Source: Halieaceae bacterium (GTDB lineage: Bacteria > Pseudomonadota > Gammaproteobacteria > Pseudomonadales > Halieaceae). From it: DNA of 64,000 bases. Each line of letters begins with the position of its first letter. Positions within the stretch are counted from its first letter, which is position 1. This document shows positions 1 to 64,000 of the stretch, piece by piece. Under the pieces are notes generated by a model. That model was not told where the DNA came from. It made no database searches and was given only the letters and a program-made list of their open reading frames with translations. The stretch spans positions 1 through 64,000 of the forward strand of contig CACOYM010000004.1 of assembly GCA_902631395.1 (NCBI GenBank), in the 5' to 3' direction. A program made the translations under genes and the position numbers.

Positions 1-389
1 ACGCGGCCGTGTCGTGTGCTGTCACTCTGCTCAGCAAGCCAACTCTCAATCACTGTGTAGGACCCGCACATGACGGCGCCCAGCACGAAGCGCACTAGCA
101 CCCAAAAGATGCCCTCGTTAACGAGGCTGAGGAACAGGAAGCTCGACAGAAAGATGGCTAACAAAGCCGTGAAGCTGCGAATGTGGCCCACCCGAGCGAT
201 GATGGGGGGAATCATCAGCGCACCGGTCAGAAAGCCTGCGAAGTAAGCGGAGCTACTCAGCCCGATCAGAGTTTGCGACAAACCGAGCTCGCCAGCGCGC
301 AGCGGCAAAAAAGTCATATGCAGGCCATGGCCGGTGAGCAAGAAGGCAGTTGTGAACAGCAATGACGATATGGGCCTCAGAGTGCTCAT
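1..389 (-). CDS. MFS transporter, N-terminal part (cut by window edge)
   Basis: The first 129 codons of a major facilitator superfamily permease, reading leftward out of the window. Translation from the ATG at 389-387 gives about four hydrophobic helices: residues 7-25 (SSLLFTTAFLLTGHGL), a second containing LIGLSSSAYFAGFLTGAL, a third (LLAIFLSSFLFLSLV) and a fourth (FVLGAVMCGSYTVIESWL). The G-rich, small-residue helix 2 and the ending of helix 4 in ESWL recall YcaD-like MFS proteins. The substrate cannot be told. The C-terminal two thirds lie outside the window. It sits just downstream of, and on the same strand as, the homocysteine methyltransferase, so the two may be co-transcribed. MFS membership is well supported; the subfamily is inference. 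Confidence 0.8.
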   Translation of the reverse strand, partial: MSTLRPISSLLFTTAFLLTGHGLHMTFLPLRAGELGLSQTLIGLSSSAYFAGFLTGALMIPPIIARVGHIRSFTALLAIFLSSFLFLSLVNEGIFWVLVRFVLGAVMCGSYTVIESWLAEQSDSTRHGR

Positions 390-549
390 TTTACGCGCTC
401 ATCTACAAAAGAGTGTTGCTCAGCGAGGCGCGAATTCTGCCGGTAAAGCACTGGTTCGCAAGAGACAAATTCGTGAATTTTTGGCGAGAGTAGGGCGCCG
501 TTGTCGGCGTCTTGTTTTTGCGCAGAAAACGGTTGGCGGGAGGATCAGA

Positions 550-1470
550 TCAGGCAGCCAAGTCGCCCCAGGCAAGCTGCTTGTAGCCCCGACTGTGTAG
601 CAGGTTACTGAGCGCCCTGATGTGGTCCGGGCCGACTTCGCAGCACCCGCCAATAATACTGGCTCCGGCGTCCAGCCAACTCTCTGCAAATGCGGCGTAC
701 TGCGCAGGGCCTAGGTCCTTCCTTGCTTCGAGCACATCGACAACCCCTCCCGGCTCCAGTGCGTCGATTGATGTGAAGCCATTGGCGAAGGCGCCGAAAG
801 GGAACCGTGAGTGGCCAAGGATGGGCAGCGCCTCAGCGATGACCTCGGGTTTGGAGCAATTGATTAATACTGCGAGTGGATCGAACTGCTCAATAGCAAC
901 CAGTGCGTCTGCAAGGGACTCCCCTGATCGCAATTGTCGACCGTCCTCATCGGAGACGGTTACGCTTAGCACGAGCCTGACGCCTTCTTTCTCCGCCGCG
1001 GTTAAGACCGCCTTCGCTTCACTAATCGACGGGATGGTTTCAGCCAGAAAGCCATCGACAGTCTTTTTTTGGAGCGCGATGAGTTCACGGTATTCGCTAA
1101 TCGCTTGCTCCAGGGGTAACTGGGTGTCAGGCCGGTAGCTAGCAACCAGCGGCGGTAGCGATGCGATCATAGCAGCGCCCCCATTTTGACTGGCCGCGGC
1201 ACCTCGCTCGCCAAGTTCCCGCGCGCGATTCAAGAGCTCTCCAATAGGAGGGAGGTTGTTCCCCCGCGCGAGACGCGCGCGCGTAATCGCATAGGTGTTC
1301 AGGCACGCAATGTTGGCGCCAGCATCGCAAAAATCGCGATGTGCCTCTGCCACAAGATTCGGCTGCTCCAACATCACCTGCAGCGACCATTGATGATGTG
1401 CAGGGGAGGGGCTGCGTCGAATTAATTCTTGGCCAAGACCGCCGTCCAGTAGCAATACTCCATGAGTCAT
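550..1470 (-). CDS. Homocysteine S-methyltransferase family protein
   Basis: A 306-residue zinc-dependent methyltransferase that would move a methyl group from S-methylmethionine, a betaine or a similar donor to homocysteine to give methionine. It starts with the barrel strand motif LLLDGGLGQEL and carries the three expected zinc-ligand cysteines: Cys205 in VLINCSKPE and Cys276-Cys277 in GGCCEVGPDHI. Length matches the short single-domain MmuM-type enzymes rather than MetH. The donor is not visible in sequence. The many osmolyte-catabolism genes in this window make a betaine- or sulfonium-derived methyl donor a reasonable guess. It precedes the partial MFS gene on the same strand, with 160 nt between them. 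Family is sure, substrate is not. Confidence 0.88.
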   Translation of the reverse strand: MTHGVLLLDGGLGQELIRRSPSPAHHQWSLQVMLEQPNLVAEAHRDFCDAGANIACLNTYAITRARLARGNNLPPIGELLNRARELGERGAAASQNGGAAMIASLPPLVASYRPDTQLPLEQAISEYRELIALQKKTVDGFLAETIPSISEAKAVLTAAEKEGVRLVLSVTVSDEDGRQLRSGESLADALVAIEQFDPLAVLINCSKPEVIAEALPILGHSRFPFGAFANGFTSIDALEPGGVVDVLEARKDLGPAQYAAFAESWLDAGASIIGGCCEVGPDHIRALSNLLHSRGYKQLAWGDLAA

Positions 1471-1668
1471 GTTTGATCTTCGCCTCGGTCAGCTCTTTCC
1501 TCGTAGACAAGTGAGTATAAGACTCGGCTCTCGTGAGGTATACGCCTCTTGCAGTGAGTAGCTAAGTAGTGAAAACGATTTTTAACGAACGACGCGGTGT
1601 AAGCGTCTATCTGCGCGATCGTGCTTTTCAGGGCTGGCACTTCACAATTGCTACCTCTAGTGAGATTC

Positions 1669-1920
1669 TCAGGCTGTTTTGCTGCCGCTTCTGATCGAAA
1701 ACAGAAGCGCGTAAAACACTGGCGCTGCAACCAGTGCCAGTACTGAGACAGAGGCCAGCCCGACCGTAATTCATACGGCTATTATGCGGAAGAAGTCATC
1801 CCTGAGCAGTGACGCCATGCCGACAATCGTCGTGTACACGGCAAGCAGCGCAGGCACATGCGGCTGACACAGGCTGCGATCAGAGTGCTCTGCAACAGCC
1901 CTTTACAGTGCCCGAATATT
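1669..1920 (-). pseudogene. Decayed C-terminal fragment of an RND efflux pump
   Basis: Read leftward, this stretch encodes the last two transmembrane segments of an AcrB/HAE-type RND permease in pieces. The first piece, LLQSTLIAACVSRM (about 1900-1858), corresponds to the segment just before the RPxL loop. After a frameshift near 1854-1860 comes PALLAVYTTIVGMASLLRDD, then FFRIIAV, an in-frame TGA at 1771-1773, and GLASVSVLALVAAPVFYALL up to the natural-looking stop at 1669-1671. The order and spacing match the end of RND proteins. The rest of the roughly 1000-residue gene is absent, so this is a relic. It fills most of the gap between the homocysteine methyltransferase and the symporter. The match is from memory of the family, not from a search. 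Confidence 0.7.
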
Positions 1921-1976
1921 GCTGGTGAGGGAGTCTGTGCGTAACCTTCAGTCATGATAACCACACTTTTCATAAC

Positions 1977-3689
1977 GTGACCGCTGATCTGCTGCTGACG
2001 ATCTTGAGTTGCATCGGCTCTATGGGGCTGGTGGCATTCGTGTCTTGGTGGCAGACCCGAGGTCGAGTCGATACGAGTTCCGGTTATTTCCTCGCGGGGC
2101 GGGGTTTGGGGGCCACTCTTATTGCTGGCTCGTTGTTACTGACGAACCTTTCTGCAGAACAGCTCATTGGTCTAAATGGATCGGCCTACGCTTACAACCT
2201 CAGCAGCATGGGCTGGGAGGTGACCGCCGCAGTCGCCACCATTTTGATGGCATTTTTCTTTTTGCCCAAATACCTCGCTGGGGCCTTCACGACCCTGCCA
2301 GAATTTCTCAGCGCGCGCTTTGACGAGGGCGTTCGTCGTATGACCGTGGTGCTGTTTATGCTCGGCTATGGGTTGGTGACAATCCCTAGCGTGTTGTACT
2401 CCGGCTCGATCGCAGTGCTCAAACTCTTCAATGTGCCCGAGCTCTTGCAACTGGATTACGGCACGTCTCTGTTGCTGACCATTATGGTGATCGGCGCCTT
2501 GGGTGCGTCCTATGCCATCCTCGGTGGTCTGAGGGCGGTCGCGGTCTCCGATACAATTAATGGCATCGGCTTACTGATCGTGGGTGTGGCCGTGCCATGG
2601 CTGGGTCTGAAGGCGCTGGGTGAGGGTAGCGTGGGTACGGGCCTTAATATTGTGTTGAGCACCGAAACCGACAAGCTTAACGCCATCGGTGGGCCTACTG
2701 ACCCAACACCCTTTGCCACGCTATTTACTGGAATGGTATTTGCCAATCTCTTCTATTGGTGCACCAACCAATACGTTATCCAGCGAACCCTCGCCGCACG
2801 GAGCCTCGCTGAGGGTCAAAAGGGCGTTCTGCTGTCGGGCTTTTTCAAGGTGCTGGTGCCCTTGTTGATGATGATCCCCGGTGTTGTGGCTTATCACCTG
2901 TACGGGCCAGAGCTGCAATCGATGGATTTGGCTTATCCCCAGCTGGTCCGAGACGTTCTGCCGATTTATGCCACAGGCTTTTTCCTCGCCGTGTTACTGG
3001 GCGCGGTGCTGAGCTCCTTCAATTCACTGATCAATAGCTCGTCGACGCTTTTCTGCATTGATGTTTATCAGCCTCTCGTTGGCAGGCCGGTCCCTGATGC
3101 CGAGTTGGTGGAGGTGGGCAAGCGGGTGGGGCTGCTGATGACTGGCTTTTCACTTCTGGTGGCGCCGCTGTTGCAGTTTGCTGCGGAGGGGCTCTGGCAG
3201 GTCATTCGCGTTTTCACGGGCTTCTACAATATTCCGATGATCGCAATTGTCATAATCGGGCTCTTTACTCGGCAGGTGCCGGCGGTGGCAGCCAAGGTGG
3301 TGATTGTTTTTCACATTGTTGCTTATGGCACTTTCCAATTTGTGTTCAAGGATCTGGTGCCGGTGCACTTTTTGCATCTTTACGCGATCCTGTTTGTTTT
3401 GGAGATCGCGATGATGCTGGCGATTGGTGCTTGGCGCCCGCGACGAGAGGGCGCTGTTATCAGACAGACGGCAGAAGTCGACCTTACCCCCTGGGCTTAT
3501 GCGCAACCCTCTGCGGTTACGTTGTTGTCCTGCGTGGTGGCACTGTACATCGTGTTTTCACCAATCGGGCTGGCCGGCCCGGGTTCGAATGTCTTAGGAC
3601 CGGTTTTGCTGATTTTGCTCGCATTGAATGTAATTTTTTGGTTCGGCTGGCAGCACCGACTGCCTCGCGATTCGGGAGTGAGCGCTTGA
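1977..3689 (+). CDS. Sodium:solute symporter (SSS/SLC5 family, SglT/YidK-like)
   Basis: A 570-residue inner-membrane protein with about 14 hydrophobic helices that would import a small solute with sodium. The N-terminus shows the family hallmark GYFLAGRGLGATLIAGSLL followed by TNLSAEQLIGLNG. This is the broken-helix-1 region typical of the sugar-type SSS transporters (SglT, YidK) rather than the proline or pantothenate types. The start is GTG at 1977, just after the RND relic; no strong ribosome site is visible. Its stop overlaps the TTG start of the Gfo/Idh dehydrogenase, and a run of plus-strand catabolic genes follows. It therefore probably brings in the substrate of that pathway. The substrate is unknown; a sugar or polyol fits the dehydrogenase and reductase that follow. 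Confidence 0.88.
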   Translation: MTADLLLTILSCIGSMGLVAFVSWWQTRGRVDTSSGYFLAGRGLGATLIAGSLLLTNLSAEQLIGLNGSAYAYNLSSMGWEVTAAVATILMAFFFLPKYLAGAFTTLPEFLSARFDEGVRRMTVVLFMLGYGLVTIPSVLYSGSIAVLKLFNVPELLQLDYGTSLLLTIMVIGALGASYAILGGLRAVAVSDTINGIGLLIVGVAVPWLGLKALGEGSVGTGLNIVLSTETDKLNAIGGPTDPTPFATLFTGMVFANLFYWCTNQYVIQRTLAARSLAEGQKGVLLSGFFKVLVPLLMMIPGVVAYHLYGPELQSMDLAYPQLVRDVLPIYATGFFLAVLLGAVLSSFNSLINSSSTLFCIDVYQPLVGRPVPDAELVEVGKRVGLLMTGFSLLVAPLLQFAAEGLWQVIRVFTGFYNIPMIAIVIIGLFTRQVPAVAAKVVIVFHIVAYGTFQFVFKDLVPVHFLHLYAILFVLEIAMMLAIGAWRPRREGAVIRQTAEVDLTPWAYAQPSAVTLLSCVVALYIVFSPIGLAGPGSNVLGPVLLILLALNVIFWFGWQHRLPRDSGVSA

Positions 3690-4897
3690 CAACGTCCGCG
3701 TCGCCGCTGGAGGGTTGTTCGGCAGAGCGCGTCGCCGCGCTTTCCTCGGAGAATCCTTTCCGGTCGAGTCAGCGGAAACCCCGCCTGTTGATCGTCGGTG
3801 CCGGCATGATGGGACGGGAGCACCTGCGCGTCTCTCAACTTCTCGGCTGGGCAGACCTGCAGGGTATCGTCGATCCCGACGAGGGGAGCCTTGAGTGGGC
3901 ATGCTCAGACTGGCGCTTGCTCACCGACGCACCGCTCACGATCTATCGCGACTTGAACGAGGCCTGTCTTAGCAAGGCGGTAGACGCGATTGTGATCGCG
4001 ACGCCTAACCACACGCATAGAGATGTTCTGCGCGTCGCCGCCGCATCCCACAAACCCATTTTGCTTGAGAAGCCGATGGCCACAACCTTGTCGGACGCCA
4101 TGGACATCGTGAACTTGGCGCGGGATTACCCGGCTGTCATGCAGCTGGGTATGCAGTATCGCTTCAAGGCGCAATACGTGGATGCGCTGGAGACGGTGGC
4201 AGCACAGAGAGCGCTCGGACAGGTGAAGACCGTTGCCATGTCTGAGTATCGGCCGCCCTTTCTAGATAAGGTGGATCAGTGGAATAAGTTCAATCGCAAC
4301 AGCGGTGGCACCCTAATCGAAAAATGCTGCCACTACTTTGATCTTATCAATGTCTTTGCACAGTCACGACCGAAGCGGGTTTATGCCAGTGGTGGCCGGG
4401 CGGTAAACTTTCTGGATTTTGAGTGGAAGGGTGAGCTGTCCGACATCGATGATCACGCCATGGTAATCATCGACTATGACAACGGCGTGCGAGCCAGCTT
4501 TACGCTCAACATGTTTTGTAAGGAGCTTTATGAGGAGTTGGTGGTTGTAGGCGAGCGCGGTCGTTTGGTGGCCAGCGAGCAGGCCAGCTTCCAGCCCGAT
4601 ACGCCCTCACAAGCCGAGCTACTGGTCGAGGTCCCGGAGCATCCTGCGTACCGAGGTGTACCCGTTGGCTACCCTGAGTGGATTGAAACCAGCGGTCACT
4701 ATGGGGCAACGTTTTTTGGGCACATTGCCTTTAATTTGCAGCTGGTGGGGCAGTCGGTAGACGCGGCCACGCCCGAGCAGGCACTCTGGGCACTGATTGT
4801 GGCAAGTGCTGCCCAGCATTCAATCCAGATTGAGCGAGAGGTCCACGTCGATGCATTCTGTCAAGAACACGGCATCGGGGCGTTTTTTGACGCGTGA
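3686..4897 (+). CDS. Gfo/Idh/MocA family oxidoreductase
   Basis: A cytoplasmic NAD(P)-dependent dehydrogenase of about 403 residues that would oxidise or reduce a sugar, polyol or similar hydroxy compound. The Rossmann motif LLIVGAGMMGREH has its glycines at residues 38, 40 and 43; ATPNHTH at 105-111 and EKP at 128-130 are the standard family signatures, with a helix-start GGTLIEKCCHYFDL further on. The open frame runs far upstream inside the symporter, but the only sensible start is TTG at 3686. This overlaps the symporter stop by four bases (TTGA), typical of translational coupling; the next ATG lies inside the Rossmann loop. About 30 residues precede the fold. Substrate unknown. Confidence 0.87.
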   Translation: MTTSASPLEGCSAERVAALSSENPFRSSQRKPRLLIVGAGMMGREHLRVSQLLGWADLQGIVDPDEGSLEWACSDWRLLTDAPLTIYRDLNEACLSKAVDAIVIATPNHTHRDVLRVAAASHKPILLEKPMATTLSDAMDIVNLARDYPAVMQLGMQYRFKAQYVDALETVAAQRALGQVKTVAMSEYRPPFLDKVDQWNKFNRNSGGTLIEKCCHYFDLINVFAQSRPKRVYASGGRAVNFLDFEWKGELSDIDDHAMVIIDYDNGVRASFTLNMFCKELYEELVVVGERGRLVASEQASFQPDTPSQAELLVEVPEHPAYRGVPVGYPEWIETSGHYGATFFGHIAFNLQLVGQSVDAATPEQALWALIVASAAQHSIQIEREVHVDAFCQEHGIGAFFDA

Positions 4898-4927
4898 ATC
4901 AGAACCTGAACGAAAGGAGAGTAGTCC

Positions 4928-5905
4928 GTGACAGCAACAATACCGGTCGGTAGCGGTGATATGCCTGCTATTGGGTTCGGTCTATGGAAGATTCCCAGAG
5001 GTGACTCTGCGGCGATGGTGCACGCGGCTATTACTGAGGGTTATCGCCATTTCGATAGTGCGGCTGATTATGGCAATGAAGCTGAGGTGGGTGAGGGATT
5101 ACGGGCGGCCTTATCGGAGGGCCTTGTGAGCCGGGACGAGCTTTGGGTTACTTCAAAGCTTTGGAATACCTATCACCGGCCCGAGCATGTGCGGGCGGCC
5201 TGTGAGCGCACTTTGCAAGATCTCCGTTTGAGTGAGTTGGATCTGTATCTCATTCACTTCCCGATTGCGCTCCAATACGTCGACTTCGGCACTCGCTACC
5301 CACCGGAGTGGATCGCCGACCCTGCTGCCGAGAATCCGGTAATGGTGCCTGACTTAGTGCCCCTTTCTGATACTTGGGGCGCAATGGAAGAGCTCGTCCG
5401 CGCGGGCTTAGTCAAGGAGGTCGGTGTGTGTAACTACAGCACCGGGCTGATTCATGACCTTATGGCGTACTCGCAGATCAAGCCGGCCATGCTGCAGATC
5501 GAATCCCACCCATACTTAGCTCAGGAACGATTGCTACGCACAGCAGCTCATTACGAACTGGCTGTAACCGCGTTCTCTCCTCTAGGCGCGCTGTCTTATG
5601 TGGAGCTCGACATGGCCGAAACCGAGGAATCGGTGCTCGAGCAAGCGGTAGTCAAAGAGGCCGCAGCGCGAGTGGGCCGGACGCCTGCGCAGATTGTGTT
5701 GCGCTGGGGCATCCAGCGGGGCACCGCGGTAATTCCTAAGACCAGCCGGGTAGAGCGTCTGAGAGAGAATCAGCTGCTGTTTGATTTCGAATTAAATGAG
5801 GTCGAAATGGCCGCGATCTCCGCCCTGAATCGCAACCGACGCTTCAATGATCCGGGCCGCTTCTGTGAGGAAGCCTTTGGCACTTTCTTTCCCATCTATG
5901 ACTGA
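4928..5905 (+). CDS. Aldo/keto reductase
   Basis: A 325-residue NADPH-dependent reductase of carbonyl groups with the complete AKR catalytic tetrad: Asp43 and Tyr48 in HFDSAADYGN, Lys77 in TSKLWN and His110 in LYLIHFP. The C-terminal NADPH-binding signature IPKTSRVERLRENQ is present. Start is GTG at 4928, preceded by AAGGAG at a good distance. The sequence resembles the xylose/aldose reductase subgroup (phrases such as GLWKIPR and the VGVCNYST strand). It lies 30 nt after the Gfo/Idh dehydrogenase, and together they suggest interconversion of an alcohol and a carbonyl in the same pathway. Family certain; substrate unknown. Confidence 0.9.
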   Translation: MTATIPVGSGDMPAIGFGLWKIPRGDSAAMVHAAITEGYRHFDSAADYGNEAEVGEGLRAALSEGLVSRDELWVTSKLWNTYHRPEHVRAACERTLQDLRLSELDLYLIHFPIALQYVDFGTRYPPEWIADPAAENPVMVPDLVPLSDTWGAMEELVRAGLVKEVGVCNYSTGLIHDLMAYSQIKPAMLQIESHPYLAQERLLRTAAHYELAVTAFSPLGALSYVELDMAETEESVLEQAVVKEAAARVGRTPAQIVLRWGIQRGTAVIPKTSRVERLRENQLLFDFELNEVEMAAISALNRNRRFNDPGRFCEEAFGTFFPIYD

Positions 5906-5983
5906 AATGACTGTTGAGGGAATTGATTTGGGTGTGGGTGTGAGTGCGGACCCACGCTATAACTTACTGGCGCCGGTCTCCCC

Positions 5984-6958
5984 GTGTTGAAGTTTCAGTC
6001 GCAGACCCTCTCCGGTCAGCAAAACTATGGCAATGCGGTTTTTCCGCTGGTCCTGGTAGCTGACAACCCGGTGTCGATAGAGGACGTAAGCGCCCAGTCA
6101 GCTTTGCTGGTGGAGCACTTGGCGACCCACGGTGCCATCCTGTTTCGCAACTGTGGGGTGGCGGATGCGCAGGCTTTCGATGATTTCGTTGCCAGTTTTG
6201 GCTTCCCGAACTTTCCCTACGATGAGTCGTTGTCGAATGCGGTACGGCATAACCGCACACCGCGTGTATTCACCGCCAACGAGGCGCCGCAAGATGTAGA
6301 GATTTTTCTGCATCATGAGATGGCGCAAACCCCGTGCTTCCCAAACCACCTGTTCTTCTTCTGTGGGCAGGCTGCTGCACAAGGCGGCGCCACACCACTT
6401 TGTCGCTCCGATGTTTTGCTTAGACAACTGACAGAACAGTTGCCCGATTTTGTTGCACGCTGCAGAGAATATGGTGCGCGCTATTCGCTCACCATGCCGG
6501 CTGAAGCCGACGCCAGCTCGGGGCAGGGCAGAAGTTGGCGCCAGACGCTCAATGTCGACTCAAGAGAGGCTGCGGAGACGCGATTGGCAGCGCTCCAGTA
6601 TGACTGGCAGTGGTTAGGGAATGACGCCCTCCGCACCACGACGCCGGCTCTGCCGCTGATCCGGCACGCGCCCTCGGGCAATGAGGTCTTCTTCAACCAG
6701 CTGATTGCTGCGTTCTGTGGCTGGCAGGATCAACGCGACGAAGGCACTCGCTCGGTCACCTATGGTAATAGCGAGGCTTTTGATGACGCGGATGTGCAGA
6801 TGGCGGTCGAAATTGCCTATGACCTTGTCTTCGACCTTCCCTGGGAGTCCGGCGATGTGGCGTGGATTGACAACTATCAGGTCATGCACGGCCGGCGGCC
6901 TTTCTCGGGCCAGCGCAGTGTGCTGGCCTCCCTTTGTCTGGACTTAGCGATTGCGTGA
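5984..6958 (+). CDS. TauD/TfdA-family 2-oxoglutarate/Fe(II) dioxygenase (SyrP-like)
   Basis: A 324-residue oxygenase that would hydroxylate or cleave a small acid using O2, Fe(II) and 2-oxoglutarate. Iron ligands are visible as H110-x-E112 in FLHHEMAQTP and distal His302 in VMHGRRPF, with Arg residues at 304, 305 and 311 available for the co-substrate. The use of Glu rather than Asp in the H-x-E motif, and the stretch ESLSNAVRHNRTPRVFTANE, resemble SyrP-type hydroxylases. Start is GTG at 5984 with no convincing ribosome site. It lies between the aldo/keto reductase and a BCCT transporter, so the substrate may be a quaternary amine or an amino acid. Substrate is inference. Confidence 0.85.
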   Translation: MLKFQSQTLSGQQNYGNAVFPLVLVADNPVSIEDVSAQSALLVEHLATHGAILFRNCGVADAQAFDDFVASFGFPNFPYDESLSNAVRHNRTPRVFTANEAPQDVEIFLHHEMAQTPCFPNHLFFFCGQAAAQGGATPLCRSDVLLRQLTEQLPDFVARCREYGARYSLTMPAEADASSGQGRSWRQTLNVDSREAAETRLAALQYDWQWLGNDALRTTTPALPLIRHAPSGNEVFFNQLIAAFCGWQDQRDEGTRSVTYGNSEAFDDADVQMAVEIAYDLVFDLPWESGDVAWIDNYQVMHGRRPFSGQRSVLASLCLDLAIA

Positions 6959-7042
6959 GCACACATTGAGGTCATAAGCCAGCCTGAGTCCCCTTTGGAT
7001 GGTTTTGGTGTGTCAATCGGCTCAAAGGAGCAGGCCTGTGTA

Positions 7043-7063
7043 TACTGCCTCGCAAGGGCAGTA
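7043..7063. promoter_or_regulatory. Inverted repeat before the BCCT gene
   Basis: A perfect 7-base inverted repeat, TACTGCC and GGCAGTA, separated by 7 bases. It lies 29 nt upstream of the TTG start of the BCCT gene. No T-run follows, so it is not a standard terminator. It could be an operator or a hairpin that sets expression of the transporter. This is a sequence observation only. Confidence 0.35.
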
Positions 7064-7091
7064 AGCCACAGAATAAAAAAGCACGGCAGAT

Positions 7092-8591
7092 TTGGCTCAA
7101 CACGTCGACAAAGTAAATTTTGGACTCTCGGTCACCGTAGTACTGGGTCTGACGCTGCCCTTATTGGCCTTCCCTAGCGAAACCGCCACCGCGCTAGCTA
7201 TCGCCTATGCCTGGATTGCCGACACCTTCGGATGGTTCTACATACTGACCGGCGCTGTCACCCTAGGCTTGGTGCTTTACATCGCCTTCAGTCCCTACGG
7301 CACCATTCGATTGGGTGAGGCCGACCCAGAATTCCCGACCCTCAGCTGGGTGGGTATGTTGTTCGGGGCAGGCATTGGCTCGGGCATGTTGTACTGGAGT
7401 GCGATCGAATGGGCATATTATGTGCAAGCGCCCCCTTTTGGAGCTGAGCCTTTCTCTGACAAAGCCTATCACTGGGCGGCCTCCTACGGGTTACATCACT
7501 GGGGTTTTGTCGCTTGGGCCTTTTACAGTCTGCCGACTCTGGCCATCGCCTATCCCTTTTATGTGCGCAAAGTTCCTCGGTTGAAATATAGCAATTCTGC
7601 TCAGTACTGGCTGAAGGGAAGGGAAAATTCTTGGCCCGCACGCCTTATGGACAGCTTCTTTATGATTGCTCTCATCGGCGGTGCAGGGAGCTCACTGGGG
7701 ATCTCCACGCCGTTGATATCGGCCTTTGTATCAAGACTCACCGGTGTTCCCGACGGATTCGCCCTCGAGGTGGTGGTTGTTCTTGTTTGCGTCGCACTAT
7801 TCTCGCTCAGTGTTTGGCTGGGATTGAGTCGCGGTATCCGCAGGTTGAGCGATTTGAATATGGCGCTGGCATTTCTTTTTCTGCTTTTCATTTTGTTTGC
7901 CGGCGACACGCTCTTCATTTTGCGCATGGCGGTGAACTCGGTAGGGCATCTACTTCAGAACACCTTGGCGATGACTCTCTGGACAGACCCTATCGCCAAT
8001 ACCGGTTTTGTCGGTGACTGGACCGTCTTCTACTGGGCCTGGTGGATTGCATACGGTCCATTTGTTGGTATTTTCGTGGCCCGCATCTCGCGAGGGCGCA
8101 CCCTGCGCGAGGTGGTGTTTGGCATGTTGTGTCTGGGCTCCTTGGGCGTGTGGCTGTTCTTCTTCGTGCTCGGTAATCACGGCCTTGGAGTGCAGCTAAG
8201 CGGTGATGTCGACATCATCGGCGTGATGAAAGCCGAAAACGGAAACGTCGCGATTGTGGCGGGGCTTGATGCGCTGCCTCTGGCTGCCGTGGCAATCGGA
8301 CTGTTTTGTCTTGTTGCTGTGATCTTTGTGGCTACCACTTACGACAGCGCTTCTTATACGTTGGCGGCGACTGCTTCAACTGAAATAGAACCGTCTGAGG
8401 ATCCAGCGCGCTGGCACCGGTTGTTTTGGGCGATTGCCATAGCAGCGCTACCAATAGGACTTATGTATGCCGGCGGGGTGCGCGAGGCGCAAACGGCTAC
8501 GCTAGTTGTCTCGCTGCCATTGACCTTTACTTTCTGGCTGTCAGGCATCGCTTTGCTGAAATCGTTGCGCGCTGACCATCCTCCGCGATAA
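7092..8591 (+). CDS. BCCT-family (betaine/carnitine/choline) transporter
   Basis: A 499-residue inner-membrane symporter with about 12 helices that imports a trimethylammonium or related compound. It shows the family signatures GAGIGSGMLYWSAIEWAYY with the following PP, then SYGLHHWGFVAWAFYS, and FYWAWWIAYGPFVGIFVARI in the eighth helix with the following SRGRT loop. The aromatic residues of these segments form the cation box in characterised members. The best start is TTG at 7092, giving a short cytoplasmic N-terminus before helix 1; the ribosome site is weak. Its place in a run with a TauD-type oxygenase suggests that the imported compound is metabolised, not only stored as an osmolyte. Which betaine is unclear. 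Confidence 0.92.
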   Translation: MAQHVDKVNFGLSVTVVLGLTLPLLAFPSETATALAIAYAWIADTFGWFYILTGAVTLGLVLYIAFSPYGTIRLGEADPEFPTLSWVGMLFGAGIGSGMLYWSAIEWAYYVQAPPFGAEPFSDKAYHWAASYGLHHWGFVAWAFYSLPTLAIAYPFYVRKVPRLKYSNSAQYWLKGRENSWPARLMDSFFMIALIGGAGSSLGISTPLISAFVSRLTGVPDGFALEVVVVLVCVALFSLSVWLGLSRGIRRLSDLNMALAFLFLLFILFAGDTLFILRMAVNSVGHLLQNTLAMTLWTDPIANTGFVGDWTVFYWAWWIAYGPFVGIFVARISRGRTLREVVFGMLCLGSLGVWLFFFVLGNHGLGVQLSGDVDIIGVMKAENGNVAIVAGLDALPLAAVAIGLFCLVAVIFVATTYDSASYTLAATASTEIEPSEDPARWHRLFWAIAIAALPIGLMYAGGVREAQTATLVVSLPLTFTFWLSGIALLKSLRADHPPR

Positions 8592-8697
8592 AACAGCATC
8601 TCTGCTAAATGTAAGTGCCATTCGTTTGCGACACTGCTGTACCTCGCACTGAAGCAGGAATCGGGACTAGCCCAAGATAAAGGAGTCGCCTCTCATC

Positions 8698-9480
8698 ATG
8701 ACAGCCCAACCCGTTGCGCTGATCTCTGCTGGTGCCTCAGGCATCGGGCTGGCCTGCGCGCGAGCGCTAACCGAGACAGGTTATAGAGTGCTAACCCTCG
8801 ACATTGATGCCGAGGCGATCACGCGATTTCAGGAAGAGTTCGGCGAGAGCAGCGCGTTGGTCTGCGACGTGTCGGACGCGAGTCAGGTGGAAGCGGTATT
8901 CCATTCTTTAGTTGACCCCCACCAGCGCGTCGATTTGTTGTTTAACAATGCGGGTATTGCCGGCCCGCAGCAGCCAGTGGAGGACATCGGGGTGGCGGCG
9001 TGGCAGTCGACGATCGATATCGATCTCAACAGCGTCTTCTATTTGACGCGTTGTGTGATCCCTCTAATGAAATCCCGGCGCAGCGGTGTCATCCTAAACA
9101 TGTCCTCCAGTGCCGGGCGATACGGCTGCCCGATGCGCTCCCCCTACGTGGCGGCTAAATGGGCGGCGATTGGCCTCGCCCAAACCTGGGCGATGGAGTT
9201 GGGCCCATGGAATATCAGAGTGAATGCGCTGTGCCCGGGAAGTGTTGGTGGTGAGCGGATTGATCGCGTGATTGATTGCGATGCCGATGAGCGCGGCGTG
9301 ACGACCGATGAGATCCGCCGGATGTATCAGCGCCAAAGCTCGCTCAGAGACTTCGTCAGCCCTGAGGACATCGCGGCGATGGTTTGTTTTCTGGCGGGTT
9401 CTGGTGGTCGGATGATCTCTGGCCAGACGTTGGGTATTGACGGCCATACCGAGAGTCTCGCTAACTGGCTAGACCCATGA
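8698..9480 (+). CDS. Short-chain dehydrogenase/reductase (SDR)
   Basis: A 260-residue classical SDR. The cofactor loop is SAGASGIG (residues 10-17), where Ala replaces the usual first Gly of TGxxxGIG; the acidic Asp35 after strand 2 points to NAD rather than NADP. NNAG is at 83-86 and the catalytic triad is Ser138 (or 137), Tyr150 and Lys154 in SPYVAAKWA. The C-terminal phrase MISGQTLGIDGHTES is normal for the family. AAAGGAG lies about 12 nt before the ATG. It is followed 10 nt later by a zinc-free MDR-type reductase and probably belongs to the same transcript as the upstream transporter genes. Substrate unknown. Confidence 0.9.
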   Translation: MTAQPVALISAGASGIGLACARALTETGYRVLTLDIDAEAITRFQEEFGESSALVCDVSDASQVEAVFHSLVDPHQRVDLLFNNAGIAGPQQPVEDIGVAAWQSTIDIDLNSVFYLTRCVIPLMKSRRSGVILNMSSSAGRYGCPMRSPYVAAKWAAIGLAQTWAMELGPWNIRVNALCPGSVGGERIDRVIDCDADERGVTTDEIRRMYQRQSSLRDFVSPEDIAAMVCFLAGSGGRMISGQTLGIDGHTESLANWLDP

Positions 9481-9490
9481 GGATGAATCA

Positions 9491-10474
9491 ATGAAAGTGT
9501 GCTGGTTTGATGCATTTGGTTCGGCGCAGGACGTTTTGCAGCGTGGTGACTGGCCGATGCCCGAGCCCGGTCAGGGCGAGGTGTTAGTGCAGCTCCGTGC
9601 TTCGGGAGTTAACCCGTCCGATGTGAAAAAACGCGCCGGAGCATTTCCTGGCCTACTGGAGGCCGGGCCGGTGATTCCCCACAGCGACGGTGCCGGTGTC
9701 ATTATGGCAGTGGGTGAGGGAGTATCACCTGCCCGAGTGGGTGAGCGGGTGTTTTGTTATCAGGCCCAATACAACCGCCAACTCGGAACCGCGGCGGAAT
9801 ATGTCGCGCTCGACAGCGCCCGCGCACCGGAACTACCCGAAGGCACCTCGTTTGAGGTGGGTGCTTGTATCGGTATACCTATAATGACTGCCCACCGCTG
9901 CGTGTTTGCTGATGGCCCCGTTACCGGCCAATTGATATTGGTTACCGGTGGTGCCGGTCGCGTCGGTCACTACGCCATCCAGTGGGCGCATCGTGCCGGT
10001 GCGCGAGTGATTGCGACTGCCAGTAATGAGGAAGACGCCAGAGCTTGCCGGCAAGCCGGCGCCGAGGCGGTGACCAACCATCGTGAACCTATGTGGGGGA
10101 AAGCGGTGCTAGACCTGACCGGGGGCCAAAAGATTGATCGGGTGATTGATGTGGAGTTCGGTGCCAACCTGCCCGCGCTGTTGCACTGCGTGAGGATAGG
10201 CGCGACTATCGCGACGTTCTCCAGTACCGTGGTGCCTGAACCCGCACTGCCCTTCAGGACTATGATGTTTATGGACCTCACGGTCCGCATGGTCATTGTG
10301 TACGCCATGCCAGAGGAGGCCAAGGCGCAGGCTGTAGCGGACACCCAAGCCGCTCTGACCAAGGGTAGTCTAAGGCATCGCATTGCCGAGAAGCTGCCAT
10401 TTGAGCAGATGGTAGAGGCCCACAAGATAATTGAAGAAGGGAGTGTGCGCGGATGCGTCGTTGTCACGATTTAG
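9491..10474 (+). CDS. Zinc-free medium-chain reductase (NADPH:quinone reductase/zeta-crystallin-like)
   Basis: A 327-residue MDR-superfamily protein that would reduce a quinone or an activated double bond with NADPH. The GroES-like N-domain has VNPSDVKKRAG, the typical quinone-reductase phrase, and lacks the Cys/His zinc ligands of alcohol dehydrogenases. The Rossmann motif is VTGGAGRVGHYAIQWA at about residues 152-167, followed by GARVIATAS. The 3' end overlaps the start of the carboxylesterase gene by 22 nt in another frame, which indicates co-translation. Its role beside the SDR is not determined by sequence; the pair could act on successive oxidation states of one intermediate. Confidence 0.88.
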   Translation: MKVCWFDAFGSAQDVLQRGDWPMPEPGQGEVLVQLRASGVNPSDVKKRAGAFPGLLEAGPVIPHSDGAGVIMAVGEGVSPARVGERVFCYQAQYNRQLGTAAEYVALDSARAPELPEGTSFEVGACIGIPIMTAHRCVFADGPVTGQLILVTGGAGRVGHYAIQWAHRAGARVIATASNEEDARACRQAGAEAVTNHREPMWGKAVLDLTGGQKIDRVIDVEFGANLPALLHCVRIGATIATFSSTVVPEPALPFRTMMFMDLTVRMVIVYAMPEEAKAQAVADTQAALTKGSLRHRIAEKLPFEQMVEAHKIIEEGSVRGCVVVTI

Positions 10475-12042
10475 TATCCCGATCTAGACGCATAAGGGGC
10501 TTGATCCTGGCTGGTATGTTGACGGTATCGGGTATGTTTGGGCTGAGTGCTTGCGAGGTGAGATCCGGTCCACCCGAGGTGCAACTGGGTGATAGCGTAA
10601 TTACCGGTGTCAGCGAAACGAACGGGATCTCGGCCTTCCTAGGGTTACCTTTTGCCGAGCCGCCGGTCGGTGAACGACGCTGGGCGCGACCTGTACCCTG
10701 GAAGCCTGATGGCCAATCGATTGACGCTTCCACCTTTGCACCCGCCTGTATGCAAACAGATAGTGGAGTGAATTGGTACCGCGGCATGATGGCGCGAGTC
10801 GGTATTGATCCCAATTTTATGGTCGCGCCCGAGTACTCTGAGGATTGTCTCTACCTGAATGTTTGGGCCGATCTGGAGGCTCAAGAGCCGCTCCCGGTAA
10901 TGATTTATATCCATGGTGGCAGAAACACGGGCGGCTGGAGTTACGAGCCAAACTATCATGGTGAGCAGCTCGCCAAACAAGGCATGGTGGTGGTGTCGGT
11001 TGCCTATCGACTGGGAATCTTCGGCTGGCTCAACCACCCCGATATGTCCATCAAGAACCCGGCGCTACACGACTTAGCCGTCGGTCTGGCATGGGTGCAC
11101 GAACATATTGCGGCGTTTGGTGGCGACCCCGACCGTATCACGGTAGCGGGGGAATCCGCTGGTGCTGGAAACGCTATCAATTTGGCGATATCGCCGTTGA
11201 GTCAGGGACGTGTTCGCAGACTCATCCATCAGAGTGGAGCTTGGTCTTTCGATGAGAGTCCGAGTGCACAGGCAGCCGAGAAGCAGGCGCTGGACTTTCA
11301 GCAGGCGTTGGTTGGTGAGACTGGCTCATTGGCTGTATTGCGCGATATCCCCGCAATGCAATTGCTTGATGCGGCCAGTCAAACGTATGCCAACTTTTAT
11401 TTCGACGCAGTCAAAGACTCTGAAAGCCTTCCCAGCACCTTGCCCGAGTTATCGTATAGCGGATCGCTGAAGGCGATCGACGCAATTATTGGAACCAACC
11501 TCAACGAGGCGCTGATGTATATCCCACCAAAATCCGCGCCACTTGATTATTTTGCCGATCGTTTGTCGAGCGAGGCTATCGCAGAAATCTTCAACATATT
11601 CCCCGATGACTTGCCAATTCTCGATCAGATGGATCGGGTAGGCACAGGCATCGTGTATCTGTGTTCGTCACTTGCGCTGGCGTCGGCGATTGATGCAGCG
11701 GGGGGGGACGCTTGGGTGTATCGCTTTGACCGCGTTCGGTCGGGCTTTGAACCCATTGGGGCATATCACGGAGCCGAGTTGCCCTACATGTTTAATCGGC
11801 ATGATGACTGGCTGCCGACCAATGAGGTCGATCGCCGGATCACTGATGAAATGGTCGCGCACTGGAGCGCATTTGTTCGTCAGGGAGACCCCGCCTCGGA
11901 GGGCGCTCCAGTCTGGCCGAAATGGCGCGCCATCGACCCACAAATGATTCGATACGACGATACAACGACTCACGGCCCGCACCCCGATCTGGGATTTTGC
12001 GAGGCCCTGCAATCCCATTACTTGCCAGAGGGTAATCAGTAA
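10453..12042 (+). CDS. Carboxylesterase type B, predicted lipoprotein
   Basis: A 529-residue alpha/beta-hydrolase that would cleave carboxylic esters outside the cytoplasm. The N-terminus has arginines, a hydrophobic stretch (LILAGMLTVSGMFG) and a lipobox LSAC with the acylated Cys at 34, so it is probably a membrane-anchored lipoprotein. Family marks are SEDCLYLNVW, the oxyanion loop IHGGRNTGG, nucleophile Ser235 in GESAGAGN, and the catalytic His in YHGAELPYMF. The oxyanion loop reads HGGRNTGG where GGGF/GGAF is common, a mild deviation. It ends the plus-strand run and overlaps the preceding reductase gene by 22 nt. It may release the pathway substrate from an ester in the periplasm. Confidence 0.9.
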   Translation: MRRCHDLVSRSRRIRGLILAGMLTVSGMFGLSACEVRSGPPEVQLGDSVITGVSETNGISAFLGLPFAEPPVGERRWARPVPWKPDGQSIDASTFAPACMQTDSGVNWYRGMMARVGIDPNFMVAPEYSEDCLYLNVWADLEAQEPLPVMIYIHGGRNTGGWSYEPNYHGEQLAKQGMVVVSVAYRLGIFGWLNHPDMSIKNPALHDLAVGLAWVHEHIAAFGGDPDRITVAGESAGAGNAINLAISPLSQGRVRRLIHQSGAWSFDESPSAQAAEKQALDFQQALVGETGSLAVLRDIPAMQLLDAASQTYANFYFDAVKDSESLPSTLPELSYSGSLKAIDAIIGTNLNEALMYIPPKSAPLDYFADRLSSEAIAEIFNIFPDDLPILDQMDRVGTGIVYLCSSLALASAIDAAGGDAWVYRFDRVRSGFEPIGAYHGAELPYMFNRHDDWLPTNEVDRRITDEMVAHWSAFVRQGDPASEGAPVWPKWRAIDPQMIRYDDTTTHGPHPDLGFCEALQSHYLPEGNQ

Positions 12043-12144
12043 CCCTGTGATCTGGTGTCGTGCACTATGCTCGCGCCAGGATGGCGGTGCTGCCTTAAAC
12101 CCTGTGGCTTTTCAGCGAGGTTATTTACATACTTGAGTCGGTTT

Positions 12145-13575
12145 TTACTGCGCAGCGTCGGATCTGTGGGTGGCTAGCTCATCGATCATCGCCCGCCAGA
12201 AGCGTAAGGATTCGCCGACTGCCGCCCTCGGCACCCTCTCGTTTAGGCCATGGGCGAAGCTGTCTTTTGGGTTTATAAAGATGCCCGTAAGGCTGTAGCT
12301 AGGAATGCCAGCAGCACGCCAATATGCGCCGTCGGTGGTGCCGGAGCCCATTTGTGGCACGATAGGCAGCGCAGAGTGGATCGGCTTAAGTGAGCTGGCA
12401 ATTGCCTCCATGATTTCTGTATTGAAGGGCGAAGCCGGGCTCGCGACGGGCACGCCGATTACCCGCCACTCGAGATTGGGGTTATCAGTGACGCGCCGCA
12501 GTGTCTGCATGATCTCTGCAGGTGTATGGCCTGGGAAAATGCGGCAGTTTATTACCGCGGTGACCGCGCGGGGCAGGGCATTCTCCGCATGTCCGCCCGA
12601 TAGCATGGTCGGGACGCAGGTCGTGCCAAGGGTGCCTACGTACTGGGGTTGCGCTCGCAGCGTCGCAATCGCCTCCGCGTCAGTCGGATCGGCCACTATG
12701 CGCGTCATCGCATCACCTACCTCGTTATTGAGGAGTGGCGCGGTACGAGCGAAGTAGGTCAGAGTGATCTCATTCGTCTCAACGGGAAACTTGTAGTCTT
12801 CGAGGCGTTGAATGGCGTGCGCGAGGTCATAGATGGCGTTATCTGCTCGTGGCATTGAGCTGTGGCCACCAAGGTTCTTGGCGGTCATGGAAAACGTTGC
12901 GTATGTTTTTTCAGCAAAGCCCACCTGAAACTGAATCGCTTCGCCGGCGTCATTTAGAACTCCGCCACCTCCGTCTACGACCAGCGCGTACTCGGCATCA
13001 ACCAGGTCCCGGTAGTCGCGAGCAAGCTGTTGCACGGTTTCCTGGAAGGACTCTTCATCACCGGTGAAGGCTAAGACAAGGTCCCGGTTGGGTATAAAAC
13101 CTGATTCCTTAAGCCATACAAACAGGGTGGTGAGGATAGTCACATCGAACTTGTTATCTAATACACCGCGGCCGTAAAAGAAGGCGTCATCCGCCTGCAG
13201 TTCGAAGGGATGTCGCAACCAGCCCTCAGGGTCGGCAGGTACGACGTCCATGTGGGAGGAAAAAAGGATTGGTCTGCGCGCGCTGCTGCCGTCACCCTCG
13301 TAGCGCACGACCAGTGAGGCCGTCTCGCCGTAAGGCACGATCGCAACGGCCTCTCGTGGAAACCCGGCTTCAAGAAATACCTGCTCCAAAGACTTTGCGT
13401 AGGCCGGCACCAGGCCCTGCCCGTAGGCAGTTTCACGACCAATGGCATCGCGCAGAAGCTCTACAGCACGTTCGCTGTAATGGGCAATAGCTGCGTCCGT
13501 TCCAGCAACGCTGTGCTCCACCGCCAGTGCTATGGTCGCGAAAAACAAAACGAAACTGCGGCAGAGATTGTTCAT
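12145..13575 (-). CDS. Secreted M20-family metallopeptidase (carboxypeptidase/dipeptidase type)
   Basis: A 476-residue zinc amidohydrolase with an export signal (residues 1-25, core FVLFFATIALAV, cut near VAG). Metal ligands and catalytic residues are all present: His108 and Asp110 in SSHMDVVPAD, bridging Asp140 in GRGVLDNK, and the Glu pair 174-175 in TGDEES. The late His ligand lies in FAHGLNERV. Length and the dimerisation-domain insertion fit the carboxypeptidase S/PM20D1-like branch, which acts on dipeptides or N-acyl amino acids. The gene is transcribed away from the carnitine block and converges on the esterase gene with about 100 nt between them. Substrate unknown. Confidence 0.9.
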   Translation of the reverse strand: MNNLCRSFVLFFATIALAVEHSVAGTDAAIAHYSERAVELLRDAIGRETAYGQGLVPAYAKSLEQVFLEAGFPREAVAIVPYGETASLVVRYEGDGSSARRPILFSSHMDVVPADPEGWLRHPFELQADDAFFYGRGVLDNKFDVTILTTLFVWLKESGFIPNRDLVLAFTGDEESFQETVQQLARDYRDLVDAEYALVVDGGGGVLNDAGEAIQFQVGFAEKTYATFSMTAKNLGGHSSMPRADNAIYDLAHAIQRLEDYKFPVETNEITLTYFARTAPLLNNEVGDAMTRIVADPTDAEAIATLRAQPQYVGTLGTTCVPTMLSGGHAENALPRAVTAVINCRIFPGHTPAEIMQTLRRVTDNPNLEWRVIGVPVASPASPFNTEIMEAIASSLKPIHSALPIVPQMGSGTTDGAYWRAAGIPSYSLTGIFINPKDSFAHGLNERVPRAAVGESLRFWRAMIDELATHRSDAAQ

Positions 13576-13914
13576 GAAGCTATCCGTCGCGCCGCCTTAT
13601 TAATACCGACAGGGTAGTCAAAGAGACGCTGAAAAAATGTTGGGCCTTTCCTAATATCCTAGGAAGACTGAAGCAATATACCACCCTACACTTCCGCTTC
13701 CGCCGAAATTTGCTCCTCAATGGCTTTTTCAGCTCGGCACCTCCTAGCATCGATTTTTCTTTCAACCACCAGCGGCTTCGGTTACATTTTCGCCGATCCG
13801 GGGGTGCCATGACTGCCACGATTCCACAGCGTCTCTGGCACCAAAACGCGCGATGCCTAGCACCGCGGACTACGGGACCAGCAAATTGGTTTGGGCAGGG
13901 AGATTTGCATCGTA
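13576..13914. other. Divergent intergenic region
   Basis: About 340 nt between the M20 peptidase (minus) and the gamma-butyrobetaine-hydroxylase-like gene (plus). It should hold both promoters. The only ordered element I see is the inverted repeat at 13648-13665. A long minus-strand frame crosses this region but has Arg-rich, non-protein-like composition and I do not call it. Confidence 0.5.
13648..13665. promoter_or_regulatory. Operator-like inverted repeat
   Basis: TTCCTA and TAGGAA, perfect 6-base arms around a 6-base spacer, 73 nt upstream of the M20 peptidase start and 250 nt upstream of the oxygenase start. The 18-bp size suits a dimeric regulator site. No regulator gene is adjacent, so its use is speculative. 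Confidence 0.3.
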
Positions 13915-15141
13915 ATGACGCAACACGACCTTTCCGCGGAGCTATTGGCCCCCGATTTTTATCATTACGTATCCGCACCGATCGCGACTGTCGCGGCTGG
14001 CAATGATGCGCTGGTTGTGGACTGGCCTGATGGCGTCCAACTGAGCTGCCATCGATTTTGGCTCCGGGAAAATGCGCTGGGCCAAGGCGGCATCGACCCC
14101 GCCACCCGTGAAGGCATAATGGACCCCTCTGAGTTATCAGACGCGATGCAGATCGCGGCGTTCGAGCTAAATAAATCGGGGGACCTGCGCGTGACATGGG
14201 CGCCCCAGAGCGCAGATGATAGTGTGATCAGCACCTATCACTCAGGTTGGCTCAGGCATATCGCGGAGGGGAAACACTTACCCGAGAGCTGGGTGCCGGC
14301 ACCCGAGGCTTGGAACGCTTCAACTTTGTCCGCGCCGCCACAGCGTAACGCCCACGCCGTTGTGAAAGACAACGATGCACTCTGCGAAATGCTGAACGAC
14401 CTGTTGCGCTGGGGAGTTTGTGTGTTGGAGCAGGCGCCCACAGAGCCAGGGTTTCTCAATGAACTTGCTGCGCGCATCGGTCCGGTGCGCGACAGTAACT
14501 TTGGCTTGCTATGGGACGTCAGAGCGGACGTGAATTTGGCGGGAGACGCCAAAACCAATACCACTGCTAACACGGGACTCCGGCTAGGTCCGCATACCGA
14601 CCTGCCGACCCGAGAAATCCCGCCGGGCTTTCAGTTTTTGCATTGCCTGATCAACGAAGCGGACGGTGGGGAATCCACTTTGACCGATGGCGCAGCGCTG
14701 ATTGAAGAACTCAAGGCAACCTGTTCAGACGATTATGAGATCCTGAGTACCCGCCGCTGGGTATTTTTTAACCGCGGTCCCGGTATTGATCACCGCTTTT
14801 CAGCACCCATTATCGATCCACTGAGTGGCGAAGGTGTGCCGACCATTCGAGCTTTCTATCCGGTACGCGCCTTTCCTGATATGCCGGATGCTGATGTGGG
14901 CGAGGCTTACGCCGCGCTGCGTCGCTTTCATGCATTGGCCGATGACCCCCGGTTTGAGCTCACCTTTAGGCTAGGTCCTGGTGACATCCTGTGCTTTGAT
15001 AATCGCAGAGTTATGCATGGCCGGAAAGCGTTTTCCGGTTCGGGTCAGCGTCACTTGCAGGGGGTATATATTGATCGCGACGAAATCTTGTCCACTGCGC
15101 GGGCGGTCAATCGGGCCCGGGCGGCGCGTCACAAGCTCTAA
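13915..15141 (+). CDS. Gamma-butyrobetaine hydroxylase-like 2-oxoglutarate/Fe(II) dioxygenase
   Basis: A 408-residue oxygenase of the BBOX/TauD superfamily, predicted to hydroxylate gamma-butyrobetaine or a relative to carnitine. It has the two-part BBOX layout. The N-terminal small domain holds HRFWLREN (46-53), and the catalytic domain has iron ligands His227 and Asp229 in LGPHTDLPTREIPPG plus the distal His in VMHGRKAF. The start is taken at ATG 13915, behind GGGAG; an upstream TTG at 13891 is in frame but less likely. Oddly, the N-terminal domain lacks the Cys/His zinc cluster usual in BBOX proteins. The next two genes encode the carnitine-catabolic steps, which strongly supports the assignment. 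Confidence 0.8.
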   Translation: MTQHDLSAELLAPDFYHYVSAPIATVAAGNDALVVDWPDGVQLSCHRFWLRENALGQGGIDPATREGIMDPSELSDAMQIAAFELNKSGDLRVTWAPQSADDSVISTYHSGWLRHIAEGKHLPESWVPAPEAWNASTLSAPPQRNAHAVVKDNDALCEMLNDLLRWGVCVLEQAPTEPGFLNELAARIGPVRDSNFGLLWDVRADVNLAGDAKTNTTANTGLRLGPHTDLPTREIPPGFQFLHCLINEADGGESTLTDGAALIEELKATCSDDYEILSTRRWVFFNRGPGIDHRFSAPIIDPLSGEGVPTIRAFYPVRAFPDMPDADVGEAYAALRRFHALADDPRFELTFRLGPGDILCFDNRRVMHGRKAFSGSGQRHLQGVYIDRDEILSTARAVNRARAARHKL

Positions 15142-15196
15142 CCAATAAAACGTATCCAGAACCCCTATATATCAAGACAAATCAGGTGGAAACAAT

Positions 15197-16108
15197 ATGC
15201 CATTGGCCATGCGCGACAAAGTTTTTATTACCGCGGCACTGACCGGCTCAGGCAGTACGCAAGACCGAAGCGACAGAGTTCCGCGCAGCCCTGAGCAAAT
15301 TGCGATCGCTGCGATCGATGCCGCCAAAGCTGGTGCCGCGGTGGTGCACTGCCATGTGCGTAATCCTGAAACTGGCGTCCCGGATCGCTCCGTGCATCTT
15401 TACCGCGAGGTGGTGGAGCGCATCCGGGCGTCGAGCACCGACGTAGTGATCAACCTTACTGCTGGGATGGGTGGCGATATTGTTTTTGGCCCCACCGATG
15501 CTCCTATCCCATTGAGCGAGCAGGGCACGGATATGGTCTCGGCGGCGGAGCGGATCGCTCACCTTGAGGCCTGCCTGCCTGAAATCGCAACGCTCGACTG
15601 TGGCACCATGAACTTCGCCGAAGCCGATTATGTGATGACCAACACGCCGGGCATGCTGCGGGACATGGCAAGCCGAATGGCAAGTCTCGGGATTCGCATC
15701 GAGATCGAGGCCTTTGACACAGGCCATCTATGGTTTGCTCAGCAGCTGGTGAGCGAGGGACTGATCCCTGCGCCGGTGATGGTGCAGCTCTGTATGGGCA
15801 TACCCTGGGGCGCGCCAGATGACCTCAATACCTTTATCGCGATGGTGAATAACGTGCCCTCTGATTGGATTCACTCCGCTTTTTCGATCGGCCGGCATCA
15901 GATGGCCTACGTAGCAGCGGCGGTACTGTCGGGGGGCAACGTGCGCGTCGGTCTTGAGGACAACCTCTGGCTGGAAAAAGGCCATCTGGCCACCAATGCC
16001 GAACTGGTGGCGCGGGCGGTAACCATTGTTAAGGCCATGGGTGTGCAGATCATGACGCCGGACGAGGTCCGCGCCGAGTTGCAGCTGACTAAGCGGGCGC
16101 TACCCTGA
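15197..16108 (+). CDS. BKACE-family beta-keto acid cleavage enzyme, probable 3-dehydrocarnitine cleavage
   Basis: A 303-residue zinc enzyme of the DUF849 family. These enzymes condense a beta-keto acid with acetyl-CoA and split it to acetoacetate and a new acyl-CoA. Metal-binding His51 and His53 are in VHCHVR, and the catalytic-face motif VGLEDNLW and the GIPWGAP loop are present. The gene immediately upstream of L-carnitine dehydrogenase, whose product is 3-dehydrocarnitine, makes dehydrocarnitine the likely substrate, giving betainyl-CoA plus acetoacetate. AGGTGGAAAC precedes the ATG. Its TGA overlaps the next ATG by one base (TGATG), so the two are translationally coupled. Confidence 0.85.
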   Translation: MPLAMRDKVFITAALTGSGSTQDRSDRVPRSPEQIAIAAIDAAKAGAAVVHCHVRNPETGVPDRSVHLYREVVERIRASSTDVVINLTAGMGGDIVFGPTDAPIPLSEQGTDMVSAAERIAHLEACLPEIATLDCGTMNFAEADYVMTNTPGMLRDMASRMASLGIRIEIEAFDTGHLWFAQQLVSEGLIPAPVMVQLCMGIPWGAPDDLNTFIAMVNNVPSDWIHSAFSIGRHQMAYVAAAVLSGGNVRVGLEDNLWLEKGHLATNAELVARAVTIVKAMGVQIMTPDEVRAELQLTKRALP

Positions 16109-17070
16109 TGCCAACGGCCGCAATCATTGGCGGTGGCGTGATCGGCTCAGCCTGGGCGTCGCGGTTTCTACTCCACGGCTGGGAGGTACGCTTTCATGAC
16201 CCTGCACCCAATTCTGAAACTGTGCTACGTAAGGTGTTGGATAAAGCGCGCCGTTGGGTTCCTGAAGTTTACGACCAACTCCCCGCGGAAGGCGCTCTGA
16301 CCGTCTGTGGAAGTATCGCCCATGCGGTCAGTTTCGCTGACTGGGTGCAGGAGTCCACGCCTGAGCGACTTGAGATAAAACATTCGGTGCTGGGCGAGAT
16401 TCAGGCCAGCTGTCCGGCGGAGACGATTGTCGCGTCATCTACCTCGGGCTTTATGCCCTCGGAATTACAGGCAGGCAGCTCCCGGCCCGATCGGATCCTG
16501 GTCGCACACCCCTATAACCCTGTTTACCTGTTGCCGATTGTCGAAGTGGTCTCCTCAACGGTGCTGGCCGAGGAGACGGTTCAGCATGCCGAAGCGCTTT
16601 TGAGTGATATTGGTATGAAGCCGATTACGCTCCGTGCAGAAATCCCCGCCCACGTCGGGGACCGGCTGCTTGAGGCAGTATGGCGCGAGGCACTGTGGTT
16701 GATTAAAGATGGCGTCGCCACTACCCAACAAATTGACGACATCATGACCCACGGCTTTGGCTTGCGTTGGGCACAGAAAGGGTTATTTGAAACCTACCGA
16801 ACCGCGGGTGGTGAAGCCGGCATGAAGCACTTCCTTGAACAGTTTGGTCCTTGCTTGCAATGGCCCTGGACCAAGCTCACCGACGTGCCGGACCTCGATG
16901 AAGAACTGATCGATCGCATCGTGGAGCAGTCCGATGCACAAGCTGCAGGGCGCTCGGTCAGCGAGCTAGAGGAAGAACGCGACGCGAATTTGGTGGCCAT
17001 GCTCAAAGCGTTGCGACAGCAAGACACCGCGGCGGGTGCGTTTCTTAATCGCCTCGGGGCGAGTCCCTGA
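16108..17070 (+). CDS. lcdH: L-carnitine dehydrogenase
   Basis: A 320-residue NAD-dependent dehydrogenase of the 3-hydroxyacyl-CoA dehydrogenase fold that would oxidise L-carnitine to 3-dehydrocarnitine. The Rossmann loop is GGGVIG (8-13) with Asp31 accepting the NAD ribose. Family marks include SSTSGFMPSEL, VAHPYNPVYLLPIVEVV and the AHVGDRLLEAVWREAL helix, all close to what I know of characterised carnitine dehydrogenases of about 320 residues. It has no C-terminal thioesterase domain, which some carnitine dehydrogenases carry, so betainyl-CoA hydrolysis must be encoded elsewhere. Coupled to the BKACE gene by TGATG. Confidence 0.88.
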   Translation: MPTAAIIGGGVIGSAWASRFLLHGWEVRFHDPAPNSETVLRKVLDKARRWVPEVYDQLPAEGALTVCGSIAHAVSFADWVQESTPERLEIKHSVLGEIQASCPAETIVASSTSGFMPSELQAGSSRPDRILVAHPYNPVYLLPIVEVVSSTVLAEETVQHAEALLSDIGMKPITLRAEIPAHVGDRLLEAVWREALWLIKDGVATTQQIDDIMTHGFGLRWAQKGLFETYRTAGGEAGMKHFLEQFGPCLQWPWTKLTDVPDLDEELIDRIVEQSDAQAAGRSVSELEEERDANLVAMLKALRQQDTAAGAFLNRLGASP

Positions 17071-17106
17071 TGGGGCGGCCTGACACCTTGTTCGGTGGAC
17101 ACCTAT

Positions 17107-17853
17107 ATGCCTAAGGCGACCTTATCAAGGGAACGAATCTGCGCCCACCGCGGTGCCAGTGGCGTCTATCCCGAGAACACCCGCGTTGCCTTTGATGGCG
17201 CTGCCTCTGTTGGCGCGGGTTGGATTGAGACAGACATACAGTGCCTCGCTGATGGCGAGCTGGTGATCTTTCACGATGCCCATCTCGGGCGCACGGCACC
17301 GGGGTCGGCAAAGGTCGCCTCACTGTCATGGCCTGACATGGCTGGGCTGGATATTGGTGGCTGGAAGGATGTTGCATTTGCTTTAGAGCGACCCCTGCGC
17401 TGTGAGGATCTGATTGTCTGGCAGGGTGAGGGTCGCGGCCGACCGGGCATTGTTTGGGAAGTGAAGTGCGACGACGACCCTGCGGCGGTAAATGCCGCCG
17501 TGATGGCCGTGACCCAGCGACTCGCGGATATTGGTGATCATCGTTGTATTGTCTCGAGCTTCAGTCGCGATGTGTTAGTCGCGCTTAAATCCCAGTTGCC
17601 CGCAATACCTATGGCATTGATTGCCGAGGCATTGCCGGAGGACGGCGTCGCCTTTTGTCAGAAGCACGGGCTGGATGGGATGCACCTCGACGGCCATCAG
17701 GTCACCCACGACGCGGCGCGCGCAGTGCTGGACGCCAACCTTGCGCTGCGCTGTTACACCATCAATGATTTGGTAGAGGCCCAGCGCCTCGTCGATCTTG
17801 GCGTGTCGATGATAATGACGGATTTTCCCGAACGTTTTTTAGACGACCACTAA
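17107..17853 (+). CDS. Glycerophosphodiester phosphodiesterase (GDPD)
   Basis: A 248-residue enzyme that would split glycerophosphodiesters, such as glycerophosphocholine, to glycerol-3-phosphate and the free alcohol. The catalytic region is intact: HRGASGVYPENT near the start, the metal ligands in GWIETDIQ, and FHDAHLGRT; EVKCDD supplies the later acidic ligand. No signal peptide is present, so it is cytoplasmic. The ATG at 17107 has a GGTGGA sequence at a suitable distance; a GTG 12 nt earlier is also possible. Following the carnitine genes, it could feed choline from lipid head groups into the same trimethylamine pool. It converges on the next gene with only 4 nt between the stops. Confidence 0.88.
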   Translation: MPKATLSRERICAHRGASGVYPENTRVAFDGAASVGAGWIETDIQCLADGELVIFHDAHLGRTAPGSAKVASLSWPDMAGLDIGGWKDVAFALERPLRCEDLIVWQGEGRGRPGIVWEVKCDDDPAAVNAAVMAVTQRLADIGDHRCIVSSFSRDVLVALKSQLPAIPMALIAEALPEDGVAFCQKHGLDGMHLDGHQVTHDAARAVLDANLALRCYTINDLVEAQRLVDLGVSMIMTDFPERFLDDH

Positions 17854-17857
17854 TATC

Positions 17858-18820
17858 TCAGTCGGGTAGGGTGCCCAGATCAAAGCCGGTGTCCTCGGGC
17901 ACGGCTGCGGGCCAGTTGGTGCGCCATACCTCGCGAGAGACCTGACCAACTGGTACCGGCGCGCGGTCAAAACCGGGCTGGCAATCAATCAAAGGTGCTA
18001 CCACCACATCGTGTCGCGGCACGATAAAAAACGGAAAGCTGTAGCGCCCCTTGCCTGAGGCATTCACCACTTTGTGGGGTGTGGAGACAAAGTAACCGCC
18101 GGACCATAGTTCCAGCAGATCACCGATGTTGACGACCATGGTGTCATTGGGCGCCTCTACTTCTAGCCACTCGAGTTGATCACGAGGCCGCAGCCACAAA
18201 CCACCCACCGGATCTGGAAACATTAGCGTAAGCGCGTCAGTATCCTTGTGCGGATGAATACCAAAGCCATCACTCGGATCGCCGGTCGGATAGTGCAGCA
18301 GCGTCATGTTGGTCAGGGGCTGATCAAAGTGCGCTAGAAATTCAACAACGTCTACCCTCATAATCTGCGCGATCAGGCCAAGCAGCCGCTGACCCGTGGT
18401 CTCGCAGGCTTGCCAAAAGGCCTTGGTCGTCTCTCGCAGACCGCTGGGCTCGCCTGGCCAACGATTGGGGCCATAAAGGTCGCAGGCGGCGCATAGTGGA
18501 TCTTCGGCCGCTACTTCGGCATGGAGCTTGTAGCCCTCGTACTGGTCGGGCGTTACCCCCTCGGTGTTGGGTGAAAAAAAGCCCAACGGGATGTAGCCTC
18601 GGTAGTTATCCCGCGTGATGCTCTCAACCAACTTGTCAGACATCGGGCGGTCGAAATATTCGACCAAATGCAGCCGCAGATCTCTCACCAATTTAGGGGG
18701 AACGCCATGCCCTTTGACTAGTACAAAGCCGATATCGCAGAGCGCGCGCTCCAGCGTGGGCAGGATCTCGTCAACATCTCGTTCGAGGTCAATCGTCGGC
18801 AGGGCAAGTGATGAGGGCAT
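17858..18820 (-). CDS. Isopenicillin-N-synthase-like 2-oxoglutarate/Fe(II) oxygenase
   Basis: A 320-residue non-haem iron oxygenase of the IPNS/flavonol-synthase type. The N-terminal domain has GFVLVKGHGVP (31-41). In the C-terminal jelly roll the iron ligands are His191 and Asp193 in HPHKDTDAL and His249 in STPHKVVN, and the R-x-S pair that binds 2-oxoglutarate is Arg259 and Ser261. The start is taken at the ATG that follows AGAGGAAA and begins with the typical strand LPTIDLERD; 25 more residues are open upstream but unlike the family. The substrate is unknown. It faces the exported phosphodiesterase gene across a promoter region of about 185 nt. Confidence 0.85.
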   Translation of the reverse strand: MPSSLALPTIDLERDVDEILPTLERALCDIGFVLVKGHGVPPKLVRDLRLHLVEYFDRPMSDKLVESITRDNYRGYIPLGFFSPNTEGVTPDQYEGYKLHAEVAAEDPLCAACDLYGPNRWPGEPSGLRETTKAFWQACETTGQRLLGLIAQIMRVDVVEFLAHFDQPLTNMTLLHYPTGDPSDGFGIHPHKDTDALTLMFPDPVGGLWLRPRDQLEWLEVEAPNDTMVVNIGDLLELWSGGYFVSTPHKVVNASGKGRYSFPFFIVPRHDVVVAPLIDCQPGFDRAPVPVGQVSREVWRTNWPAAVPEDTGFDLGTLPD

Positions 18821-19005
18821 TAGTCTGGATTTCCTCTGCGATTCCAGAGAGGGTAGCAACGCACAGACCTCTGTGTGCCTGCGGCGCATCGTCAACGAGC
18901 AAGAGTTGAGCTGTAAAGCATCTCATGCCTCGACCGATCAGCGGTATGATATGACTTTCATCTCATTTCGATCAGTCGGCATAATCTAGTCAATCTTGAT
19001 CATGG

Positions 19006-19995
19006 ATGTCACCAATGCTGAACTGCCGGCGCCGCAGCACCTTACTGATCTGGCTTGTGCTCATATTTCCTTATGGCGGCGCCTTGGCCGAGCCCGCGCC
19101 CACTCCCAAAGCGCTTTTTATTATTGTCGATGGTATTCCCGCGGACGTAATTGAGCGGGTGCCCACACCGGCGATTGACGCCATCGCCGCGGCAGGGGGA
19201 TATAGCCGGGCTACCGTGGGCGGTCCAATTGGCAAGCCGGGTGAGACCCCCACGATTTCAGCACCCGGGTACATGGGCCTGGTCACGGGAACTTGGGCAA
19301 ATAAACATAACGTCTACAAAAACTACGGCATCTCGCCTGATTACCGTTACTGGAATCTCTTTCGACTTGCCAGAACAGAGAAGCCTGAGTTGCAGCTGGC
19401 TATATTTTCTACCTGGACAGATAACCGCACCATATTGCTGGGCGAGGGGCGGGCCGGGGCGGGCAAATGGCGATTTGATGTTGTGGTGGACGGCCTAGAG
19501 AACGACGAGACTCGATTTCCTCCGCAGCCGTTGGATGCGCATATTGCAGAGGTTGATGATGCTGTGAGTCGCGAGGCGGCCCGTGTGGTTGAGTCACAGG
19601 GGCCGGATTTGTCTTGGGTATATCTGCAATACACCGACGTTGTGGCGCACAAATATGGAGATAGTGTTGAATTTGAGCGGGCAGTGATGCGGATGGACGA
19701 GCGTCTTGGCACTATCTGGTCAGGGGTGCAGGCCAGACAAGAGGCGCGTGACGAGGACTGGCTGGTGATTGTTACCACTGATCATGGGCGAGATCCGATA
19801 ACAGGTCGCACGCATGGTTCTCAAAGCAATCGAGAGCGCACTATTTGGATCGCCACCAGCAGTCAGCGACTGACGCCGGATTTTTATGCAATGCCCGAAA
19901 TCGTCGATATCTATCCTTCTATTGCCATGCACTTGGGGATTACTATCCCTGAGAAGGTCGCGCGCCATCTCGATGGCGCATCATTTATTCAATAG
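19006..19995 (+). CDS. Exported type I phosphodiesterase/alkaline phosphatase superfamily protein
   Basis: A 329-residue metalloenzyme of the nucleotide pyrophosphatase/phosphodiesterase branch. The signal peptide (residues 1-29; core LLIWLVLIFPYGGALA) directs it to the periplasm. The metal and nucleophile region is ALFIIVDGIPADVI followed by SAPGYMGLVTGTWANKH; further ligands lie in YLQYTDVVAHKYG and VTTDHGRDPITGRTHG. A threonine-type nucleophile usually lies in the PTxSAPG segment. It is probably active on a phosphodiester or phosphocholine-like substrate; several family members hydrolyse glycerophosphocholine. It precedes an MFS transporter by 8 nt and is likely co-transcribed with it and with the GMC oxidoreductase. 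Confidence 0.83.
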   Translation: MSPMLNCRRRSTLLIWLVLIFPYGGALAEPAPTPKALFIIVDGIPADVIERVPTPAIDAIAAAGGYSRATVGGPIGKPGETPTISAPGYMGLVTGTWANKHNVYKNYGISPDYRYWNLFRLARTEKPELQLAIFSTWTDNRTILLGEGRAGAGKWRFDVVVDGLENDETRFPPQPLDAHIAEVDDAVSREAARVVESQGPDLSWVYLQYTDVVAHKYGDSVEFERAVMRMDERLGTIWSGVQARQEARDEDWLVIVTTDHGRDPITGRTHGSQSNRERTIWIATSSQRLTPDFYAMPEIVDIYPSIAMHLGITIPEKVARHLDGASFIQ

Positions 19996-20003
19996 GCGCC
20001 GGT

Positions 20004-21248
20004 ATGGATCGAGCACGCATTGCGGCATATGCACAGGTGATGATCATCGCGCTGGCAGCATCAGTGATTTATAGCGCGCCCTACCTCCGCCAGCTTTTCA
20101 AAACCTCGTTGCTTGAGGCCTTTTCGCTCTCGGAAGCGCAGCTCGGTAACCTGAGTAGCACCTACGCGCTGGCCTGTTTGATTTGCTACGTGCCGGGTGG
20201 CTGGTTGGCGGATCGGGTCGAGGCCCGAAAGCTGCTCATCACTGCGCTATTTGCGAGTTCGGCGACTTACGCCTGGTATGCCACGATTCCGAGTTATGAA
20301 GAGCTGTTAATTATTTATGCCGCCTGGGGCGTGATCGGCGTTGGCATTTTGTGGGCGGCTATGTTCAAGCAGGTCAGGTTGCTGGGCAGTGGCGAAGAGC
20401 AGGGCCGCATGTTCGGCAGTCTCGAGGGCGCACGGGGATTGTTCGAGGCGATCCTCCTGACGGTGGGCGGCTTTATTTTTGGCCTTTTCGCCACCCGCGA
20501 GCTAGGGATGATCAATGTGATCATTCTTTACACGGTCTCCTCGGCAGCGCTGGGCTGCATGCTGCTTTTCTGGAAATCTGAGCCCGCTGACGAGGATACC
20601 GAGGAGCGGGAAAAGATTCGTTGGTCCGATCTCATGATTATTGTGCGTCAGCCTAGTATCTGGCTGTTGTGCATCATTCTCTCGGCGCTGTATCACGTGT
20701 TCTGGGCGACCATTGAGTTCCCGAGCTTTGCCGAGACTGGCGGTTTTGAAATGACCTTGGCAGCGGCTACGGCACTGGGTGCCGCCAAGCTGTGGATGCG
20801 TTTCCCCGGCGGGATTCTGGCCGGCATGCTGGGAGATCGGATCGGCAATCCGTTGGTCATGATTTGGCTCTTTTTTCTGTCGATTCTGAGTTGCCTCTAC
20901 CTCGCGCTGATGCAGACTACGCTGGGCTGGGCATGGACTTTGTGGGTATTCATCTTCCCCTTTGCGCTGTTGGCCTATGGTTTGCGCGGTGTGTTTTGGG
21001 CTTTGCTGTATAACTGTCCAATACCGAAGCGCGTGCTGGGCACCGCGATTGGCGTAGTCTCAATCATTGGCTATAGCCCTGATGCCTACGTACCGCAGGT
21101 GGCGGCCGGGTTACACACCCATTTCGATACCACCACTGCTTATCAGTATTTCTTTGCTTACGTCGCGGTTGCAGCGGGTGTAGGTATGGTCGCGTCGTGG
21201 TTGCTGTATCGCTTGACACTGCGTAACCCCGCTGAAGAGGGCGTATGA
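20004..21248 (+). CDS. MFS transporter
   Basis: A 414-residue permease with 12 predicted helices. The MFS loop 2-3 signature appears as [13 protein letters not shown], and the equivalent loop in the second half as [12 protein letters not shown]. The protein begins directly with helix 1 ([20 protein letters not shown]). It shares an ATGA overlap with the following GMC oxidoreductase, so transport and oxidation are translationally linked. It starts 8 nt after the phosphodiesterase. This order suggests periplasmic release of a head group, uptake and then oxidation, but the substrate is not evident in the sequence. Confidence 0.88.
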
Positions 21249-22948
21249 ACGAATACGACTACATCATTATTGGAGCGGGATCTGCAGGGTGTGTGCTCGC
21301 CAATCGGCTCAGCGAAGACCCTGCGAACTCGGTTCTCTTACTCGAGTCGGGTAAGCAAGATCGGAGCCTCTTTATTCGTATGCCAACTGCTCTGGCCATT
21401 CCGATGAGCACGCCACGATTCAACTGGGGCTACTGGGGGCAGCCAGAGCCCTATCTGAATGGCCGACGAATGGATTGTGCACGAGGCAAAGTCTTGGGCG
21501 GCTCATCAGCCATCAATGGCATGGTCTATGTGAGAGGTCACGCGGACGATTTTGATCAATGGGAAAATAAAGGCGCCACCGGGTGGAGTTACGCGGATTG
21601 TTTGCCCTACTTCAAGCGTGCCGAGGGATGGATGATGGGTGGCGATACCTATCGAGGAGGAACTGGCCCATTGACGACCTGCAATGGTAACGATATGCGT
21701 AATCCGCTGTATCAAGCCTTTATCGACGCGGGTCGTGAGGCTGGTTATGGCGTTACAGAAGATTACAACGGCTACCGCCAGGAAGGTTTTGGACCCATGC
21801 ATATGACGGTCCGTGATGGCGAGCGGTGTTCGACTGATCTCGCGTATCTGGAGCCGGCAAGGCGGCGACCGAATCTCACTGTGATCACGCAGGCAAACGT
21901 AGATCGGTTGACTTTTTCTGGGATGAGTGTAACGGGGGTGTTGTACCGGCTTGGTGGGCAGGAGCACTCTGTCAAAGCACATCAGGAGGTCATTATTAGC
22001 GCAGGCTCGATTGGTTCGCCAGTGCTACTGCAGCGCTCTGGCGTGGGACCCATGTCAGTATTGATGACTGCAGGCGTTCCGGTTCGCCATGACCTGCCCG
22101 GTGTAGGTGAGAACTTGCAGGATCACTTGGAAGTCTACTTCCAATACCGATGTCGGCAGCCGATCACCATCAACGGACAGCTCGGCTTGCTGTCCAAATT
22201 GCGGATCGGGGCCCAATGGGTTCTGACAAAGTCGGGTTTGGGCGCAACTAATCACTTTGAGTCCTGCGGATTTATTCGTTCAAAGGCCGGCGTTGCTGCA
22301 CCCGACATTCAGTATCACTTTTTGCCTGCTGCGATCCGCTATGACGGGCAAGCGGCATTTGATGGCCATGGTTTCCAAGTGCATGTGGGGCCCAATAAGC
22401 CCGACAGCCGTGGGCATGTCAGAATTTCAGGCCCCGATGCGACTCATGAACCACTCATTCAGTTCAATTACCTCTCGACTGAAAAGGATCTTGCAGACTG
22501 GCGACAATGCTTACGCTTAACTCGAGAAATTCTGCAGCAACCCGCCTTGGATGACTTCAGAGGGAGTGAGATTCAACCGGGAATTGATCTATCTGACGAT
22601 ACCACTGTCGATGCCTGGGTTCGTCAGAACGTCGAGACTGCTTATCACCCCTCATGCTCTTGTCGGATGGGTGCAGGTAATGATGAGAGGGCAGTGGTTG
22701 ATCCTCAATGCCGTGTCCGTGGTTTGCAGGGCGTGCGCATCGTTGACTCATCAATTTTTCCGACCATTCCCAATGGTAACTTGAATGCGCCGACAATCAT
22801 GGTAGCGGAGCGTGCTGCCGATCTGATTTTGGGCAAGGAGCCGATGCGATTGGATGCGCCGGTATGGAGAGATCCCGAGTGGAGCATACGGCAGAGGGAG
22901 CGAGAGCCTGTCAGATCTGTCCCGATTACCGCTGCCCCCCTGAGTTGA
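21245..22948 (+). CDS. GMC-family flavoprotein, choline-dehydrogenase (BetA)-like
   Basis: A 567-residue FAD alcohol dehydrogenase. The dinucleotide loop is [15 protein letters not shown], followed by the GMC signature [20 protein letters not shown] and the second GMC signature around [17 protein letters not shown]. The catalytic His468 lies in [11 protein letters not shown] and the paired Asn512 in NGNLNAP. Overall it is closest to BetA-type choline dehydrogenases and related long-chain alcohol dehydrogenases. No betaine-aldehyde dehydrogenase or BetI regulator lies next to it, so choline is plausible rather than proven. It is coupled by ATGA to the MFS gene and followed 7 nt later by a shortened BCCT-like membrane protein, which favours a quaternary-amine substrate. 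Confidence 0.87.
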
Positions 22949-22955
22949 TCGATAC

Positions 22956-24086
22956 GTGAATACGATTCTCTCAACTGCTATCGCCGTCACTACGCTAACC
23001 TCTATTATTGTCGTGTTGCGTTTCCGCAATACCCGCATCGAGGGTAGTGCCCCCATGCCGTTGGTAACTTTTTTGGCGGTGTTGTTTACCTCAGGGCTCG
23101 ATGTGGGCTTGTTGATGTTCCCGATGGTCGACTTTGAAATTTTTGCCAGCGAGCCTGACTACGCCTTCGCCAACCCTTTAGCGCTGGAATTCGGCTTTTG
23201 GGGCTTTTTGGTCTGGGGCTTTTACTTTCTAACCACTTTTTATTTTTGTGTGGTTGAGCCTCAACTGCGGCTCTTTGAGAGCCCGGCGGTCAAATTGATT
23301 AATAACTTCACCATCATTGGAACCTGTGCTTTTACCGGCTATCTGTTCTTGCACTACCTACCCAGCTACATCGAGGGCATCCCGGACACAGTGCGTTACG
23401 CATTAGTGGCGGGCACCGTGTTGACTGCAGTGATCTCCAGTACGCAGATCCGCTTTGTGAAGGCGCTCAGTTTGGCCTCGAGTGGGCTGTTTTTTGCGTT
23501 AATTGCGGGTTCTTTCCTGGCGTCCGGGATGGGCGTGCCGGGCTTTGTGGATACGGTCGGTCAGCTGGGCGATTACTTTGGCCAACTGCCGCGCTATGTG
23601 TTCCCCATTAATGACTACCACGCCTTTTATCTGTTCTGGTGGTTCGCCTGGAGTATCATGATCGGCCAGTTCGTCTCGCGTTTTGTGAGTGGTTTTACGG
23701 CTTGGCAGCTGTTGCTCTTGTTGCTGATTGTGCCTTCAATTCCCATCGCTCTTTGGTTCTCCGTGTTGTACTGGTACTTCGCCAACGATATCTCGATCGC
23801 AGGGCTGATGAGTTGGGCCATGATGGGTGTGGGTGTTTTGTTCGTGGTCAACTCGCTCGACTCGCTGACCCGACTTTACACCACGAATATCGGGCTGACC
23901 GTGCAGACACTCGGTACAGCACGGTACGTGGTGGTGAACTGGATAATATTATTTGCGCTGGTCATGGCATTTCAGTTTACACCCTTCAAAATTGAGTGGG
24001 TGGGTCTGGTGGTGGTCGGGATTTACGCCTCGATTTACGCCCTGGTCTTTTTGCGCCGCGCCGCACTGCGATCAATCCCCGCTTGA
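22956..24086 (+). CDS. Polytopic membrane protein, possibly a shortened BCCT-like transporter
   Basis: A 376-residue inner-membrane protein with about ten hydrophobic helices and a GTG start 7 nt after the GMC gene. I do not recognise it outright. Two segments look like divergent versions of BCCT signatures: EFGFWGFLVWGFYFLTTFYF resembles the HWGxxAWxxY helix, and LFWWFAWSIMIGQFVSRF resembles the helix-8 sequence WWxxWxPFVGxFxARI. The prolines, the GMxxYxxxEP motif and several helices of a full BCCT (about 500 residues) are missing. Its place after a choline-dehydrogenase-like enzyme fits a transporter of that substrate. The stop overlaps the convergent serine-hydrolase gene by 15 nt. Membrane nature is certain; the BCCT link is tentative. 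Confidence 0.55.
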   Translation: MNTILSTAIAVTTLTSIIVVLRFRNTRIEGSAPMPLVTFLAVLFTSGLDVGLLMFPMVDFEIFASEPDYAFANPLALEFGFWGFLVWGFYFLTTFYFCVVEPQLRLFESPAVKLINNFTIIGTCAFTGYLFLHYLPSYIEGIPDTVRYALVAGTVLTAVISSTQIRFVKALSLASSGLFFALIAGSFLASGMGVPGFVDTVGQLGDYFGQLPRYVFPINDYHAFYLFWWFAWSIMIGQFVSRFVSGFTAWQLLLLLLIVPSIPIALWFSVLYWYFANDISIAGLMSWAMMGVGVLFVVNSLDSLTRLYTTNIGLTVQTLGTARYVVVNWIILFALVMAFQFTPFKIEWVGLVVVGIYASIYALVFLRRAALRSIPA

Positions 24087-25424
24087 ACTCCCAAGGTCTG
24101 TGATCGCCTGATAAGTCGCCACTTTGAGATCAAAGCGGTGCCGGTCGCTGTGTGGCGTGCCCAGGACCTGTGTCATAAAGACGACTACGAGGTCCTCCTC
24201 AGGGTCTATCCAAAATTTCGTGTTGGCGATACCGCCCCAAGAATACTCGCCTTTTGAGGAGATCACCCCTGCTTGCGCCGGATCAGTAATGACACCAGCG
24301 CCCAGACCAAATGACTGACCTGGGTAGAGATGCGAGGCTGGGTAATCGGTTGCACCATTATCCCGTACCTCAGGCGTCAGGCGCGCCATCGTCATGGCCT
24401 GAACCGTCTTGGGCCCGAGGATGCGCACATCATCAATGCTGCCACCCCCACGCAGCATTTCGCAGAAGCGCCAGTAGTCACGTGCCGTCGAGATCAAACC
24501 ACCGCCGCCTGAGAATAGGGTAACGCCTGATAGTGGCGGGATTAGCCCCGCTGGCGTAAGTCCCATCTCGTGCCGCTCCGCATTCCAAAGATGACTGCCC
24601 GCCATGCGCGTCAATTTGTCATCCGGCACATTGAAGAAGGTGTCGTGCATAGCAAGCGGTTCGAAAATGCGTTTCTGGAAAAACTGCTCCAGGGTTTGCC
24701 CGCTCAGGCGCTCGACTAGCGCGCCTAATACGTCAGTCGCGATGCTGTAGTGGTAGCGGGTACCGGGCTCAAAACGGAGGGGCAGGGTTCCAAGCTTTTC
24801 GATAAATGCGCTGAGATCTGGACTTCGATGCAAAGCGGCATCGCGGTAGGCACGCTCAACGGGATGCTCAATATGCCAACCGTTGGTCAGCCCAGCGGTG
24901 TGGGTCATCAGTTGTTCGATAGTCATTTGGCGCCGTGGTGGAAAAGGCTCGTCATTGATCATGAGTTGCATATTTGCGAGGTCCGGTAGGTACTTGGCTA
25001 CCGGATCCGCAAGGTGAAAGGCGCCCTCCTCATACAGGATCATGGCTGCGACGGTTGTGATTGGCTTGGTCATAGAGAAGATGCGGAACAGCGCATCCGT
25101 ATCCATTGGTCGATTATCCCCGAGTCCGTAGCGACCAGCTGCTTCAAAGTGCACGACCTGTCCGTGTCGCGCGACCAGCGTTACCGTACCTACCAAATTC
25201 CCGTCGGCAATTTCGCGGTCGACGAATTCGGTGATCTTGCCAAGCCGGTCGGTGGACAAGCCAACTGTTTCGGGCTCAACGATGCTAACTTCGGCTGCTG
25301 GCAGCCGCGTGGCCAGCAGTGAGAGAAGCAAGAGGTTTAATAGCGCTCGGATATTTGTCAATTGAGTATTGAGGAATTGAGTATTTAGGTTCTCTACTGT
25401 TCTGGATACCGTGACCCAAGTCAA
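24072..25424 (-). CDS. Exported beta-lactamase-fold serine hydrolase
   Basis: A class C beta-lactamase/penicillin-binding-fold hydrolase (EstB-like esterase or D-amino-acid peptidase) of up to 450 residues. The nucleophile motif is SMTK (Ser117-Lys120 counted from the first ATG), in RIFSMTKPIT; the Tyr of the second motif is in YHYSIATDVLG, and the third motif is near SWGGIANTKFW. A signal peptide core (ALLNLLLLSLLATRLPAA) begins about 22 residues in. The true start could therefore be the TTG at 25361 rather than the ATG at 25424. Its natural substrate is unknown. It shares its direction with the two genes upstream (oxygenase, flavoprotein) and may be part of their transcript. Confidence 0.85.
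   Translation of the reverse strand: MTWVTVSRTVENLNTQFLNTQLTNIRALLNLLLLSLLATRLPAAEVSIVEPETVGLSTDRLGKITEFVDREIADGNLVGTVTLVARHGQVVHFEAAGRYGLGDNRPMDTDALFRIFSMTKPITTVAAMILYEEGAFHLADPVAKYLPDLANMQLMINDEPFPPRRQMTIEQLMTHTAGLTNGWHIEHPVERAYRDAALHRSPDLSAFIEKLGTLPLRFEPGTRYHYSIATDVLGALVERLSGQTLEQFFQKRIFEPLAMHDTFFNVPDDKLTRMAGSHLWNAERHEMGLTPAGLIPPLSGVTLFSGGGGLISTARDYWRFCEMLRGGGSIDDVRILGPKTVQAMTMARLTPEVRDNGATDYPASHLYPGQSFGLGAGVITDPAQAGVISSKGEYSWGGIANTKFWIDPEEDLVVVFMTQVLGTPHSDRHRFDLKVATYQAITDLGSSSGD
25360..25385. repeat. Short tandem direct repeat at the start of the serine-hydrolase gene
   Basis: AATTGAGTATT occurs twice with a period of 15 nt. It lies over the possible TTG start and N-terminal codons of the hydrolase. 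A 15-nt period keeps frame, giving the repeated peptide LNTQ. It probably reflects a local duplication in leader sequence that is not under strong constraint. Confidence 0.5.
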
Positions 25425-25468
25425 TGTCGCTTGAGGTCACTTTGTCTAACTTAGCCCTGGACCCGCGC

Positions 25469-26284
25469 TCAGCGTTTGACGTCGAAAATCGAACGTTTCG
25501 ACTCAAAGTGGGTATTTTCAAAGTAGCCTGCCTGACGATACGAGAAATAGGCCATGCTGCGCCGATTGTTGGACGCGTTGCCGAGTCCACGGTGCAGGAT
25601 ACGATCGTCGAAGATGAGGCAGGAGCCTGCAGTTAACGCAGACGACACGGTCCTTGGCACTGCATCTTGAGTGCCGGCCACCAATTTTTCCGGTGTTGTC
25701 GCCGCGCATTGATAAACCAGTTGATCGCTGACTAGAGAAGAGTTGTGCAGATGATTGGTCAGCAGGTGTGAGCCTGTCGCCAACTCGGTGGGGCCCATGG
25801 TCAAAGGCACGTCATGAAGAGCAATCATCACGTTGAGCGCATGGGGTGGAAGATGGTCTGCGCTGACGTGGGGTGAGTCGATGTGCCAACACTGCGCCGG
25901 GCTGCCAGGATCGGAGTACACAACGCCGCTGAAAGAATGCTTAGCGTCATCACCGAGTACCGCGGTGATTAGCGGCCACCAGGGCAGGTCGCGCTGATCG
26001 ATGCCAAATTTATCTGGCGAAATCGGAATGTCCCATCGCCCGGGCGAACGCTGCACCACCTCGTCGAAGCCGGCCGCGCTGCCGATGCCAATCGGCTGCG
26101 CACCAAGCGCTGAGATGACCTGATCGCTGTGGCTTAGTGCAACTTCAAGCAGATGTTTCACAAACTCAGATTTGCATAGCCCTGTTGCGCACAGATGGCC
26201 GTCGTCTTCGAGCCGCAGCTGTGCGTTGGCGAGAGGCTTTCCCAAGGTCAATCCGTCCTGGGCCAGTATGGAAGTGTCGTTCAT
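25469..26284 (-). CDS. Phytanoyl-CoA dioxygenase (PhyH) family protein
   Basis: A 271-residue 2-oxoglutarate/Fe(II) oxygenase of the PhyH/EctD superfamily. The iron site is His134 and Asp136 in QCWHIDSPH and the distal His231 in DDRILHRGLG; Arg241 is the likely 2-oxoglutarate anchor, and the turn MGPTELATGSH is typical. There is no signal peptide. It lacks the ectoine-hydroxylase signature that I would expect for EctD, so the substrate is open. It lies between a flavoprotein and the exported serine hydrolase on the minus strand, with about 44 nt separating it from each neighbour. The three genes may process a molecule imported by the divergently transcribed TonB-dependent receptor. Confidence 0.85.
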   Translation of the reverse strand: MNDTSILAQDGLTLGKPLANAQLRLEDDGHLCATGLCKSEFVKHLLEVALSHSDQVISALGAQPIGIGSAAGFDEVVQRSPGRWDIPISPDKFGIDQRDLPWWPLITAVLGDDAKHSFSGVVYSDPGSPAQCWHIDSPHVSADHLPPHALNVMIALHDVPLTMGPTELATGSHLLTNHLHNSSLVSDQLVYQCAATTPEKLVAGTQDAVPRTVSSALTAGSCLIFDDRILHRGLGNASNNRRSMAYFSYRQAGYFENTHFESKRSIFDVKR

Positions 26285-26328
26285 GTGCGTCCGATGATAG
26301 AGCGTTGGTGCGATCTCTCTCCGCTTCG

Positions 26329-27687
26329 TCAGTGCAGTCGCACATCCTGCCGCTTCAGCTCGGCCTGAACTTTACCAATATCCAACTCGTCGAAGCCGCG
26401 TTGTTGCTGAGCGGCGATTGCCGCAGCCACGCCTGCCCCCTGCCCGGTAACGGTGCAGCACATCATGTTGCGGGTTGCAGCGTGACTGACGCGATCTCCG
26501 CCGGTAATGCGACCGGCACAGATAAGATTTTTGACCCCCTTGGGTAGCAGGGTGCGGTAGGGGACTTGAAAGTAGCGGCCGGTGGTAGGTAAAACAAGAA
26601 TCCCGTAGCCATCGATGAACTCAGGGAAAATACCTATGCTGTCCTCGAACCGAGCCTGATCGCGGACATCGACCTCGGTCATGTTGTAGGCGGCATCGAT
26701 CTTTCGCGTATCGCGAATGCCCAGAGTCATGCCAAAGTTCCGTAGCTTGGCGTTTTCGCATCCTGGGGTGTACTGCTTCAGCGCCTCGATTGCCAGCATG
26801 GCCTGCTTTCGCCCCTCGATTTCGCCGCGGGTCAGATCATTGGGGTCAGTGCCGTCGTAGCCCAGCAGGTGCACAAGGTTCAGGTAGGTGAGATCGCCGG
26901 AATCGTAAAGCGCGCCCCAGGTGCCGGCGATAGTGTCGAGATGCTCGGGTATCAACCCCGCCTTACGGGCTTTTTCGAAGGGTTTGCGGAGAAAGGGCGA
27001 GAACATCTCATCTTCTTTACCCGCGGTCTCGATGGTCCATTGCCCGTAGGCCCAGTCCTTATATGTTTGGGGGTCCGCTTTAACGTGCTCAATAAATCTT
27101 GATTTGTTAACACCAGACATAGAGAACATAACTGAGGCACCGATCATGTCTTCCTTGGCCTGCATCAGGGTGGTCGCGCCAGCGCGGTGCGCTACATCGG
27201 CATCGCCGGTGGCATCAACGACGCGTTCCGCCAGAATTGCCTCGCGGCCAGCCTTGCTCTCGACAATGACGCCCTTGATGAACTTGCCCTCCATGATCGG
27301 CGCAGCAAATAAGCGGTGCAGCATTGGCGTAATACCAGCCTCTTCCACCAACGTATCCGCAACCCACTTAAAGGCCTCGCCATCGATGGCGTGGCTATCC
27401 GATTGAGGTTCCTTCACTGCTGCGCCCATAGCGCGAGCACGTTCCTCAAATTCGATGCCGACGCCTTCGGTGTCGACTGTTCCTTCGTGGCGGTACCAGG
27501 CGAAACCTTCCACCCCGACTGCAGTGATGTTGCCGCCGAAGCAACCGAAACGCTCTAGTAAGGTGACGTGACTTCCCGCGCGGGCTGCACCAAGAGCGGC
27601 GGCTAAACCGCCCGGGCCAGAACCTACGATCAATACTTCGGTTTCATGAATGACGGGGACCTCCTTTGCGGGTTCGTAAATGTTCAT
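26329..27687 (-). CDS. FAD-dependent oxidoreductase (FAD_oxidored type)
   Basis: A 452-residue flavoprotein. It opens with the dinucleotide loop EVLIVGSGPGGLAAALGAARAG, then GCFGGNITAVGVEG, the family phrase in which a small-residue loop contacts the flavin. DATGDADVAHRAG is the second FAD contact and ICAGRITGGDRVSHAA the C-terminal one. Related proteins include glucose-inhibited-division-like and dehydrogenase members that are often annotated only as FAD-dependent. The ATG at 27687 is chosen because a purine-rich AAAAAGG precedes it and the fold begins soon after; 20 further codons are open upstream. It is divergent from the TonB-dependent receptor over about 510 nt. Substrate unknown. Confidence 0.85.
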   Translation of the reverse strand: MNIYEPAKEVPVIHETEVLIVGSGPGGLAAALGAARAGSHVTLLERFGCFGGNITAVGVEGFAWYRHEGTVDTEGVGIEFEERARAMGAAVKEPQSDSHAIDGEAFKWVADTLVEEAGITPMLHRLFAAPIMEGKFIKGVIVESKAGREAILAERVVDATGDADVAHRAGATTLMQAKEDMIGASVMFSMSGVNKSRFIEHVKADPQTYKDWAYGQWTIETAGKEDEMFSPFLRKPFEKARKAGLIPEHLDTIAGTWGALYDSGDLTYLNLVHLLGYDGTDPNDLTRGEIEGRKQAMLAIEALKQYTPGCENAKLRNFGMTLGIRDTRKIDAAYNMTEVDVRDQARFEDSIGIFPEFIDGYGILVLPTTGRYFQVPYRTLLPKGVKNLICAGRITGGDRVSHAATRNMMCCTVTGQGAGVAAAIAAQQQRGFDELDIGKVQAELKRQDVRLH

Positions 27688-27961
27688 GGCGAGGCCTTTT
27701 TGGATGACAGCGTTACGCAGTCTGAACCCGATACCAGCGTTTGCCAATCGCCCGCAAAGCTTTCCATCTTACTCTCGAGACCAAGAAGTCGGATGAACAT
27801 GATAAAAAGAAGACATGCAAGCCATCGATTCCGGATTTTGGAGGGCTGGGCCTTTTGGCACGTTGGTCAGTTAGGTACGGACGCGGCTCTGCTTGCGCTG
27901 CTCTGCGGCCTTTAAGAATGGGCTTAAAATCATATAAAACAGTAATTAACGGAAGTATTTT

Positions 27962-27973
27962 AGACAATTGTCT
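27962..27973. promoter_or_regulatory. Palindromic operator candidate
   Basis: AGACAATTGTCT, a perfect 12-bp palindrome 226 nt upstream of the TonB-dependent receptor ATG, just after an AT-rich stretch. It is suitable for a dimeric repressor; no regulator gene is adjacent. Confidence 0.4.
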
Positions 27974-28020
27974 TCTGCCCGAAGATTCCCGACCGAGTTA
28001 AATGTTTGGTGAAGGAAAGA

Positions 28021-28042
28021 CGGCGTAGCGAGGATTACGCCG
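28021..28042 (+). promoter_or_regulatory. Hairpin in the leader of the TonB-dependent receptor gene
   Basis: CGGCGTA and TACGCCG can pair perfectly around an 8-nt loop. There is no T-run after it, so it is not an intrinsic terminator. It may be an operator or an mRNA leader structure. Confidence 0.3.
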
Positions 28043-28198
28043 AATGAGAGGGCGTTCTTCGATTGCCTTGGCACCCACTTATGAGGTACAACGGGTTGTG
28101 ATTGCAACGCGAGGACGGTTTTGCTGTTTTTTCGCGAGGGGAGCAATTCATAAAATAAATTCACTCTGTCGAGAGTGTGGTAGAGAGGAAAACAACGC

Positions 28199-30622
28199 AT
28201 GAAAACGACGCACAAGCCACTTGTTTCCCCACTATTTCAGCGCCAACAAGCCCGAAGACCGCTCGCCGTAGCCGTCTCCGCTGCGTGTGGTGTAGTGGGT
28301 TCGATGTCTATCAGTGCACCCGCACTGTCGCAAAATCTTGAAGAGGTTCTCGTAACGGCGACTCACAGGTCAGAAAGTGTGCAGGACATTCCAATGAGTG
28401 TCTCTGTGATGGGCGAGGCCCAGTTGACGGACCTCAACATTACTGACGTGGAAGACTATCTGATGATGTTGCCCAATGTGGGCTTCATATCGACTGGTCC
28501 TGCAACCGCCAGCATTTATATTAGAGGCATCTCGAGTGGCGGAGAGAGTTTGATTGGCGCTAACCCTGCGGTCGCGGTCTATTTAGATGAACAACCGGTG
28601 ACATTGGTTGGCGCCTACCTTAACCCGCACATTTACGATATTAATCGGATCGAGGTTCTTGCGGGACCCCAAGGCACCACATTTGGAGCCAACGCCCAAT
28701 CCGGTGCGATTCGCATCATGACCAATCAGCCGGAGATCGGGGAATTTTCTGGAGGCTATAGCTTAGACGGCAGCCAGCCCAAAAGTGGTGACATGAGTTA
28801 CCGCGCGGAGGGCTTTGTCAACATCCCTATGGGTGAACGCTCTGCGCTTCGCCTGATGGGTTTCTACAAGCGCGATGGCGGTTACATCGACAATGTCGCG
28901 GGTAGCCATACTTTTAGCCGGAGCAATATTCGAGCTGGTTTGGCGCCAGATAGCCCACTTCGACAGATAGCGGCGGATGTAACTGTGACGAACGAGGACG
29001 TGGTGGAGGAGAACTTCAATGAAGCTACAACGTTTGGTGGTCGGGCTTCACTGCGCATAGATCTGAACGATTCGTGGACCTTCACTGCTGGTGCGATGTT
29101 CCAAGACCTCGAGAGAGAGGGCGTTTGGGACCACGACCCCACAATCGGCGATTTGCAGGTCATGATCCTGCTTCCTGAGTCTCTGGATGACAGGTGGAGC
29201 CAATTCTCTGGGAAAATTGAGGGCGAGTTATTTGGTGGCACCTTGATGGCTACTGCAGCTAAATTGGACAGAGAGTATGAGGTGTTCAGTGACTATTCAC
29301 TCTACAGCGATCAGGACATCGCCTCAGGATACGTCGAACCTTACTACAACTGTTATGTGAGTTATTTCGGCACCTGCGGTGATCCGAGACAGCAATACGT
29401 CAATTATTCAGAGCAGGACCGAACTACCTTCGAGGTTCGTTATACCTCTGACCCCGATAAGCGCTTCCGGTACATGGTCGGGTACTACAATGTCGAGGTA
29501 GAAAACACTAGCGATAGCGAATGGCATGTTCTCGGCTTGGCTGAGACACCCCAGGCTGCGGTTGATGCACCTGATATCTACTGGACAACTGACTTTGGAC
29601 GTGACTACGAGGAAACGTCGATTTTCGGGGAGGTATCCTTCGATATTACGGATCGCCTGACGCTTACGGGCAGCGCGCGCCAGTTCGATTATGACAGTAC
29701 GCTGGATGGCTTCTCTGGCACCATCTGGTGGCCATGTGGAGGTTTCGGTCCTCAAGGAGATCGGCCAGAGAGTAACTATGGTGCTGATTGTGCCTCCACC
29801 GCCAGAGCCGTCTCTGGTAAAGATGAGGTTTATCGAGTTAGTTTAGAATGGAGTGTCACCGACGAGATTATGCTTTACACAACTTGGGGTGAGGGCTACC
29901 GCCCCGGCGGGTTGAATCGTTTTTGTGAGACACGGATTCCTGACGGTCTAGGTGGTCAGGGCAACGTTAACATTGGCTGTGCTTTCGAGTCAGACATTCT
30001 CACCGCCACCGAAATCGGTTTGAAGTCCGAGCTGTTCGGTGGTCGTTTGCGTTTCAATGCGGCCGCGTTTTGGCAGGAGTGGGATGATTTCCAGTTATCC
30101 AGATTAGACACCTCGATCTCGCCTATCACTCTTACCTTCAATGTAGGCAATGCCGAGAGTAACGGATTCGAGTTCGATTTCACCGCACTAATTACTGACA
30201 ACTGGTCTCTAAGTGGCGCTGCCAGCTTCATAGATTCTGAGCTTGTAGAGGACTACAGAAGAAACCCGAGCAGTGCTGAGGCAGATGCGCCCGCGGGGTC
30301 AAGGTTGCCACGTGTTCCTGAAGTGAAGTGGAATCTGTCTACGCGTTATACATTTGCAGATGATTGGTTCCTGCAGGGTGCATATATGTACACTGGTGAT
30401 TCCTACAATGAGCTGTTCGGAAGCACTCGCCGGTTGCAGGATTCTTATAATGTGGTTAACGCATCGGTCGGTTTGCAACGCGACAATTGGACAGCTGAGT
30501 TGTATGTGCAGAACGCAACTGACGAGCGCGGTGATGTATGGATTAACCAGGTGAATTGGGACGCTCGTGTCACCATTAACCAGCCGCGTACTCTCGGCTT
30601 GAGATGGCAGCAGCGTTTCTAA
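28199..30622 (+). CDS. TonB-dependent outer-membrane receptor
   Basis: An 807-residue outer-membrane beta-barrel that takes up a large or scarce substrate using the proton motive force. A signal peptide (about residues 1-45, ending APALSQ) is followed by the TonB box EEVLVTAT. Then come the plug domain, with IYIRGISSGG, VAVYLDEQPV and RIEVLAGPQGTTFGANAQSGAI, and a barrel that ends in the expected aromatic residue (GLRWQQRF). The closest style is the large marine and sphingomonad receptor group rather than classic siderophore receptors, so the ligand could be a lipid, carbohydrate or other organic molecule. It is divergent from a flavoprotein/oxygenase/hydrolase set and ends at a strong terminator. 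Confidence 0.93.
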   Translation: MKTTHKPLVSPLFQRQQARRPLAVAVSAACGVVGSMSISAPALSQNLEEVLVTATHRSESVQDIPMSVSVMGEAQLTDLNITDVEDYLMMLPNVGFISTGPATASIYIRGISSGGESLIGANPAVAVYLDEQPVTLVGAYLNPHIYDINRIEVLAGPQGTTFGANAQSGAIRIMTNQPEIGEFSGGYSLDGSQPKSGDMSYRAEGFVNIPMGERSALRLMGFYKRDGGYIDNVAGSHTFSRSNIRAGLAPDSPLRQIAADVTVTNEDVVEENFNEATTFGGRASLRIDLNDSWTFTAGAMFQDLEREGVWDHDPTIGDLQVMILLPESLDDRWSQFSGKIEGELFGGTLMATAAKLDREYEVFSDYSLYSDQDIASGYVEPYYNCYVSYFGTCGDPRQQYVNYSEQDRTTFEVRYTSDPDKRFRYMVGYYNVEVENTSDSEWHVLGLAETPQAAVDAPDIYWTTDFGRDYEETSIFGEVSFDITDRLTLTGSARQFDYDSTLDGFSGTIWWPCGGFGPQGDRPESNYGADCASTARAVSGKDEVYRVSLEWSVTDEIMLYTTWGEGYRPGGLNRFCETRIPDGLGGQGNVNIGCAFESDILTATEIGLKSELFGGRLRFNAAAFWQEWDDFQLSRLDTSISPITLTFNVGNAESNGFEFDFTALITDNWSLSGAASFIDSELVEDYRRNPSSAEADAPAGSRLPRVPEVKWNLSTRYTFADDWFLQGAYMYTGDSYNELFGSTRRLQDSYNVVNASVGLQRDNWTAELYVQNATDERGDVWINQVNWDARVTINQPRTLGLRWQQRF

Positions 30623-30645
30623 CCGCTAACTTATGGTAGTAATCG

Positions 30646-30671
30646 AAAGGGCGCCTCTTGGGGCGCCCTTT
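30646..30671 (+). terminator. Intrinsic terminator after the TonB-dependent receptor
   Basis: A perfect 10-bp stem, AAAGGGCGCC and GGCGCCCTTT, with a 6-nt loop, 24 nt after the receptor stop. The T-tract is short and interrupted (TTTGCCTT). The hairpin is symmetric and could also slow transcription from the other side. It separates the receptor from the sulfotransferase gene. Confidence 0.75.
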
Positions 30672-30748
30672 GCCTTGGTGGGGTGCTGACCCCATACTCA
30701 CCAAGCCATGCTATTCCCAGCCCACAACACCGGTTCATTGAGCTGACT

Positions 30749-32719
30749 ATGTCATCAGTCGAGACACTTTTCGCGCTAGCCAGCGAGGCCCTGAAAAATC
30801 AGGAACCAGAGCGTGCGAGAGACCTGTGTGCTGAGGCCCGGAATCAGCATCCCGATGACCCCCGATTTGTGATGTTGCATGGATTTGCGCTGCGGCGTTC
30901 GGGGGGTAATGCCGAAGCCGAACCGCTGTTGCGACGCACGCTGAAAGTGGATCCAAGTTTGGAGATTGCGCACCACGAATTGGGCTTAGCGCTTAAGGAA
31001 CTGGGGCGTCTCAGCGAGGCGCGAAGGGCGATGGAGGAGGCTGTTGCTCTAAGCCCTAACATGACCAAGGCATGGCGTGACCTCTATGAGGTGCGCGCTG
31101 CTGAGGGGGATGACGTCGGGGCTGCAGAGGCTTACCGACACGCGATGGGTAACAAGAAGCTCGACCCGTTGTTGGAAAAAGCCCTTGAGCTGGTGGGTCA
31201 AGGCCGTCTGGGTGTTGCCGAGGGCATTTGTCGACAGTACCTTAAACGGCGCCCCCATGATGTCGATGCAATTCGATTGTTAGCAGAGGTAGGTATCTCA
31301 ATTGGCTACATCGGCGAGGCGATATTGCTTTTGGAGCGTTGCCTTGAACTGGCGCCGGAATTTCACGTTGCGCGGACTAATTATGTAACGGCGCTTGCGC
31401 GCCATCAACGTTTCGACGAGGCACTGGCCGAAAACGAGAGGCTCAGAAAAGCACAACCGGATAACTTGGGACATCAGGTACAGTTCGCGACGACGCTCTC
31501 AGTTGCCGGACGATTCGAGATGGCACATGGTGAGTTCGCCAAAGTGTTAGAAAAGGCACCGGATAACGAACGTATTTTGACTAGCTATGGCCATGCGCTT
31601 CGCTACGGTGTTAAGGGTGAGGAAGCTATCGCGATGTACCTACGCGCTATCGAGGTCGAGCCCTCGGCGGGTGAGGCGTATTGGAGTTTGGCGAACCTCA
31701 AGACGTTTCGTTTCGACGACACGCAGTTGGCGAGCATGCAAGCAGAGCTTGATGGTCTCACGCGACCCAGTGAGGACAAGATCCATCTGGCGTTTGCGGT
31801 TGGAAAGGCGTTAGAGGACCGGCAGAATTACGAGCAATCCTTTACCGCTTATGCAGAGGGTAATGCCATCAAGCGCCAGATGAGTGGCTACGACGCCGAT
31901 AAGACCAGTGCGCGAGTAGATCAATTAATTGAGCGTTGTGGAGAGAATCTCTGGGATGGCAACGGACATCTATCCGATGAGGCCATCTTTATAATCGGCC
32001 TGCCGAGAGCCGGGTCAACTCTACTGGAGCAGATATTGGCGAGTCATTCCCGGGTAGAGGCTACGGCTGAGCTGCCTTTTATCGGTCGAATTATCGGTGA
32101 GATGGTCGCCGGCAGAGATCGCGATGACGAACCACTTTACCCTCGTATCCTGAGCGAACTTACGATTGAAGAGCGTGTCGCCAGAGGGCAGCAGTACCTC
32201 GATTTGGCGGCAGGGTATCGCACTGGCAAATCACGGTTTATCGATAAGCTGCCCAATAATTGGGAGCACGTGGCACTGATCAAGACCATCCTACCCAATG
32301 CGACCATCATCGACGCCCGACGACATCCCATGGCGGCGTGTTTCGCTAACTTCAAACAACTGTTTGCCCGGGGTCAGGAGTTCACGTACTCACTGGAGGA
32401 CATCGGCCGCTACTACGCGGACTATCTGCGTCTGATGTCTCATTGGCACAATATCTTCCCCGAGGGTTTGCTCACCGTTAAGTACGAGGAAGTCGTGGAC
32501 GACCTTCATACTCAGGTAAGGCAGCTCCTGTCGCACGCCAAGTTGGAATTTGAAGAGGCATGCTTGCGTTATTACGAGCAAGATCGCGTAGTGCGCACTG
32601 CCAGCTCGGAGCAGGTCAAGCAGCCTATCTACCGCGATGCGCTGCAGCTATGGGAGTGTTATCAGCCGCACCTCGCATCACTCGAGTCGATTTTTCGTGA
32701 GAGGGGCGTGCCGATCTAA
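30749..32719 (+). CDS. TPR-repeat sulfotransferase
   Basis: A 656-residue fusion of about nine TPR-like helical repeats (roughly residues 1-370) and a C-terminal PAPS-dependent sulfotransferase domain. The 5'-phosphosulfate loop is IIGLPRAGSTLLEQIL; the 3'-phosphate site is in DARRHPMAACFANFKQLF. It would transfer sulfate to an acceptor that is recognised, or brought in complex, by the repeats. The acceptor is unknown. The chosen start, ATG 30749, begins the first repeat; a longer frame from 30683 would add residues lying in the receptor terminator region. Genes of this type often lie beside TonB-dependent receptors in marine proteobacteria, as here. Confidence 0.85.
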   Translation: MSSVETLFALASEALKNQEPERARDLCAEARNQHPDDPRFVMLHGFALRRSGGNAEAEPLLRRTLKVDPSLEIAHHELGLALKELGRLSEARRAMEEAVALSPNMTKAWRDLYEVRAAEGDDVGAAEAYRHAMGNKKLDPLLEKALELVGQGRLGVAEGICRQYLKRRPHDVDAIRLLAEVGISIGYIGEAILLLERCLELAPEFHVARTNYVTALARHQRFDEALAENERLRKAQPDNLGHQVQFATTLSVAGRFEMAHGEFAKVLEKAPDNERILTSYGHALRYGVKGEEAIAMYLRAIEVEPSAGEAYWSLANLKTFRFDDTQLASMQAELDGLTRPSEDKIHLAFAVGKALEDRQNYEQSFTAYAEGNAIKRQMSGYDADKTSARVDQLIERCGENLWDGNGHLSDEAIFIIGLPRAGSTLLEQILASHSRVEATAELPFIGRIIGEMVAGRDRDDEPLYPRILSELTIEERVARGQQYLDLAAGYRTGKSRFIDKLPNNWEHVALIKTILPNATIIDARRHPMAACFANFKQLFARGQEFTYSLEDIGRYYADYLRLMSHWHNIFPEGLLTVKYEEVVDDLHTQVRQLLSHAKLEFEEACLRYYEQDRVVRTASSEQVKQPIYRDALQLWECYQPHLASLESIFRERGVPI

Positions 32720-33137
32720 AAAGCCCGGGCACCGAGTGCGTGCTTGTTTCCGTAGCCGAGGTGTCGGTCAGAAGTAGGTCGGTGCTTAGCGGCGACGGCG
32801 GCCAAATCCCAGATCCAAGAACTAGCATCTCAGTTTGATAGATAATAGGCATCTCTCGTGAGAGTTTTTAAATGTGCATATAGAAATCTCTCGATTGAGA
32901 CTGGGCAGCTGTTCTCGTATTGCAGTGATTCTAGGGCCGCCTTGGAGCCAGCGCAGCGTGCCTTGAGCGATCGATACTTGGGTGGTTGGGTCTAGGACCT
33001 AACGCTGGTCGCATCCAAAGAGCAAACACGGAGGATGCGCCGATATGATATCTTGAGTGTTGTTATGTTTCGAAGGGAAAAACCCGTAACACGGTTTGGT
33101 CATACAGAGTCGATCACGATTATGGGGGCACGCGTCG
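32720..33137. other. Intergenic region before the adenylate cyclase
   Basis: About 420 nt with no gene that I can support. A weak CTCTC/GAGAG hairpin followed by TTTTT lies at 32853-32869 and may be a terminator for the sulfotransferase. The promoter of the cyclase should lie near 33000-33110; I see no clear boxes. Confidence 0.4.
32853..32869 (+). terminator. Weak terminator candidate
   Basis: CTCTC-GT-GAGAG followed directly by five T residues. The closing pair would open to leave a workable loop, so the stem is only four pairs. Position, 130 nt after the sulfotransferase stop, is reasonable but the hairpin is weak. Confidence 0.3.
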
Positions 33138-34148
33138 ATGGAAAAGGATATTTTTGGTCAAGAGACGAAAATTCTCGCCGCAGCGAAAAAAACTATTGAT
33201 GAGGGGGGCGCCTCACCTGAGACCTACAGTGATCTTGTAAGCCAGTATGGCAAGTTACTTCGCACTACAAAAAAGATCATCAAGTTGAGCGATAAAAATG
33301 AGCAGCGTTTGAATGAGCTCAAACAGGAGGCGCAGGAGACAAATACCCAATTGGAGGGGATGTCTTCACAGCTTTCAAAGTTTCTCTCTCCACAGCTTTA
33401 CAATTCTATTTTCTCCGGTTCGAGGGCTGGTACTCGCGTCACTCGGCGCAAAAAGCTCACAGTATTCTTTTCGGACTTATGTGGCTTCACCAACTTTGTT
33501 GAAAGCATGGAGTCGGAGGATGTCACAAACCTCCTTAATCTTTACCTAGAGACTATGACGACCATCGCACTGGATTACGGTGCCACCATCGATAAATATA
33601 TTGGTGATGGAATCATGCTTTTTTTCGGAGACCCCGAGACGAAAGGTTTAAAGGAGGACGCAACGAGCTGCGTCAAAATGGGCCTCGATATGCTCAAGGA
33701 GCTCGACGATCTGTCAGATCAGTGGGTTAATTATGGGATGAAAGAACCGCTGCAGATGCGAATAGGTATCGACACTGGCTTCGCGACAGTAGGCAACTTC
33801 GGCAGTGAGTCAAGACTGGATTACACAGCTATCGGTTCGGCGGTGAATCGCGCCTCGCGGCTGGAGACGGCGGCTGACCACGGCACCATATTTATCTCCG
33901 AGGATACGTATAACCTGTGTAAAGATTCTATCGATGCGATCGAATTAGAGCCTATTCACTTGAAAGGTATTGGAGTATTTAGGGCCAGAAAAGTCGTTGG
34001 TACGATTGACTCTTCAGCCATTTCGGTAAGTCTCGGCAAGCGGAACTTATCGCTGGTACTAGACCGTTTGTCTGACGCAGATCTCAAAATAACGAGAGAG
34101 AGCCTAATACAGGCTCTCAGAGAGCTCGACGAGTACTCTGGGAAGTGA
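33138..34148 (+). CDS. Class III adenylate cyclase with N-terminal coiled coil
   Basis: A 336-residue soluble nucleotide cyclase predicted to make cAMP. Residues 1-90 are charged and helical, ending in the linker QLSKFLSPQLYNSIFSG. The catalytic domain (about 105-290) has the two metal aspartates, Asp113 in VFFSDLCGFT and Asp157 in DKYIGDG. Lys153 and Asp228 (RLDYTAIG) form the adenine-selecting pair, and Asn237 and Arg241 in VNRASRLE are the transition-state residues. All points to an active adenylate rather than guanylate cyclase. ATG 33138 is preferred over a TTG 42 nt earlier because of the GGGGG upstream. No sensor domain is visible; control probably comes from the convergent Sia-type proteins. 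Confidence 0.9.
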   Translation: MEKDIFGQETKILAAAKKTIDEGGASPETYSDLVSQYGKLLRTTKKIIKLSDKNEQRLNELKQEAQETNTQLEGMSSQLSKFLSPQLYNSIFSGSRAGTRVTRRKKLTVFFSDLCGFTNFVESMESEDVTNLLNLYLETMTTIALDYGATIDKYIGDGIMLFFGDPETKGLKEDATSCVKMGLDMLKELDDLSDQWVNYGMKEPLQMRIGIDTGFATVGNFGSESRLDYTAIGSAVNRASRLETAADHGTIFISEDTYNLCKDSIDAIELEPIHLKGIGVFRARKVVGTIDSSAISVSLGKRNLSLVLDRLSDADLKITRESLIQALRELDEYSGK

Positions 34149-34161
34149 CGCTACCGAGACG

Positions 34162-34707
34162 TCAGCTTACCCAGCCTCGGTACACGAACAACGCACCGTC
34201 CTCAGATTCAACAAAGTCGAACTCAAACTTTTTGACGCGCCTAGCCATCTCTATAAACCCCAGACCGGCACCAGCTGAATCTTCCGGAGGTCCTTCCCGA
34301 AGTCGCTTCTTATAGAGCTCTCGGAGCTCTTGCTGATCTTTCATGCTGAGTTCAACTAGGGTGGCCTCTAGTACATCTTTTTTCTCTGGATCAACTACAT
34401 TTACTGCCTCGATCAAAAATCCATTGTCGGCGATGCTAATCGCAATCGTCCCAATACTGTCACCAGTAGCTTTGGTCTTTCTGTGGGAGTACCGAATAAT
34501 GTTCTGTGCCTGTTCAATAAATACGCCAAACACCCTTTTTGCGACAACTTCTTCAGTTTCCTTGTCAGAGAGCTGATGCCTCACAGGACTCGAGATGGTC
34601 GTCAATAAATCTTCTGTCAAGGGACCGGAGTAGCAGAACAGAGTTCTTCTGTCCTGCATAAAGCTATGCAGTGCGACGGTATCTTTACTTTTGATCTTCT
34701 TGACCAT
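34162..34707 (-). CDS. siaB: SiaB-like protein kinase (GHKL-type ATPase)
   Basis: A 181-residue cytoplasmic protein of the SiaB family (DUF6272). In Pseudomonas this kinase phosphorylates the small regulator SiaC. The N-box-like helix reads FIEQAQNIIRYSHRK, with the Asn and following residues that hold Mg-ATP, and the later G-rich loop is SAGAGLGFIEMARR, both in the expected order. Length matches SiaB. It is the last gene of the operon, 36 nt after the siaC-like gene, and its stop is 14 nt from the stop of the convergent adenylate cyclase. The partner SiaC-like protein and opposing SiaA-like phosphatase are both present, so the switch is complete. Confidence 0.82.
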   Translation of the reverse strand: MVKKIKSKDTVALHSFMQDRRTLFCYSGPLTEDLLTTISSPVRHQLSDKETEEVVAKRVFGVFIEQAQNIIRYSHRKTKATGDSIGTIAISIADNGFLIEAVNVVDPEKKDVLEATLVELSMKDQQELRELYKKRLREGPPEDSAGAGLGFIEMARRVKKFEFDFVESEDGALFVYRGWVS

Positions 34708-34743
34708 GTCAGTGACCTCAAATAATCTTCGGGACCTCGGCGC

Positions 34744-35121
34744 CTACTCCGCCAAGCTCTCTACCTGCACCATGTTATAGGAGCATGCGGACACATCCTC
34801 CTCAAAGTCCTCACCAGCTTCCTGCATGGTGTCGTCCTCAGCTCGATAACGCCAGTTAATGGTTATTGCTTTTCCTCCTTCCGCACTTTCCTCGAGAAAC
34901 TCGAAAAAATCGAACAGAAATTTGGCGGAAGAACTGTTGAAATAATAAAGCTCGATGTCGACCTTGAATTCACTATTGTCGTTACTCAAACACTCTTCCA
35001 GCGTCTTCAGCACGGGCTCAGACCACTCTGATATATTTTCGGGATAGCACTCGCCTCTGATCAAGCATGAGGTGGGAGTCAGCTCTACGAGCGGCGTGCG
35101 CTGACTAGCTTCATAAATCAT
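34744..35121 (-). CDS. siaC: SiaC-like regulatory phosphoprotein (DUF1987)
   Basis: A 125-residue protein of the SiaC family, an anti-sigma-antagonist-like fold. In P. aeruginosa the unphosphorylated form binds and activates the diguanylate cyclase SiaD. The characteristic opening IRGECYPENISEW and the phospho-site strand LYYFNSSSAKF are present. The phospho-acceptor equivalent to the SiaC threonine appears to be Ser63 here. A following acidic C-terminus (EDFEEDVSAC) is typical. Its start overlaps the phosphatase stop by four bases (ATGA), so phosphatase and substrate are made together. No diguanylate cyclase is adjacent; the neighbouring cyclase is of the adenylate type. Confidence 0.83.
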   Translation of the reverse strand: MIYEASQRTPLVELTPTSCLIRGECYPENISEWSEPVLKTLEECLSNDNSEFKVDIELYYFNSSSAKFLFDFFEFLEESAEGGKAITINWRYRAEDDTMQEAGEDFEEDVSACSYNMVQVESLAE

Positions 35122-37373
35122 GAGTCTTCTCCAACTGCTTCTGCTGCATGAAATTCGTTATCGTCATCGATTAAAGAGAAAGCCAAAAGCGTCAGATCAT
35201 CTCGGAACGGTGCATCCCCGCGGTAAAGATTTACGCTACTCATAATGTTTTTGACAATCGAAGAGGGGGTTTTATCAGACGACTGCGTGAGAATCTTGAG
35301 CACTCTGCGTCTTCCAAAAGCGATAGGCTTCTCCTCGGGACTCATCACATCTGTAATGCCATCTGTCAACATAACAAAAGCGCCCTTAGGCGCCTCAATC
35401 TCATGTGTGGTGAAGGTAAAGTCTGTCGCCATTCTCGTAGATCCGACAGATTTGCGATCTCCACTGGTCTCAGTTGCCTCGAGGCCGTCAACATTAAAGA
35501 TCGATGATTTAGCGCCAGCGAACTCCAGTCTGTGCTCTTTACGATAGTAGATGCAGACGCCGCCGTCGAAGCCTTCCTCGCTGGTGTTCTTTTGATCAGA
35601 GCGAGATAACGTCTCTTTCAAAAGCTCATTCACCGATGAAAGGTAGCCACCCGCGCTCTGATAATTTCCAGCGTCAATGGCTTTATCGAGATGACTACGC
35701 GCAATGATTGAGAGAAACGCTCCCGGCACCCCGTGACCGGTGCAGTCCACCACAGCTATATAGACTCTGTCTGGGAAGTCCTTAATAAAGTAAATGTCTC
35801 CCCCAACGAGGTCCCTGGGCCGCCATTCCACGTTGATGTCGAAATCTCCCGGCATGGTTTTCGGGAGTAATGCATTCTGTAGTTTTGCGGCATAGCGGAT
35901 GGAGCTATTGATCTCGTCTTTCGCTGCAACCAATTCATGCGTCCTTGCGTCGATCAAAGTAGACACCTCGTCCGACATTCTGGAGAAGGCCTGGGACATC
36001 ACTTCGATTGACGCGCGCTCCTTTTCCTCATCGCTGCCTGAGGAGACGCTGTCTCGCATGGCGCTGATCTCTTGTGTCAGCATGTGCTTAGCTTGCCCCT
36101 CAAGCTGCTCCGCTAGCAGCGCCATTTTTTCAAACATGATGGTGTCGCGCTCATCTCGCCTTATCGCACGCTCCTTTCTGTGCTCTTCTGCTTCGAGACG
36201 ATGATTTCGATAGTCCTCAATTGCGCTTTGTAGTCTGCTCACTTCGTCATTTTTGGATGATAGTAGTCCCGAGTGTTTAACAGCCTCGGCAGAGAGATCT
36301 CCGTCACCCATTCTCTCCAGAAGATGAATTGCGTCGAGAATGCGATTGAAGGATGACGTAGTGACAACGAAGACTAGAGCGAGTATCGCGAGGGCCAGAG
36401 CCACAAAAATAACGTAGGCGGTGGTCTCTGATTTTTTGAGAACCGCTAGGAGCTCACTTTGATCATCAAATATGAGAATTCTAAGATCACTTGCCCTCAC
36501 CTCTTTGCTAAACGGTATTGAGGACACTCGTGTGTTTTGCCCTGCGGCAATGAAGCTATAGGTGAATGAACCCGTTTCTCGAGCGTGAGATTGCCCTGCT
36601 CTAATTAACTTATTGAGTTCAGTCGGGCGCTCCTCTTCATAGTAATCGTGAACGGTCAGTGCTTGATCGCCAATAGCAATCGCTGATTCAATTTCAAAGT
36701 TTTCGGCGAACTGCTCAAGACTGTCGATGACGTTACGGCCCACGACAACCATACCAATTACTCTCTCATCTCCTGTCTGCAGAGGAAATGCCAGCGTATC
36801 GTTGATTGATACAGGTTGCTCGCCGGATAGGTCATTAATCTTTGTAACACGGCGGACCGATCCATTTTCAAGGCTGTTGACAAACGACCCGAATTTCAAA
36901 AAGTAGTCCGGTTGTGCAGTTTCTGCACATGGGTCTACCCCGACTAGATAAAGACTTGATTCGCAATACAGTTGCAACCCTCTTTTATCATAGGCGATTG
37001 CAAAGGTGATTTGCTCCTCCATGATTGGATCTGAGAACACTTGCTCAAATAGCGAGGCAGCGGTCTCGGCGTCTTTCGCGCTGATTGCTGCGAATAGCGG
37101 GTTGGCATCATCACTATCCCCAAATGCGTCGGCATCTGGATCCCAGAAACTCGCGTTGCGCTCTGACCCGTCGAGCGGGTCGAAGGTGAGCAAATTACTC
37201 ACAAACTGGGTATCCATGTTGCTAAACCACGCAGAGGCGTGCGCGGTCAAGCTCTCTTCCGAGCTGTAATCCTTGTGTGCAGAGTTTAGTTGCGCCGACG
37301 AGTAAAAGTTGGCCATGAATAAGCCGCCAATTCCTAAAAGGATAATAAGCAGCATTTTGCTTTTAATCGTCAT
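35118..37373 (-). CDS. siaA: SiaA-like membrane PP2C phosphatase with periplasmic sensor
   Basis: A 751-residue receptor phosphatase expected to dephosphorylate the SiaC-like protein. Helix 1 spans residues 7-24 and helix 2 residues 318-338; the 290 residues between them are periplasmic and form the sensor. A HAMP-like segment follows (about 340-395: ILDAIHLLERMGDGDLS), then a long charged coiled coil (380-500). The SpoIIE/PP2C domain follows, with metal residues Asp521 and Asp526 (PRDLVGGDIYF), Asp543 (VDCTGHGVPGAFLS), a TDGITD motif and the final RDDLTLLAF. It lies 15 nt after a periplasmic TonB-type protein gene and is coupled to siaC by ATGA. The ligand is unknown. Confidence 0.87.
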   Translation of the reverse strand: MTIKSKMLLIILLGIGGLFMANFYSSAQLNSAHKDYSSEESLTAHASAWFSNMDTQFVSNLLTFDPLDGSERNASFWDPDADAFGDSDDANPLFAAISAKDAETAASLFEQVFSDPIMEEQITFAIAYDKRGLQLYCESSLYLVGVDPCAETAQPDYFLKFGSFVNSLENGSVRRVTKINDLSGEQPVSINDTLAFPLQTGDERVIGMVVVGRNVIDSLEQFAENFEIESAIAIGDQALTVHDYYEEERPTELNKLIRAGQSHARETGSFTYSFIAAGQNTRVSSIPFSKEVRASDLRILIFDDQSELLAVLKKSETTAYVIFVALALAILALVFVVTTSSFNRILDAIHLLERMGDGDLSAEAVKHSGLLSSKNDEVSRLQSAIEDYRNHRLEAEEHRKERAIRRDERDTIMFEKMALLAEQLEGQAKHMLTQEISAMRDSVSSGSDEEKERASIEVMSQAFSRMSDEVSTLIDARTHELVAAKDEINSSIRYAAKLQNALLPKTMPGDFDINVEWRPRDLVGGDIYFIKDFPDRVYIAVVDCTGHGVPGAFLSIIARSHLDKAIDAGNYQSAGGYLSSVNELLKETLSRSDQKNTSEEGFDGGVCIYYRKEHRLEFAGAKSSIFNVDGLEATETSGDRKSVGSTRMATDFTFTTHEIEAPKGAFVMLTDGITDVMSPEEKPIAFGRRRVLKILTQSSDKTPSSIVKNIMSSVNLYRGDAPFRDDLTLLAFSLIDDDNEFHAAEAVGEDS

Positions 37374-37388
37374 ACCTTCAGTCCAACC

Positions 37389-37778
37389 CTATTGAAGTGC
37401 GAAACGCACTTTGAACTTGATGTCGGTTACGGGAACAGCGTCGCCATCTTCCTCGGGCATGGAGAATTTAAATCCACCCACAAACTTCAGCGCGCTCTTG
37501 TCGAACATTAGTCGGGGCTGAGCATCGATGACCCGCAAGTCTAGAATTTCACCATCTTTGGAGAGGTCAAAACCCACCATCACAAAGCCCTCGACGTCCA
37601 GTCGTTGAGCTCTCCTAGGATATTTGAGTTTGGGTGTTTTGACGATTTCAACTGCCACTATGTCCCCTGAGGGGACGGTGCCTTTTACAGAAGCTGCAAA
37701 GGAAGGTGCGGCAATCAGATATGCAAGGCACCCGATCAGTGCCCATAGTCTCGCTTTATTTTGTCTAATTTCACGCAT
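37389..37778 (-). CDS. Periplasmic TonB C-terminal-domain protein
   Basis: A 129-residue protein with a cleavable-looking signal (core LWALIGCLAYLIAAPSFA) and a single TonB C-terminal domain. The recognisable core is KLKYPRRAQRLDVEGFVMVG followed by DLSKDGEILDLRVIDAQP and a C-terminal strand ending VRFALQ. It lacks the long proline-rich linker and the anchored helix of a true TonB, so it is unlikely to power outer-membrane receptors. It is more likely a soluble binding or scaffold protein. ATG 37778 is preferred to a TTG 12 nt upstream. It is the first gene of the operon with the siaA-like sensor phosphatase, 15 nt away, which suggests a role in sensing at the cell envelope. Confidence 0.8.
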   Translation of the reverse strand: MREIRQNKARLWALIGCLAYLIAAPSFAASVKGTVPSGDIVAVEIVKTPKLKYPRRAQRLDVEGFVMVGFDLSKDGEILDLRVIDAQPRLMFDKSALKFVGGFKFSMPEEDGDAVPVTDIKFKVRFALQ

Positions 37779-38046
37779 TGTCCCGTCCAAGTATTTCCCC
37801 GTTTTCGTGTGCCAAAGGTTTCCCGGCTGGCTTGAACGTCACCTAGATAGACTCGCTCTTGCCTAGCCCGTTAGGGTGTGTATCGCCACGGGTAATACCC
37901 GCATTGAGTGTAAATCACCACAACAGCTCTTGATCAATCAACCCAAGGTAGATTGCTCACACAAGTATTTCAATAGTTGATCATCAATAAGATACGAAAA
38001 GCGTATTTGATTTTATACCTGAGCCAGCCGCGAACGTTAAATTTTG
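37779..38046. other. Control region upstream of the TonB/sia operon
   Basis: About 270 nt without a gene, upstream of the minus-strand operon. It contains the near-palindrome at 37889-37901, a TTGATCAA palindrome at about 37929-37936 and an ATACG/CGTAT hairpin near 37997. The operon promoter is probably here. Confidence 0.4.
37889..37901. promoter_or_regulatory. Operator-like palindrome upstream of the TonB/sia operon
   Basis: CGGGTA-A-TACCCG, perfect 6-base arms around one central base, 110 nt upstream of the TonB-like ATG. It is compact and symmetric, as expected for a dimeric repressor site. No matching regulator is adjacent. Confidence 0.35.
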
Positions 38047-38477
38047 TTACGGCATTATCTCGAATCGGAAGGCGCATTTGTATTGGATACCGGGTGTGGT
38101 GCCGGTCTGATGGTTATGGCACTCTCGGGCCGAGGCTTGAAGCGCGTTGACGGAATCGGCTTGTCCAAAGCGATGTTTGTTACGGCAGCAAAAAAAACGT
38201 CTACCAACAGTTAAAACAGATGGATATGAAGGCTAGGGTGCCGCGCGACTCAGGCATTTATGACGGCGTGACCCGTGTCGGGACTATCACCTTTTTTCAT
38301 GCGGAGCCGGAAGCACATTATGAACTGTCTCGCACGACCCGAAAGGGCGGAATAGTTTGCCTTACTGTGCGGAAGAAATACTAGAAGGACATGCAAATTT
38401 CCGACGTGCTCAATCTCGTTGTGGCATCCGGAAGGGCGACGCTCAAGCAGCTTTGCAAGGGGCCCGAAGTCCATTAA
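38047..38477 (+). pseudogene. Decayed class I SAM methyltransferase (METTL27/WBSCR27-like)
   Basis: Two plus-strand frames together read as the middle and end of a SAM-dependent methyltransferase. Frame 1 (38047-38214) gives motif I as VLDTGCGAGLMVMALSGRG and then VDGIGLSKAMF. Frame 2 (from about 38199) continues with VYQQLKQMD, YDGVTRVGTITFFHAEPEA and RKGGIVCLTVRKKY, then a TAG at 38382-38384, then VLNLVVASGRATLKQL to TAA at 38475-38477. The frame change is at a run of eight A (38190-38197); one more A would restore it. The start region is absent. The single lesions and missing N-terminus indicate a fossil gene. The methyltransferase identity is clear; the METTL27 subgroup is from memory of the family. 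Confidence 0.75.
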
Positions 38478-38582
38478 TAGGAATCGACCTGTAAAATGGT
38501 GGTGCTCTAAGTCACACACTGGGCGTAGGTTTATGCACCTAGAGTCTGCGAAGATCAGGGCACATCCAGTAGGAGACGAAGC

Positions 38583-39771
38583 ATGACGCGACGCGCAGAG
38601 GCACTTGAGACCGAACAAACGCGATCCGAGGCGATGATCTCTGCGATGGCGCTACTGTCTGGACGGATGCATGAGGCATCCTCATTCAGCCGTCGGCAGA
38701 TTTTGCACAGTCTCGTAATGGGTACGGCCGGGTTGGCAGTGTCGCCGCTGACGGGGGGGGCAAGTGGAGATACCCTCCGGCCAGATTCGTTTAAATTTCA
38801 ACGAAAACCCTTACGGTCCCAGCCCAAAGGCGCTGGCAGAGGTGGCCAAAATCCTACCGATGACCGCTTACTACCCCGGCGAGATTGAAAATGACTTGAT
38901 TTCGCTCTTTATGAATCGTCACAGCCTTGATCGTGATCAGGTGTTTCTGGCGTCGGGTTCTAATGAGGGTCTGCAGGCCGCGATGATGGCTTTTGGCAAG
39001 CGCGGCAAAGTGATCTCACCGGCACTAACTTATTCCGATCACCTGATCTTTGCCGAGAAGCTAGGTGTCGAAGTACAACGCATCACTTTGCGCGAGGACA
39101 TGGCGATTGACCTCGAGGCAATAGCGCGTGCGGTCGATAACTCCGTGAGCCTGGTTTACCTCTGTAACCCCAACAATCCAACCGGTATGGTGATCGATGG
39201 CGACGAGCTGCGCAGCTTCTGTCGCGCGTTAGAGGGCCGAGTGCCGATTCTGATTGATGAGGCCTATAACGAGCTGACGGATAAGCCCGACTTCACCTCA
39301 ATGGTGGATCTGGTTCGCGGTGGAGCTAATATCCTTATAACTCGCACTTTCTCGAAAATCTTTGGCATGGCCGGACTCCGTGTGGGCTACGGCATGGGCC
39401 ACCCAGATATCGTCAGCCTGGTCAAAGATCATGTGATGGCCTGGCCCAATGGGGTGGGACTTTACGCGGCTTACCACAGTTACCTCGACGAGGACTTCAT
39501 TGCCTTCTCCCGCGAGAAAGTGCTTCAAGGTCGTGAAATGGTCAATGCAACGTTCCGGCGCCATGGCATTGAGCCACTCCCATCCCAAACCAGCTTTGTT
39601 TACGCGGACATTGGCAAAAACGCCGACGAGTTTGAGTCCGCGATGGCCGCTCGTAAGGTTCAGATTCGCGGCATCTACGAGGGCTATGATACCTACTCGC
39701 GGGTGAGCATGGGCCGGCTTGAGGAGCTCGAGATCTTTGATCGGGTGTTTAGCGAAGTTTTTGGCGGGTGA
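38583..39771 (+). CDS. Tat-signal class I/II aminotransferase (HisC-like), interrupted by a 1-nt frameshift
   Basis: A PLP aminotransferase of the histidinol-phosphate type preceded by a twin-arginine export signal. The ATG at 38583 follows AGGAG at 8 nt. That frame gives SRRQILHSLVMGTAGLAVSP, a Tat motif and hydrophobic core. It then shifts out of frame at a run of eight G (38753-38760). The aminotransferase continues in the other frame from about 38761: IRLNFNENPYGPSPKA, YLCNPNNPTG, DEAYNEL and the PLP lysine in TFSKIFGMAGLRVGYG. With seven G the two join as a 395-residue protein. If the shift is real, an unexported protein from GTG 38764 (335 residues) could still be made. Sequencing error, mutation or slippage are all possible. 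Confidence 0.8.
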
Positions 39772-39839
39772 TACTGCAGCAGCCATCTATCGTGACCAAA
39801 AATTATCGGATTCGCCACTATAGTGCTTGCGGCTCTAAC

Positions 39840-40763
39840 TCAACGAGCCGTGACCGGTCTGTCGTCGGCGCGGCCCATGTGCGCTGTCATTTCCGCTATG
39901 AGACGAGGTATTACTTCTTCGGGCATATCGTGGGCCATGCCTTCGATCAAGAGGAAGCGAGACCCCACAATAAGTGATGCGGTGTGTTCTCCATGCTCAG
40001 GGGGCACCAGACCGTCATCAGCCCCGTGAAGCACCAGCGTGGGCGTTGTGATAGTCGCGACCTCATCTGAGCGATCACCTGTTTTAAAGACCGCCATGAG
40101 GTGCCGTTGCATTGACTCAGGGTAAAAGCCGCGATCCCGGATAGCTTGCTCTCGTTCATTTTGCGCCTCACCAGTTGCCAGATTACGCAGGTTCATCTCG
40201 GCCTCGTCGGTAGGTGGAGGCAAGTGAGGCGCATTGGTTGTCGACATGATGGATATCAAGCTGCGGGTTTTTTCGGGGTATCGCGCTGCGACAACCTGAG
40301 CGATCATCCCGCCCATTGAGGCGCCAATCATGTGCGCATTGTTATAGCCCGTGACATCCATGAGCCCGGCGATATCCGCTCCCATATCGTTCAGGGTGTA
40401 TGGCGCGTTAACTGAGAACCCGAATTTATATTTCAGGAGTTCCCACCATAGGACGGGCTGCCCCCATTCATCAAAGCGTGTGGAGGCACCCGTATCGCGG
40501 TTATCAACTAAAAGGATTTCGTAGCCGCCATTGGCAAGTCCGGATATCAAGGAGTCGCCCCAGGCTACATTGGATCCACCTAGACCCATGATCATCACTG
40601 CTTTTGGTTTGTCAGGCCCCGGCGAGACTATTCGGTAAGCGATATCCAGCTCCCCCACCTCTGCTATTTGCAGGGGGTGGCTCTCAAGATAGTTGCGGGA
40701 GTAGTCTGCCTGGGCGAATAGCGGAAGGTATAGGCCAATCAGAAACGGCAACACGTTTTGCAC
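39840..40763 (-). CDS. Exported alpha/beta hydrolase
   Basis: A 307-residue hydrolase with a short signal peptide (core VLPFLIGLYLPLFA, cut near AQA). The catalytic triad is visible: the nucleophile Ser in IGASMGGMIAQ, Asp in VLHGADDGLVPP and His in EGMAHDMP; the oxyanion region is MIMGLGGSNVAW. It resembles the esterase/haloperoxidase-like group with an AMGLGG opening. GTG start at 40763 follows TGAGGAATT at a good distance. It is divergent from the cytochrome P450 gene over about 240 nt, and converges on the aminotransferase gene. Substrate unknown. Confidence 0.87.
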   Translation of the reverse strand: MQNVLPFLIGLYLPLFAQADYSRNYLESHPLQIAEVGELDIAYRIVSPGPDKPKAVMIMGLGGSNVAWGDSLISGLANGGYEILLVDNRDTGASTRFDEWGQPVLWWELLKYKFGFSVNAPYTLNDMGADIAGLMDVTGYNNAHMIGASMGGMIAQVVAARYPEKTRSLISIMSTTNAPHLPPPTDEAEMNLRNLATGEAQNEREQAIRDRGFYPESMQRHLMAVFKTGDRSDEVATITTPTLVLHGADDGLVPPEHGEHTASLIVGSRFLLIEGMAHDMPEEVIPRLIAEMTAHMGRADDRPVTAR

Positions 40764-41005
40764 AATAATTCCTCAACATCGGTGCGGGGGTGTATACGGT
40801 TCTGCGTGCCAAACGGGCTTAGTTTTGGGCTATCCTGCGCCGCCAGCACTCTCTGGGACAGTCTGCCGTCATGCGCTTACTCTCACCAACACTTTGAGGA
40901 CGGAAGCGGGGGAATGCATGGGGCTTGGAGTGCATGATCTGTCCGCATAACATCTTCGTAGGCTCTCGGAACCAAGACAATAAGAGCACAAAAATTAGAA
41001 GCACA

Positions 41006-42388
41006 ATGAATAGCGCACCAGCACATTATCCCGCCGTAAGCGACGATATCCTGATCGATACCGGGGCCCGAGACCCGGCGTATGAAGAGATCTATCCACG
41101 TCTGTCCGATTTTAAGCTCGGCGTCACGCACTCGTGGACGCGAGGCCAGCCCTTCGACTTCTACCGTCGTATGCGGGAAGAGGCGCCAGTGATGTGGTCC
41201 CAGATTAAAAAGCCGTCATCCGGTTTTTGGTCGGTTGTGCGCTACGAAGATATCAAACATGTCGAGCTTAACCCGCATATCTTCTCGTCCCAGCGCGGAA
41301 GTATCAACATGAGTGTTCTGCGTAACGACAGAGGCAAGGCTGAACGTTTGATGTATGCCGCGTATAACTCGCTCATAAACCTCGATGCCGACTTACATCG
41401 TGATTTGCGCACTCAGCAAGCCGCTTTCTTTTTCCCCACCTATATCGAGTCCTTGAAGGAGCGTGTTGGTCGAAAAATTGACGATTTACTCGACAATATG
41501 GAACGCCAAGGTCCAATCGTCGACTTCGCCAAGTTATTCTCAATAGAGCTACCCATGTTCACTCTGTGCGAGATGCTTGGCGTCGATGAGCAGGATCGCG
41601 CCGACATTATTAAATGGATGCATTACTTGGAGCTGGCGCCGCAGTTCATCACTCACCCGCTGCGTATGCTTCTTGCCGAGCCTTCATTTCCGTTCCGCTT
41701 CGATAAGATCCTGCATGACATGTTTAGTTATGGCGAACGCGTCATGGCTGACCGCATCCGCAACCCGCGCGAAGATCTGCTCACCACTATCGCCAATGCC
41801 ACCCTGGGTAATAAGCCTCTTTCGCAAAGTTATCTTGATGGTTCCTGGTTGCTGATTATCTTTGCCGGTAATGACACCACCCGTAACTCTCTCTCGGGCA
41901 CGATTCGGTTGCTAACGGAATTCCCCGAGCAGCGCCAGATGGTGCTGGATGACCCCTCATTGATCGAGCGCATGTCCAATGAGGCGCTGCGGATGGTTTC
42001 TCCAGTTATGCATATGCGTCGCACTGCTATGGAAGACACGGAAATCGCCGAGCAGCGCATTGCCAAGAATGAAAAGGTAGTAATGTGGTACGGCGCGGCC
42101 AATCGTGACCCATTGGTGTTCCCGAATCCGGACCAGTTCGACATGATGCGCGACAACGTGAAAAAGCATCTGTCCTTTGGCCACGGCGTGCATCGCTGTC
42201 TCGGGCATCGTGTGGCGCAGATGCAACTCAATATGGCGTATGAGCGCATACTTGAGCGCTTTCCGAATATTTATTGGACCGGCAAACAGAAAATAGAGCC
42301 CATCATCTTGGTGCACGCTATCTCAAGTTTGCAGGTCAACCTCTACGGTAAGGACGGCAAGCGCCCAGTAGTGGTTGCTAACTCTTAA
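41006..42388 (+). CDS. Cytochrome P450
   Basis: A soluble bacterial P450 monooxygenase of about 460 residues. The haem-binding loop is FGHGVHRCLG with the thiolate Cys398; the ExxR pair lies in NEALRMVSPV; and the I-helix oxygen-binding motif is AGNDTTRNSLSG. The pattern HMRRTAMEDTEI before the meander is typical of the class I bacterial CYPs that oxidise terpenes, sterols or fatty acids. The start is taken at ATG 41006; a longer frame from 40925 adds a Cys-rich stretch unlike the family. Electron-transfer partners (ferredoxin and its reductase) are not encoded next to it. Substrate unknown. Confidence 0.92.
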   Translation: MNSAPAHYPAVSDDILIDTGARDPAYEEIYPRLSDFKLGVTHSWTRGQPFDFYRRMREEAPVMWSQIKKPSSGFWSVVRYEDIKHVELNPHIFSSQRGSINMSVLRNDRGKAERLMYAAYNSLINLDADLHRDLRTQQAAFFFPTYIESLKERVGRKIDDLLDNMERQGPIVDFAKLFSIELPMFTLCEMLGVDEQDRADIIKWMHYLELAPQFITHPLRMLLAEPSFPFRFDKILHDMFSYGERVMADRIRNPREDLLTTIANATLGNKPLSQSYLDGSWLLIIFAGNDTTRNSLSGTIRLLTEFPEQRQMVLDDPSLIERMSNEALRMVSPVMHMRRTAMEDTEIAEQRIAKNEKVVMWYGAANRDPLVFPNPDQFDMMRDNVKKHLSFGHGVHRCLGHRVAQMQLNMAYERILERFPNIYWTGKQKIEPIILVHAISSLQVNLYGKDGKRPVVVANS

Positions 42389-42491
42389 GGTCTCGCTACA
42401 CCCGCTTAGCCTAGGTTGGCCTGCCCCTGATTTGCGCTGGGTTCTGTGATTAACTTGCGACCAGAAGAAGCAACGCAGCAGGCTCGCAGTC

Positions 42492-43436
42492 ATGAGTTCA
42501 CCTCCTGATCAGGCAATGCTCAGAGATAGCCTTACCGGTGTGGCAGACGAACACACTTACGGCGGCATCATCAGTTTTATGCGGCGGCGCTATTCGCGTG
42601 ACCTCGCTGAGGCTGATGTCGCAGTAATGGGCATCCCTTTTGATCTGGCGACCACCAATCGCCCTGGTGCCCGCTTTGGCCCACGCTCAGTGCGCGAGGC
42701 TTCAGCCAGCCTGGCTTGGGAAGGCAAAGCGTTCGGCTGGGGATTTTCGCCCCTCGAAGAGCTGGCCATCGTGGATTACGGAGACTGTGACTTCGATGCC
42801 GGTAATCCGTCGGGTGTGCCGGAGGAAATTTATCAGTGCGCGAGGCAGATTCTTGGGACGGATACTGCATTGCTCTCAATCGGCGGCGATCACTTTGTGT
42901 CCTATCCACTGCTGAGGGCCCACGCAGAGAAGCACGGCCAGTTGTCACTAATTCAGTTTGACGCGCACTCAGACACTTGGACGGAGGATAGCCAGCGAAT
43001 CGATCACGGAACCATGTTCTACCATGCGACGCACCAGGGGTTGGTATCGCCTGCACATTCTGCTCAAATCGGCTTGCGCACGCACAACGATGAGGACCAC
43101 GGCTTCAAGATCTTCGATGCACCCACTGTGCACGATATGAAACCGTCAGACTTGGCAGCTCAGGTGAAGTCCATCGTTGGCGACCGCCCCTGCTACCTAA
43201 CCTTTGATATTGACTGTCTCGATCCCAGTTTTGCGCCGGGCACTGGCACACCGGTAGTGGGTGGGTTGTCGACCCATCAAATGATGCAGATCCTGCAGCA
43301 CCTCAAAGGTATTAATCTCGTGGGCATGGATGTTGTTGAGGTGGCACCGCAGTATGATGTGGGGGATATCACTGCGCTGGCGGCAGCGGCCGTGGCACTT
43401 CAGCTGCTCTGCCTCTTTGCGCGATCCAGGAGTTAA
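42492..43436 (+). CDS. speB: Agmatinase/ureohydrolase family enzyme
   Basis: A 314-residue Mn enzyme of the arginase/agmatinase family that would hydrolyse agmatine or a guanidino acid to urea plus an amine. All metal-binding motifs are intact: GGDH with His134, FDAHSDTW with Asp157, His159 and Asp161, and TFDIDCLDPSFAPGTGTP. The FGPRSVREAS phrase near the N-terminus is typical of agmatinases. The true substrate may be another guanidino compound such as guanidinobutyrate. It is followed after 9 nt by a cupin gene. It might connect to the polyamine genes at the right end of the window. Confidence 0.88.
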   Translation: MSSPPDQAMLRDSLTGVADEHTYGGIISFMRRRYSRDLAEADVAVMGIPFDLATTNRPGARFGPRSVREASASLAWEGKAFGWGFSPLEELAIVDYGDCDFDAGNPSGVPEEIYQCARQILGTDTALLSIGGDHFVSYPLLRAHAEKHGQLSLIQFDAHSDTWTEDSQRIDHGTMFYHATHQGLVSPAHSAQIGLRTHNDEDHGFKIFDAPTVHDMKPSDLAAQVKSIVGDRPCYLTFDIDCLDPSFAPGTGTPVVGGLSTHQMMQILQHLKGINLVGMDVVEVAPQYDVGDITALAAAAVALQLLCLFARSRS

Positions 43437-43445
43437 GGGGCGGTC

Positions 43446-43907
43446 ATGGGCCAGGTCACAGATCAGGAGATTAAAGAAACCCTCGAACGAAAAGGGCATT
43501 ACGCGCTGAGCTGGACGGACCTCGACAAGATAGAGCTTCCCACCGGGGTGATATCGTCAATGTACCGGGTAGGCGATCCGACCCGGGAGGAGTCTCCCAC
43601 TGTCTTTAAAGTTTTTTATCCGCCTGAGTGCAAGATCGAGGCGCACACGCACGACTGTGATTATACTGAGATTGTCCTCGAGGGTTCTCAGCGGGTGGGA
43701 GCAACCTGGCACCACGCCGGCGACATCCGTATTGGCTTAGCTAACCGCGGCTACGGGCCACTGGTTGCGGGGCCTGAAGGTGCAACGGTCCTATTCATGT
43801 TTGCCACAGGAGCCTGGCCTGCCATCAAATTGGGTAACAACGATGGCTCGACCTTGGGCAGTGAGATTCTTAAAGCGCATTTTGAAAAAGTGCAATCGGT
43901 GGAGTGA
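43446..43907 (+). CDS. Cupin-domain protein
   Basis: A 153-residue single-cupin protein. The first cupin motif reads KIEAHTHDCDYTEIVLEG, with His and Glu residues able to bind a metal, and a second motif contains NRGYGPLVAGPEGATVLFMF. It has no signal peptide. The ATG is 9 nt after the agmatinase stop and follows AAGGGG, so the two are probably one transcript. It may be an isomerase or binding protein of the same pathway; sequence alone does not say. Confidence 0.8.
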   Translation: MGQVTDQEIKETLERKGHYALSWTDLDKIELPTGVISSMYRVGDPTREESPTVFKVFYPPECKIEAHTHDCDYTEIVLEGSQRVGATWHHAGDIRIGLANRGYGPLVAGPEGATVLFMFATGAWPAIKLGNNDGSTLGSEILKAHFEKVQSVE

Positions 43908-44624
43908 GGTCTTACCCCATTGTCGGTGATGGCGTTATGAAATGTCCGTGACAAAGCAAAATCAATGAGAGAGCGACCAACTTTAATTGCTATCCGCCAT
44001 GATTTCACCACGCTGCGAGATAGTGCCTCATGGAAGAGGCTGTACTTTACTTCGCTTAGTACTCGGACTGCAGCTGCAACCTTGCACTAAATTCAGTAGG
44101 CTGAAGATTGGTTTGAGTTTTCCATACTATCGATTTAAGCATCCATAGAGCGATAAGACCTCTTCAACCTCCACAATTTCTCTCTCGGAAAAATGGGCTT
44201 TTATGCACTTCAAAGTAACCATCTGTCATAGTCTTAGGTAGCGAGTCTCCGTGCCGGTAACCCAACTTTCTTATTGGCCGCATAGCTCGAATACGCCGCG
44301 CCGTATGTGCGCCCCACACCCGGCCGCTGATAATGCCGATTAGGCATTTCAGGTTTAGGTAGACCTCAACAGATTCAGGTACTGTTCGAAGCAAACTGCA
44401 TAATCTCTATGATAGCTCACGCCAGTGAACCAGGCTTAATAAGGCATTCGTTAGGTAGTCCGACTAAGCCTTCGCTTGCGCCGACATGCCGCGAATTTTG
44501 GCTGCTTCAACCCGCTGTGACGCTGGATTTCTGCACATCAACTGTATTTTATCACGTGGCACCAGAGGTGTTCGGACTGAGATGGATTTTCGGTATCAGA
44601 GCCGATGACCGGAGGGCACGTTGG
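43908..44624. other. Gene-poor stretch
   Basis: About 720 nt after the cupin gene with no supported gene, tRNA or terminator. A GCCTC/GAGGC hairpin lies near 44027-44042. Short open frames here have low-complexity or Arg-rich translations without recognisable domains. Confidence 0.45.
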
Positions 44625-44753
44625 TTAATTCTGCTTCCAATTTTCACCCGCTTTATCGAAGTGGTCGTTGCCACTTTCTGACATTTGGTGGGACACAATT
44701 ATTGCCGCCAAAATGATGGCGAGCACTACTCCAAAAATAACGCCTGATTTCAT
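44625..44753 (-). CDS. Small single-pass membrane protein
   Basis: A 42-residue protein, missed by length filters. From the ATG at 44753 it reads a hydrophobic helix, SGVIFGVVLAIILAAIIV (residues 3-20), then a polar tail SHQMSESGNDHFDKAGENWK ending at TAA. AAGGGGA precedes the ATG at about 7 nt, a good ribosome site. A clean helix flanked by a charged tail and a proper start in an otherwise gene-poor stretch is strong evidence for a real short gene. Function unknown; small membrane proteins of this kind often bind a larger membrane complex. Confidence 0.65.
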   Translation of the reverse strand: MKSGVIFGVVLAIILAAIIVSHQMSESGNDHFDKAGENWKQN

Positions 44754-45238
44754 CCGGGAATCCCCTTCAGCCATTTGTCAGAGGGTAGCGCTCTTTTGTA
44801 ATAAAAGCTAAGGGACCTGTACCCAACAGCTCTCTGACTGTCCATAGCGTGGCGCTCGATGACTCAAAGGTATTGTTCAAATCGTAAATTTAAGTGCACG
44901 ATGGCTTTGCCGAGGTGACCGAAGATGAGGTGCTTGCTAACACCTGCGACAATCGGACAGTTCCATCACTGCTTCGGGTCACTACAATTGATTGACCGCT
45001 GCAGGCGTGCGATGTGTCCACTGTTTCCCGGAAGGGCGGCCGAAGGACAGAGCGGCGTTGGGTACCTAAGTCACTTTGCCGGGAAAGGGGCGCAGCTAAT
45101 GCTGCTTCGTTAACTAGCGCAACACTTCTGCCGTGTGTTGGGATGTGCACGATCTCCAGAGTTTCCAGTGATTTCCAAGAAAAGCCTGGGCGAATTTAAT
45201 GTGGCGGTAAAGTCCGTGTTCGAGTGTACTCTCAAGGC
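44754..45238. other. Gene-poor stretch before dinB
   Basis: About 485 nt without a supported gene. Short frames on both strands (for example 44890-45150 minus) have no domain features. The dinB promoter is probably in the last 100 nt; I see no LexA box of the standard CTG-N10-CAG form that I would defend. Confidence 0.4.
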
Positions 45239-46312
45239 ATGCAGCGCAAGATTATCCATATAGATGCCGATTGCTTTTATGCGGCCATCGAGATGCGGGA
45301 CCGCCCTGAGTTGCGAGGTATTCCGATGGCGGTGGGTGGCAGCGCCGAGCGACGTGGTGTGCTGACAACTTGTAATTATGATGCCCGTGCCTACGGGGTG
45401 CGCTCGGCTATGCCAACAGCTCAGGCGCTGAGGTTGTGTCCGCAGCTGGTGGTGGTCCCACCGCAGATGCACAATTACCGCGAAGCGTCCAGAGTGATGC
45501 GGGGCATCTTTTCAGAATTCACCGAGGTGATTGAACCACTCTCGTTGGACGAGGCTTACCTCGACGTCAGCGAAATATCCGATGAGGAACTCACTGCGAC
45601 ACGGATTGCCAAGGCGATCCGGCAGCAGGTTCGAGAGGAGCTCGATATCACCGTGTCGGCCGGCGTCTCGGTCAACAAATTCATTGCCAAGGTCGCTTCT
45701 GACTGGAAAAAACCAGATGGGCTTACTGTGGTTCCGCCAGATGAGGTCGATGGCTTTGTTGCCGCATTGTCGGTAAAAAAAATCCCGGGCGTAGGAGCGG
45801 TCACGGCCGAAAAAATGCATCGTTACGGGCTCAGAACGTGTGCCGATGTCAGGGACTGGAGCTTGCATGATTTACGCCGTCGGTTTGGCAGATTTGGGGT
45901 GGTGCTCCATGAGCGGTCGCGAGGCCGTGATGAAAGGCCTGTACAATCCGGCCGAGTGCGCAAATCTGTCAGCGTTGAACGTACGTTTTCTGAGGACGTC
46001 AGTGGCCCTCTAGAGTGGTCGCCAATTGTCGAGCGTCTTTACATTAGCTTGATGGAGCGCATTGAGGCGGCGAAAGCCTGGCATGCCATTGATAAGGCTT
46101 TTGTCAAACTAAAATTCAGCGATCTTACAACGACAACTGTAGAGAGAGTCGGCACCAAAGCCGTGGAAGCCGATTACCAGTCTCTGTTAATAGAGGGGTG
46201 GCAGCGCAAGGCCAAACCGTTGCGGCTAATTGGTTTGGGCGTGCGTTTGATCGACTACGGCGACCATGCATCGGAACGATTGCCCTTCTTGGATAGGCCA
46301 CTGGCTGAATAA
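45239..46312 (+). CDS. dinB: DNA polymerase IV
   Basis: A Y-family translesion polymerase of 357 residues that copies past damaged bases. The catalytic core is intact: IIHIDADCFYAAIEMRD holds the first metal Asp (residue 9) and the steric gate Phe13, and PLSLDEAYLDVSE holds the second acidic pair. The thumb/helix-hairpin-helix motif appears as KKIPGVGAVTAEKMHRYGL and the little-finger domain follows. ATG 45239 matches the usual MRKIIH-like start; a GTG 15 nt earlier is in frame but would add unusual residues. I do not see the C-terminal clamp-binding motif clearly; the tail ends PFLDRPLAE. Confidence 0.93.
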   Translation: MQRKIIHIDADCFYAAIEMRDRPELRGIPMAVGGSAERRGVLTTCNYDARAYGVRSAMPTAQALRLCPQLVVVPPQMHNYREASRVMRGIFSEFTEVIEPLSLDEAYLDVSEISDEELTATRIAKAIRQQVREELDITVSAGVSVNKFIAKVASDWKKPDGLTVVPPDEVDGFVAALSVKKIPGVGAVTAEKMHRYGLRTCADVRDWSLHDLRRRFGRFGVVLHERSRGRDERPVQSGRVRKSVSVERTFSEDVSGPLEWSPIVERLYISLMERIEAAKAWHAIDKAFVKLKFSDLTTTTVERVGTKAVEADYQSLLIEGWQRKAKPLRLIGLGVRLIDYGDHASERLPFLDRPLAE

Positions 46313-46451
46313 TGACGCAGGGCTTAACTATTGGCAGAGGCTATGCCAATCTTACGCAACGAAGGAACATGCCGTCTAACTCTGCCCTCGAATATGATGG
46401 CGTGGTCATGCATAGGTGGCTAACACTCCTTACTAGTGAGGAATTCTTACC

Positions 46452-47063
46452 ATGTTGACTCTGCACTTTGCCCCCAACAGTCGGGCTAGTCGCACTCTAT
46501 GGCTACTTGAAGAGCTCGGCCTCGAGTACGAATTGAACCGCATGGATTTTCACCCCAAGGATCTCAAGTCCGACGAGCACCGCGCTCGGCATCCGCTGGG
46601 TCGTATCCCGGTGCTGGATGACGGCGACGTATCGATTTACGAGTCGGGCGCCATTGCCGAATATATTCTCGAGTGTCACAAAAATGGTGGCTTGAAGCCT
46701 GCCTCGGATGACCCGCGATTCCCCGAGTATCTGCAGTGGTTCCACTACTGTGAGGGTATGGTGATGCCGCCGGTCAATACGATTGTCGTGCATACCATAC
46801 TGCTCCCACCAGAGCGTCAGGACGAGACGGTTCGGGGTCAGGCGGAGAGATTGTTGGCAAAAGCCTGGGCGCCCGTGGAGTCTGCGATGGAAGGGCGAGA
46901 GTATCTAATCGGCGACTTCTCTGCCGCCGATACAATGCTGGGTCACGCCTGCATCATGTCCAAGCGCCTGGGGATCGTTACCGATGAGGCGTTGCCGAAT
47001 CTGAGCGCCTACGCGGATCGCCTCATGACTCGACCGGCCTGTGCCAAGGCGTTTTCTGCATGA
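46452..47063 (+). CDS. Glutathione S-transferase family protein
   Basis: A 203-residue thiol transferase. The N-terminal thioredoxin-like domain begins LTLHFAPNSRASRTLWLLEE and has the cis-proline and gamma-glutamyl binding motif in GRIPVLDDGDVSIYESGAI. The C-terminal all-helical domain includes the N-capping box region GDFSAADTMLG. The ATG follows TGAGGAATTC. Ser in NSRASRT may be the active-site residue. It precedes the acyl-CoA ligase gene with about 80 nt between. Substrate unknown; a role in detoxifying sulfur metabolites from the neighbouring pathway is possible. Confidence 0.88.
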   Translation: MLTLHFAPNSRASRTLWLLEELGLEYELNRMDFHPKDLKSDEHRARHPLGRIPVLDDGDVSIYESGAIAEYILECHKNGGLKPASDDPRFPEYLQWFHYCEGMVMPPVNTIVVHTILLPPERQDETVRGQAERLLAKAWAPVESAMEGREYLIGDFSAADTMLGHACIMSKRLGIVTDEALPNLSAYADRLMTRPACAKAFSA

Positions 47064-47145
47064 TTTTTACTGGCACACGCTCTGAGACGCCTGCGTGATA
47101 CGGTGACTGTCTTTTAAGCCACCGACTCAGGGAGTGCAGCCCGAC

Positions 47146-48771
47146 ATGAGCCTTTATTCTGGGGCCGAACTCGATAAAAACGAGGCGAACTTCGCGCCGC
47201 TGACTCCGGTCTCGGTACTGAAGCGCACCGAGCGGGTGTATCGCGATCTGCCTGCTCAGATTCACGGCCGTATCCGTCGTAACTGGGGAGAGGTCGCCGA
47301 GCGCTGTAAGCGCCTGGCTTCCGCGCTCTCCCGACGCGGCGTTGGGAAAGGGGACACTGTGGCGCTTATCGTCCCCAATATCCCGGAAGCCCTGGAGTGT
47401 GCACTGGCCGTTCCCATGCTGGGCGGCGTACTGAATGCCAATAATGTCAGGCTGGATGCTGCGACTCTGGGTTTCATTCTCGAGCACGGCGAGGCCAAGG
47501 TATTGCTCGTTGATACCGAGTTCTCCGTGTTGGCGCGAGAGGCGGTTCGTCACTCCGGGCGTGATCTGTTCATCGTTGATATCGAAGATACTGAGGGGCC
47601 AGGTGGTTCTTGTATCGGTGAGCTGACCTATGAAGCCCTATTGGCAGAGGGCTCGTCTGACTTCCCTTACGCCCCGCCGGATGATGAATGGGATGCGCTG
47701 GCGCTGAATTACACTTCGGGCACGACAGGGCAGCCAAAGGGCGTGGTTTACTCGCATCGCGGTGCCTGGACCAATGCGGTCAACAACGTAGTGACCTGGG
47801 AGATGCCTCATCATCCCGTGTATCTTTGGACGCTGCCGCTTTTTCACTGCAATGGCTGGTGTTTTCCCTGGACGATCACGTTGCTGGCGGGTACCCATGT
47901 TTTCCTGCGTAGCCCGTCGGCTGAGGGGATCTACGGTGCCCTCGCGCGGCACGGAGTGACCCATCTCTGCGGCGCGCCGATCATTATGTCGATGATCACC
48001 GGTGCCAGTGACGCCGAGCGGCAACCGTTCTCGCAGTCTGTTCGCATGATGACAGCTGCTGCACCGCCACCACCGCAAGCAATTCAGGCGATGGAACAAA
48101 TGGGGATCTCCATTACACATGTCTACGGGCTGACTGAAGTCTATGGCCCCGCTGTCGTCTGCGCGGAACGGGCGACCTGGTCCACGCTCAATGCCGAAGA
48201 GCAGGCCAAGCTTAAAGCTCGACAGGGTGTGGCGTATGAACTGCAGGAGGACGTGCTGGTGCTGAATCCCGATACCCGCACTCCGGTGCCCTGGGATGGT
48301 GAGACTCAGGGAGAGGTTGCGTTTCGCGGCAATATCGTCATGAAGGGCTACTTGAAACAGCCCGAAGCTACTAGAGAAGCGTTCGGCGACGGCTGGTTCT
48401 GGTCAGGAGATCTGGCGGTGCAACATCCCGATGGCTACATTGAGATCAGGGATCGCTCAAAAGACATCATCATTTCAGGGGGCGAGAACATCTCATCCAT
48501 TGAAGTGGAGAATGCGCTCTATAGTCATCCGGCAGTGGCCTTTGCGGCGGTAGTGGCGATGCCCGATAACAAGTGGGGCGAGGTGCCCTGTGCTTTTGTC
48601 GAGCTGGCTGAGGGCAGTGAGCTCAGCGAGGCAGATTTAATTGACCATGCTCGCGGGCGACTCGCCGGCTTCAAGCGCCCGAAGCGCGTCGTTTTTGAGC
48701 CGCTCCCTAAAACCATGACCGGGAAGATCCGAAAGAATTTGCTCCGTGAACGCGTTGCCGACTTGGTCTAG
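47146..48771 (+). CDS. AMP-forming acyl-CoA synthetase, DmdB-like
   Basis: A 541-residue adenylate-forming ligase that would activate a short- or medium-chain acid to its CoA ester. The AMP-binding motif is YTSGTTGQPKGVVYSHRG, and later signatures are YGLTEVYGP, WFWSGDLAVQHPDGYIEIRDR and the catalytic lysine near PKTMTGKIRKN. The N-terminal phrase FAPLTPVSVLKRTERVY is the style of 3-methylmercaptopropionate-CoA ligase (DmdB). The gene is convergent with a DmdA-like demethylase, whose product is methylmercaptopropionate, which supports this. Other medium-chain acids are possible. Start taken at ATG 47146 after GGGAG; a GTG 12 nt earlier is in frame. Confidence 0.85.
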   Translation: MSLYSGAELDKNEANFAPLTPVSVLKRTERVYRDLPAQIHGRIRRNWGEVAERCKRLASALSRRGVGKGDTVALIVPNIPEALECALAVPMLGGVLNANNVRLDAATLGFILEHGEAKVLLVDTEFSVLAREAVRHSGRDLFIVDIEDTEGPGGSCIGELTYEALLAEGSSDFPYAPPDDEWDALALNYTSGTTGQPKGVVYSHRGAWTNAVNNVVTWEMPHHPVYLWTLPLFHCNGWCFPWTITLLAGTHVFLRSPSAEGIYGALARHGVTHLCGAPIIMSMITGASDAERQPFSQSVRMMTAAAPPPPQAIQAMEQMGISITHVYGLTEVYGPAVVCAERATWSTLNAEEQAKLKARQGVAYELQEDVLVLNPDTRTPVPWDGETQGEVAFRGNIVMKGYLKQPEATREAFGDGWFWSGDLAVQHPDGYIEIRDRSKDIIISGGENISSIEVENALYSHPAVAFAAVVAMPDNKWGEVPCAFVELAEGSELSEADLIDHARGRLAGFKRPKRVVFEPLPKTMTGKIRKNLLRERVADLV

Positions 48772-48832
48772 CGCGAGTTGCCCTGAGTCTCACAGAGCCG
48801 CACCTCAACCGGTCATGTCGAGGGTATCACGC

Positions 48833-49990
48833 TCACGTCGTCAAGCCGGCAGTGATCTGTTTTTTGGGGTCGTAAAATGGTTTTGGGACGATCGTTCCGC
48901 TCCGCGTCTCACTAGCTACTCGGACGTCGCAGCTGGTGCCAACACCGCTGTGTGCACTCGCTACCATGGCTAGTGCGATGTTCTTTTGAAGGCGCGGCGA
49001 ATACACTGCTGAGGTGACTTTACCGATCGCTTCGCCGTTTATCTCAAGCGACCAGAACTGAGTGTTGGGGCCTGGGAGCGGCTCACCGTCAATCTCGAGT
49101 CCAATCTGCTGCCGGACAATACCCTGCTGTTGCACCCGCTTGAGTGCGGCTTTACCAATGAAATCTGCGGGCATCTCAAGATCAACGAGTCTTTCCAAAC
49201 CAAGCTCGAAGGGGTTGGTCTGGGCATCCATGTCGGCATGGTAGGAGAGCATGGCGCCCTCAATGCGCCGAATCGAAGAGGTGTGGCCGGGCTTTAGTCC
49301 CATTGGCTCACCCACCGCCATCAGCTTCTCCCAGAGTGCTCCGCCTTGGCTGCTATTGAGTAAGTAAAGCTCATAGCCCAGCTCGCTGGACCAGCCGGTC
49401 CGCGAGACCACCAGCGGAATACCATCGAGTTCGAAATGATCCAGCCAGTAGTATTTGAGATCACGAATCGACTCACCAAACAGTGCTGCCATGATGTCGC
49501 CGCTCTTGGGGCCCTGAATTTGAAGCGGCGACACATCCGGTTCGCTAATTTCCACGTTGAGGCCCGCGTGGGTGGCAACGCCCTGTGCCCACATCAGCAC
49601 ATCGCTATCGGCCAGTGATAGCCAGAAACGGTTCTCCTCAAGGCGCAGTAGCACTGGGTCGTTCAGAATGCCCCCGGCTTCGTTTGTGATCAGCACGTAT
49701 TTACACTGACCCACCGCGCATTGGGACAGATTGCGGGGCGTGAGCAATTGCATGAACGCTGCCGCGTCTGGTCCGGTTAGCTCAACCTGCCTCTCGACGG
49801 CCACGTCACACAAGATGGCATCATTCACCAGGTTCCAAAAGTTTTGCTCGGGGTTACCGAATGACCGCGGGATGTACATGTGGTTGTAAACCGAGAAATC
49901 GGTGGCGCCCCATCTGACGGTGGCATCAAAAAACGGTGACTTCCGAATCTGGGTACCAAACCCAAAGTCTTTGATTGTGGTGGCGGACAT
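48833..49990 (-). CDS. DmdA-like folate-dependent demethylase (GcvT family)
   Basis: A 385-residue protein of the aminomethyltransferase/DmdA family, predicted to move a methyl group from dimethylsulfoniopropionate to tetrahydrofolate. Compared with my memory of DmdA, it shares FSVYNHMYIP, VERQVELTGPDA, LLTPRNL, GQCKYVLITNEAGGILNDPV, SLADSDVLMWAQG and EPDVSPLQIQGPKSGD. These are closer to DmdA than to the glycine-cleavage T protein. The late GYELYLLN and FIGKAALKRV segments complete the fold. ATG 49990 follows TGAGGAA at 6 nt. It converges on the DmdB-like ligase, and no lipoamide-protein genes are near. DMSP is likely but a related betaine cannot be excluded. Confidence 0.68.
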   Translation of the reverse strand: MSATTIKDFGFGTQIRKSPFFDATVRWGATDFSVYNHMYIPRSFGNPEQNFWNLVNDAILCDVAVERQVELTGPDAAAFMQLLTPRNLSQCAVGQCKYVLITNEAGGILNDPVLLRLEENRFWLSLADSDVLMWAQGVATHAGLNVEISEPDVSPLQIQGPKSGDIMAALFGESIRDLKYYWLDHFELDGIPLVVSRTGWSSELGYELYLLNSSQGGALWEKLMAVGEPMGLKPGHTSSIRRIEGAMLSYHADMDAQTNPFELGLERLVDLEMPADFIGKAALKRVQQQGIVRQQIGLEIDGEPLPGPNTQFWSLEINGEAIGKVTSAVYSPRLQKNIALAMVASAHSGVGTSCDVRVASETRSGTIVPKPFYDPKKQITAGLTT

Positions 49991-50257
49991 ATTGTTCCTC
50001 AAAACAAAGGATGGACTCAGTACCCAGCTATCTTGAATTGGCGCCGCTTTTGTACGGTGCAAGCAGCAAACTCGGTTGCTTCAAGCCGAAACTTTTTTAC
50101 CTAAAAGCGCTGAACGGATATGTAGAAGCATCTATGTACTGCTGTCATGGGCGAGCACGCGGGATGCGACGCAGGCGCGGAAGTGCAGATAACAATCCGT
50201 TCTGCCGGTTAGGCCGTATCGCCATAGCAATCCGACGTATCCCCATACTGGTCTCCC

Positions 50258-51733
50258 ATGAATAAACTTCGTCAGGAGTGGTTCTCCAATATCCGCAGCG
50301 ATCTGCTGGCCGGTTTGGTGGTGGCACTGGCGCTCATTCCCGAGGCCATCGCGTTCTCCATCATCGCAGGTGTCGATCCACGCGTGGGGCTCTACGCCTC
50401 TTTCTGTATCGCTGTGGTCATCGCCTTTGCAGGCGGGCGACCAGGCATGATCTCCGCCGCGACGGGCGCCATGGCGCTCTTGATGGTGACGCTTGTGAAA
50501 GAGCATGGGCTTGAGTACCTGTTTGCCGCCACCATCCTCACCGGTATCCTGCAGATTATTGCGGGTTGGATTCGCCTCGGTGAACTGATGCGCTTTGTAT
50601 CGCGTTCAGTGGTCACGGGTTTTGTCAACGCTTTGGCAATTCTCATCTTTATGGCGCAGCTGCCAGAACTTATTGATGTGCCCTACGCGGTGTATGTGAT
50701 GGCTGCTGCTGGGCTGGGTGTCATCTACGGATTGCCCTTTATCACGCGCGTGGTGCCGTCTCCTCTGGTGGCGATTGTGTTGCTCACAGCGGTGTCGATT
50801 TATTTTGGCGTCGACGTCCGCACGGTGGGCGATATGGGCGATCTCCCCTCAACGCTCCCCATGTTTTTGATCCCTGATATTCCACTTAACTTGGAGACGC
50901 TGGGGATCATCTTTCCCTACGCCGTGACGCTGATGGTGGTGGGCCTACTGGAGTCCCTCATGACGGCGACGATTGTCGATGACCTGACCGACACCACCAG
51001 CAACAAAAGCCGTGAGTGTATGGGGCAGGGCGTGGCCAATATTGCCAGCGGTTTTTTGGGCGGCATGGCGGGCTGCGCGATGATCGGACAGTCAGTAATT
51101 AACGTGAAATCTGGCGGCCGTGGGCGCCTGTCCACACTGAGTGCCGGCGTTTTTCTGCTGCTGCTACTTCTGTTTTTCAGCGACTGGGTTCGTCAGATTC
51201 CCATGGCGGCCCTGGTTGCGGTCATGATCATGGTGTCGATTGGGACCTTTAATTGGGACTCCATTCGTAACCTGCGCACCTATCCGCCCAGCTCCAGTGT
51301 GGTGATGTTGGTTACGGTAGCGGTCACCGTCTCCACGCATGATCTTGCTCAGGGCGTGTTGTCAGGGGTACTGCTTTCAGGCTTCTTCTTTGCTCAAAAG
51401 GTCGGTCGTATTCTGGTTGTTCGTTCCCAGTCCGAGGACGAGGGCCGCGTTCGTACCTATACCGTGCTGGGTCAGATTTTTTTTGCCAGCGCCGATCGGT
51501 TTGCCCAGTCTTTCGATTTTAAAGAGGTGATCGATACCGTTCGGATCGATGTGAGCCGCGCCCACTTTTGGGACATTACGGCGGTCAGTGCCCTGGATAA
51601 GGTAGTGCTCAAGTTCCGTCGTGAGGGCGCAGACGTCGAGGTGATCGGTCTCAATGAGGCCAGCGCGACTATGGTGGATCGCTTTGGTTTGCACGACAAG
51701 GAAGGGGCGGAAGACCTGCTCCTGCCTCAATAG
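50258..51733 (+). CDS. SulP-family anion transporter
   Basis: A 491-residue inner-membrane transporter of sulfate, bicarbonate or a dicarboxylate. The N-terminal membrane part has about 10-12 helices; the SulP signature [20 protein letters not shown] is complete and the internal [20 protein letters not shown] is the second conserved block. The C-terminal STAS domain (about residues 390-491) includes [20 protein letters not shown]. Start at ATG 50258, which has no clear ribosome site. A Usp gene follows 6 nt later, a pairing seen with some bicarbonate-type SulP proteins. Substrate is not determined. Confidence 0.9.
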
Positions 51734-51739
51734 GCATCG

Positions 51740-52609
51740 GTGATGAAGCAACTAAAAAAGATTCTCGCCTGCGTTGATCAGTCGCCGTATGCCGATTTCG
51801 TGGCTGAATATAGCGCTTGGGCCGCGCAGAAATTTGGATTGCCGCTTGAGTTACTGCACATCATCGACAGACATCAAGAGACGGCGACCAGCGACGATCA
51901 CAGTGGCGCCATTGGTTTTGATGCGCAGGAGAATCTGCTCAACCGCCTGACCGAGGAAGAGGGGGAGCGTTCGCGGGCGATCCGGGAACAGGGCCGACTC
52001 TTTCTCAATGAGCTAAAGGTGCGTTGCGAGCAACGTGAAGGCACTGCGGTTGATGTCCGGCAACGCTACGGGCAGTTGCTGGAGACACTCGATGAACAGC
52101 AGCAGGATGTGGCGCTCTATGTCTTAGGCCGCCGCGGCAAGTCGGCCACTCAAACCCAGCGCGACTTGGGGCGGCATGTTGAGAGCATCAGCCGTAAGAT
52201 TCGCAGACCTATTCTGACCGTCTCCAAAGCTTTCTCCGAGCCAAAAAGCTTATTAGTGGCGTTTGACGGTAAGCGCATGACGCGCAACTGCATCAGCATG
52301 CTGGCTGCTAATCCCTCACTCACGGATTTACCTGTGCACGTGGTCATGTCGGGTAAACAAAACGGTGAGGCAGACAAGCACTTGGCGTGGGCGAGCAGCA
52401 CTTTGGCAAAAAATGGGTTCGAAGTGGAGACGGCCTATCTGCCCGGAGATCCGGAGCAGCAGATCACGCAGGCTATCGCTGATCGGGATATCGACATGTT
52501 GGTAATGGGCGCCTATAGCCGGTCGCCTTTGAAGAGCTTGTTTCTTGGCAGTAAAACCAATGATCTGCTTCGCGCCTCAAAAGTGCCTACTGTAACGATG
52601 CATCTATAG
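51740..52609 (+). CDS. Tandem universal stress protein (UspA family)
   Basis: A 289-residue cytoplasmic protein with two UspA folds in tandem (about 1-150 and 165-289). The first opens KKILACVDQSPYADFVAEYS; the second opens KSLLVAFDGKRMTRNCISML and ends VMGAYSRSPLKSLFLGSKTN, where the G-x2-R/G-x9-G/S-type nucleotide loop is recognisable. It likely binds ATP or another nucleotide. GTG 51740 and ATG 51743 are both possible starts, 6-9 nt after the SulP gene, so it probably modulates or responds to the same anion transport. Not linked by sequence to a specific stress. Confidence 0.85.
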   Translation: MMKQLKKILACVDQSPYADFVAEYSAWAAQKFGLPLELLHIIDRHQETATSDDHSGAIGFDAQENLLNRLTEEEGERSRAIREQGRLFLNELKVRCEQREGTAVDVRQRYGQLLETLDEQQQDVALYVLGRRGKSATQTQRDLGRHVESISRKIRRPILTVSKAFSEPKSLLVAFDGKRMTRNCISMLAANPSLTDLPVHVVMSGKQNGEADKHLAWASSTLAKNGFEVETAYLPGDPEQQITQAIADRDIDMLVMGAYSRSPLKSLFLGSKTNDLLRASKVPTVTMHL

Positions 52610-52709
52610 CGGCCAGTCCTCGCGTCCCGCCGCCTTGCGTGCTTTTCGTTTTAGGGCTGCATCAGTTCTTCAGAACGATAATGTTTGAGCAATCTTGCAA
52701 TCGAGTCGT

Positions 52710-53219
52710 CTAACCTGTGTCTCGCAGGAGTTTCAAAAATGCCCACTGGCTGCTTAGCCAGGTACTGTGTTTAGGTAAATCGTCGTCGATGTCAGCGGTG
52801 CGGGTGCCATAAAAGACGTGCATGACGCTCGGTGGCAACGCGCTGGGGTCAATAAAATTCTGCGTCGAAATAAACACATACCCTTTCTCTCCCTCTCCCA
52901 TCTTCGCCGTAACGGGTTTGTGACAGGCATCGCAAATACCGCGGTCAATCGCAACAAAGCGCTTGTATTTGCCGTAGGTGGTAGCCTGCTCGGGTAGCTT
53001 CACCGCAGGCAAATTGAATAAGGTCACATCTGCAAAGGGCGCCTGATATTTATCCTGACAAATCGTACAGTGGCAGAAAAAGCGAGCGATGGGCTCACCT
53101 TGAGCCGAAAATTTATTGGTACCGCAGGGGCACTGGCAAGCGTGTTCCATTCTGATTTTGACTCCTTGGCATCTGGGGCATGGTTGCCGCTGACTCTGCC
53201 AGTGAGAAAGACTCTTCAT
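52710..53219 (-). CDS. GFA-family zinc protein (glutathione-dependent formaldehyde-activating domain)
   Basis: A 169-residue protein of the GFA/CENP-V fold. The zinc-binding cysteines are HACQCPCGTN and FFCHCTICQDKYQAPFAD, with a later CDACH pair near residue 100. Its start overlaps the stop of the spermidine-dehydrogenase-like gene by four bases (ATGA), which supports the 169-residue reading over an internal ATG at 53150; the additional N-terminus adds a CPRC pair. GFA proteins are proposed to handle formaldehyde-glutathione adducts or small carbonyls. Such a product could arise from the upstream amine or methyl-group oxidation; this link is inference. Confidence 0.8.
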   Translation of the reverse strand: MKSLSHWQSQRQPCPRCQGVKIRMEHACQCPCGTNKFSAQGEPIARFFCHCTICQDKYQAPFADVTLFNLPAVKLPEQATTYGKYKRFVAIDRGICDACHKPVTAKMGEGEKGYVFISTQNFIDPSALPPSVMHVFYGTRTADIDDDLPKHSTWLSSQWAFLKLLRDTG

Positions 53220-55111
53220 GTTACTTCTTCAAGCTCGTGGACTGCGCGGTAGGCTTGATCAATAGCAACATGAGTATAGGCATCGGCGCCCGCATCTGAG
53301 TTGGCGATCGTGATTGAACCAAAAGGCTGCCGAGCAATTTCGTGTGGTGCTTTACCGGGCTCCCACTCTGGATCCCACAGTTGCATATATTCATAGGCGT
53401 AGCCGTGGGGCCAGCGGTTAACCGTAATTGCTAAGATATCTTCGGCTGCATTGAAGCCAGCGGGGCTCAATAGTCCGTCAAGCACGGTCCGCACCTCGCG
53501 TTCAAAGTCCTCAAAGGTGAGCTCCAGCAATTTTTGGCGGGAGCCACGAAGTTGACTGCGGATATCGGCGGCGTCCTCGGGTGGAGACACTGAGCCCCAA
53601 AAAACGAGGGATACCGCTTCATCAGGGTCGGTGGGGCGTTGGTAGCCCCCAGTATGAAGACCTTTGAATAGGAACAGCCTCGCGTGCAGTCTGCCGGGAC
53701 AGGAGATCGCATCAACCCCGAGTTTCTCCAAGGCCTCGCTGTTACGAAGGAGGACGTTGGTCAAAATCATGGGCACCTTGACCTGATACTTCAGTGCGGC
53801 CTTCTGTGTGTCGGGCATGGCGGGGCAAAGGTGAGGAATGATGCTGTGGTAGCAGGCCAGCACGCTATGTCGGGCCGATACCTGTTTGAGTCCACCTTCG
53901 GATGACGCGTAAGTCACCGAGACACCTTGATTGGTATTTTCGACGCCGATGACTGTCGCATTGAGTCGCAACCTCACGTTGGCGTTTTCTCGGTCTAACG
54001 CGGAATAATCGAAGCGCGCGATGGCGACATTGTCTGCCGTCACTTCTGGAGCCGAGTGTGGCATGAGCTTGGCCACCATGAGGCGCACTAGGCTGGCATT
54101 GCCGTCTGGCCACATCGCTACTGGATATCCAAAGCTGTCCTCACTCCAATCCTCGCCGAATAGATGGGCGCCAGGGTATCCCTCCCACATAGCCTCAGCG
54201 GCCGAGATAGCACGCATCTCCAATCCCCACGATCCGTGCTCTTCCTTATCGAAGAGTTGCACCGCATCTTCAGTTAAACCGCCATACTGACGAAGAAAAT
54301 CAGGGTAGCTGATGCTCGATAGCAGGTTTTCGGCTTCAGCCTCGGTCCAATCTTTTAGGGAGGGGGCACTGTCATAGAAGCTTTTTAGTGACGCTCGGCC
54401 AGCATCTGAAATCGGTACCTTGTCGATGTCCTCCGAAGTGAGCTTTGTCGACAGGTTGAAGTTGGTGATCAAGCGATTTACGCCATACGTGGCCTCGTCA
54501 AACCACATTGCTTGGCCATTAGCTGCGTCCCGCCCGTAGTCGAAGTCCATCTGTTCTCGCATGGCTTTACAATCAACGCCGTGCTCTGCCATGAACGCAT
54601 TGACTGTCTCGCTGAAGCTCCACCACTCAAGATTATGTGTGCCGCCTAGGGACAACACCATCTCACCACTTTGGTGAAATTCGTTGCGCTTGGCATGACC
54701 ACCAAAGTCGTCGTGGTTCTCAAGCAGCAATATCTTTGACTTCGGCCCAAAGCGCTGTCGGTAGTAGTGTGCCGCCGCCAGCCCTGAAATGCCCGCGCCC
54801 ACCACAATTAAGTCGTAGTGCTCATCAGTAGGCTTGGGCTCAGGAAATTTGACGCCGTCTCGGGCGAGTGCGTGCGCAATTTCGTAGGCGCCCGGGTGGG
54901 AGCCGCGCATGCCAGTTTTTATGGGCGGGTAATCGGCTGCCATCGTGTCTTGAGCTCCTGAGCTGATCGAAGCGCTGGCAGCCGCTACATTAGGCAATCC
55001 TAGCGCGCCTGCCTGCAGTGCAGCACCTGCGGCAACAGCAGTACCCTGAACAAAATCGCGCCGCGTGATGGTGCGCTGCATCCCCAGTTTTTTGTCCGAT
55101 GGCTTTCTCAT
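53216..55111 (-). CDS. Tat-exported FAD amine dehydrogenase, spermidine-dehydrogenase (SpdH)-like
   Basis: A 631-residue flavoprotein with a twin-arginine signal, RTITRRDFVQGTAVAAGAAL, so the folded enzyme is exported to the periplasm. The mature part has YPPIKTGMRGSHPGAYEIAH, a phrase shared with SpdH-type dehydrogenases, followed by the FAD loop LIVVGAGISGLAAAHYYRQ and LLLENHDDFGGHAKRNEF. It would oxidise spermidine or a related polyamine. The ATG at 55111 is chosen because the KKLGM segment before the RR motif is usual; an ATG at 55081 is also possible. A small membrane protein is encoded just upstream, and the GFA protein is coupled downstream by ATGA. Confidence 0.82.
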   Translation of the reverse strand: MRKPSDKKLGMQRTITRRDFVQGTAVAAGAALQAGALGLPNVAAASASISSGAQDTMAADYPPIKTGMRGSHPGAYEIAHALARDGVKFPEPKPTDEHYDLIVVGAGISGLAAAHYYRQRFGPKSKILLLENHDDFGGHAKRNEFHQSGEMVLSLGGTHNLEWWSFSETVNAFMAEHGVDCKAMREQMDFDYGRDAANGQAMWFDEATYGVNRLITNFNLSTKLTSEDIDKVPISDAGRASLKSFYDSAPSLKDWTEAEAENLLSSISYPDFLRQYGGLTEDAVQLFDKEEHGSWGLEMRAISAAEAMWEGYPGAHLFGEDWSEDSFGYPVAMWPDGNASLVRLMVAKLMPHSAPEVTADNVAIARFDYSALDRENANVRLRLNATVIGVENTNQGVSVTYASSEGGLKQVSARHSVLACYHSIIPHLCPAMPDTQKAALKYQVKVPMILTNVLLRNSEALEKLGVDAISCPGRLHARLFLFKGLHTGGYQRPTDPDEAVSLVFWGSVSPPEDAADIRSQLRGSRQKLLELTFEDFEREVRTVLDGLLSPAGFNAAEDILAITVNRWPHGYAYEYMQLWDPEWEPGKAPHEIARQPFGSITIANSDAGADAYTHVAIDQAYRAVHELEEVT

Positions 55112-55208
55112 TGTTGCTCGCACTCGCCAAGCTTTGGCCAAGTGTGGTCCAGATCACTGCCTGCCGTCATCAGCGTCTGATGTGGAAATGTGAGGCACGT
55201 GGGGACGG

Positions 55209-55415
55209 TCATAGTTTGCGACGTACCTTGAGACGGCCATGCAATAAAAAACTGATCAGCATGCCCAGCGCGAGTAACAGCACTGAGATGAGCCCGCGGT
55301 AGGACTGCTCTGGCGCCCACGCTTCGCTCTCAACAAGCCAAAAGTGCAGGTACAGCGCTACCAGCCAGGGCACCATAACGACGCACCAACCCATCAGCCG
55401 TTGCACGTTACTCAT
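55209..55415 (-). CDS. Small two-helix membrane protein
   Basis: A 68-residue protein with two hydrophobic helices, WCVVMVPWLVALYLHFWLV (residues 10-28) and LISVLLLALGMLISFLL (42-58), and a basic tail (HGRLKVRRKL). The positive-inside rule places the C-terminus in the cytoplasm. I do not recognise the family. It lies 97 nt upstream of the SpdH-like Tat flavoprotein gene on the same strand, which suggests a membrane partner such as an anchor or electron-transfer subunit, and is divergent from a ferric-reductase-like gene. The helix-rich composition argues for a real gene; ribosome site is weak. Confidence 0.6.
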   Translation of the reverse strand: MSNVQRLMGWCVVMVPWLVALYLHFWLVESEAWAPEQSYRGLISVLLLALGMLISFLLHGRLKVRRKL

Positions 55416-55545
55416 TTTGGTCCGCCGCCTTTATCATCACTGTGAATTCGTCGCGCCCATGAAGTCATTACGTGCTCAGCGTATCAGTCTAACGCTTAAT
55501 GGCATTGACACAATGGGGTGCTTGGCGGAGCCTGCCTCGAACGAG

Positions 55546-55552
55546 AAGGAGG
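55546..55552 (+). promoter_or_regulatory. Ribosome-binding site that sets the start at 55558
   Basis: AAGGAGG, a full-strength site, lies five bases before the GTG at 55558 and fixes that codon as the start; the earlier in-frame codons back to 55417 read as non-protein-like sequence. Confidence 0.75.
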
Positions 55553-55557
55553 ACAAT

Positions 55558-56427
55558 GTGCTTCCCATGTGGATAAATGGATGGCGACTGTTCGCAGTGA
55601 TAGCCGCGGTGATCACCACTTTTATGTTACTCCGGTTGAGGTCGACAGACTTTTCGTCGCCTCAAGATCTTTCGGCGATGATCCAGTACTCCGTTCGATG
55701 GGCAGTGCCTTTTATCTTTCTGGTGATCGCGACCTCAGCATTGTTCAAACTATTTCCCAGTCACCTGACGCGGTGGTTGTTGCGGAATCGGCGTTACATC
55801 GGTCTCTGTTTTGCGGTGGCGATGGCATGGCAGGGTGCGTTCATTTTTATCGTGTCTTTCTCGCACTCAGCGCACTACTACGGTGAAATCTACTTGCTTC
55901 GAGACGAGCTCGAGGGTAGCAGCGGCTATTTATTTCTCGTTGCTATGACGGTTACCTCATTTGGCGTTTTTCGCCGTCGTATTTCCGCGGAGCAGTGGCG
56001 CTTTTTGCACCTCAGCGGCGTGATCTTTCTGTGGGCTTACCCTTTCAGTGTTTATTGGTGGAATGTTTTCTATTACCAGACCCAGCACTGGTTTGACTGG
56101 CTCTTTTATCTGTTGGGCTATACCGCGTTCGCGTTGAGAATTTTGGCGTGGGGCAAGGATAGAGGTGTGGTGCCTGGTGCCGGAATACGGCAGTTGATAG
56201 GTAGCGGCGTGGCGCTGTTGTCTCTCGTTCTCGCGGTTTCTGGCCATTTGTGGCAGCCGGCCTTGTCGACCGCCTTGTTAGTGCCGCCGTGGTCTGCTGA
56301 GTTGGAACTTTGGCTGCCTTTTTGGCCATTTGAGCCCTTCCTACCTCTTATTATCATGGCAGTGGGGGTTTGGACGGCCACTAATGATGTAGCTGCCGAC
56401 GGCTCGCTTCAGCGTGCTACTACGTAA
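55558..56427 (+). CDS. Polytopic membrane protein, ferric-reductase-like (tentative)
   Basis: A 289-residue integral membrane protein with about seven helices and a GTG start after a perfect AAGGAGG. Parts resemble the ferric-reductase-like transmembrane domain, a haem-carrying electron-transfer unit: RNRRYIGLCFAVAMAW matches the RRxLGL entry of the first haem helix, and EQWRFLHLSGVIFLWAY matches the WxxLH helix. However the His usually present in the first helix is replaced (WQG), so the number of haem ligands is uncertain. It precedes the two phytoene-dehydrogenase-like flavoproteins and could exchange electrons with them or with the quinone pool. Function tentative. Confidence 0.55.
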   Translation: MLPMWINGWRLFAVIAAVITTFMLLRLRSTDFSSPQDLSAMIQYSVRWAVPFIFLVIATSALFKLFPSHLTRWLLRNRRYIGLCFAVAMAWQGAFIFIVSFSHSAHYYGEIYLLRDELEGSSGYLFLVAMTVTSFGVFRRRISAEQWRFLHLSGVIFLWAYPFSVYWWNVFYYQTQHWFDWLFYLLGYTAFALRILAWGKDRGVVPGAGIRQLIGSGVALLSLVLAVSGHLWQPALSTALLVPPWSAELELWLPFWPFEPFLPLIIMAVGVWTATNDVAADGSLQRATT

Positions 56428-56594
56428 TCAAGCCCGCACTGGCTAACACGTCGCCGGGTTGGTGGCCTATAGGGTCAGTGGTCATGTCGTCGACATGCTC
56501 GGTAAGGTAGAGATCAAATTCGGCCTGCGGATCTGTGCTCTAGTGCGCAGGCTTTGCCGCATCGCATGTGACCAAGAGAGAAAAAGATAGGCAT

Positions 56595-58139
56595 ATGGCG
56601 GATCAGGAAACGATCGTTATTGGCGGCGGGCACAACGGCCTGATTTGCGCCATCGTGTTGGCGCGCGCGGGTCAGCGGGTCACCGTACTAGAGGCGTGCC
56701 CCAATTTGGGAGGTATGGCGGCTGAGCGGGAGTTTTATCCCGGCTTTAAGGCTTCGCTGGCGCAAACACTCTACGCCATGCCGCAATCGCTGATTCGAGA
56801 GCTGGATTTGACTGCGCATGGGTTGGAGTTCGCTACTGAACCGCTTCCTATTAGGCCGCTAACTACAGCTAGTACCCCCCAGTCGATCACCGCCGTATCA
56901 CTCACAGGTGCAGAGGACGACGATACAGCGGCCTATCCCAAGTACGTCGCCATGCTGGCGAAGTTTGCAGCAGCGCTGGCACCTTTCTGGGAGCGGACGA
57001 TGCCCAGAGTGGGTGTAACCGGCGTGTCAGACCTTATGACGTTTGGCAAGCTGGGCCTCAAACTTCGCCTGTTGGGCAAGGAAAATATGTTGGAGTTTTT
57101 TCGGGTTGCGACCTTACCCATGCGCGACCTGCTGGATGAGTATTTTTCGGATGACCGGCTCAAGGCGGCCCTATGCTGGGATGCCCTGGTGGGTTCCCAA
57201 CTAGCGCCTCGATCACCGAATCAAGCTGTACTCACACTATTGAATCGAATGGCGGGGAAAGACGCAGGGCATCATGTGGTTCCCAAGGGGGGTATGCCGG
57301 GCTTGGTACGCGCCCTTAAAAACGCGGCGGTTCAGGCGGGGGTGGCCATCAGGACTAACTGTGCCGTGAAGTCAGTGCATATCGAGGGTGATGAAAATGG
57401 TCAGCGATGTAGCGGGGTAGAGCTCGAAGGCGGCGAAATGTTACGGAGTGACCTCGTGGTATCGAGCGCTGACCCACAAACGACTTTTCTAAAGCTGATT
57501 GGTGCGCAGCATTTAGAGATTGAGTTCACTAATCGTATTCGCCGTCTGCGGAATAAGGGCTATGTCGCCAGAGTGCACCTCGCGCTATCGGGGCTGCCCG
57601 CTTTTCAGGGACTCGACTCACCGGAGGGAAGACTCATTATTGCGCCCACCATGGACAGCATCGAATTTGCGTGGGACGCCGCGAAGTACGGAGAGTTATC
57701 GGAAGCGCCTGTGATGGAGGTGTTGATACCTTCGCTTCAAGAGCCAAATTTAGCACCCCGGGGTCAGCACGTATTGGCGGCTAATGTGATGTACGTGCCT
57801 CATGATTTGAAGTCAGGTTGGACGCCTGAGCACCGCGCCGCGTTGCTGAACACAGTGTTGAGCGAGCTAGCACGTTATGCCCCGGGTATTCAGGATCTTG
57901 TGCTCGCCAGCGAGTTGCTCACACCTCAGGATCTTGCAGCTGAGTACCGCACGACCAATGGCCATTGGCATCATTGCGAGCCTGCTATCGACCAGTTGTT
58001 GATGATGCGACCCACCTACGAGGCCGCGCAGTACTCCACGCCCATTTCTGGACTTTATTTGTGTGGTGCTGGATGCCATCCCGCGGGCGATGTAAGTGGG
58101 AATCCCGGGCGCAACGCCGCCAAGGAGATCTTGGCATGA
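56595..58139 (+). CDS. Phytoene-dehydrogenase-like FAD oxidoreductase, copy 1
   Basis: A 514-residue flavoprotein of the carotenoid-desaturase/RetSat-like superfamily. The N-terminal FAD loop is TIVIGGGHNGLICAIVLARA followed by GQRVTVLEACPNLGGMAAE, and the C-terminal cofactor region is YLCGAGCHPAGDVSGNPGRN. GHNG rather than GxGxxG is typical of this branch. No carotenoid-biosynthesis genes are near, so the substrate is probably not a carotene. It is followed by a paralogue of the same family, overlapping by ATGA, and then by a folate-type demethylase-like gene. The ATG at 56595 is chosen because the FAD loop follows at once; a GTG 27 nt upstream is in frame. Confidence 0.85.
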   Translation: MADQETIVIGGGHNGLICAIVLARAGQRVTVLEACPNLGGMAAEREFYPGFKASLAQTLYAMPQSLIRELDLTAHGLEFATEPLPIRPLTTASTPQSITAVSLTGAEDDDTAAYPKYVAMLAKFAAALAPFWERTMPRVGVTGVSDLMTFGKLGLKLRLLGKENMLEFFRVATLPMRDLLDEYFSDDRLKAALCWDALVGSQLAPRSPNQAVLTLLNRMAGKDAGHHVVPKGGMPGLVRALKNAAVQAGVAIRTNCAVKSVHIEGDENGQRCSGVELEGGEMLRSDLVVSSADPQTTFLKLIGAQHLEIEFTNRIRRLRNKGYVARVHLALSGLPAFQGLDSPEGRLIIAPTMDSIEFAWDAAKYGELSEAPVMEVLIPSLQEPNLAPRGQHVLAANVMYVPHDLKSGWTPEHRAALLNTVLSELARYAPGIQDLVLASELLTPQDLAAEYRTTNGHWHHCEPAIDQLLMMRPTYEAAQYSTPISGLYLCGAGCHPAGDVSGNPGRNAAKEILA

Positions 58140-59758
58140 AGCGCTATGACGCCATCATTATTGGTGCTGGGCATAATGGTCTGACGGCAGCAGCCTATCT
58201 GGGTAAGGCCGGCCTGAGCGTCGTTGTGCTGGAAAAGAACGATTATATCGGGGGTGCCGCGGTCACTCGTGAGATGCACGAGGGTTGGTTCTACTCGAGT
58301 TGCTCCTACGTTTGCTCAATGATGCGGCAATCGATTCATCGCGATCTGGATCTCACCCGACATGGCTTACTGTTAGTCCCTTATCTGGGCACGGTGAACT
58401 TCAGTGACCGTGGTGATCGGGTATTAATTGACTACCCTGATGAAGAAGCAGCTTATCTCGAGCTGCGCCGTCACTCACCTCATGACGCGGATGCGATGTC
58501 GCGCTTTCAGGCTGACCTTGGCAGATATGCGCAATTGATTCGCAAGACTTTGCTCAGGACGCCGCCAGATCCCAGTTCGTTCAAGCCGCGGGACATTCAG
58601 GAGCTCCTCTGGATGGCCAAACAGTTCTGGAACCTAGGTGAACGTGAGCTCTACGAGTACATTCGCTTCTTTACTATGAGCGCGGCCGACTTTCTGCATG
58701 ACTACTTTGAGGATGAGCTGATCAAAGCTGCGATGGCGAGCCCGGGCATTATTGGTACAGCGCTGGGCGTTTATTCGCCCGGTTCTGCGTACATTTTGCT
58801 GCATCACGTTATGGGCGATGTAGACGGCAACGTGGGTGCTTGGGGCTTAGCCAGAGGCGGGATGGGGGCGATTTCCCACGCATTGGCGGGCGCATTAAAG
58901 GAGCACGGCGGAGAGATCCGCACCGAGGCGCCTGTGAATCAAATTCTGGTCAGGAACGGTGCCACGGTTGGCGTGGCGCTTGAGAACGGTGACGAGGTTT
59001 TTGCCGATATTGTGGTGTCCAATCTTGACGCTAAACGGACCTTTACTAAGATTATGGACCGCGCAGACCTACCTGACGGTATTTACGAGCGTGCCAAGAA
59101 CTTCAAGATTCGCGGCTCATCCGGAAAGGTCAACATCGCCCTCTCGGGCATGCCCAAATTCACCCATGTACCTGACAATCGCTACATCAATCGTGGCGGG
59201 CAGGGGTTTACGGGATCCATTGAAACGATGGAGCGCGCTTACGACTGCTGGAAGCGCGGTCGGTGGTCAGATGATCCGTTCATCGAGGCAGTGATTCCCT
59301 CGGCCTGGGATCCCACCGTAGCGCCACCGGGTTGTCATTGGATGTCGACATTTATCCAGTACTGCCCACCAAAGCTGGCCGATGGCGAGTGGACACCCGA
59401 GAAGCGCGACGCCTTTGGTGCCACCGTCATCAATAAAATTGAGCGCTATGCGCCAGGATTCAAGGATCTTGTTGTGCACGCTGAAGTGAGAACACCTCAT
59501 GAAATCGAGAACGAGATTGGCCTTACAGAGGGCAATATTTTTCAGGGTGAGCTGACAATAGATCAGCTGCTCTTTAATCGACCATTTCCCGGTTATGGGC
59601 AGTACCGGATGCCGCTAAAGAAGATGTACATGTGTGGCTCGTCTACTCATCCCGGCGGCGGCGTCTCATCAGCGTGTGGCGCCAATGCGGCGCGGGAAAT
59701 TCTGCGTGATTTGCGCAAACCCAATACGGTGCCAGAGGACGACTTCTATGACGAATAG
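58136..59758 (+). CDS. Phytoene-dehydrogenase-like FAD oxidoreductase, copy 2
   Basis: A 540-residue paralogue of the preceding enzyme. FAD loop AIIIGAGHNGLTAAAYLGKAG, then VVVLEKNDYIGGAAVTRE, and the C-terminal cofactor segment MYMCGSSTHPGGGVSSACGA. The two proteins share layout but are clearly diverged (different lengths and C-terminal loops), as expected of two subunits or two successive steps. Its ATG overlaps the upstream TGA by four bases, and its own end overlaps the next start by 11 nt, so all three proteins are made together. It has no signal peptide. Substrate unknown; the folate-binding partner suggests oxidation of an N- or O-methyl group. Confidence 0.85.
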   Translation: MKRYDAIIIGAGHNGLTAAAYLGKAGLSVVVLEKNDYIGGAAVTREMHEGWFYSSCSYVCSMMRQSIHRDLDLTRHGLLLVPYLGTVNFSDRGDRVLIDYPDEEAAYLELRRHSPHDADAMSRFQADLGRYAQLIRKTLLRTPPDPSSFKPRDIQELLWMAKQFWNLGERELYEYIRFFTMSAADFLHDYFEDELIKAAMASPGIIGTALGVYSPGSAYILLHHVMGDVDGNVGAWGLARGGMGAISHALAGALKEHGGEIRTEAPVNQILVRNGATVGVALENGDEVFADIVVSNLDAKRTFTKIMDRADLPDGIYERAKNFKIRGSSGKVNIALSGMPKFTHVPDNRYINRGGQGFTGSIETMERAYDCWKRGRWSDDPFIEAVIPSAWDPTVAPPGCHWMSTFIQYCPPKLADGEWTPEKRDAFGATVINKIERYAPGFKDLVVHAEVRTPHEIENEIGLTEGNIFQGELTIDQLLFNRPFPGYGQYRMPLKKMYMCGSSTHPGGGVSSACGANAAREILRDLRKPNTVPEDDFYDE

Positions 59759-60971
59759 GACCGATATCCTCAGAGACGACGCCAGTGATCCCTTCGCTGG
59801 AGAGCGCCTTAAAGTTTCCTACTTTCATGACCGAGAGAAGGTGCTGAACCTTCGGGATGCGTGGTCGTCATGGAACGGGTTTAAGTTTGCCGACTATTAC
59901 TATGATGTTGATTACGAGTATTTCTGCATTCGCAACACCTGCGGCACCTATGACATCTGTCCGATGCAGAAATATTTGGTTGAGGGTGAAGACGCCCTGC
60001 CGATGCTCAATCGCATGGTGACCCGCGATTTAAACAAGCTCAGGGACAATCGCGTGACCTACGTCGCGTGGTGCACCGACTCGGGTAGGTTGATTGACGA
60101 TGGCACGGTGTTCCGTCTTGGTGAGAACCGATATCTGCTGACCTGCGGTAGTCCCTGTTTGGCTTGGCTTCGCAAAAGTGCTTTTGGATTTGCCAACGTT
60201 GAGGTCACAGATGCGACAGAAGATTGGGCGGCCCTATCGCTACAAGGCCCCACCAGTTTCGCCGTGCTGCAGCGGATGGGTCTCGATGGGGTTGCCGCCC
60301 TGAAACCCTTCGACATTGGTCATTTCCCCTTTATGGGCGGCACACTCATGGTGTCTCGCACGGGATTTACCGGCGACTTGGGTTACGAGCTATGGATTGA
60401 CCCGGAGTTGGCTTTGCCGTTCTGGGATGCCTTGTATGCTGCGGGCACCGACTTTGGTATCCAGCCTTATGGTGAATCAGCCACGAACATGGCGCGCCTT
60501 GAAGCGGGATTCATCATGCCTTACATGGAATTTAATGAGGCGCTCAAAACGGTCAATTTTGAGTACGATCAGACGCCGTTTGAGTTGGATCTCGACTGGC
60601 TGGTGGATTTTAAAAAACCTCACTTCAACGGACGAGCGGCGTTGCTGGAACAAAAGCGCAACGGCCCCAAAGTGCTTCTAACGAAGTTGAATATCGAAGG
60701 CAATAAGCCGGCTGAGGAGTCGATCTTGTATAGCGACGAGAATTGCGCACGAGAGATTGGCTATGTGACTTCGGCAATGTGGTCGCCAGCGGTCAAGGCC
60801 AACATCGCATTGGCGATGATTGATACTGCTGCGCTGAATGGTGAGATCTGGGCAGAAATTTATTACCAACGCGAGTTGCGACACCACCATAAGGTGGCGC
60901 GGTGCACTATCCAGAGCAAGCCTTTCTGGTCTCCAGACCGGGCAAGACTCACTCCTCCAGGGCTGGTCTAA
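59748..60971 (+). CDS. GcvT/DmdA-family folate-binding protein, demethylase-like
   Basis: A 407-residue aminomethyltransferase-fold protein, a second member of the family in this window beside the DmdA-like gene. Conserved elements include YEYFCIRNTCGTYDICPMQK, WCTDSGRLIDDGTVFRLGE, ALSLQGPTSFAVLQRMG, SRTGFTGDLGYELWIDPE and EAGFIMPYMEFNEA. It lacks the glycine-cleavage partners and is diverged from DmdA, so the methyl donor is probably different. It overlaps the second flavoprotein gene by 11 nt. The combination of a flavoprotein oxidase and a folate acceptor is the logic of dimethylglycine and sarcosine demethylation, but here built from an unusual flavoprotein family. Confidence 0.8.
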   Translation: MTNRTDILRDDASDPFAGERLKVSYFHDREKVLNLRDAWSSWNGFKFADYYYDVDYEYFCIRNTCGTYDICPMQKYLVEGEDALPMLNRMVTRDLNKLRDNRVTYVAWCTDSGRLIDDGTVFRLGENRYLLTCGSPCLAWLRKSAFGFANVEVTDATEDWAALSLQGPTSFAVLQRMGLDGVAALKPFDIGHFPFMGGTLMVSRTGFTGDLGYELWIDPELALPFWDALYAAGTDFGIQPYGESATNMARLEAGFIMPYMEFNEALKTVNFEYDQTPFELDLDWLVDFKKPHFNGRAALLEQKRNGPKVLLTKLNIEGNKPAEESILYSDENCAREIGYVTSAMWSPAVKANIALAMIDTAALNGEIWAEIYYQRELRHHHKVARCTIQSKPFWSPDRARLTPPGLV

Positions 60972-60997
60972 TTCAGTAGCAAGGCAGCCTACGTTAT

Positions 60998-61861
60998 TTA
61001 GTTGGCGCCGCTGGTTTCCCTAGAAGCATTTATTGTCGACTGAGCGATCTCTTTGCGCCAATCAGACAGGTTCATGCCAATTGCCATGAAGCCAAGAATC
61101 CAGAGTGCTTCGTCCCAGGCAAATATCCAATGTCCGCGATAAGCCCAATAGGCGGCAAGGCACCATAGGATGCCGTAGAGCACACCCTTAGTCGTCGTTG
61201 CGAAGGAAAGAAGTCGACTGCTGCTGATGCCGCGATCCTGCAATCGGATTCGGAGTTCTATGAAGAACAGGATAAACAGCCAAACGACTACCTCAACAAG
61301 GTCAACCCATGCGAGTTCAAGTTCTATTGTCATGCCCGCTGCGTCGCTAATGACCTGGCCTTGGGAAAAAATGTAGAACTCGCTGCCTATAGACAGCGTG
61401 CCGCAATTGCTGGCATCGAGTTCCCAGTATTCGAGGTTGCGCGTAAACGACAGACCGTCGTTCGCGAAAGCACATAGTGCGGAATCGACGTGGTGAGTGG
61501 CGGCTGCTAAATCGACAAGGTATTCCCCAAACGCAAAGACTGCGTGACCGATTGCAAAGTAGCAGATCAGACGAATCACGTTCATCGCCATAACACGACC
61601 GCGCGTAAAAGCATCGTCTGATAGTACGTAAGTCTCCAGTTCGAGGAGGAAAAGCAGGATGAACCAACCAAGCTCGTCCAGCGTGGTGGCGAAGTTACTG
61701 GTCCAGTCGTACCAGCGCCATCCGGAGTGGAAGGTATGTTGCGCCTGCTCGATATCGTTGCCGATGTAGTGGGCAAAGTTCACGATCAATAGGGCATAGA
61801 CCACAAGCTTCAATCGTTGTTTAACGTCAAGCGACTGCCACCATGTCTGCTGTGTGCCCAT
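60998..61861 (-). CDS. Polytopic membrane protein of unknown function
   Basis: A 287-residue membrane protein with about six helices, for example LVVYALLIVNFAHYIGN, GWFILLFLLELETYVL, VIRLICYFAIGHAVFAFGEY, VDLVEVVVWLFILFFIELRI and VLYGILWCLAAYWAYRGH. Several acidic residues (Glu and Asp) lie within or next to the helices, which is unusual and suggests ion handling or metal binding. I do not recognise the family. The ATG follows GAGGGG. The gene is divergent from the AraC-type regulator, which could control it, over about 220 nt. Confidence 0.75.
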   Translation of the reverse strand: MGTQQTWWQSLDVKQRLKLVVYALLIVNFAHYIGNDIEQAQHTFHSGWRWYDWTSNFATTLDELGWFILLFLLELETYVLSDDAFTRGRVMAMNVIRLICYFAIGHAVFAFGEYLVDLAAATHHVDSALCAFANDGLSFTRNLEYWELDASNCGTLSIGSEFYIFSQGQVISDAAGMTIELELAWVDLVEVVVWLFILFFIELRIRLQDRGISSSRLLSFATTTKGVLYGILWCLAAYWAYRGHWIFAWDEALWILGFMAIGMNLSDWRKEIAQSTINASRETSGAN

Positions 61862-62081
61862 ATGCCCACCCCTCTGAATCCTGTTAGTGAGCCTCTCGCT
61901 CTCAGGAATTTTGGCATTGTTTAATGCGCATGACGATTAGCAAATGCCGCTTTAACCCTACTGGACTGACGATGAGTAGCTGTAGCGCCCGATAGGCTCA
62001 AAGGCCTGGGGAGGGTTGCTTAGATCAAGTCATTCACTCACTATGTTTATCCTGTCTTCGCCAGTCATCGCGGCGGAATTC

Positions 62082-62855
62082 ATGAAAAAAGTCGAAGCCA
62101 CCTCTTTTGTAATGAGTTATCTTGAGGCCTGGAACGAGCGGGATGCCGGTTCCGTTACGGAGCATCTTTGTCCCAACGGACACTACATTGATGAGGTGTT
62201 TCAGCAGCAGATCAGTAGAGAGGCATTGTTTGAAGAATTGGTCGACTATTTCCAAAGCGACCATTATTTCTATGACGTCACAGGCGATATCCTGACCAAC
62301 GGCAAAACCATCGCATTTCAGTACTGTGCCAAGCCTATGGCGCCAGATAGTCGGAAGGAAATTTGGCACGGCGCCGAGTTCATTACGCTTCGTGGGAACT
62401 CGGCACTGGAGATTCGCGACTACTATCAGGCGCGCGTTAGCCTGTCACGCAGCCCGCGAGGTGACGACACAGCCAGATATATGAAGTCTGGTTTGCGCGA
62501 GGAGACGATGGCGCAACTACTAGAGGCGCTGGAAAGCCTAATGGTGGAACGACAGCTGTATTTAGACCCGGAGCTGTCTCTGCCCAAACTGGCCGATTAC
62601 CTAGACACGACCGTGAACCATGTTTCGCAAACCATTAACGCTGGTTTGCAGACGACCTTTTTCGATTATATCAATCAGAAGCGGGTGGAGGCGGCGATCA
62701 AGCTGATGCAGTCAGAGTCCAGCTCCCGGGAAGCGATTCTCGATATTGCATTGGAGGTTGGTTTCAACTCGACCTCAACTTTTTATAACGCGTTTCGCAA
62801 GGTCACTGGGCAGACGCCCGGTGCTTACCGTCAGCGGATGTTGTCAAAAGCTTGA
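62082..62855 (+). CDS. Fusion regulator: NTF2/SnoaL-like domain plus AraC-type DNA-binding domain
   Basis: A 257-residue protein with an unusual two-domain layout. The N-terminal half (about 1-125: EATSFVMSYLEAWNERDAG, then EIWHGAEFITLRGN) reads as an NTF2/SnoaL cone-shaped ligand-binding fold rather than the cupin of classic AraC proteins. The C-terminal half is the AraC double helix-turn-helix, with LPKLADYLDTTVNHVSQTIN and ILDIALEVGFNSTSTFYNAF, and the closing RKVTGQTPGAYRQRM. It would bind a small hydrophobic or aromatic ligand and control the adjacent genes. The ATG at 62082 is taken as start. It is divergent from the membrane protein and converges on the glutamine-synthetase-like gene. 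Confidence 0.8.
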   Translation: MKKVEATSFVMSYLEAWNERDAGSVTEHLCPNGHYIDEVFQQQISREALFEELVDYFQSDHYFYDVTGDILTNGKTIAFQYCAKPMAPDSRKEIWHGAEFITLRGNSALEIRDYYQARVSLSRSPRGDDTARYMKSGLREETMAQLLEALESLMVERQLYLDPELSLPKLADYLDTTVNHVSQTINAGLQTTFFDYINQKRVEAAIKLMQSESSSREAILDIALEVGFNSTSTFYNAFRKVTGQTPGAYRQRMLSKA

Positions 62856-62860
62856 GAGGT

Positions 62861-64000
62861 TCAGAGTGCCCTGAGGTACCAGGCATAATCTAGGTCTGGG
62901 ACCTCGGAGTGATAGGCATTGCTCTCGCCTTGCCGGATGGCGGCATAAATTTGCGCGAATTCCTCACCGAAATAGCCAGGTAAAATCTCGCTGCCGGCAA
63001 ACAATTCAATCGCTTTATCAACACGAGCTGGCAGTGTGGTCTCGTCTTCCGACAAGTCAGCATCCCGTGGCACCGGCTCTCCGGGGTCGATAGCGGCTCG
63101 TAGCCCATAGTGAATACCTGCCAGGACTGCCGCCAGCACCAAATAGGGGTTGGCCTCTGCTCCCGCCACCCGGTGCTCAATACGTCGGTTATGCTCGGTC
63201 GATCGTGGAACACGTAATGCAACCTCGCGATGATCGTATCCCCAACTTTTCCCTGAGGGTGCCAATGCGCCAGCTCTGAACCGCCGATAGGAATTGGCGT
63301 GAGGTGCGAAGCAGAGCATGGATTCATCCAGGAGCCTACCCAGCCCACCAACGGCATGGCGTAGGCGTGGCATCAGGCGTGGTGGTTCCACCGGGTCGGG
63401 ATCCGCAAAGACATTAGTGCCCTCTTTGTCGTAGACACTGGCATGAATGTGCATGCCGCTACCGGCCAATTCACCAAAAGGCCTCGCCATGAACGTAGCG
63501 CCGTAACCGTGTTTTCTGGCTACGCCCTTCACAATGCGTCTGAGCAGGAGCGCGTGAGTGCCGGCAACTACCGCGTCGGCTTGATGTAGCGTGTTGATTT
63601 CCCATTGCCCCGGGGAGAACTCGCTGTGCAGTGTGGTCAGCGGCACCCCCTGAAGCTCGCTAGCGATTCTAACGTCGTCCAAAAAGGCATCGCAGTCGAA
63701 AAGGTCATCGGCCATGCAGTATTGGATGCCTTGCTGCTCGAGATTTGTGCCGGGGATGTTGCCTTTCAAGGGCATCGGGCGGCGATCGTCAGTATTTGCA
63801 AGAAGATAGAACTCCAACTCTGTCGCGACCGTCGCCGAGAGGCCGTCTGCGTGGTAGCGGGCGAGCACATTTTCCAATGGCTGCCGGGGATCTACCCAGT
63901 CCAATTCGCCGTTGTCCTGGGTGTAGGCCACCATGATTTGTGCGACTGGGGAGTCATACCAGGGTGCCGGCGCGAGCGTTCCCGAGATGGGCAGGATGAT
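62861..64000 (-). CDS. Glutamine synthetase family protein, gamma-glutamylamine (PuuA-like) synthetase, cut at window edge
   Basis: The last 379 codons of a ligase that joins glutamate to ammonia or to an amine such as putrescine. Open sequence continues to the window end (ISGTLAPAPWYDSPVAQIMV), so the start lies beyond it. Metal and nucleotide motifs are ATELEFYLLAN, SGMHIHASVYDKEG, the loop HANSYRRFRAG, and RSTEHNRRIEHRVAGAEANP. This late region follows the gamma-glutamylpolyamine synthetase (PuuA) group more than GlnA, since it lacks the tyrosine adenylylation loop of GlnA. With the SpdH-like dehydrogenase and agmatinase it suggests polyamine use. The stop is 6 nt from the regulator stop. 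Confidence 0.85.
   Translation of the reverse strand: MILPISGTLAPAPWYDSPVAQIMVAYTQDNGELDWVDPRQPLENVLARYHADGLSATVATELEFYLLANTDDRRPMPLKGNIPGTNLEQQGIQYCMADDLFDCDAFLDDVRIASELQGVPLTTLHSEFSPGQWEINTLHQADAVVAGTHALLLRRIVKGVARKHGYGATFMARPFGELAGSGMHIHASVYDKEGTNVFADPDPVEPPRLMPRLRHAVGGLGRLLDESMLCFAPHANSYRRFRAGALAPSGKSWGYDHREVALRVPRSTEHNRRIEHRVAGAEANPYLVLAAVLAGIHYGLRAAIDPGEPVPRDADLSEDETTLPARVDKAIELFAGSEILPGYFGEEFAQIYAAIRQGESNAYHSEVPDLDYAWYLRAL

Follow-up and report, generated by a model that had tools for sequence, protein, structure and literature searches.

A SiaABC-type partner switch beside a class III adenylyl cyclase with a predicted SiaC-docking stalk

Introduction

The SiaABCD system of Pseudomonas aeruginosa joins a PP2C phosphatase, a DUF6272 kinase and the phosphoprotein SiaC to an output enzyme, the GGDEF protein SiaD (7e6g), whose stalk carries a SiaC-binding motif. 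According to PMC8457831, the SiaD contacts to SiaC include R74, K77, V78, R80, I81, S82, D83, R84, Y85 and Q86; SiaC T68 bonds SiaD S82 and Q86, and phosphorylation of T68 prevents binding. HsbA-HsbD and BgrV-BgrR, as presented in the same paper, also use a STAS-type partner-switch protein to modulate a cyclase. We liken them to the present locus by description alone, and they differ from it in that their outputs are diguanylate cyclases and their partners other STAS proteins. PMC9239204 proposes PP2C/STAS control for Campylobacterota c-di-GMP enzymes and chemoreceptors, not for adenylate cyclases. In the literature we searched, c-di-GMP is the only messenger for which control by SiaC is described, and a pairing of SiaC with an adenylate cyclase is undescribed in the titles and abstract openings among the matches listed.

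Here we analyse a locus in a 64,000-nucleotide stretch of Halieaceae DNA, referred to below as the window, that has all the components of the P. aeruginosa system except that its output enzyme is a class III cyclase and not a GGDEF protein. All component families have precedents, and the novelty lies in the cyclase output and a proposed portable stalk. In the explanation that we consider very probable, SiaA and SiaB control whether SiaC is phosphorylated at Ser63, free SiaC docks on the cyclase stalk and activates the enzyme, and phosphorylation by SiaB stops synthesis.

Results

Organisation of the locus

Four genes lie on the minus strand: a small TonB_C-domain gene (37389–37790; PF03544, 6.6e-16) 5′ of siaA, a siaA-like gene for a membrane PP2C phosphatase (35118–37373; SpoIIE/PP2C PF07228, 5.1e-18; 7.1e-39 to SiaA 6k4e), a siaC-like gene (34744–35121; PF09345, 8e-32; 5e-15 to SiaC 6kko) and a siaB-like kinase gene (34162–34707; DUF6272 PF19788, 7.3e-32; NF038262, 148.2 bits with a cut-off of 85). 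The cyclase gene (33138–34148; PF00211 Guanylate_cyc, 2.9e-25) encodes 336 residues from the ATG at 33138 and, unlike its counterpart in P. aeruginosa, is on the opposite (plus) strand, convergent with siaB. An earlier reading of the letters alone (the sequence-only reading) had reported intact SiaA-, SiaC- and SiaB-like genes with ATGA coupling and a cyclase ending close to siaB. Open reading frames and Pfam matches place all of these genes where it had put them, the siaA/siaC overlap falls at 35118–35121, and the cyclase (end, 34148) and siaB (end, 34162) stand tail to tail with 13 nt between them. The spacing of siaC and siaB is 36 nt. Promoter-like sites were fewer than in shuffled sequence (3 vs a mean of 5.1) and terminator-like sites more numerous (9 vs a mean of 4.8).

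The TonB_C gene lies inside the interval covered by the sequence-only reading, which did not mention it. Its relatives occur in 12 other fetched loci, each adjoining siaA by coordinates, and its product is possibly a periplasmic partner of the SiaA sensor. Upstream of the cyclase, at 30683–32719 of the window, is a gene for a TPR protein with a C-terminal Sulfotransfer_3 domain.

The three switch proteins differ from those of P. aeruginosa in falling below the NCBIfam equivalog cut-offs. The SiaC-like protein passes the Pfam PF09345 gathering score (109.9 bits, cut-off 24.5) and scores 75.2 bits against the P. aeruginosa-type SiaC equivalog NF038265 (cut-off 150); the SiaB-like protein scores 93.8 bits against NF038264 (cut-off 225), and the SiaA-like protein, of which only the C-terminal phosphatase part matches, 169.9 bits against NF038263 (cut-off 700). 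Highly conserved columns are retained in SiaB (E65, N69, G146, G148, G150) and in SiaA (D526, D543, D671, D725, D726). The SiaC phosphosite Thr68 aligns with a serine, Ser63 (codon 34933–34935, minus strand; numbered by subtraction). Among 144 SiaC proteins this column holds Ser in 127 and Thr in 17, that is, Ser or Thr in 144/144, and it is preceded by an invariant Asn (144/144), present here as N62.

A complete catalytic domain

Class III cyclases function as dimers whose active sites lie between the two subunits. CyaB of P. aeruginosa has a membrane N-terminal domain, unlike the present cyclase with its predicted SiaC-docking stalk at that end. PF00211, at residues 103–277 (33444–33968, plus strand), is the sole Pfam domain of the output protein, rather than the GGDEF that marks SiaD. 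The adenine pair K153/D228, on which the enzyme had been called a complete class III adenylate cyclase, is present together with N237 and R241 and the metal residues D113 and D157; the catalytic K/D, N and R residues are the same as in CyaB (3r5g), and the two catalytic domains share 52% identity with an rmsd of 1.1. All 50 matches listed by a fold search with the cyclase are nucleotide cyclases, and judging from sequence its product would be cAMP. The AlphaFold monomer (mean pLDDT 79.9) has a helix at 5–21 and a long helix at 27–82, followed by the catalytic domain. Residues 290–336 form an extension C-terminal to that domain, modelled as two strands plus a helix.

The N-terminal stalk resembles that of SiaD

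The sequence-only reading regarded the cyclase N-terminus as a coiled coil lacking a sensor. It overlooked both a likely docking role for this segment and the place of cyclases as one kind of output among several. Residues 4–67 (33147–33338, plus strand) resemble the SiaD stalk. They are matched by STALK, an HMM that was started from the cyclase's first 72 residues, and score 2.9e-21 in their own genome in search A1, where the sequence is a training row. With an offset of 31, K46, I47, K49, L50, S51, D52 and K53 of the cyclase align with K77, V78, R80, I81, S82, D83 and R84 of SiaD, giving the pattern K-I-x-K-L-S-D-K against K-V-x-R-I-S-D-R. The predicted SiaC-binding motif, K46–E55 (33273–33302, plus strand), thus pairs with SiaD K77–Q86, the contacts being those reported in PMC8457831. 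Contact positions that differ are Glu55 (SiaD Q86) and Thr43 (SiaD R74). The motif Asp is invariant wherever the residue is present (51/51 cyclase, 36/36 GGDEF and 31/31 other stalks); in the 51 cyclase stalks the S82 position holds Ser in 45 and Asn in 6, and the Q86 position Glu in 42, Gln in 5 and Ala in 4.

A profile built from 32 cyclase stalks and zero GGDEF proteins was run against 177,635 PDB sequences and returned SiaD 7e6g first, with a modest E of 0.0037 (next match, 0.036). SiaD was also the top PDB match of a mixed profile that includes seven GGDEF stalks (E 0.0084), and hhalign of the cyclase stalks to SiaD-like stalks, a group in which L079 matches 7e6g at 5.4e-88 and passes the NCBIfam SiaD cut-off, gave 84.7%. 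A single-sequence phmmer search with the cyclase N-terminus gave 13 PDB matches up to E 10, and SiaD was absent from them. One locus, L061, was excluded from alignment A6. Taken singly, neither the two profile matches nor the hhalign result is strong; all three place the proximal SiaC motif in the same register. The coiled coil is a likely docking site for SiaC, which would bind the stalk physically.

Stalk and siaC occur together

Among 293 genomes of the order, SiaC was found in 22 and the stalk in 12, all of them SiaC-positive; 5 of the 12 are in the training alignment, and the other 7 are weak GGDEF-type matches (E 7.5e-5 to 9.8e-4) beside siaC. None of the 271 SiaC-negative genomes of the order had a stalk match (Fisher 1e-15). 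The module is patchy, since all 11 same-genus or same-family genomes sampled lack both SiaC and stalk.

We also scanned genome contigs for cyclase loci, using as query the N-terminal alignment of nine siaC-linked cyclases and making no use of the siaC gene; the figures rest on the best 80 of 554 confirmed loci. Within these 80, siaC was nearby in 38/39 stalk cyclase loci vs 0/41 stalkless loci (Fisher 4e-22), and in 37 loci the stalk was inside the cyclase ORF with both siaC and siaB present. At L217 the stalk is a separate ORF and siaC is present. At L212, on a 3-kb contig of a Methyloceanibacter bin, both the stalk and the cyclase frame are broken and siaC is absent, which represents decay or an assembly error. 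Of the 42 loci where siaC was not found (best 80 of 554), ten are shorter than 12 kb, and at those its absence is less certain. A further discordant row is L208, a siaC locus that also contains a second cyclase ORF, this one lacking a stalk. L212 and L208 mar otherwise perfect tables, and our confidence in the preferred explanation is therefore high and no higher.

The sequence-only reading had proposed looking for class III cyclases recurrent in such neighbourhoods. They recur: stalk cyclases lie beside siaC in 14 of 106 SiaC loci and in 38 of the cyclase loci (best 80 of 554), in Gamma-, Beta- and Alphaproteobacteria, Magnetococcales, Pseudodesulfovibrio and a Sulfurovum bin. The closest named contig to the window among the matches listed is from a Luminiphilus bin (Halieaceae). 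In 27 of 51 stalk-cyclase loci the cyclase is on the siaC strand and adjoins or overlaps siaC; in 20 it converges on siaB, the arrangement of the window; in 3 it is co-directional and siaB is the gene nearest to it; and 1 locus is divergent. The 51 include three pairs with identical catalytic domains. The distance between cyclase and siaC reaches 2.4 kb at L207 and 3.1 kb at L261. The latter, where the siaC set lies about 3 kb from a stalk cyclase, comes from the Sulfurovum bin and is possibly a bin error; according to PMC9239204, all Campylobacterota adenylate cyclases have CHASE2.

A catalytic-domain tree with 96 rows rejects a single clade of stalk cyclases (AU p 6e-11), and the stalk label needs 10 changes, 6 of them forced by supported branches. 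Stalk and siaC agree in 6/6 independent tree pairs (p 0.031), or in 5/5 (p 0.0625) when rows fetched through siaC are left out; L217 was excluded from this paired test.

Charge covariation at a predicted contact

The covariation set comprised 114 loci, each with a single SiaC and a single stalk; those with two stalks or two SiaC proteins were excluded. SiaC position 109 is equivalent to D114 of SiaC, and stalk position 46 to K77 of SiaD. In PMC8457831, D114 is among the SiaC side chains bonded to a residue set that includes K77 and R74, and the pairing in the text is not one-to-one throughout. The two positions are acidic and basic, respectively, in 103/114 loci (His counted as basic), Arg and Asp in 7/114, and neutral or gapped in 4/114; like charges occur in 0/114. 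The seven Arg/Asp loci are betaproteobacterial-type cyclase loci, and the swap was probably one event, because the six of them included in the tree group as a single clade.

These data bear on the idea that the stalk is a mere dimerisation coiled coil, that chance or operon traffic accounts for its likeness to SiaD and proximity to siaC, and that SiaC acts elsewhere. Helical sequences do match by chance, and other helical proteins rank below SiaD in both profile searches. Against this stand the 41 cyclases (best 80 of 554) that have other N-termini and no siaC, the 0/271 SiaC-negative genomes with a stalk match, the joint changes of stalk and siaC on the tree, and the charge swap, and we consider the idea very unlikely.

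GGDEF proteins in this and related genomes

That no GGDEF gene accompanies the siaABC set extends to the window's whole assembly, which gave zero GGDEF matches; the same search found matches in 8/14 control genomes. Because the assembly is 88.76% complete, a GGDEF gene could lie in its missing part, and the true SiaC target could then be an unassembled SiaD-type GGDEF protein, with the cyclase a passenger. The lack of any GGDEF match in the assembly speaks against this, as does G200, a relative of 97% completeness that likewise has none, and so does the recurrence of the cyclase with the SiaABC set; such a target is extremely improbable. GGDEF matches in the five other (likely) cyclase-type genomes of the order number 0 in G200, 1 each in G039 and G179, 9 in G159 and 11 in G222. 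A GGDEF gene recurring with the set had been named as evidence that would count against the cyclase; in G039, G159, G200 and G222 the only stalk match is the cyclase. In G179, which has zero stalk matches, the contig ends after siaB.

The window's assembly encodes one SiaC, two class III cyclases and four cNMP-binding domains, one of which belongs to a CRP-like regulator near the second cyclase. That cyclase (G000:C1:250118-252001; L166, L168) has, by inspection, a receiver-like N-terminus and zero stalk matches.

The stalk on other outputs

A phmmer search with the first 95 residues of the cyclase found 32 ORFs in 31/81 loci, the window included. The STALK HMM was applied to 106 SiaC loci, namely the window and all SiaC scan matches minus G453:C4, a sub-threshold fragment with a stop, and found 81 ORFs in 80 of them: 36 GGDEF proteins, 14 class III cyclases, 2 PP2C proteins and 29 others. 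Every class III cyclase ORF detected in the 106 loci has the stalk (14/14). The stalk went undetected in 26/106 loci, some of which end near siaC, and L090, a SiaC locus, has a GGDEF neighbour with no stalk match.

Pfam assigns HD_5 to 22 of the 29 other stalk ORFs and HATPase_c to 6; the stalk protein at L119 has GAF domains and terminates with its contig. At L125, L120, L118 and other A7 loci, stalk proteins with GAF and HD-GYP-type (22/29) or histidine-kinase (6/29) domains stand beside siaC, and these proteins are likely further SiaC outputs. Two loci, L205:9932 and L206:1027, pair one siaC with two stalk proteins, of which one is a cyclase and the other has 732 or 757 residues; here a single SiaC switch may drive two outputs.

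Discussion

The sequence-only reading proposed that SiaC switches cAMP synthesis in this lineage, and the results support it, the evidence being comparative sequence analysis throughout. In the mechanism we favour, the membrane PP2C phosphatase SiaA and the kinase SiaB would determine whether Ser63 of SiaC is phosphorylated, and unphosphorylated SiaC would dock on the cyclase's N-terminal stalk in the way that SiaC binds SiaD. If the SiaD analogy holds, this free SiaC would straighten two stalks and keep them together as a parallel coiled coil, and the catalytic domains would therefore be aligned and united to make cAMP. Phosphorylation by SiaB would release SiaC and stop synthesis, and the cAMP would act through CRP-type proteins. 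Since one SiaC-binding motif is seen in the cyclase stalk vs two in that of SiaD, the complex would probably contain two SiaC and two cyclase molecules.

Docking and co-occurrence leave the sign of the effect undefined, and free SiaC on the stalk might instead block catalysis until phosphorylation relieves the block. We regard inhibition as improbable. A coiled coil held by SiaC would favour dimers, which class III cyclases need, and the same motif of SiaD mediates activation, as stated in PMC8457831. The SiaD analogy makes activation by SiaC the better guess.

More widely, the stalk may be a portable SiaC receptor for several output enzymes. SiaA, SiaB and SiaC would then form an output-agnostic partner switch, in which a stalk of about 65 residues has been fused repeatedly, in several phyla, to adenylyl and diguanylate cyclases, GAF-HD-GYP proteins, histidine kinases and PP2C proteins, and which gates the synthesis of cAMP and c-di-GMP, probably c-di-GMP breakdown, and phosphorelays. 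We believe this broader view to be probable, with somewhat less assurance than for the cyclase itself. If the stalk is portable, the activator would be separate from the output because the activator is a module; the receptor could be read from sequence, and SiaC targets would be predictable in any genome. The switch would also be a ready-made protein switch for cyclases, useful to engineers, and in marine Gammaproteobacteria it would tie a signal at a membrane phosphatase to cAMP.
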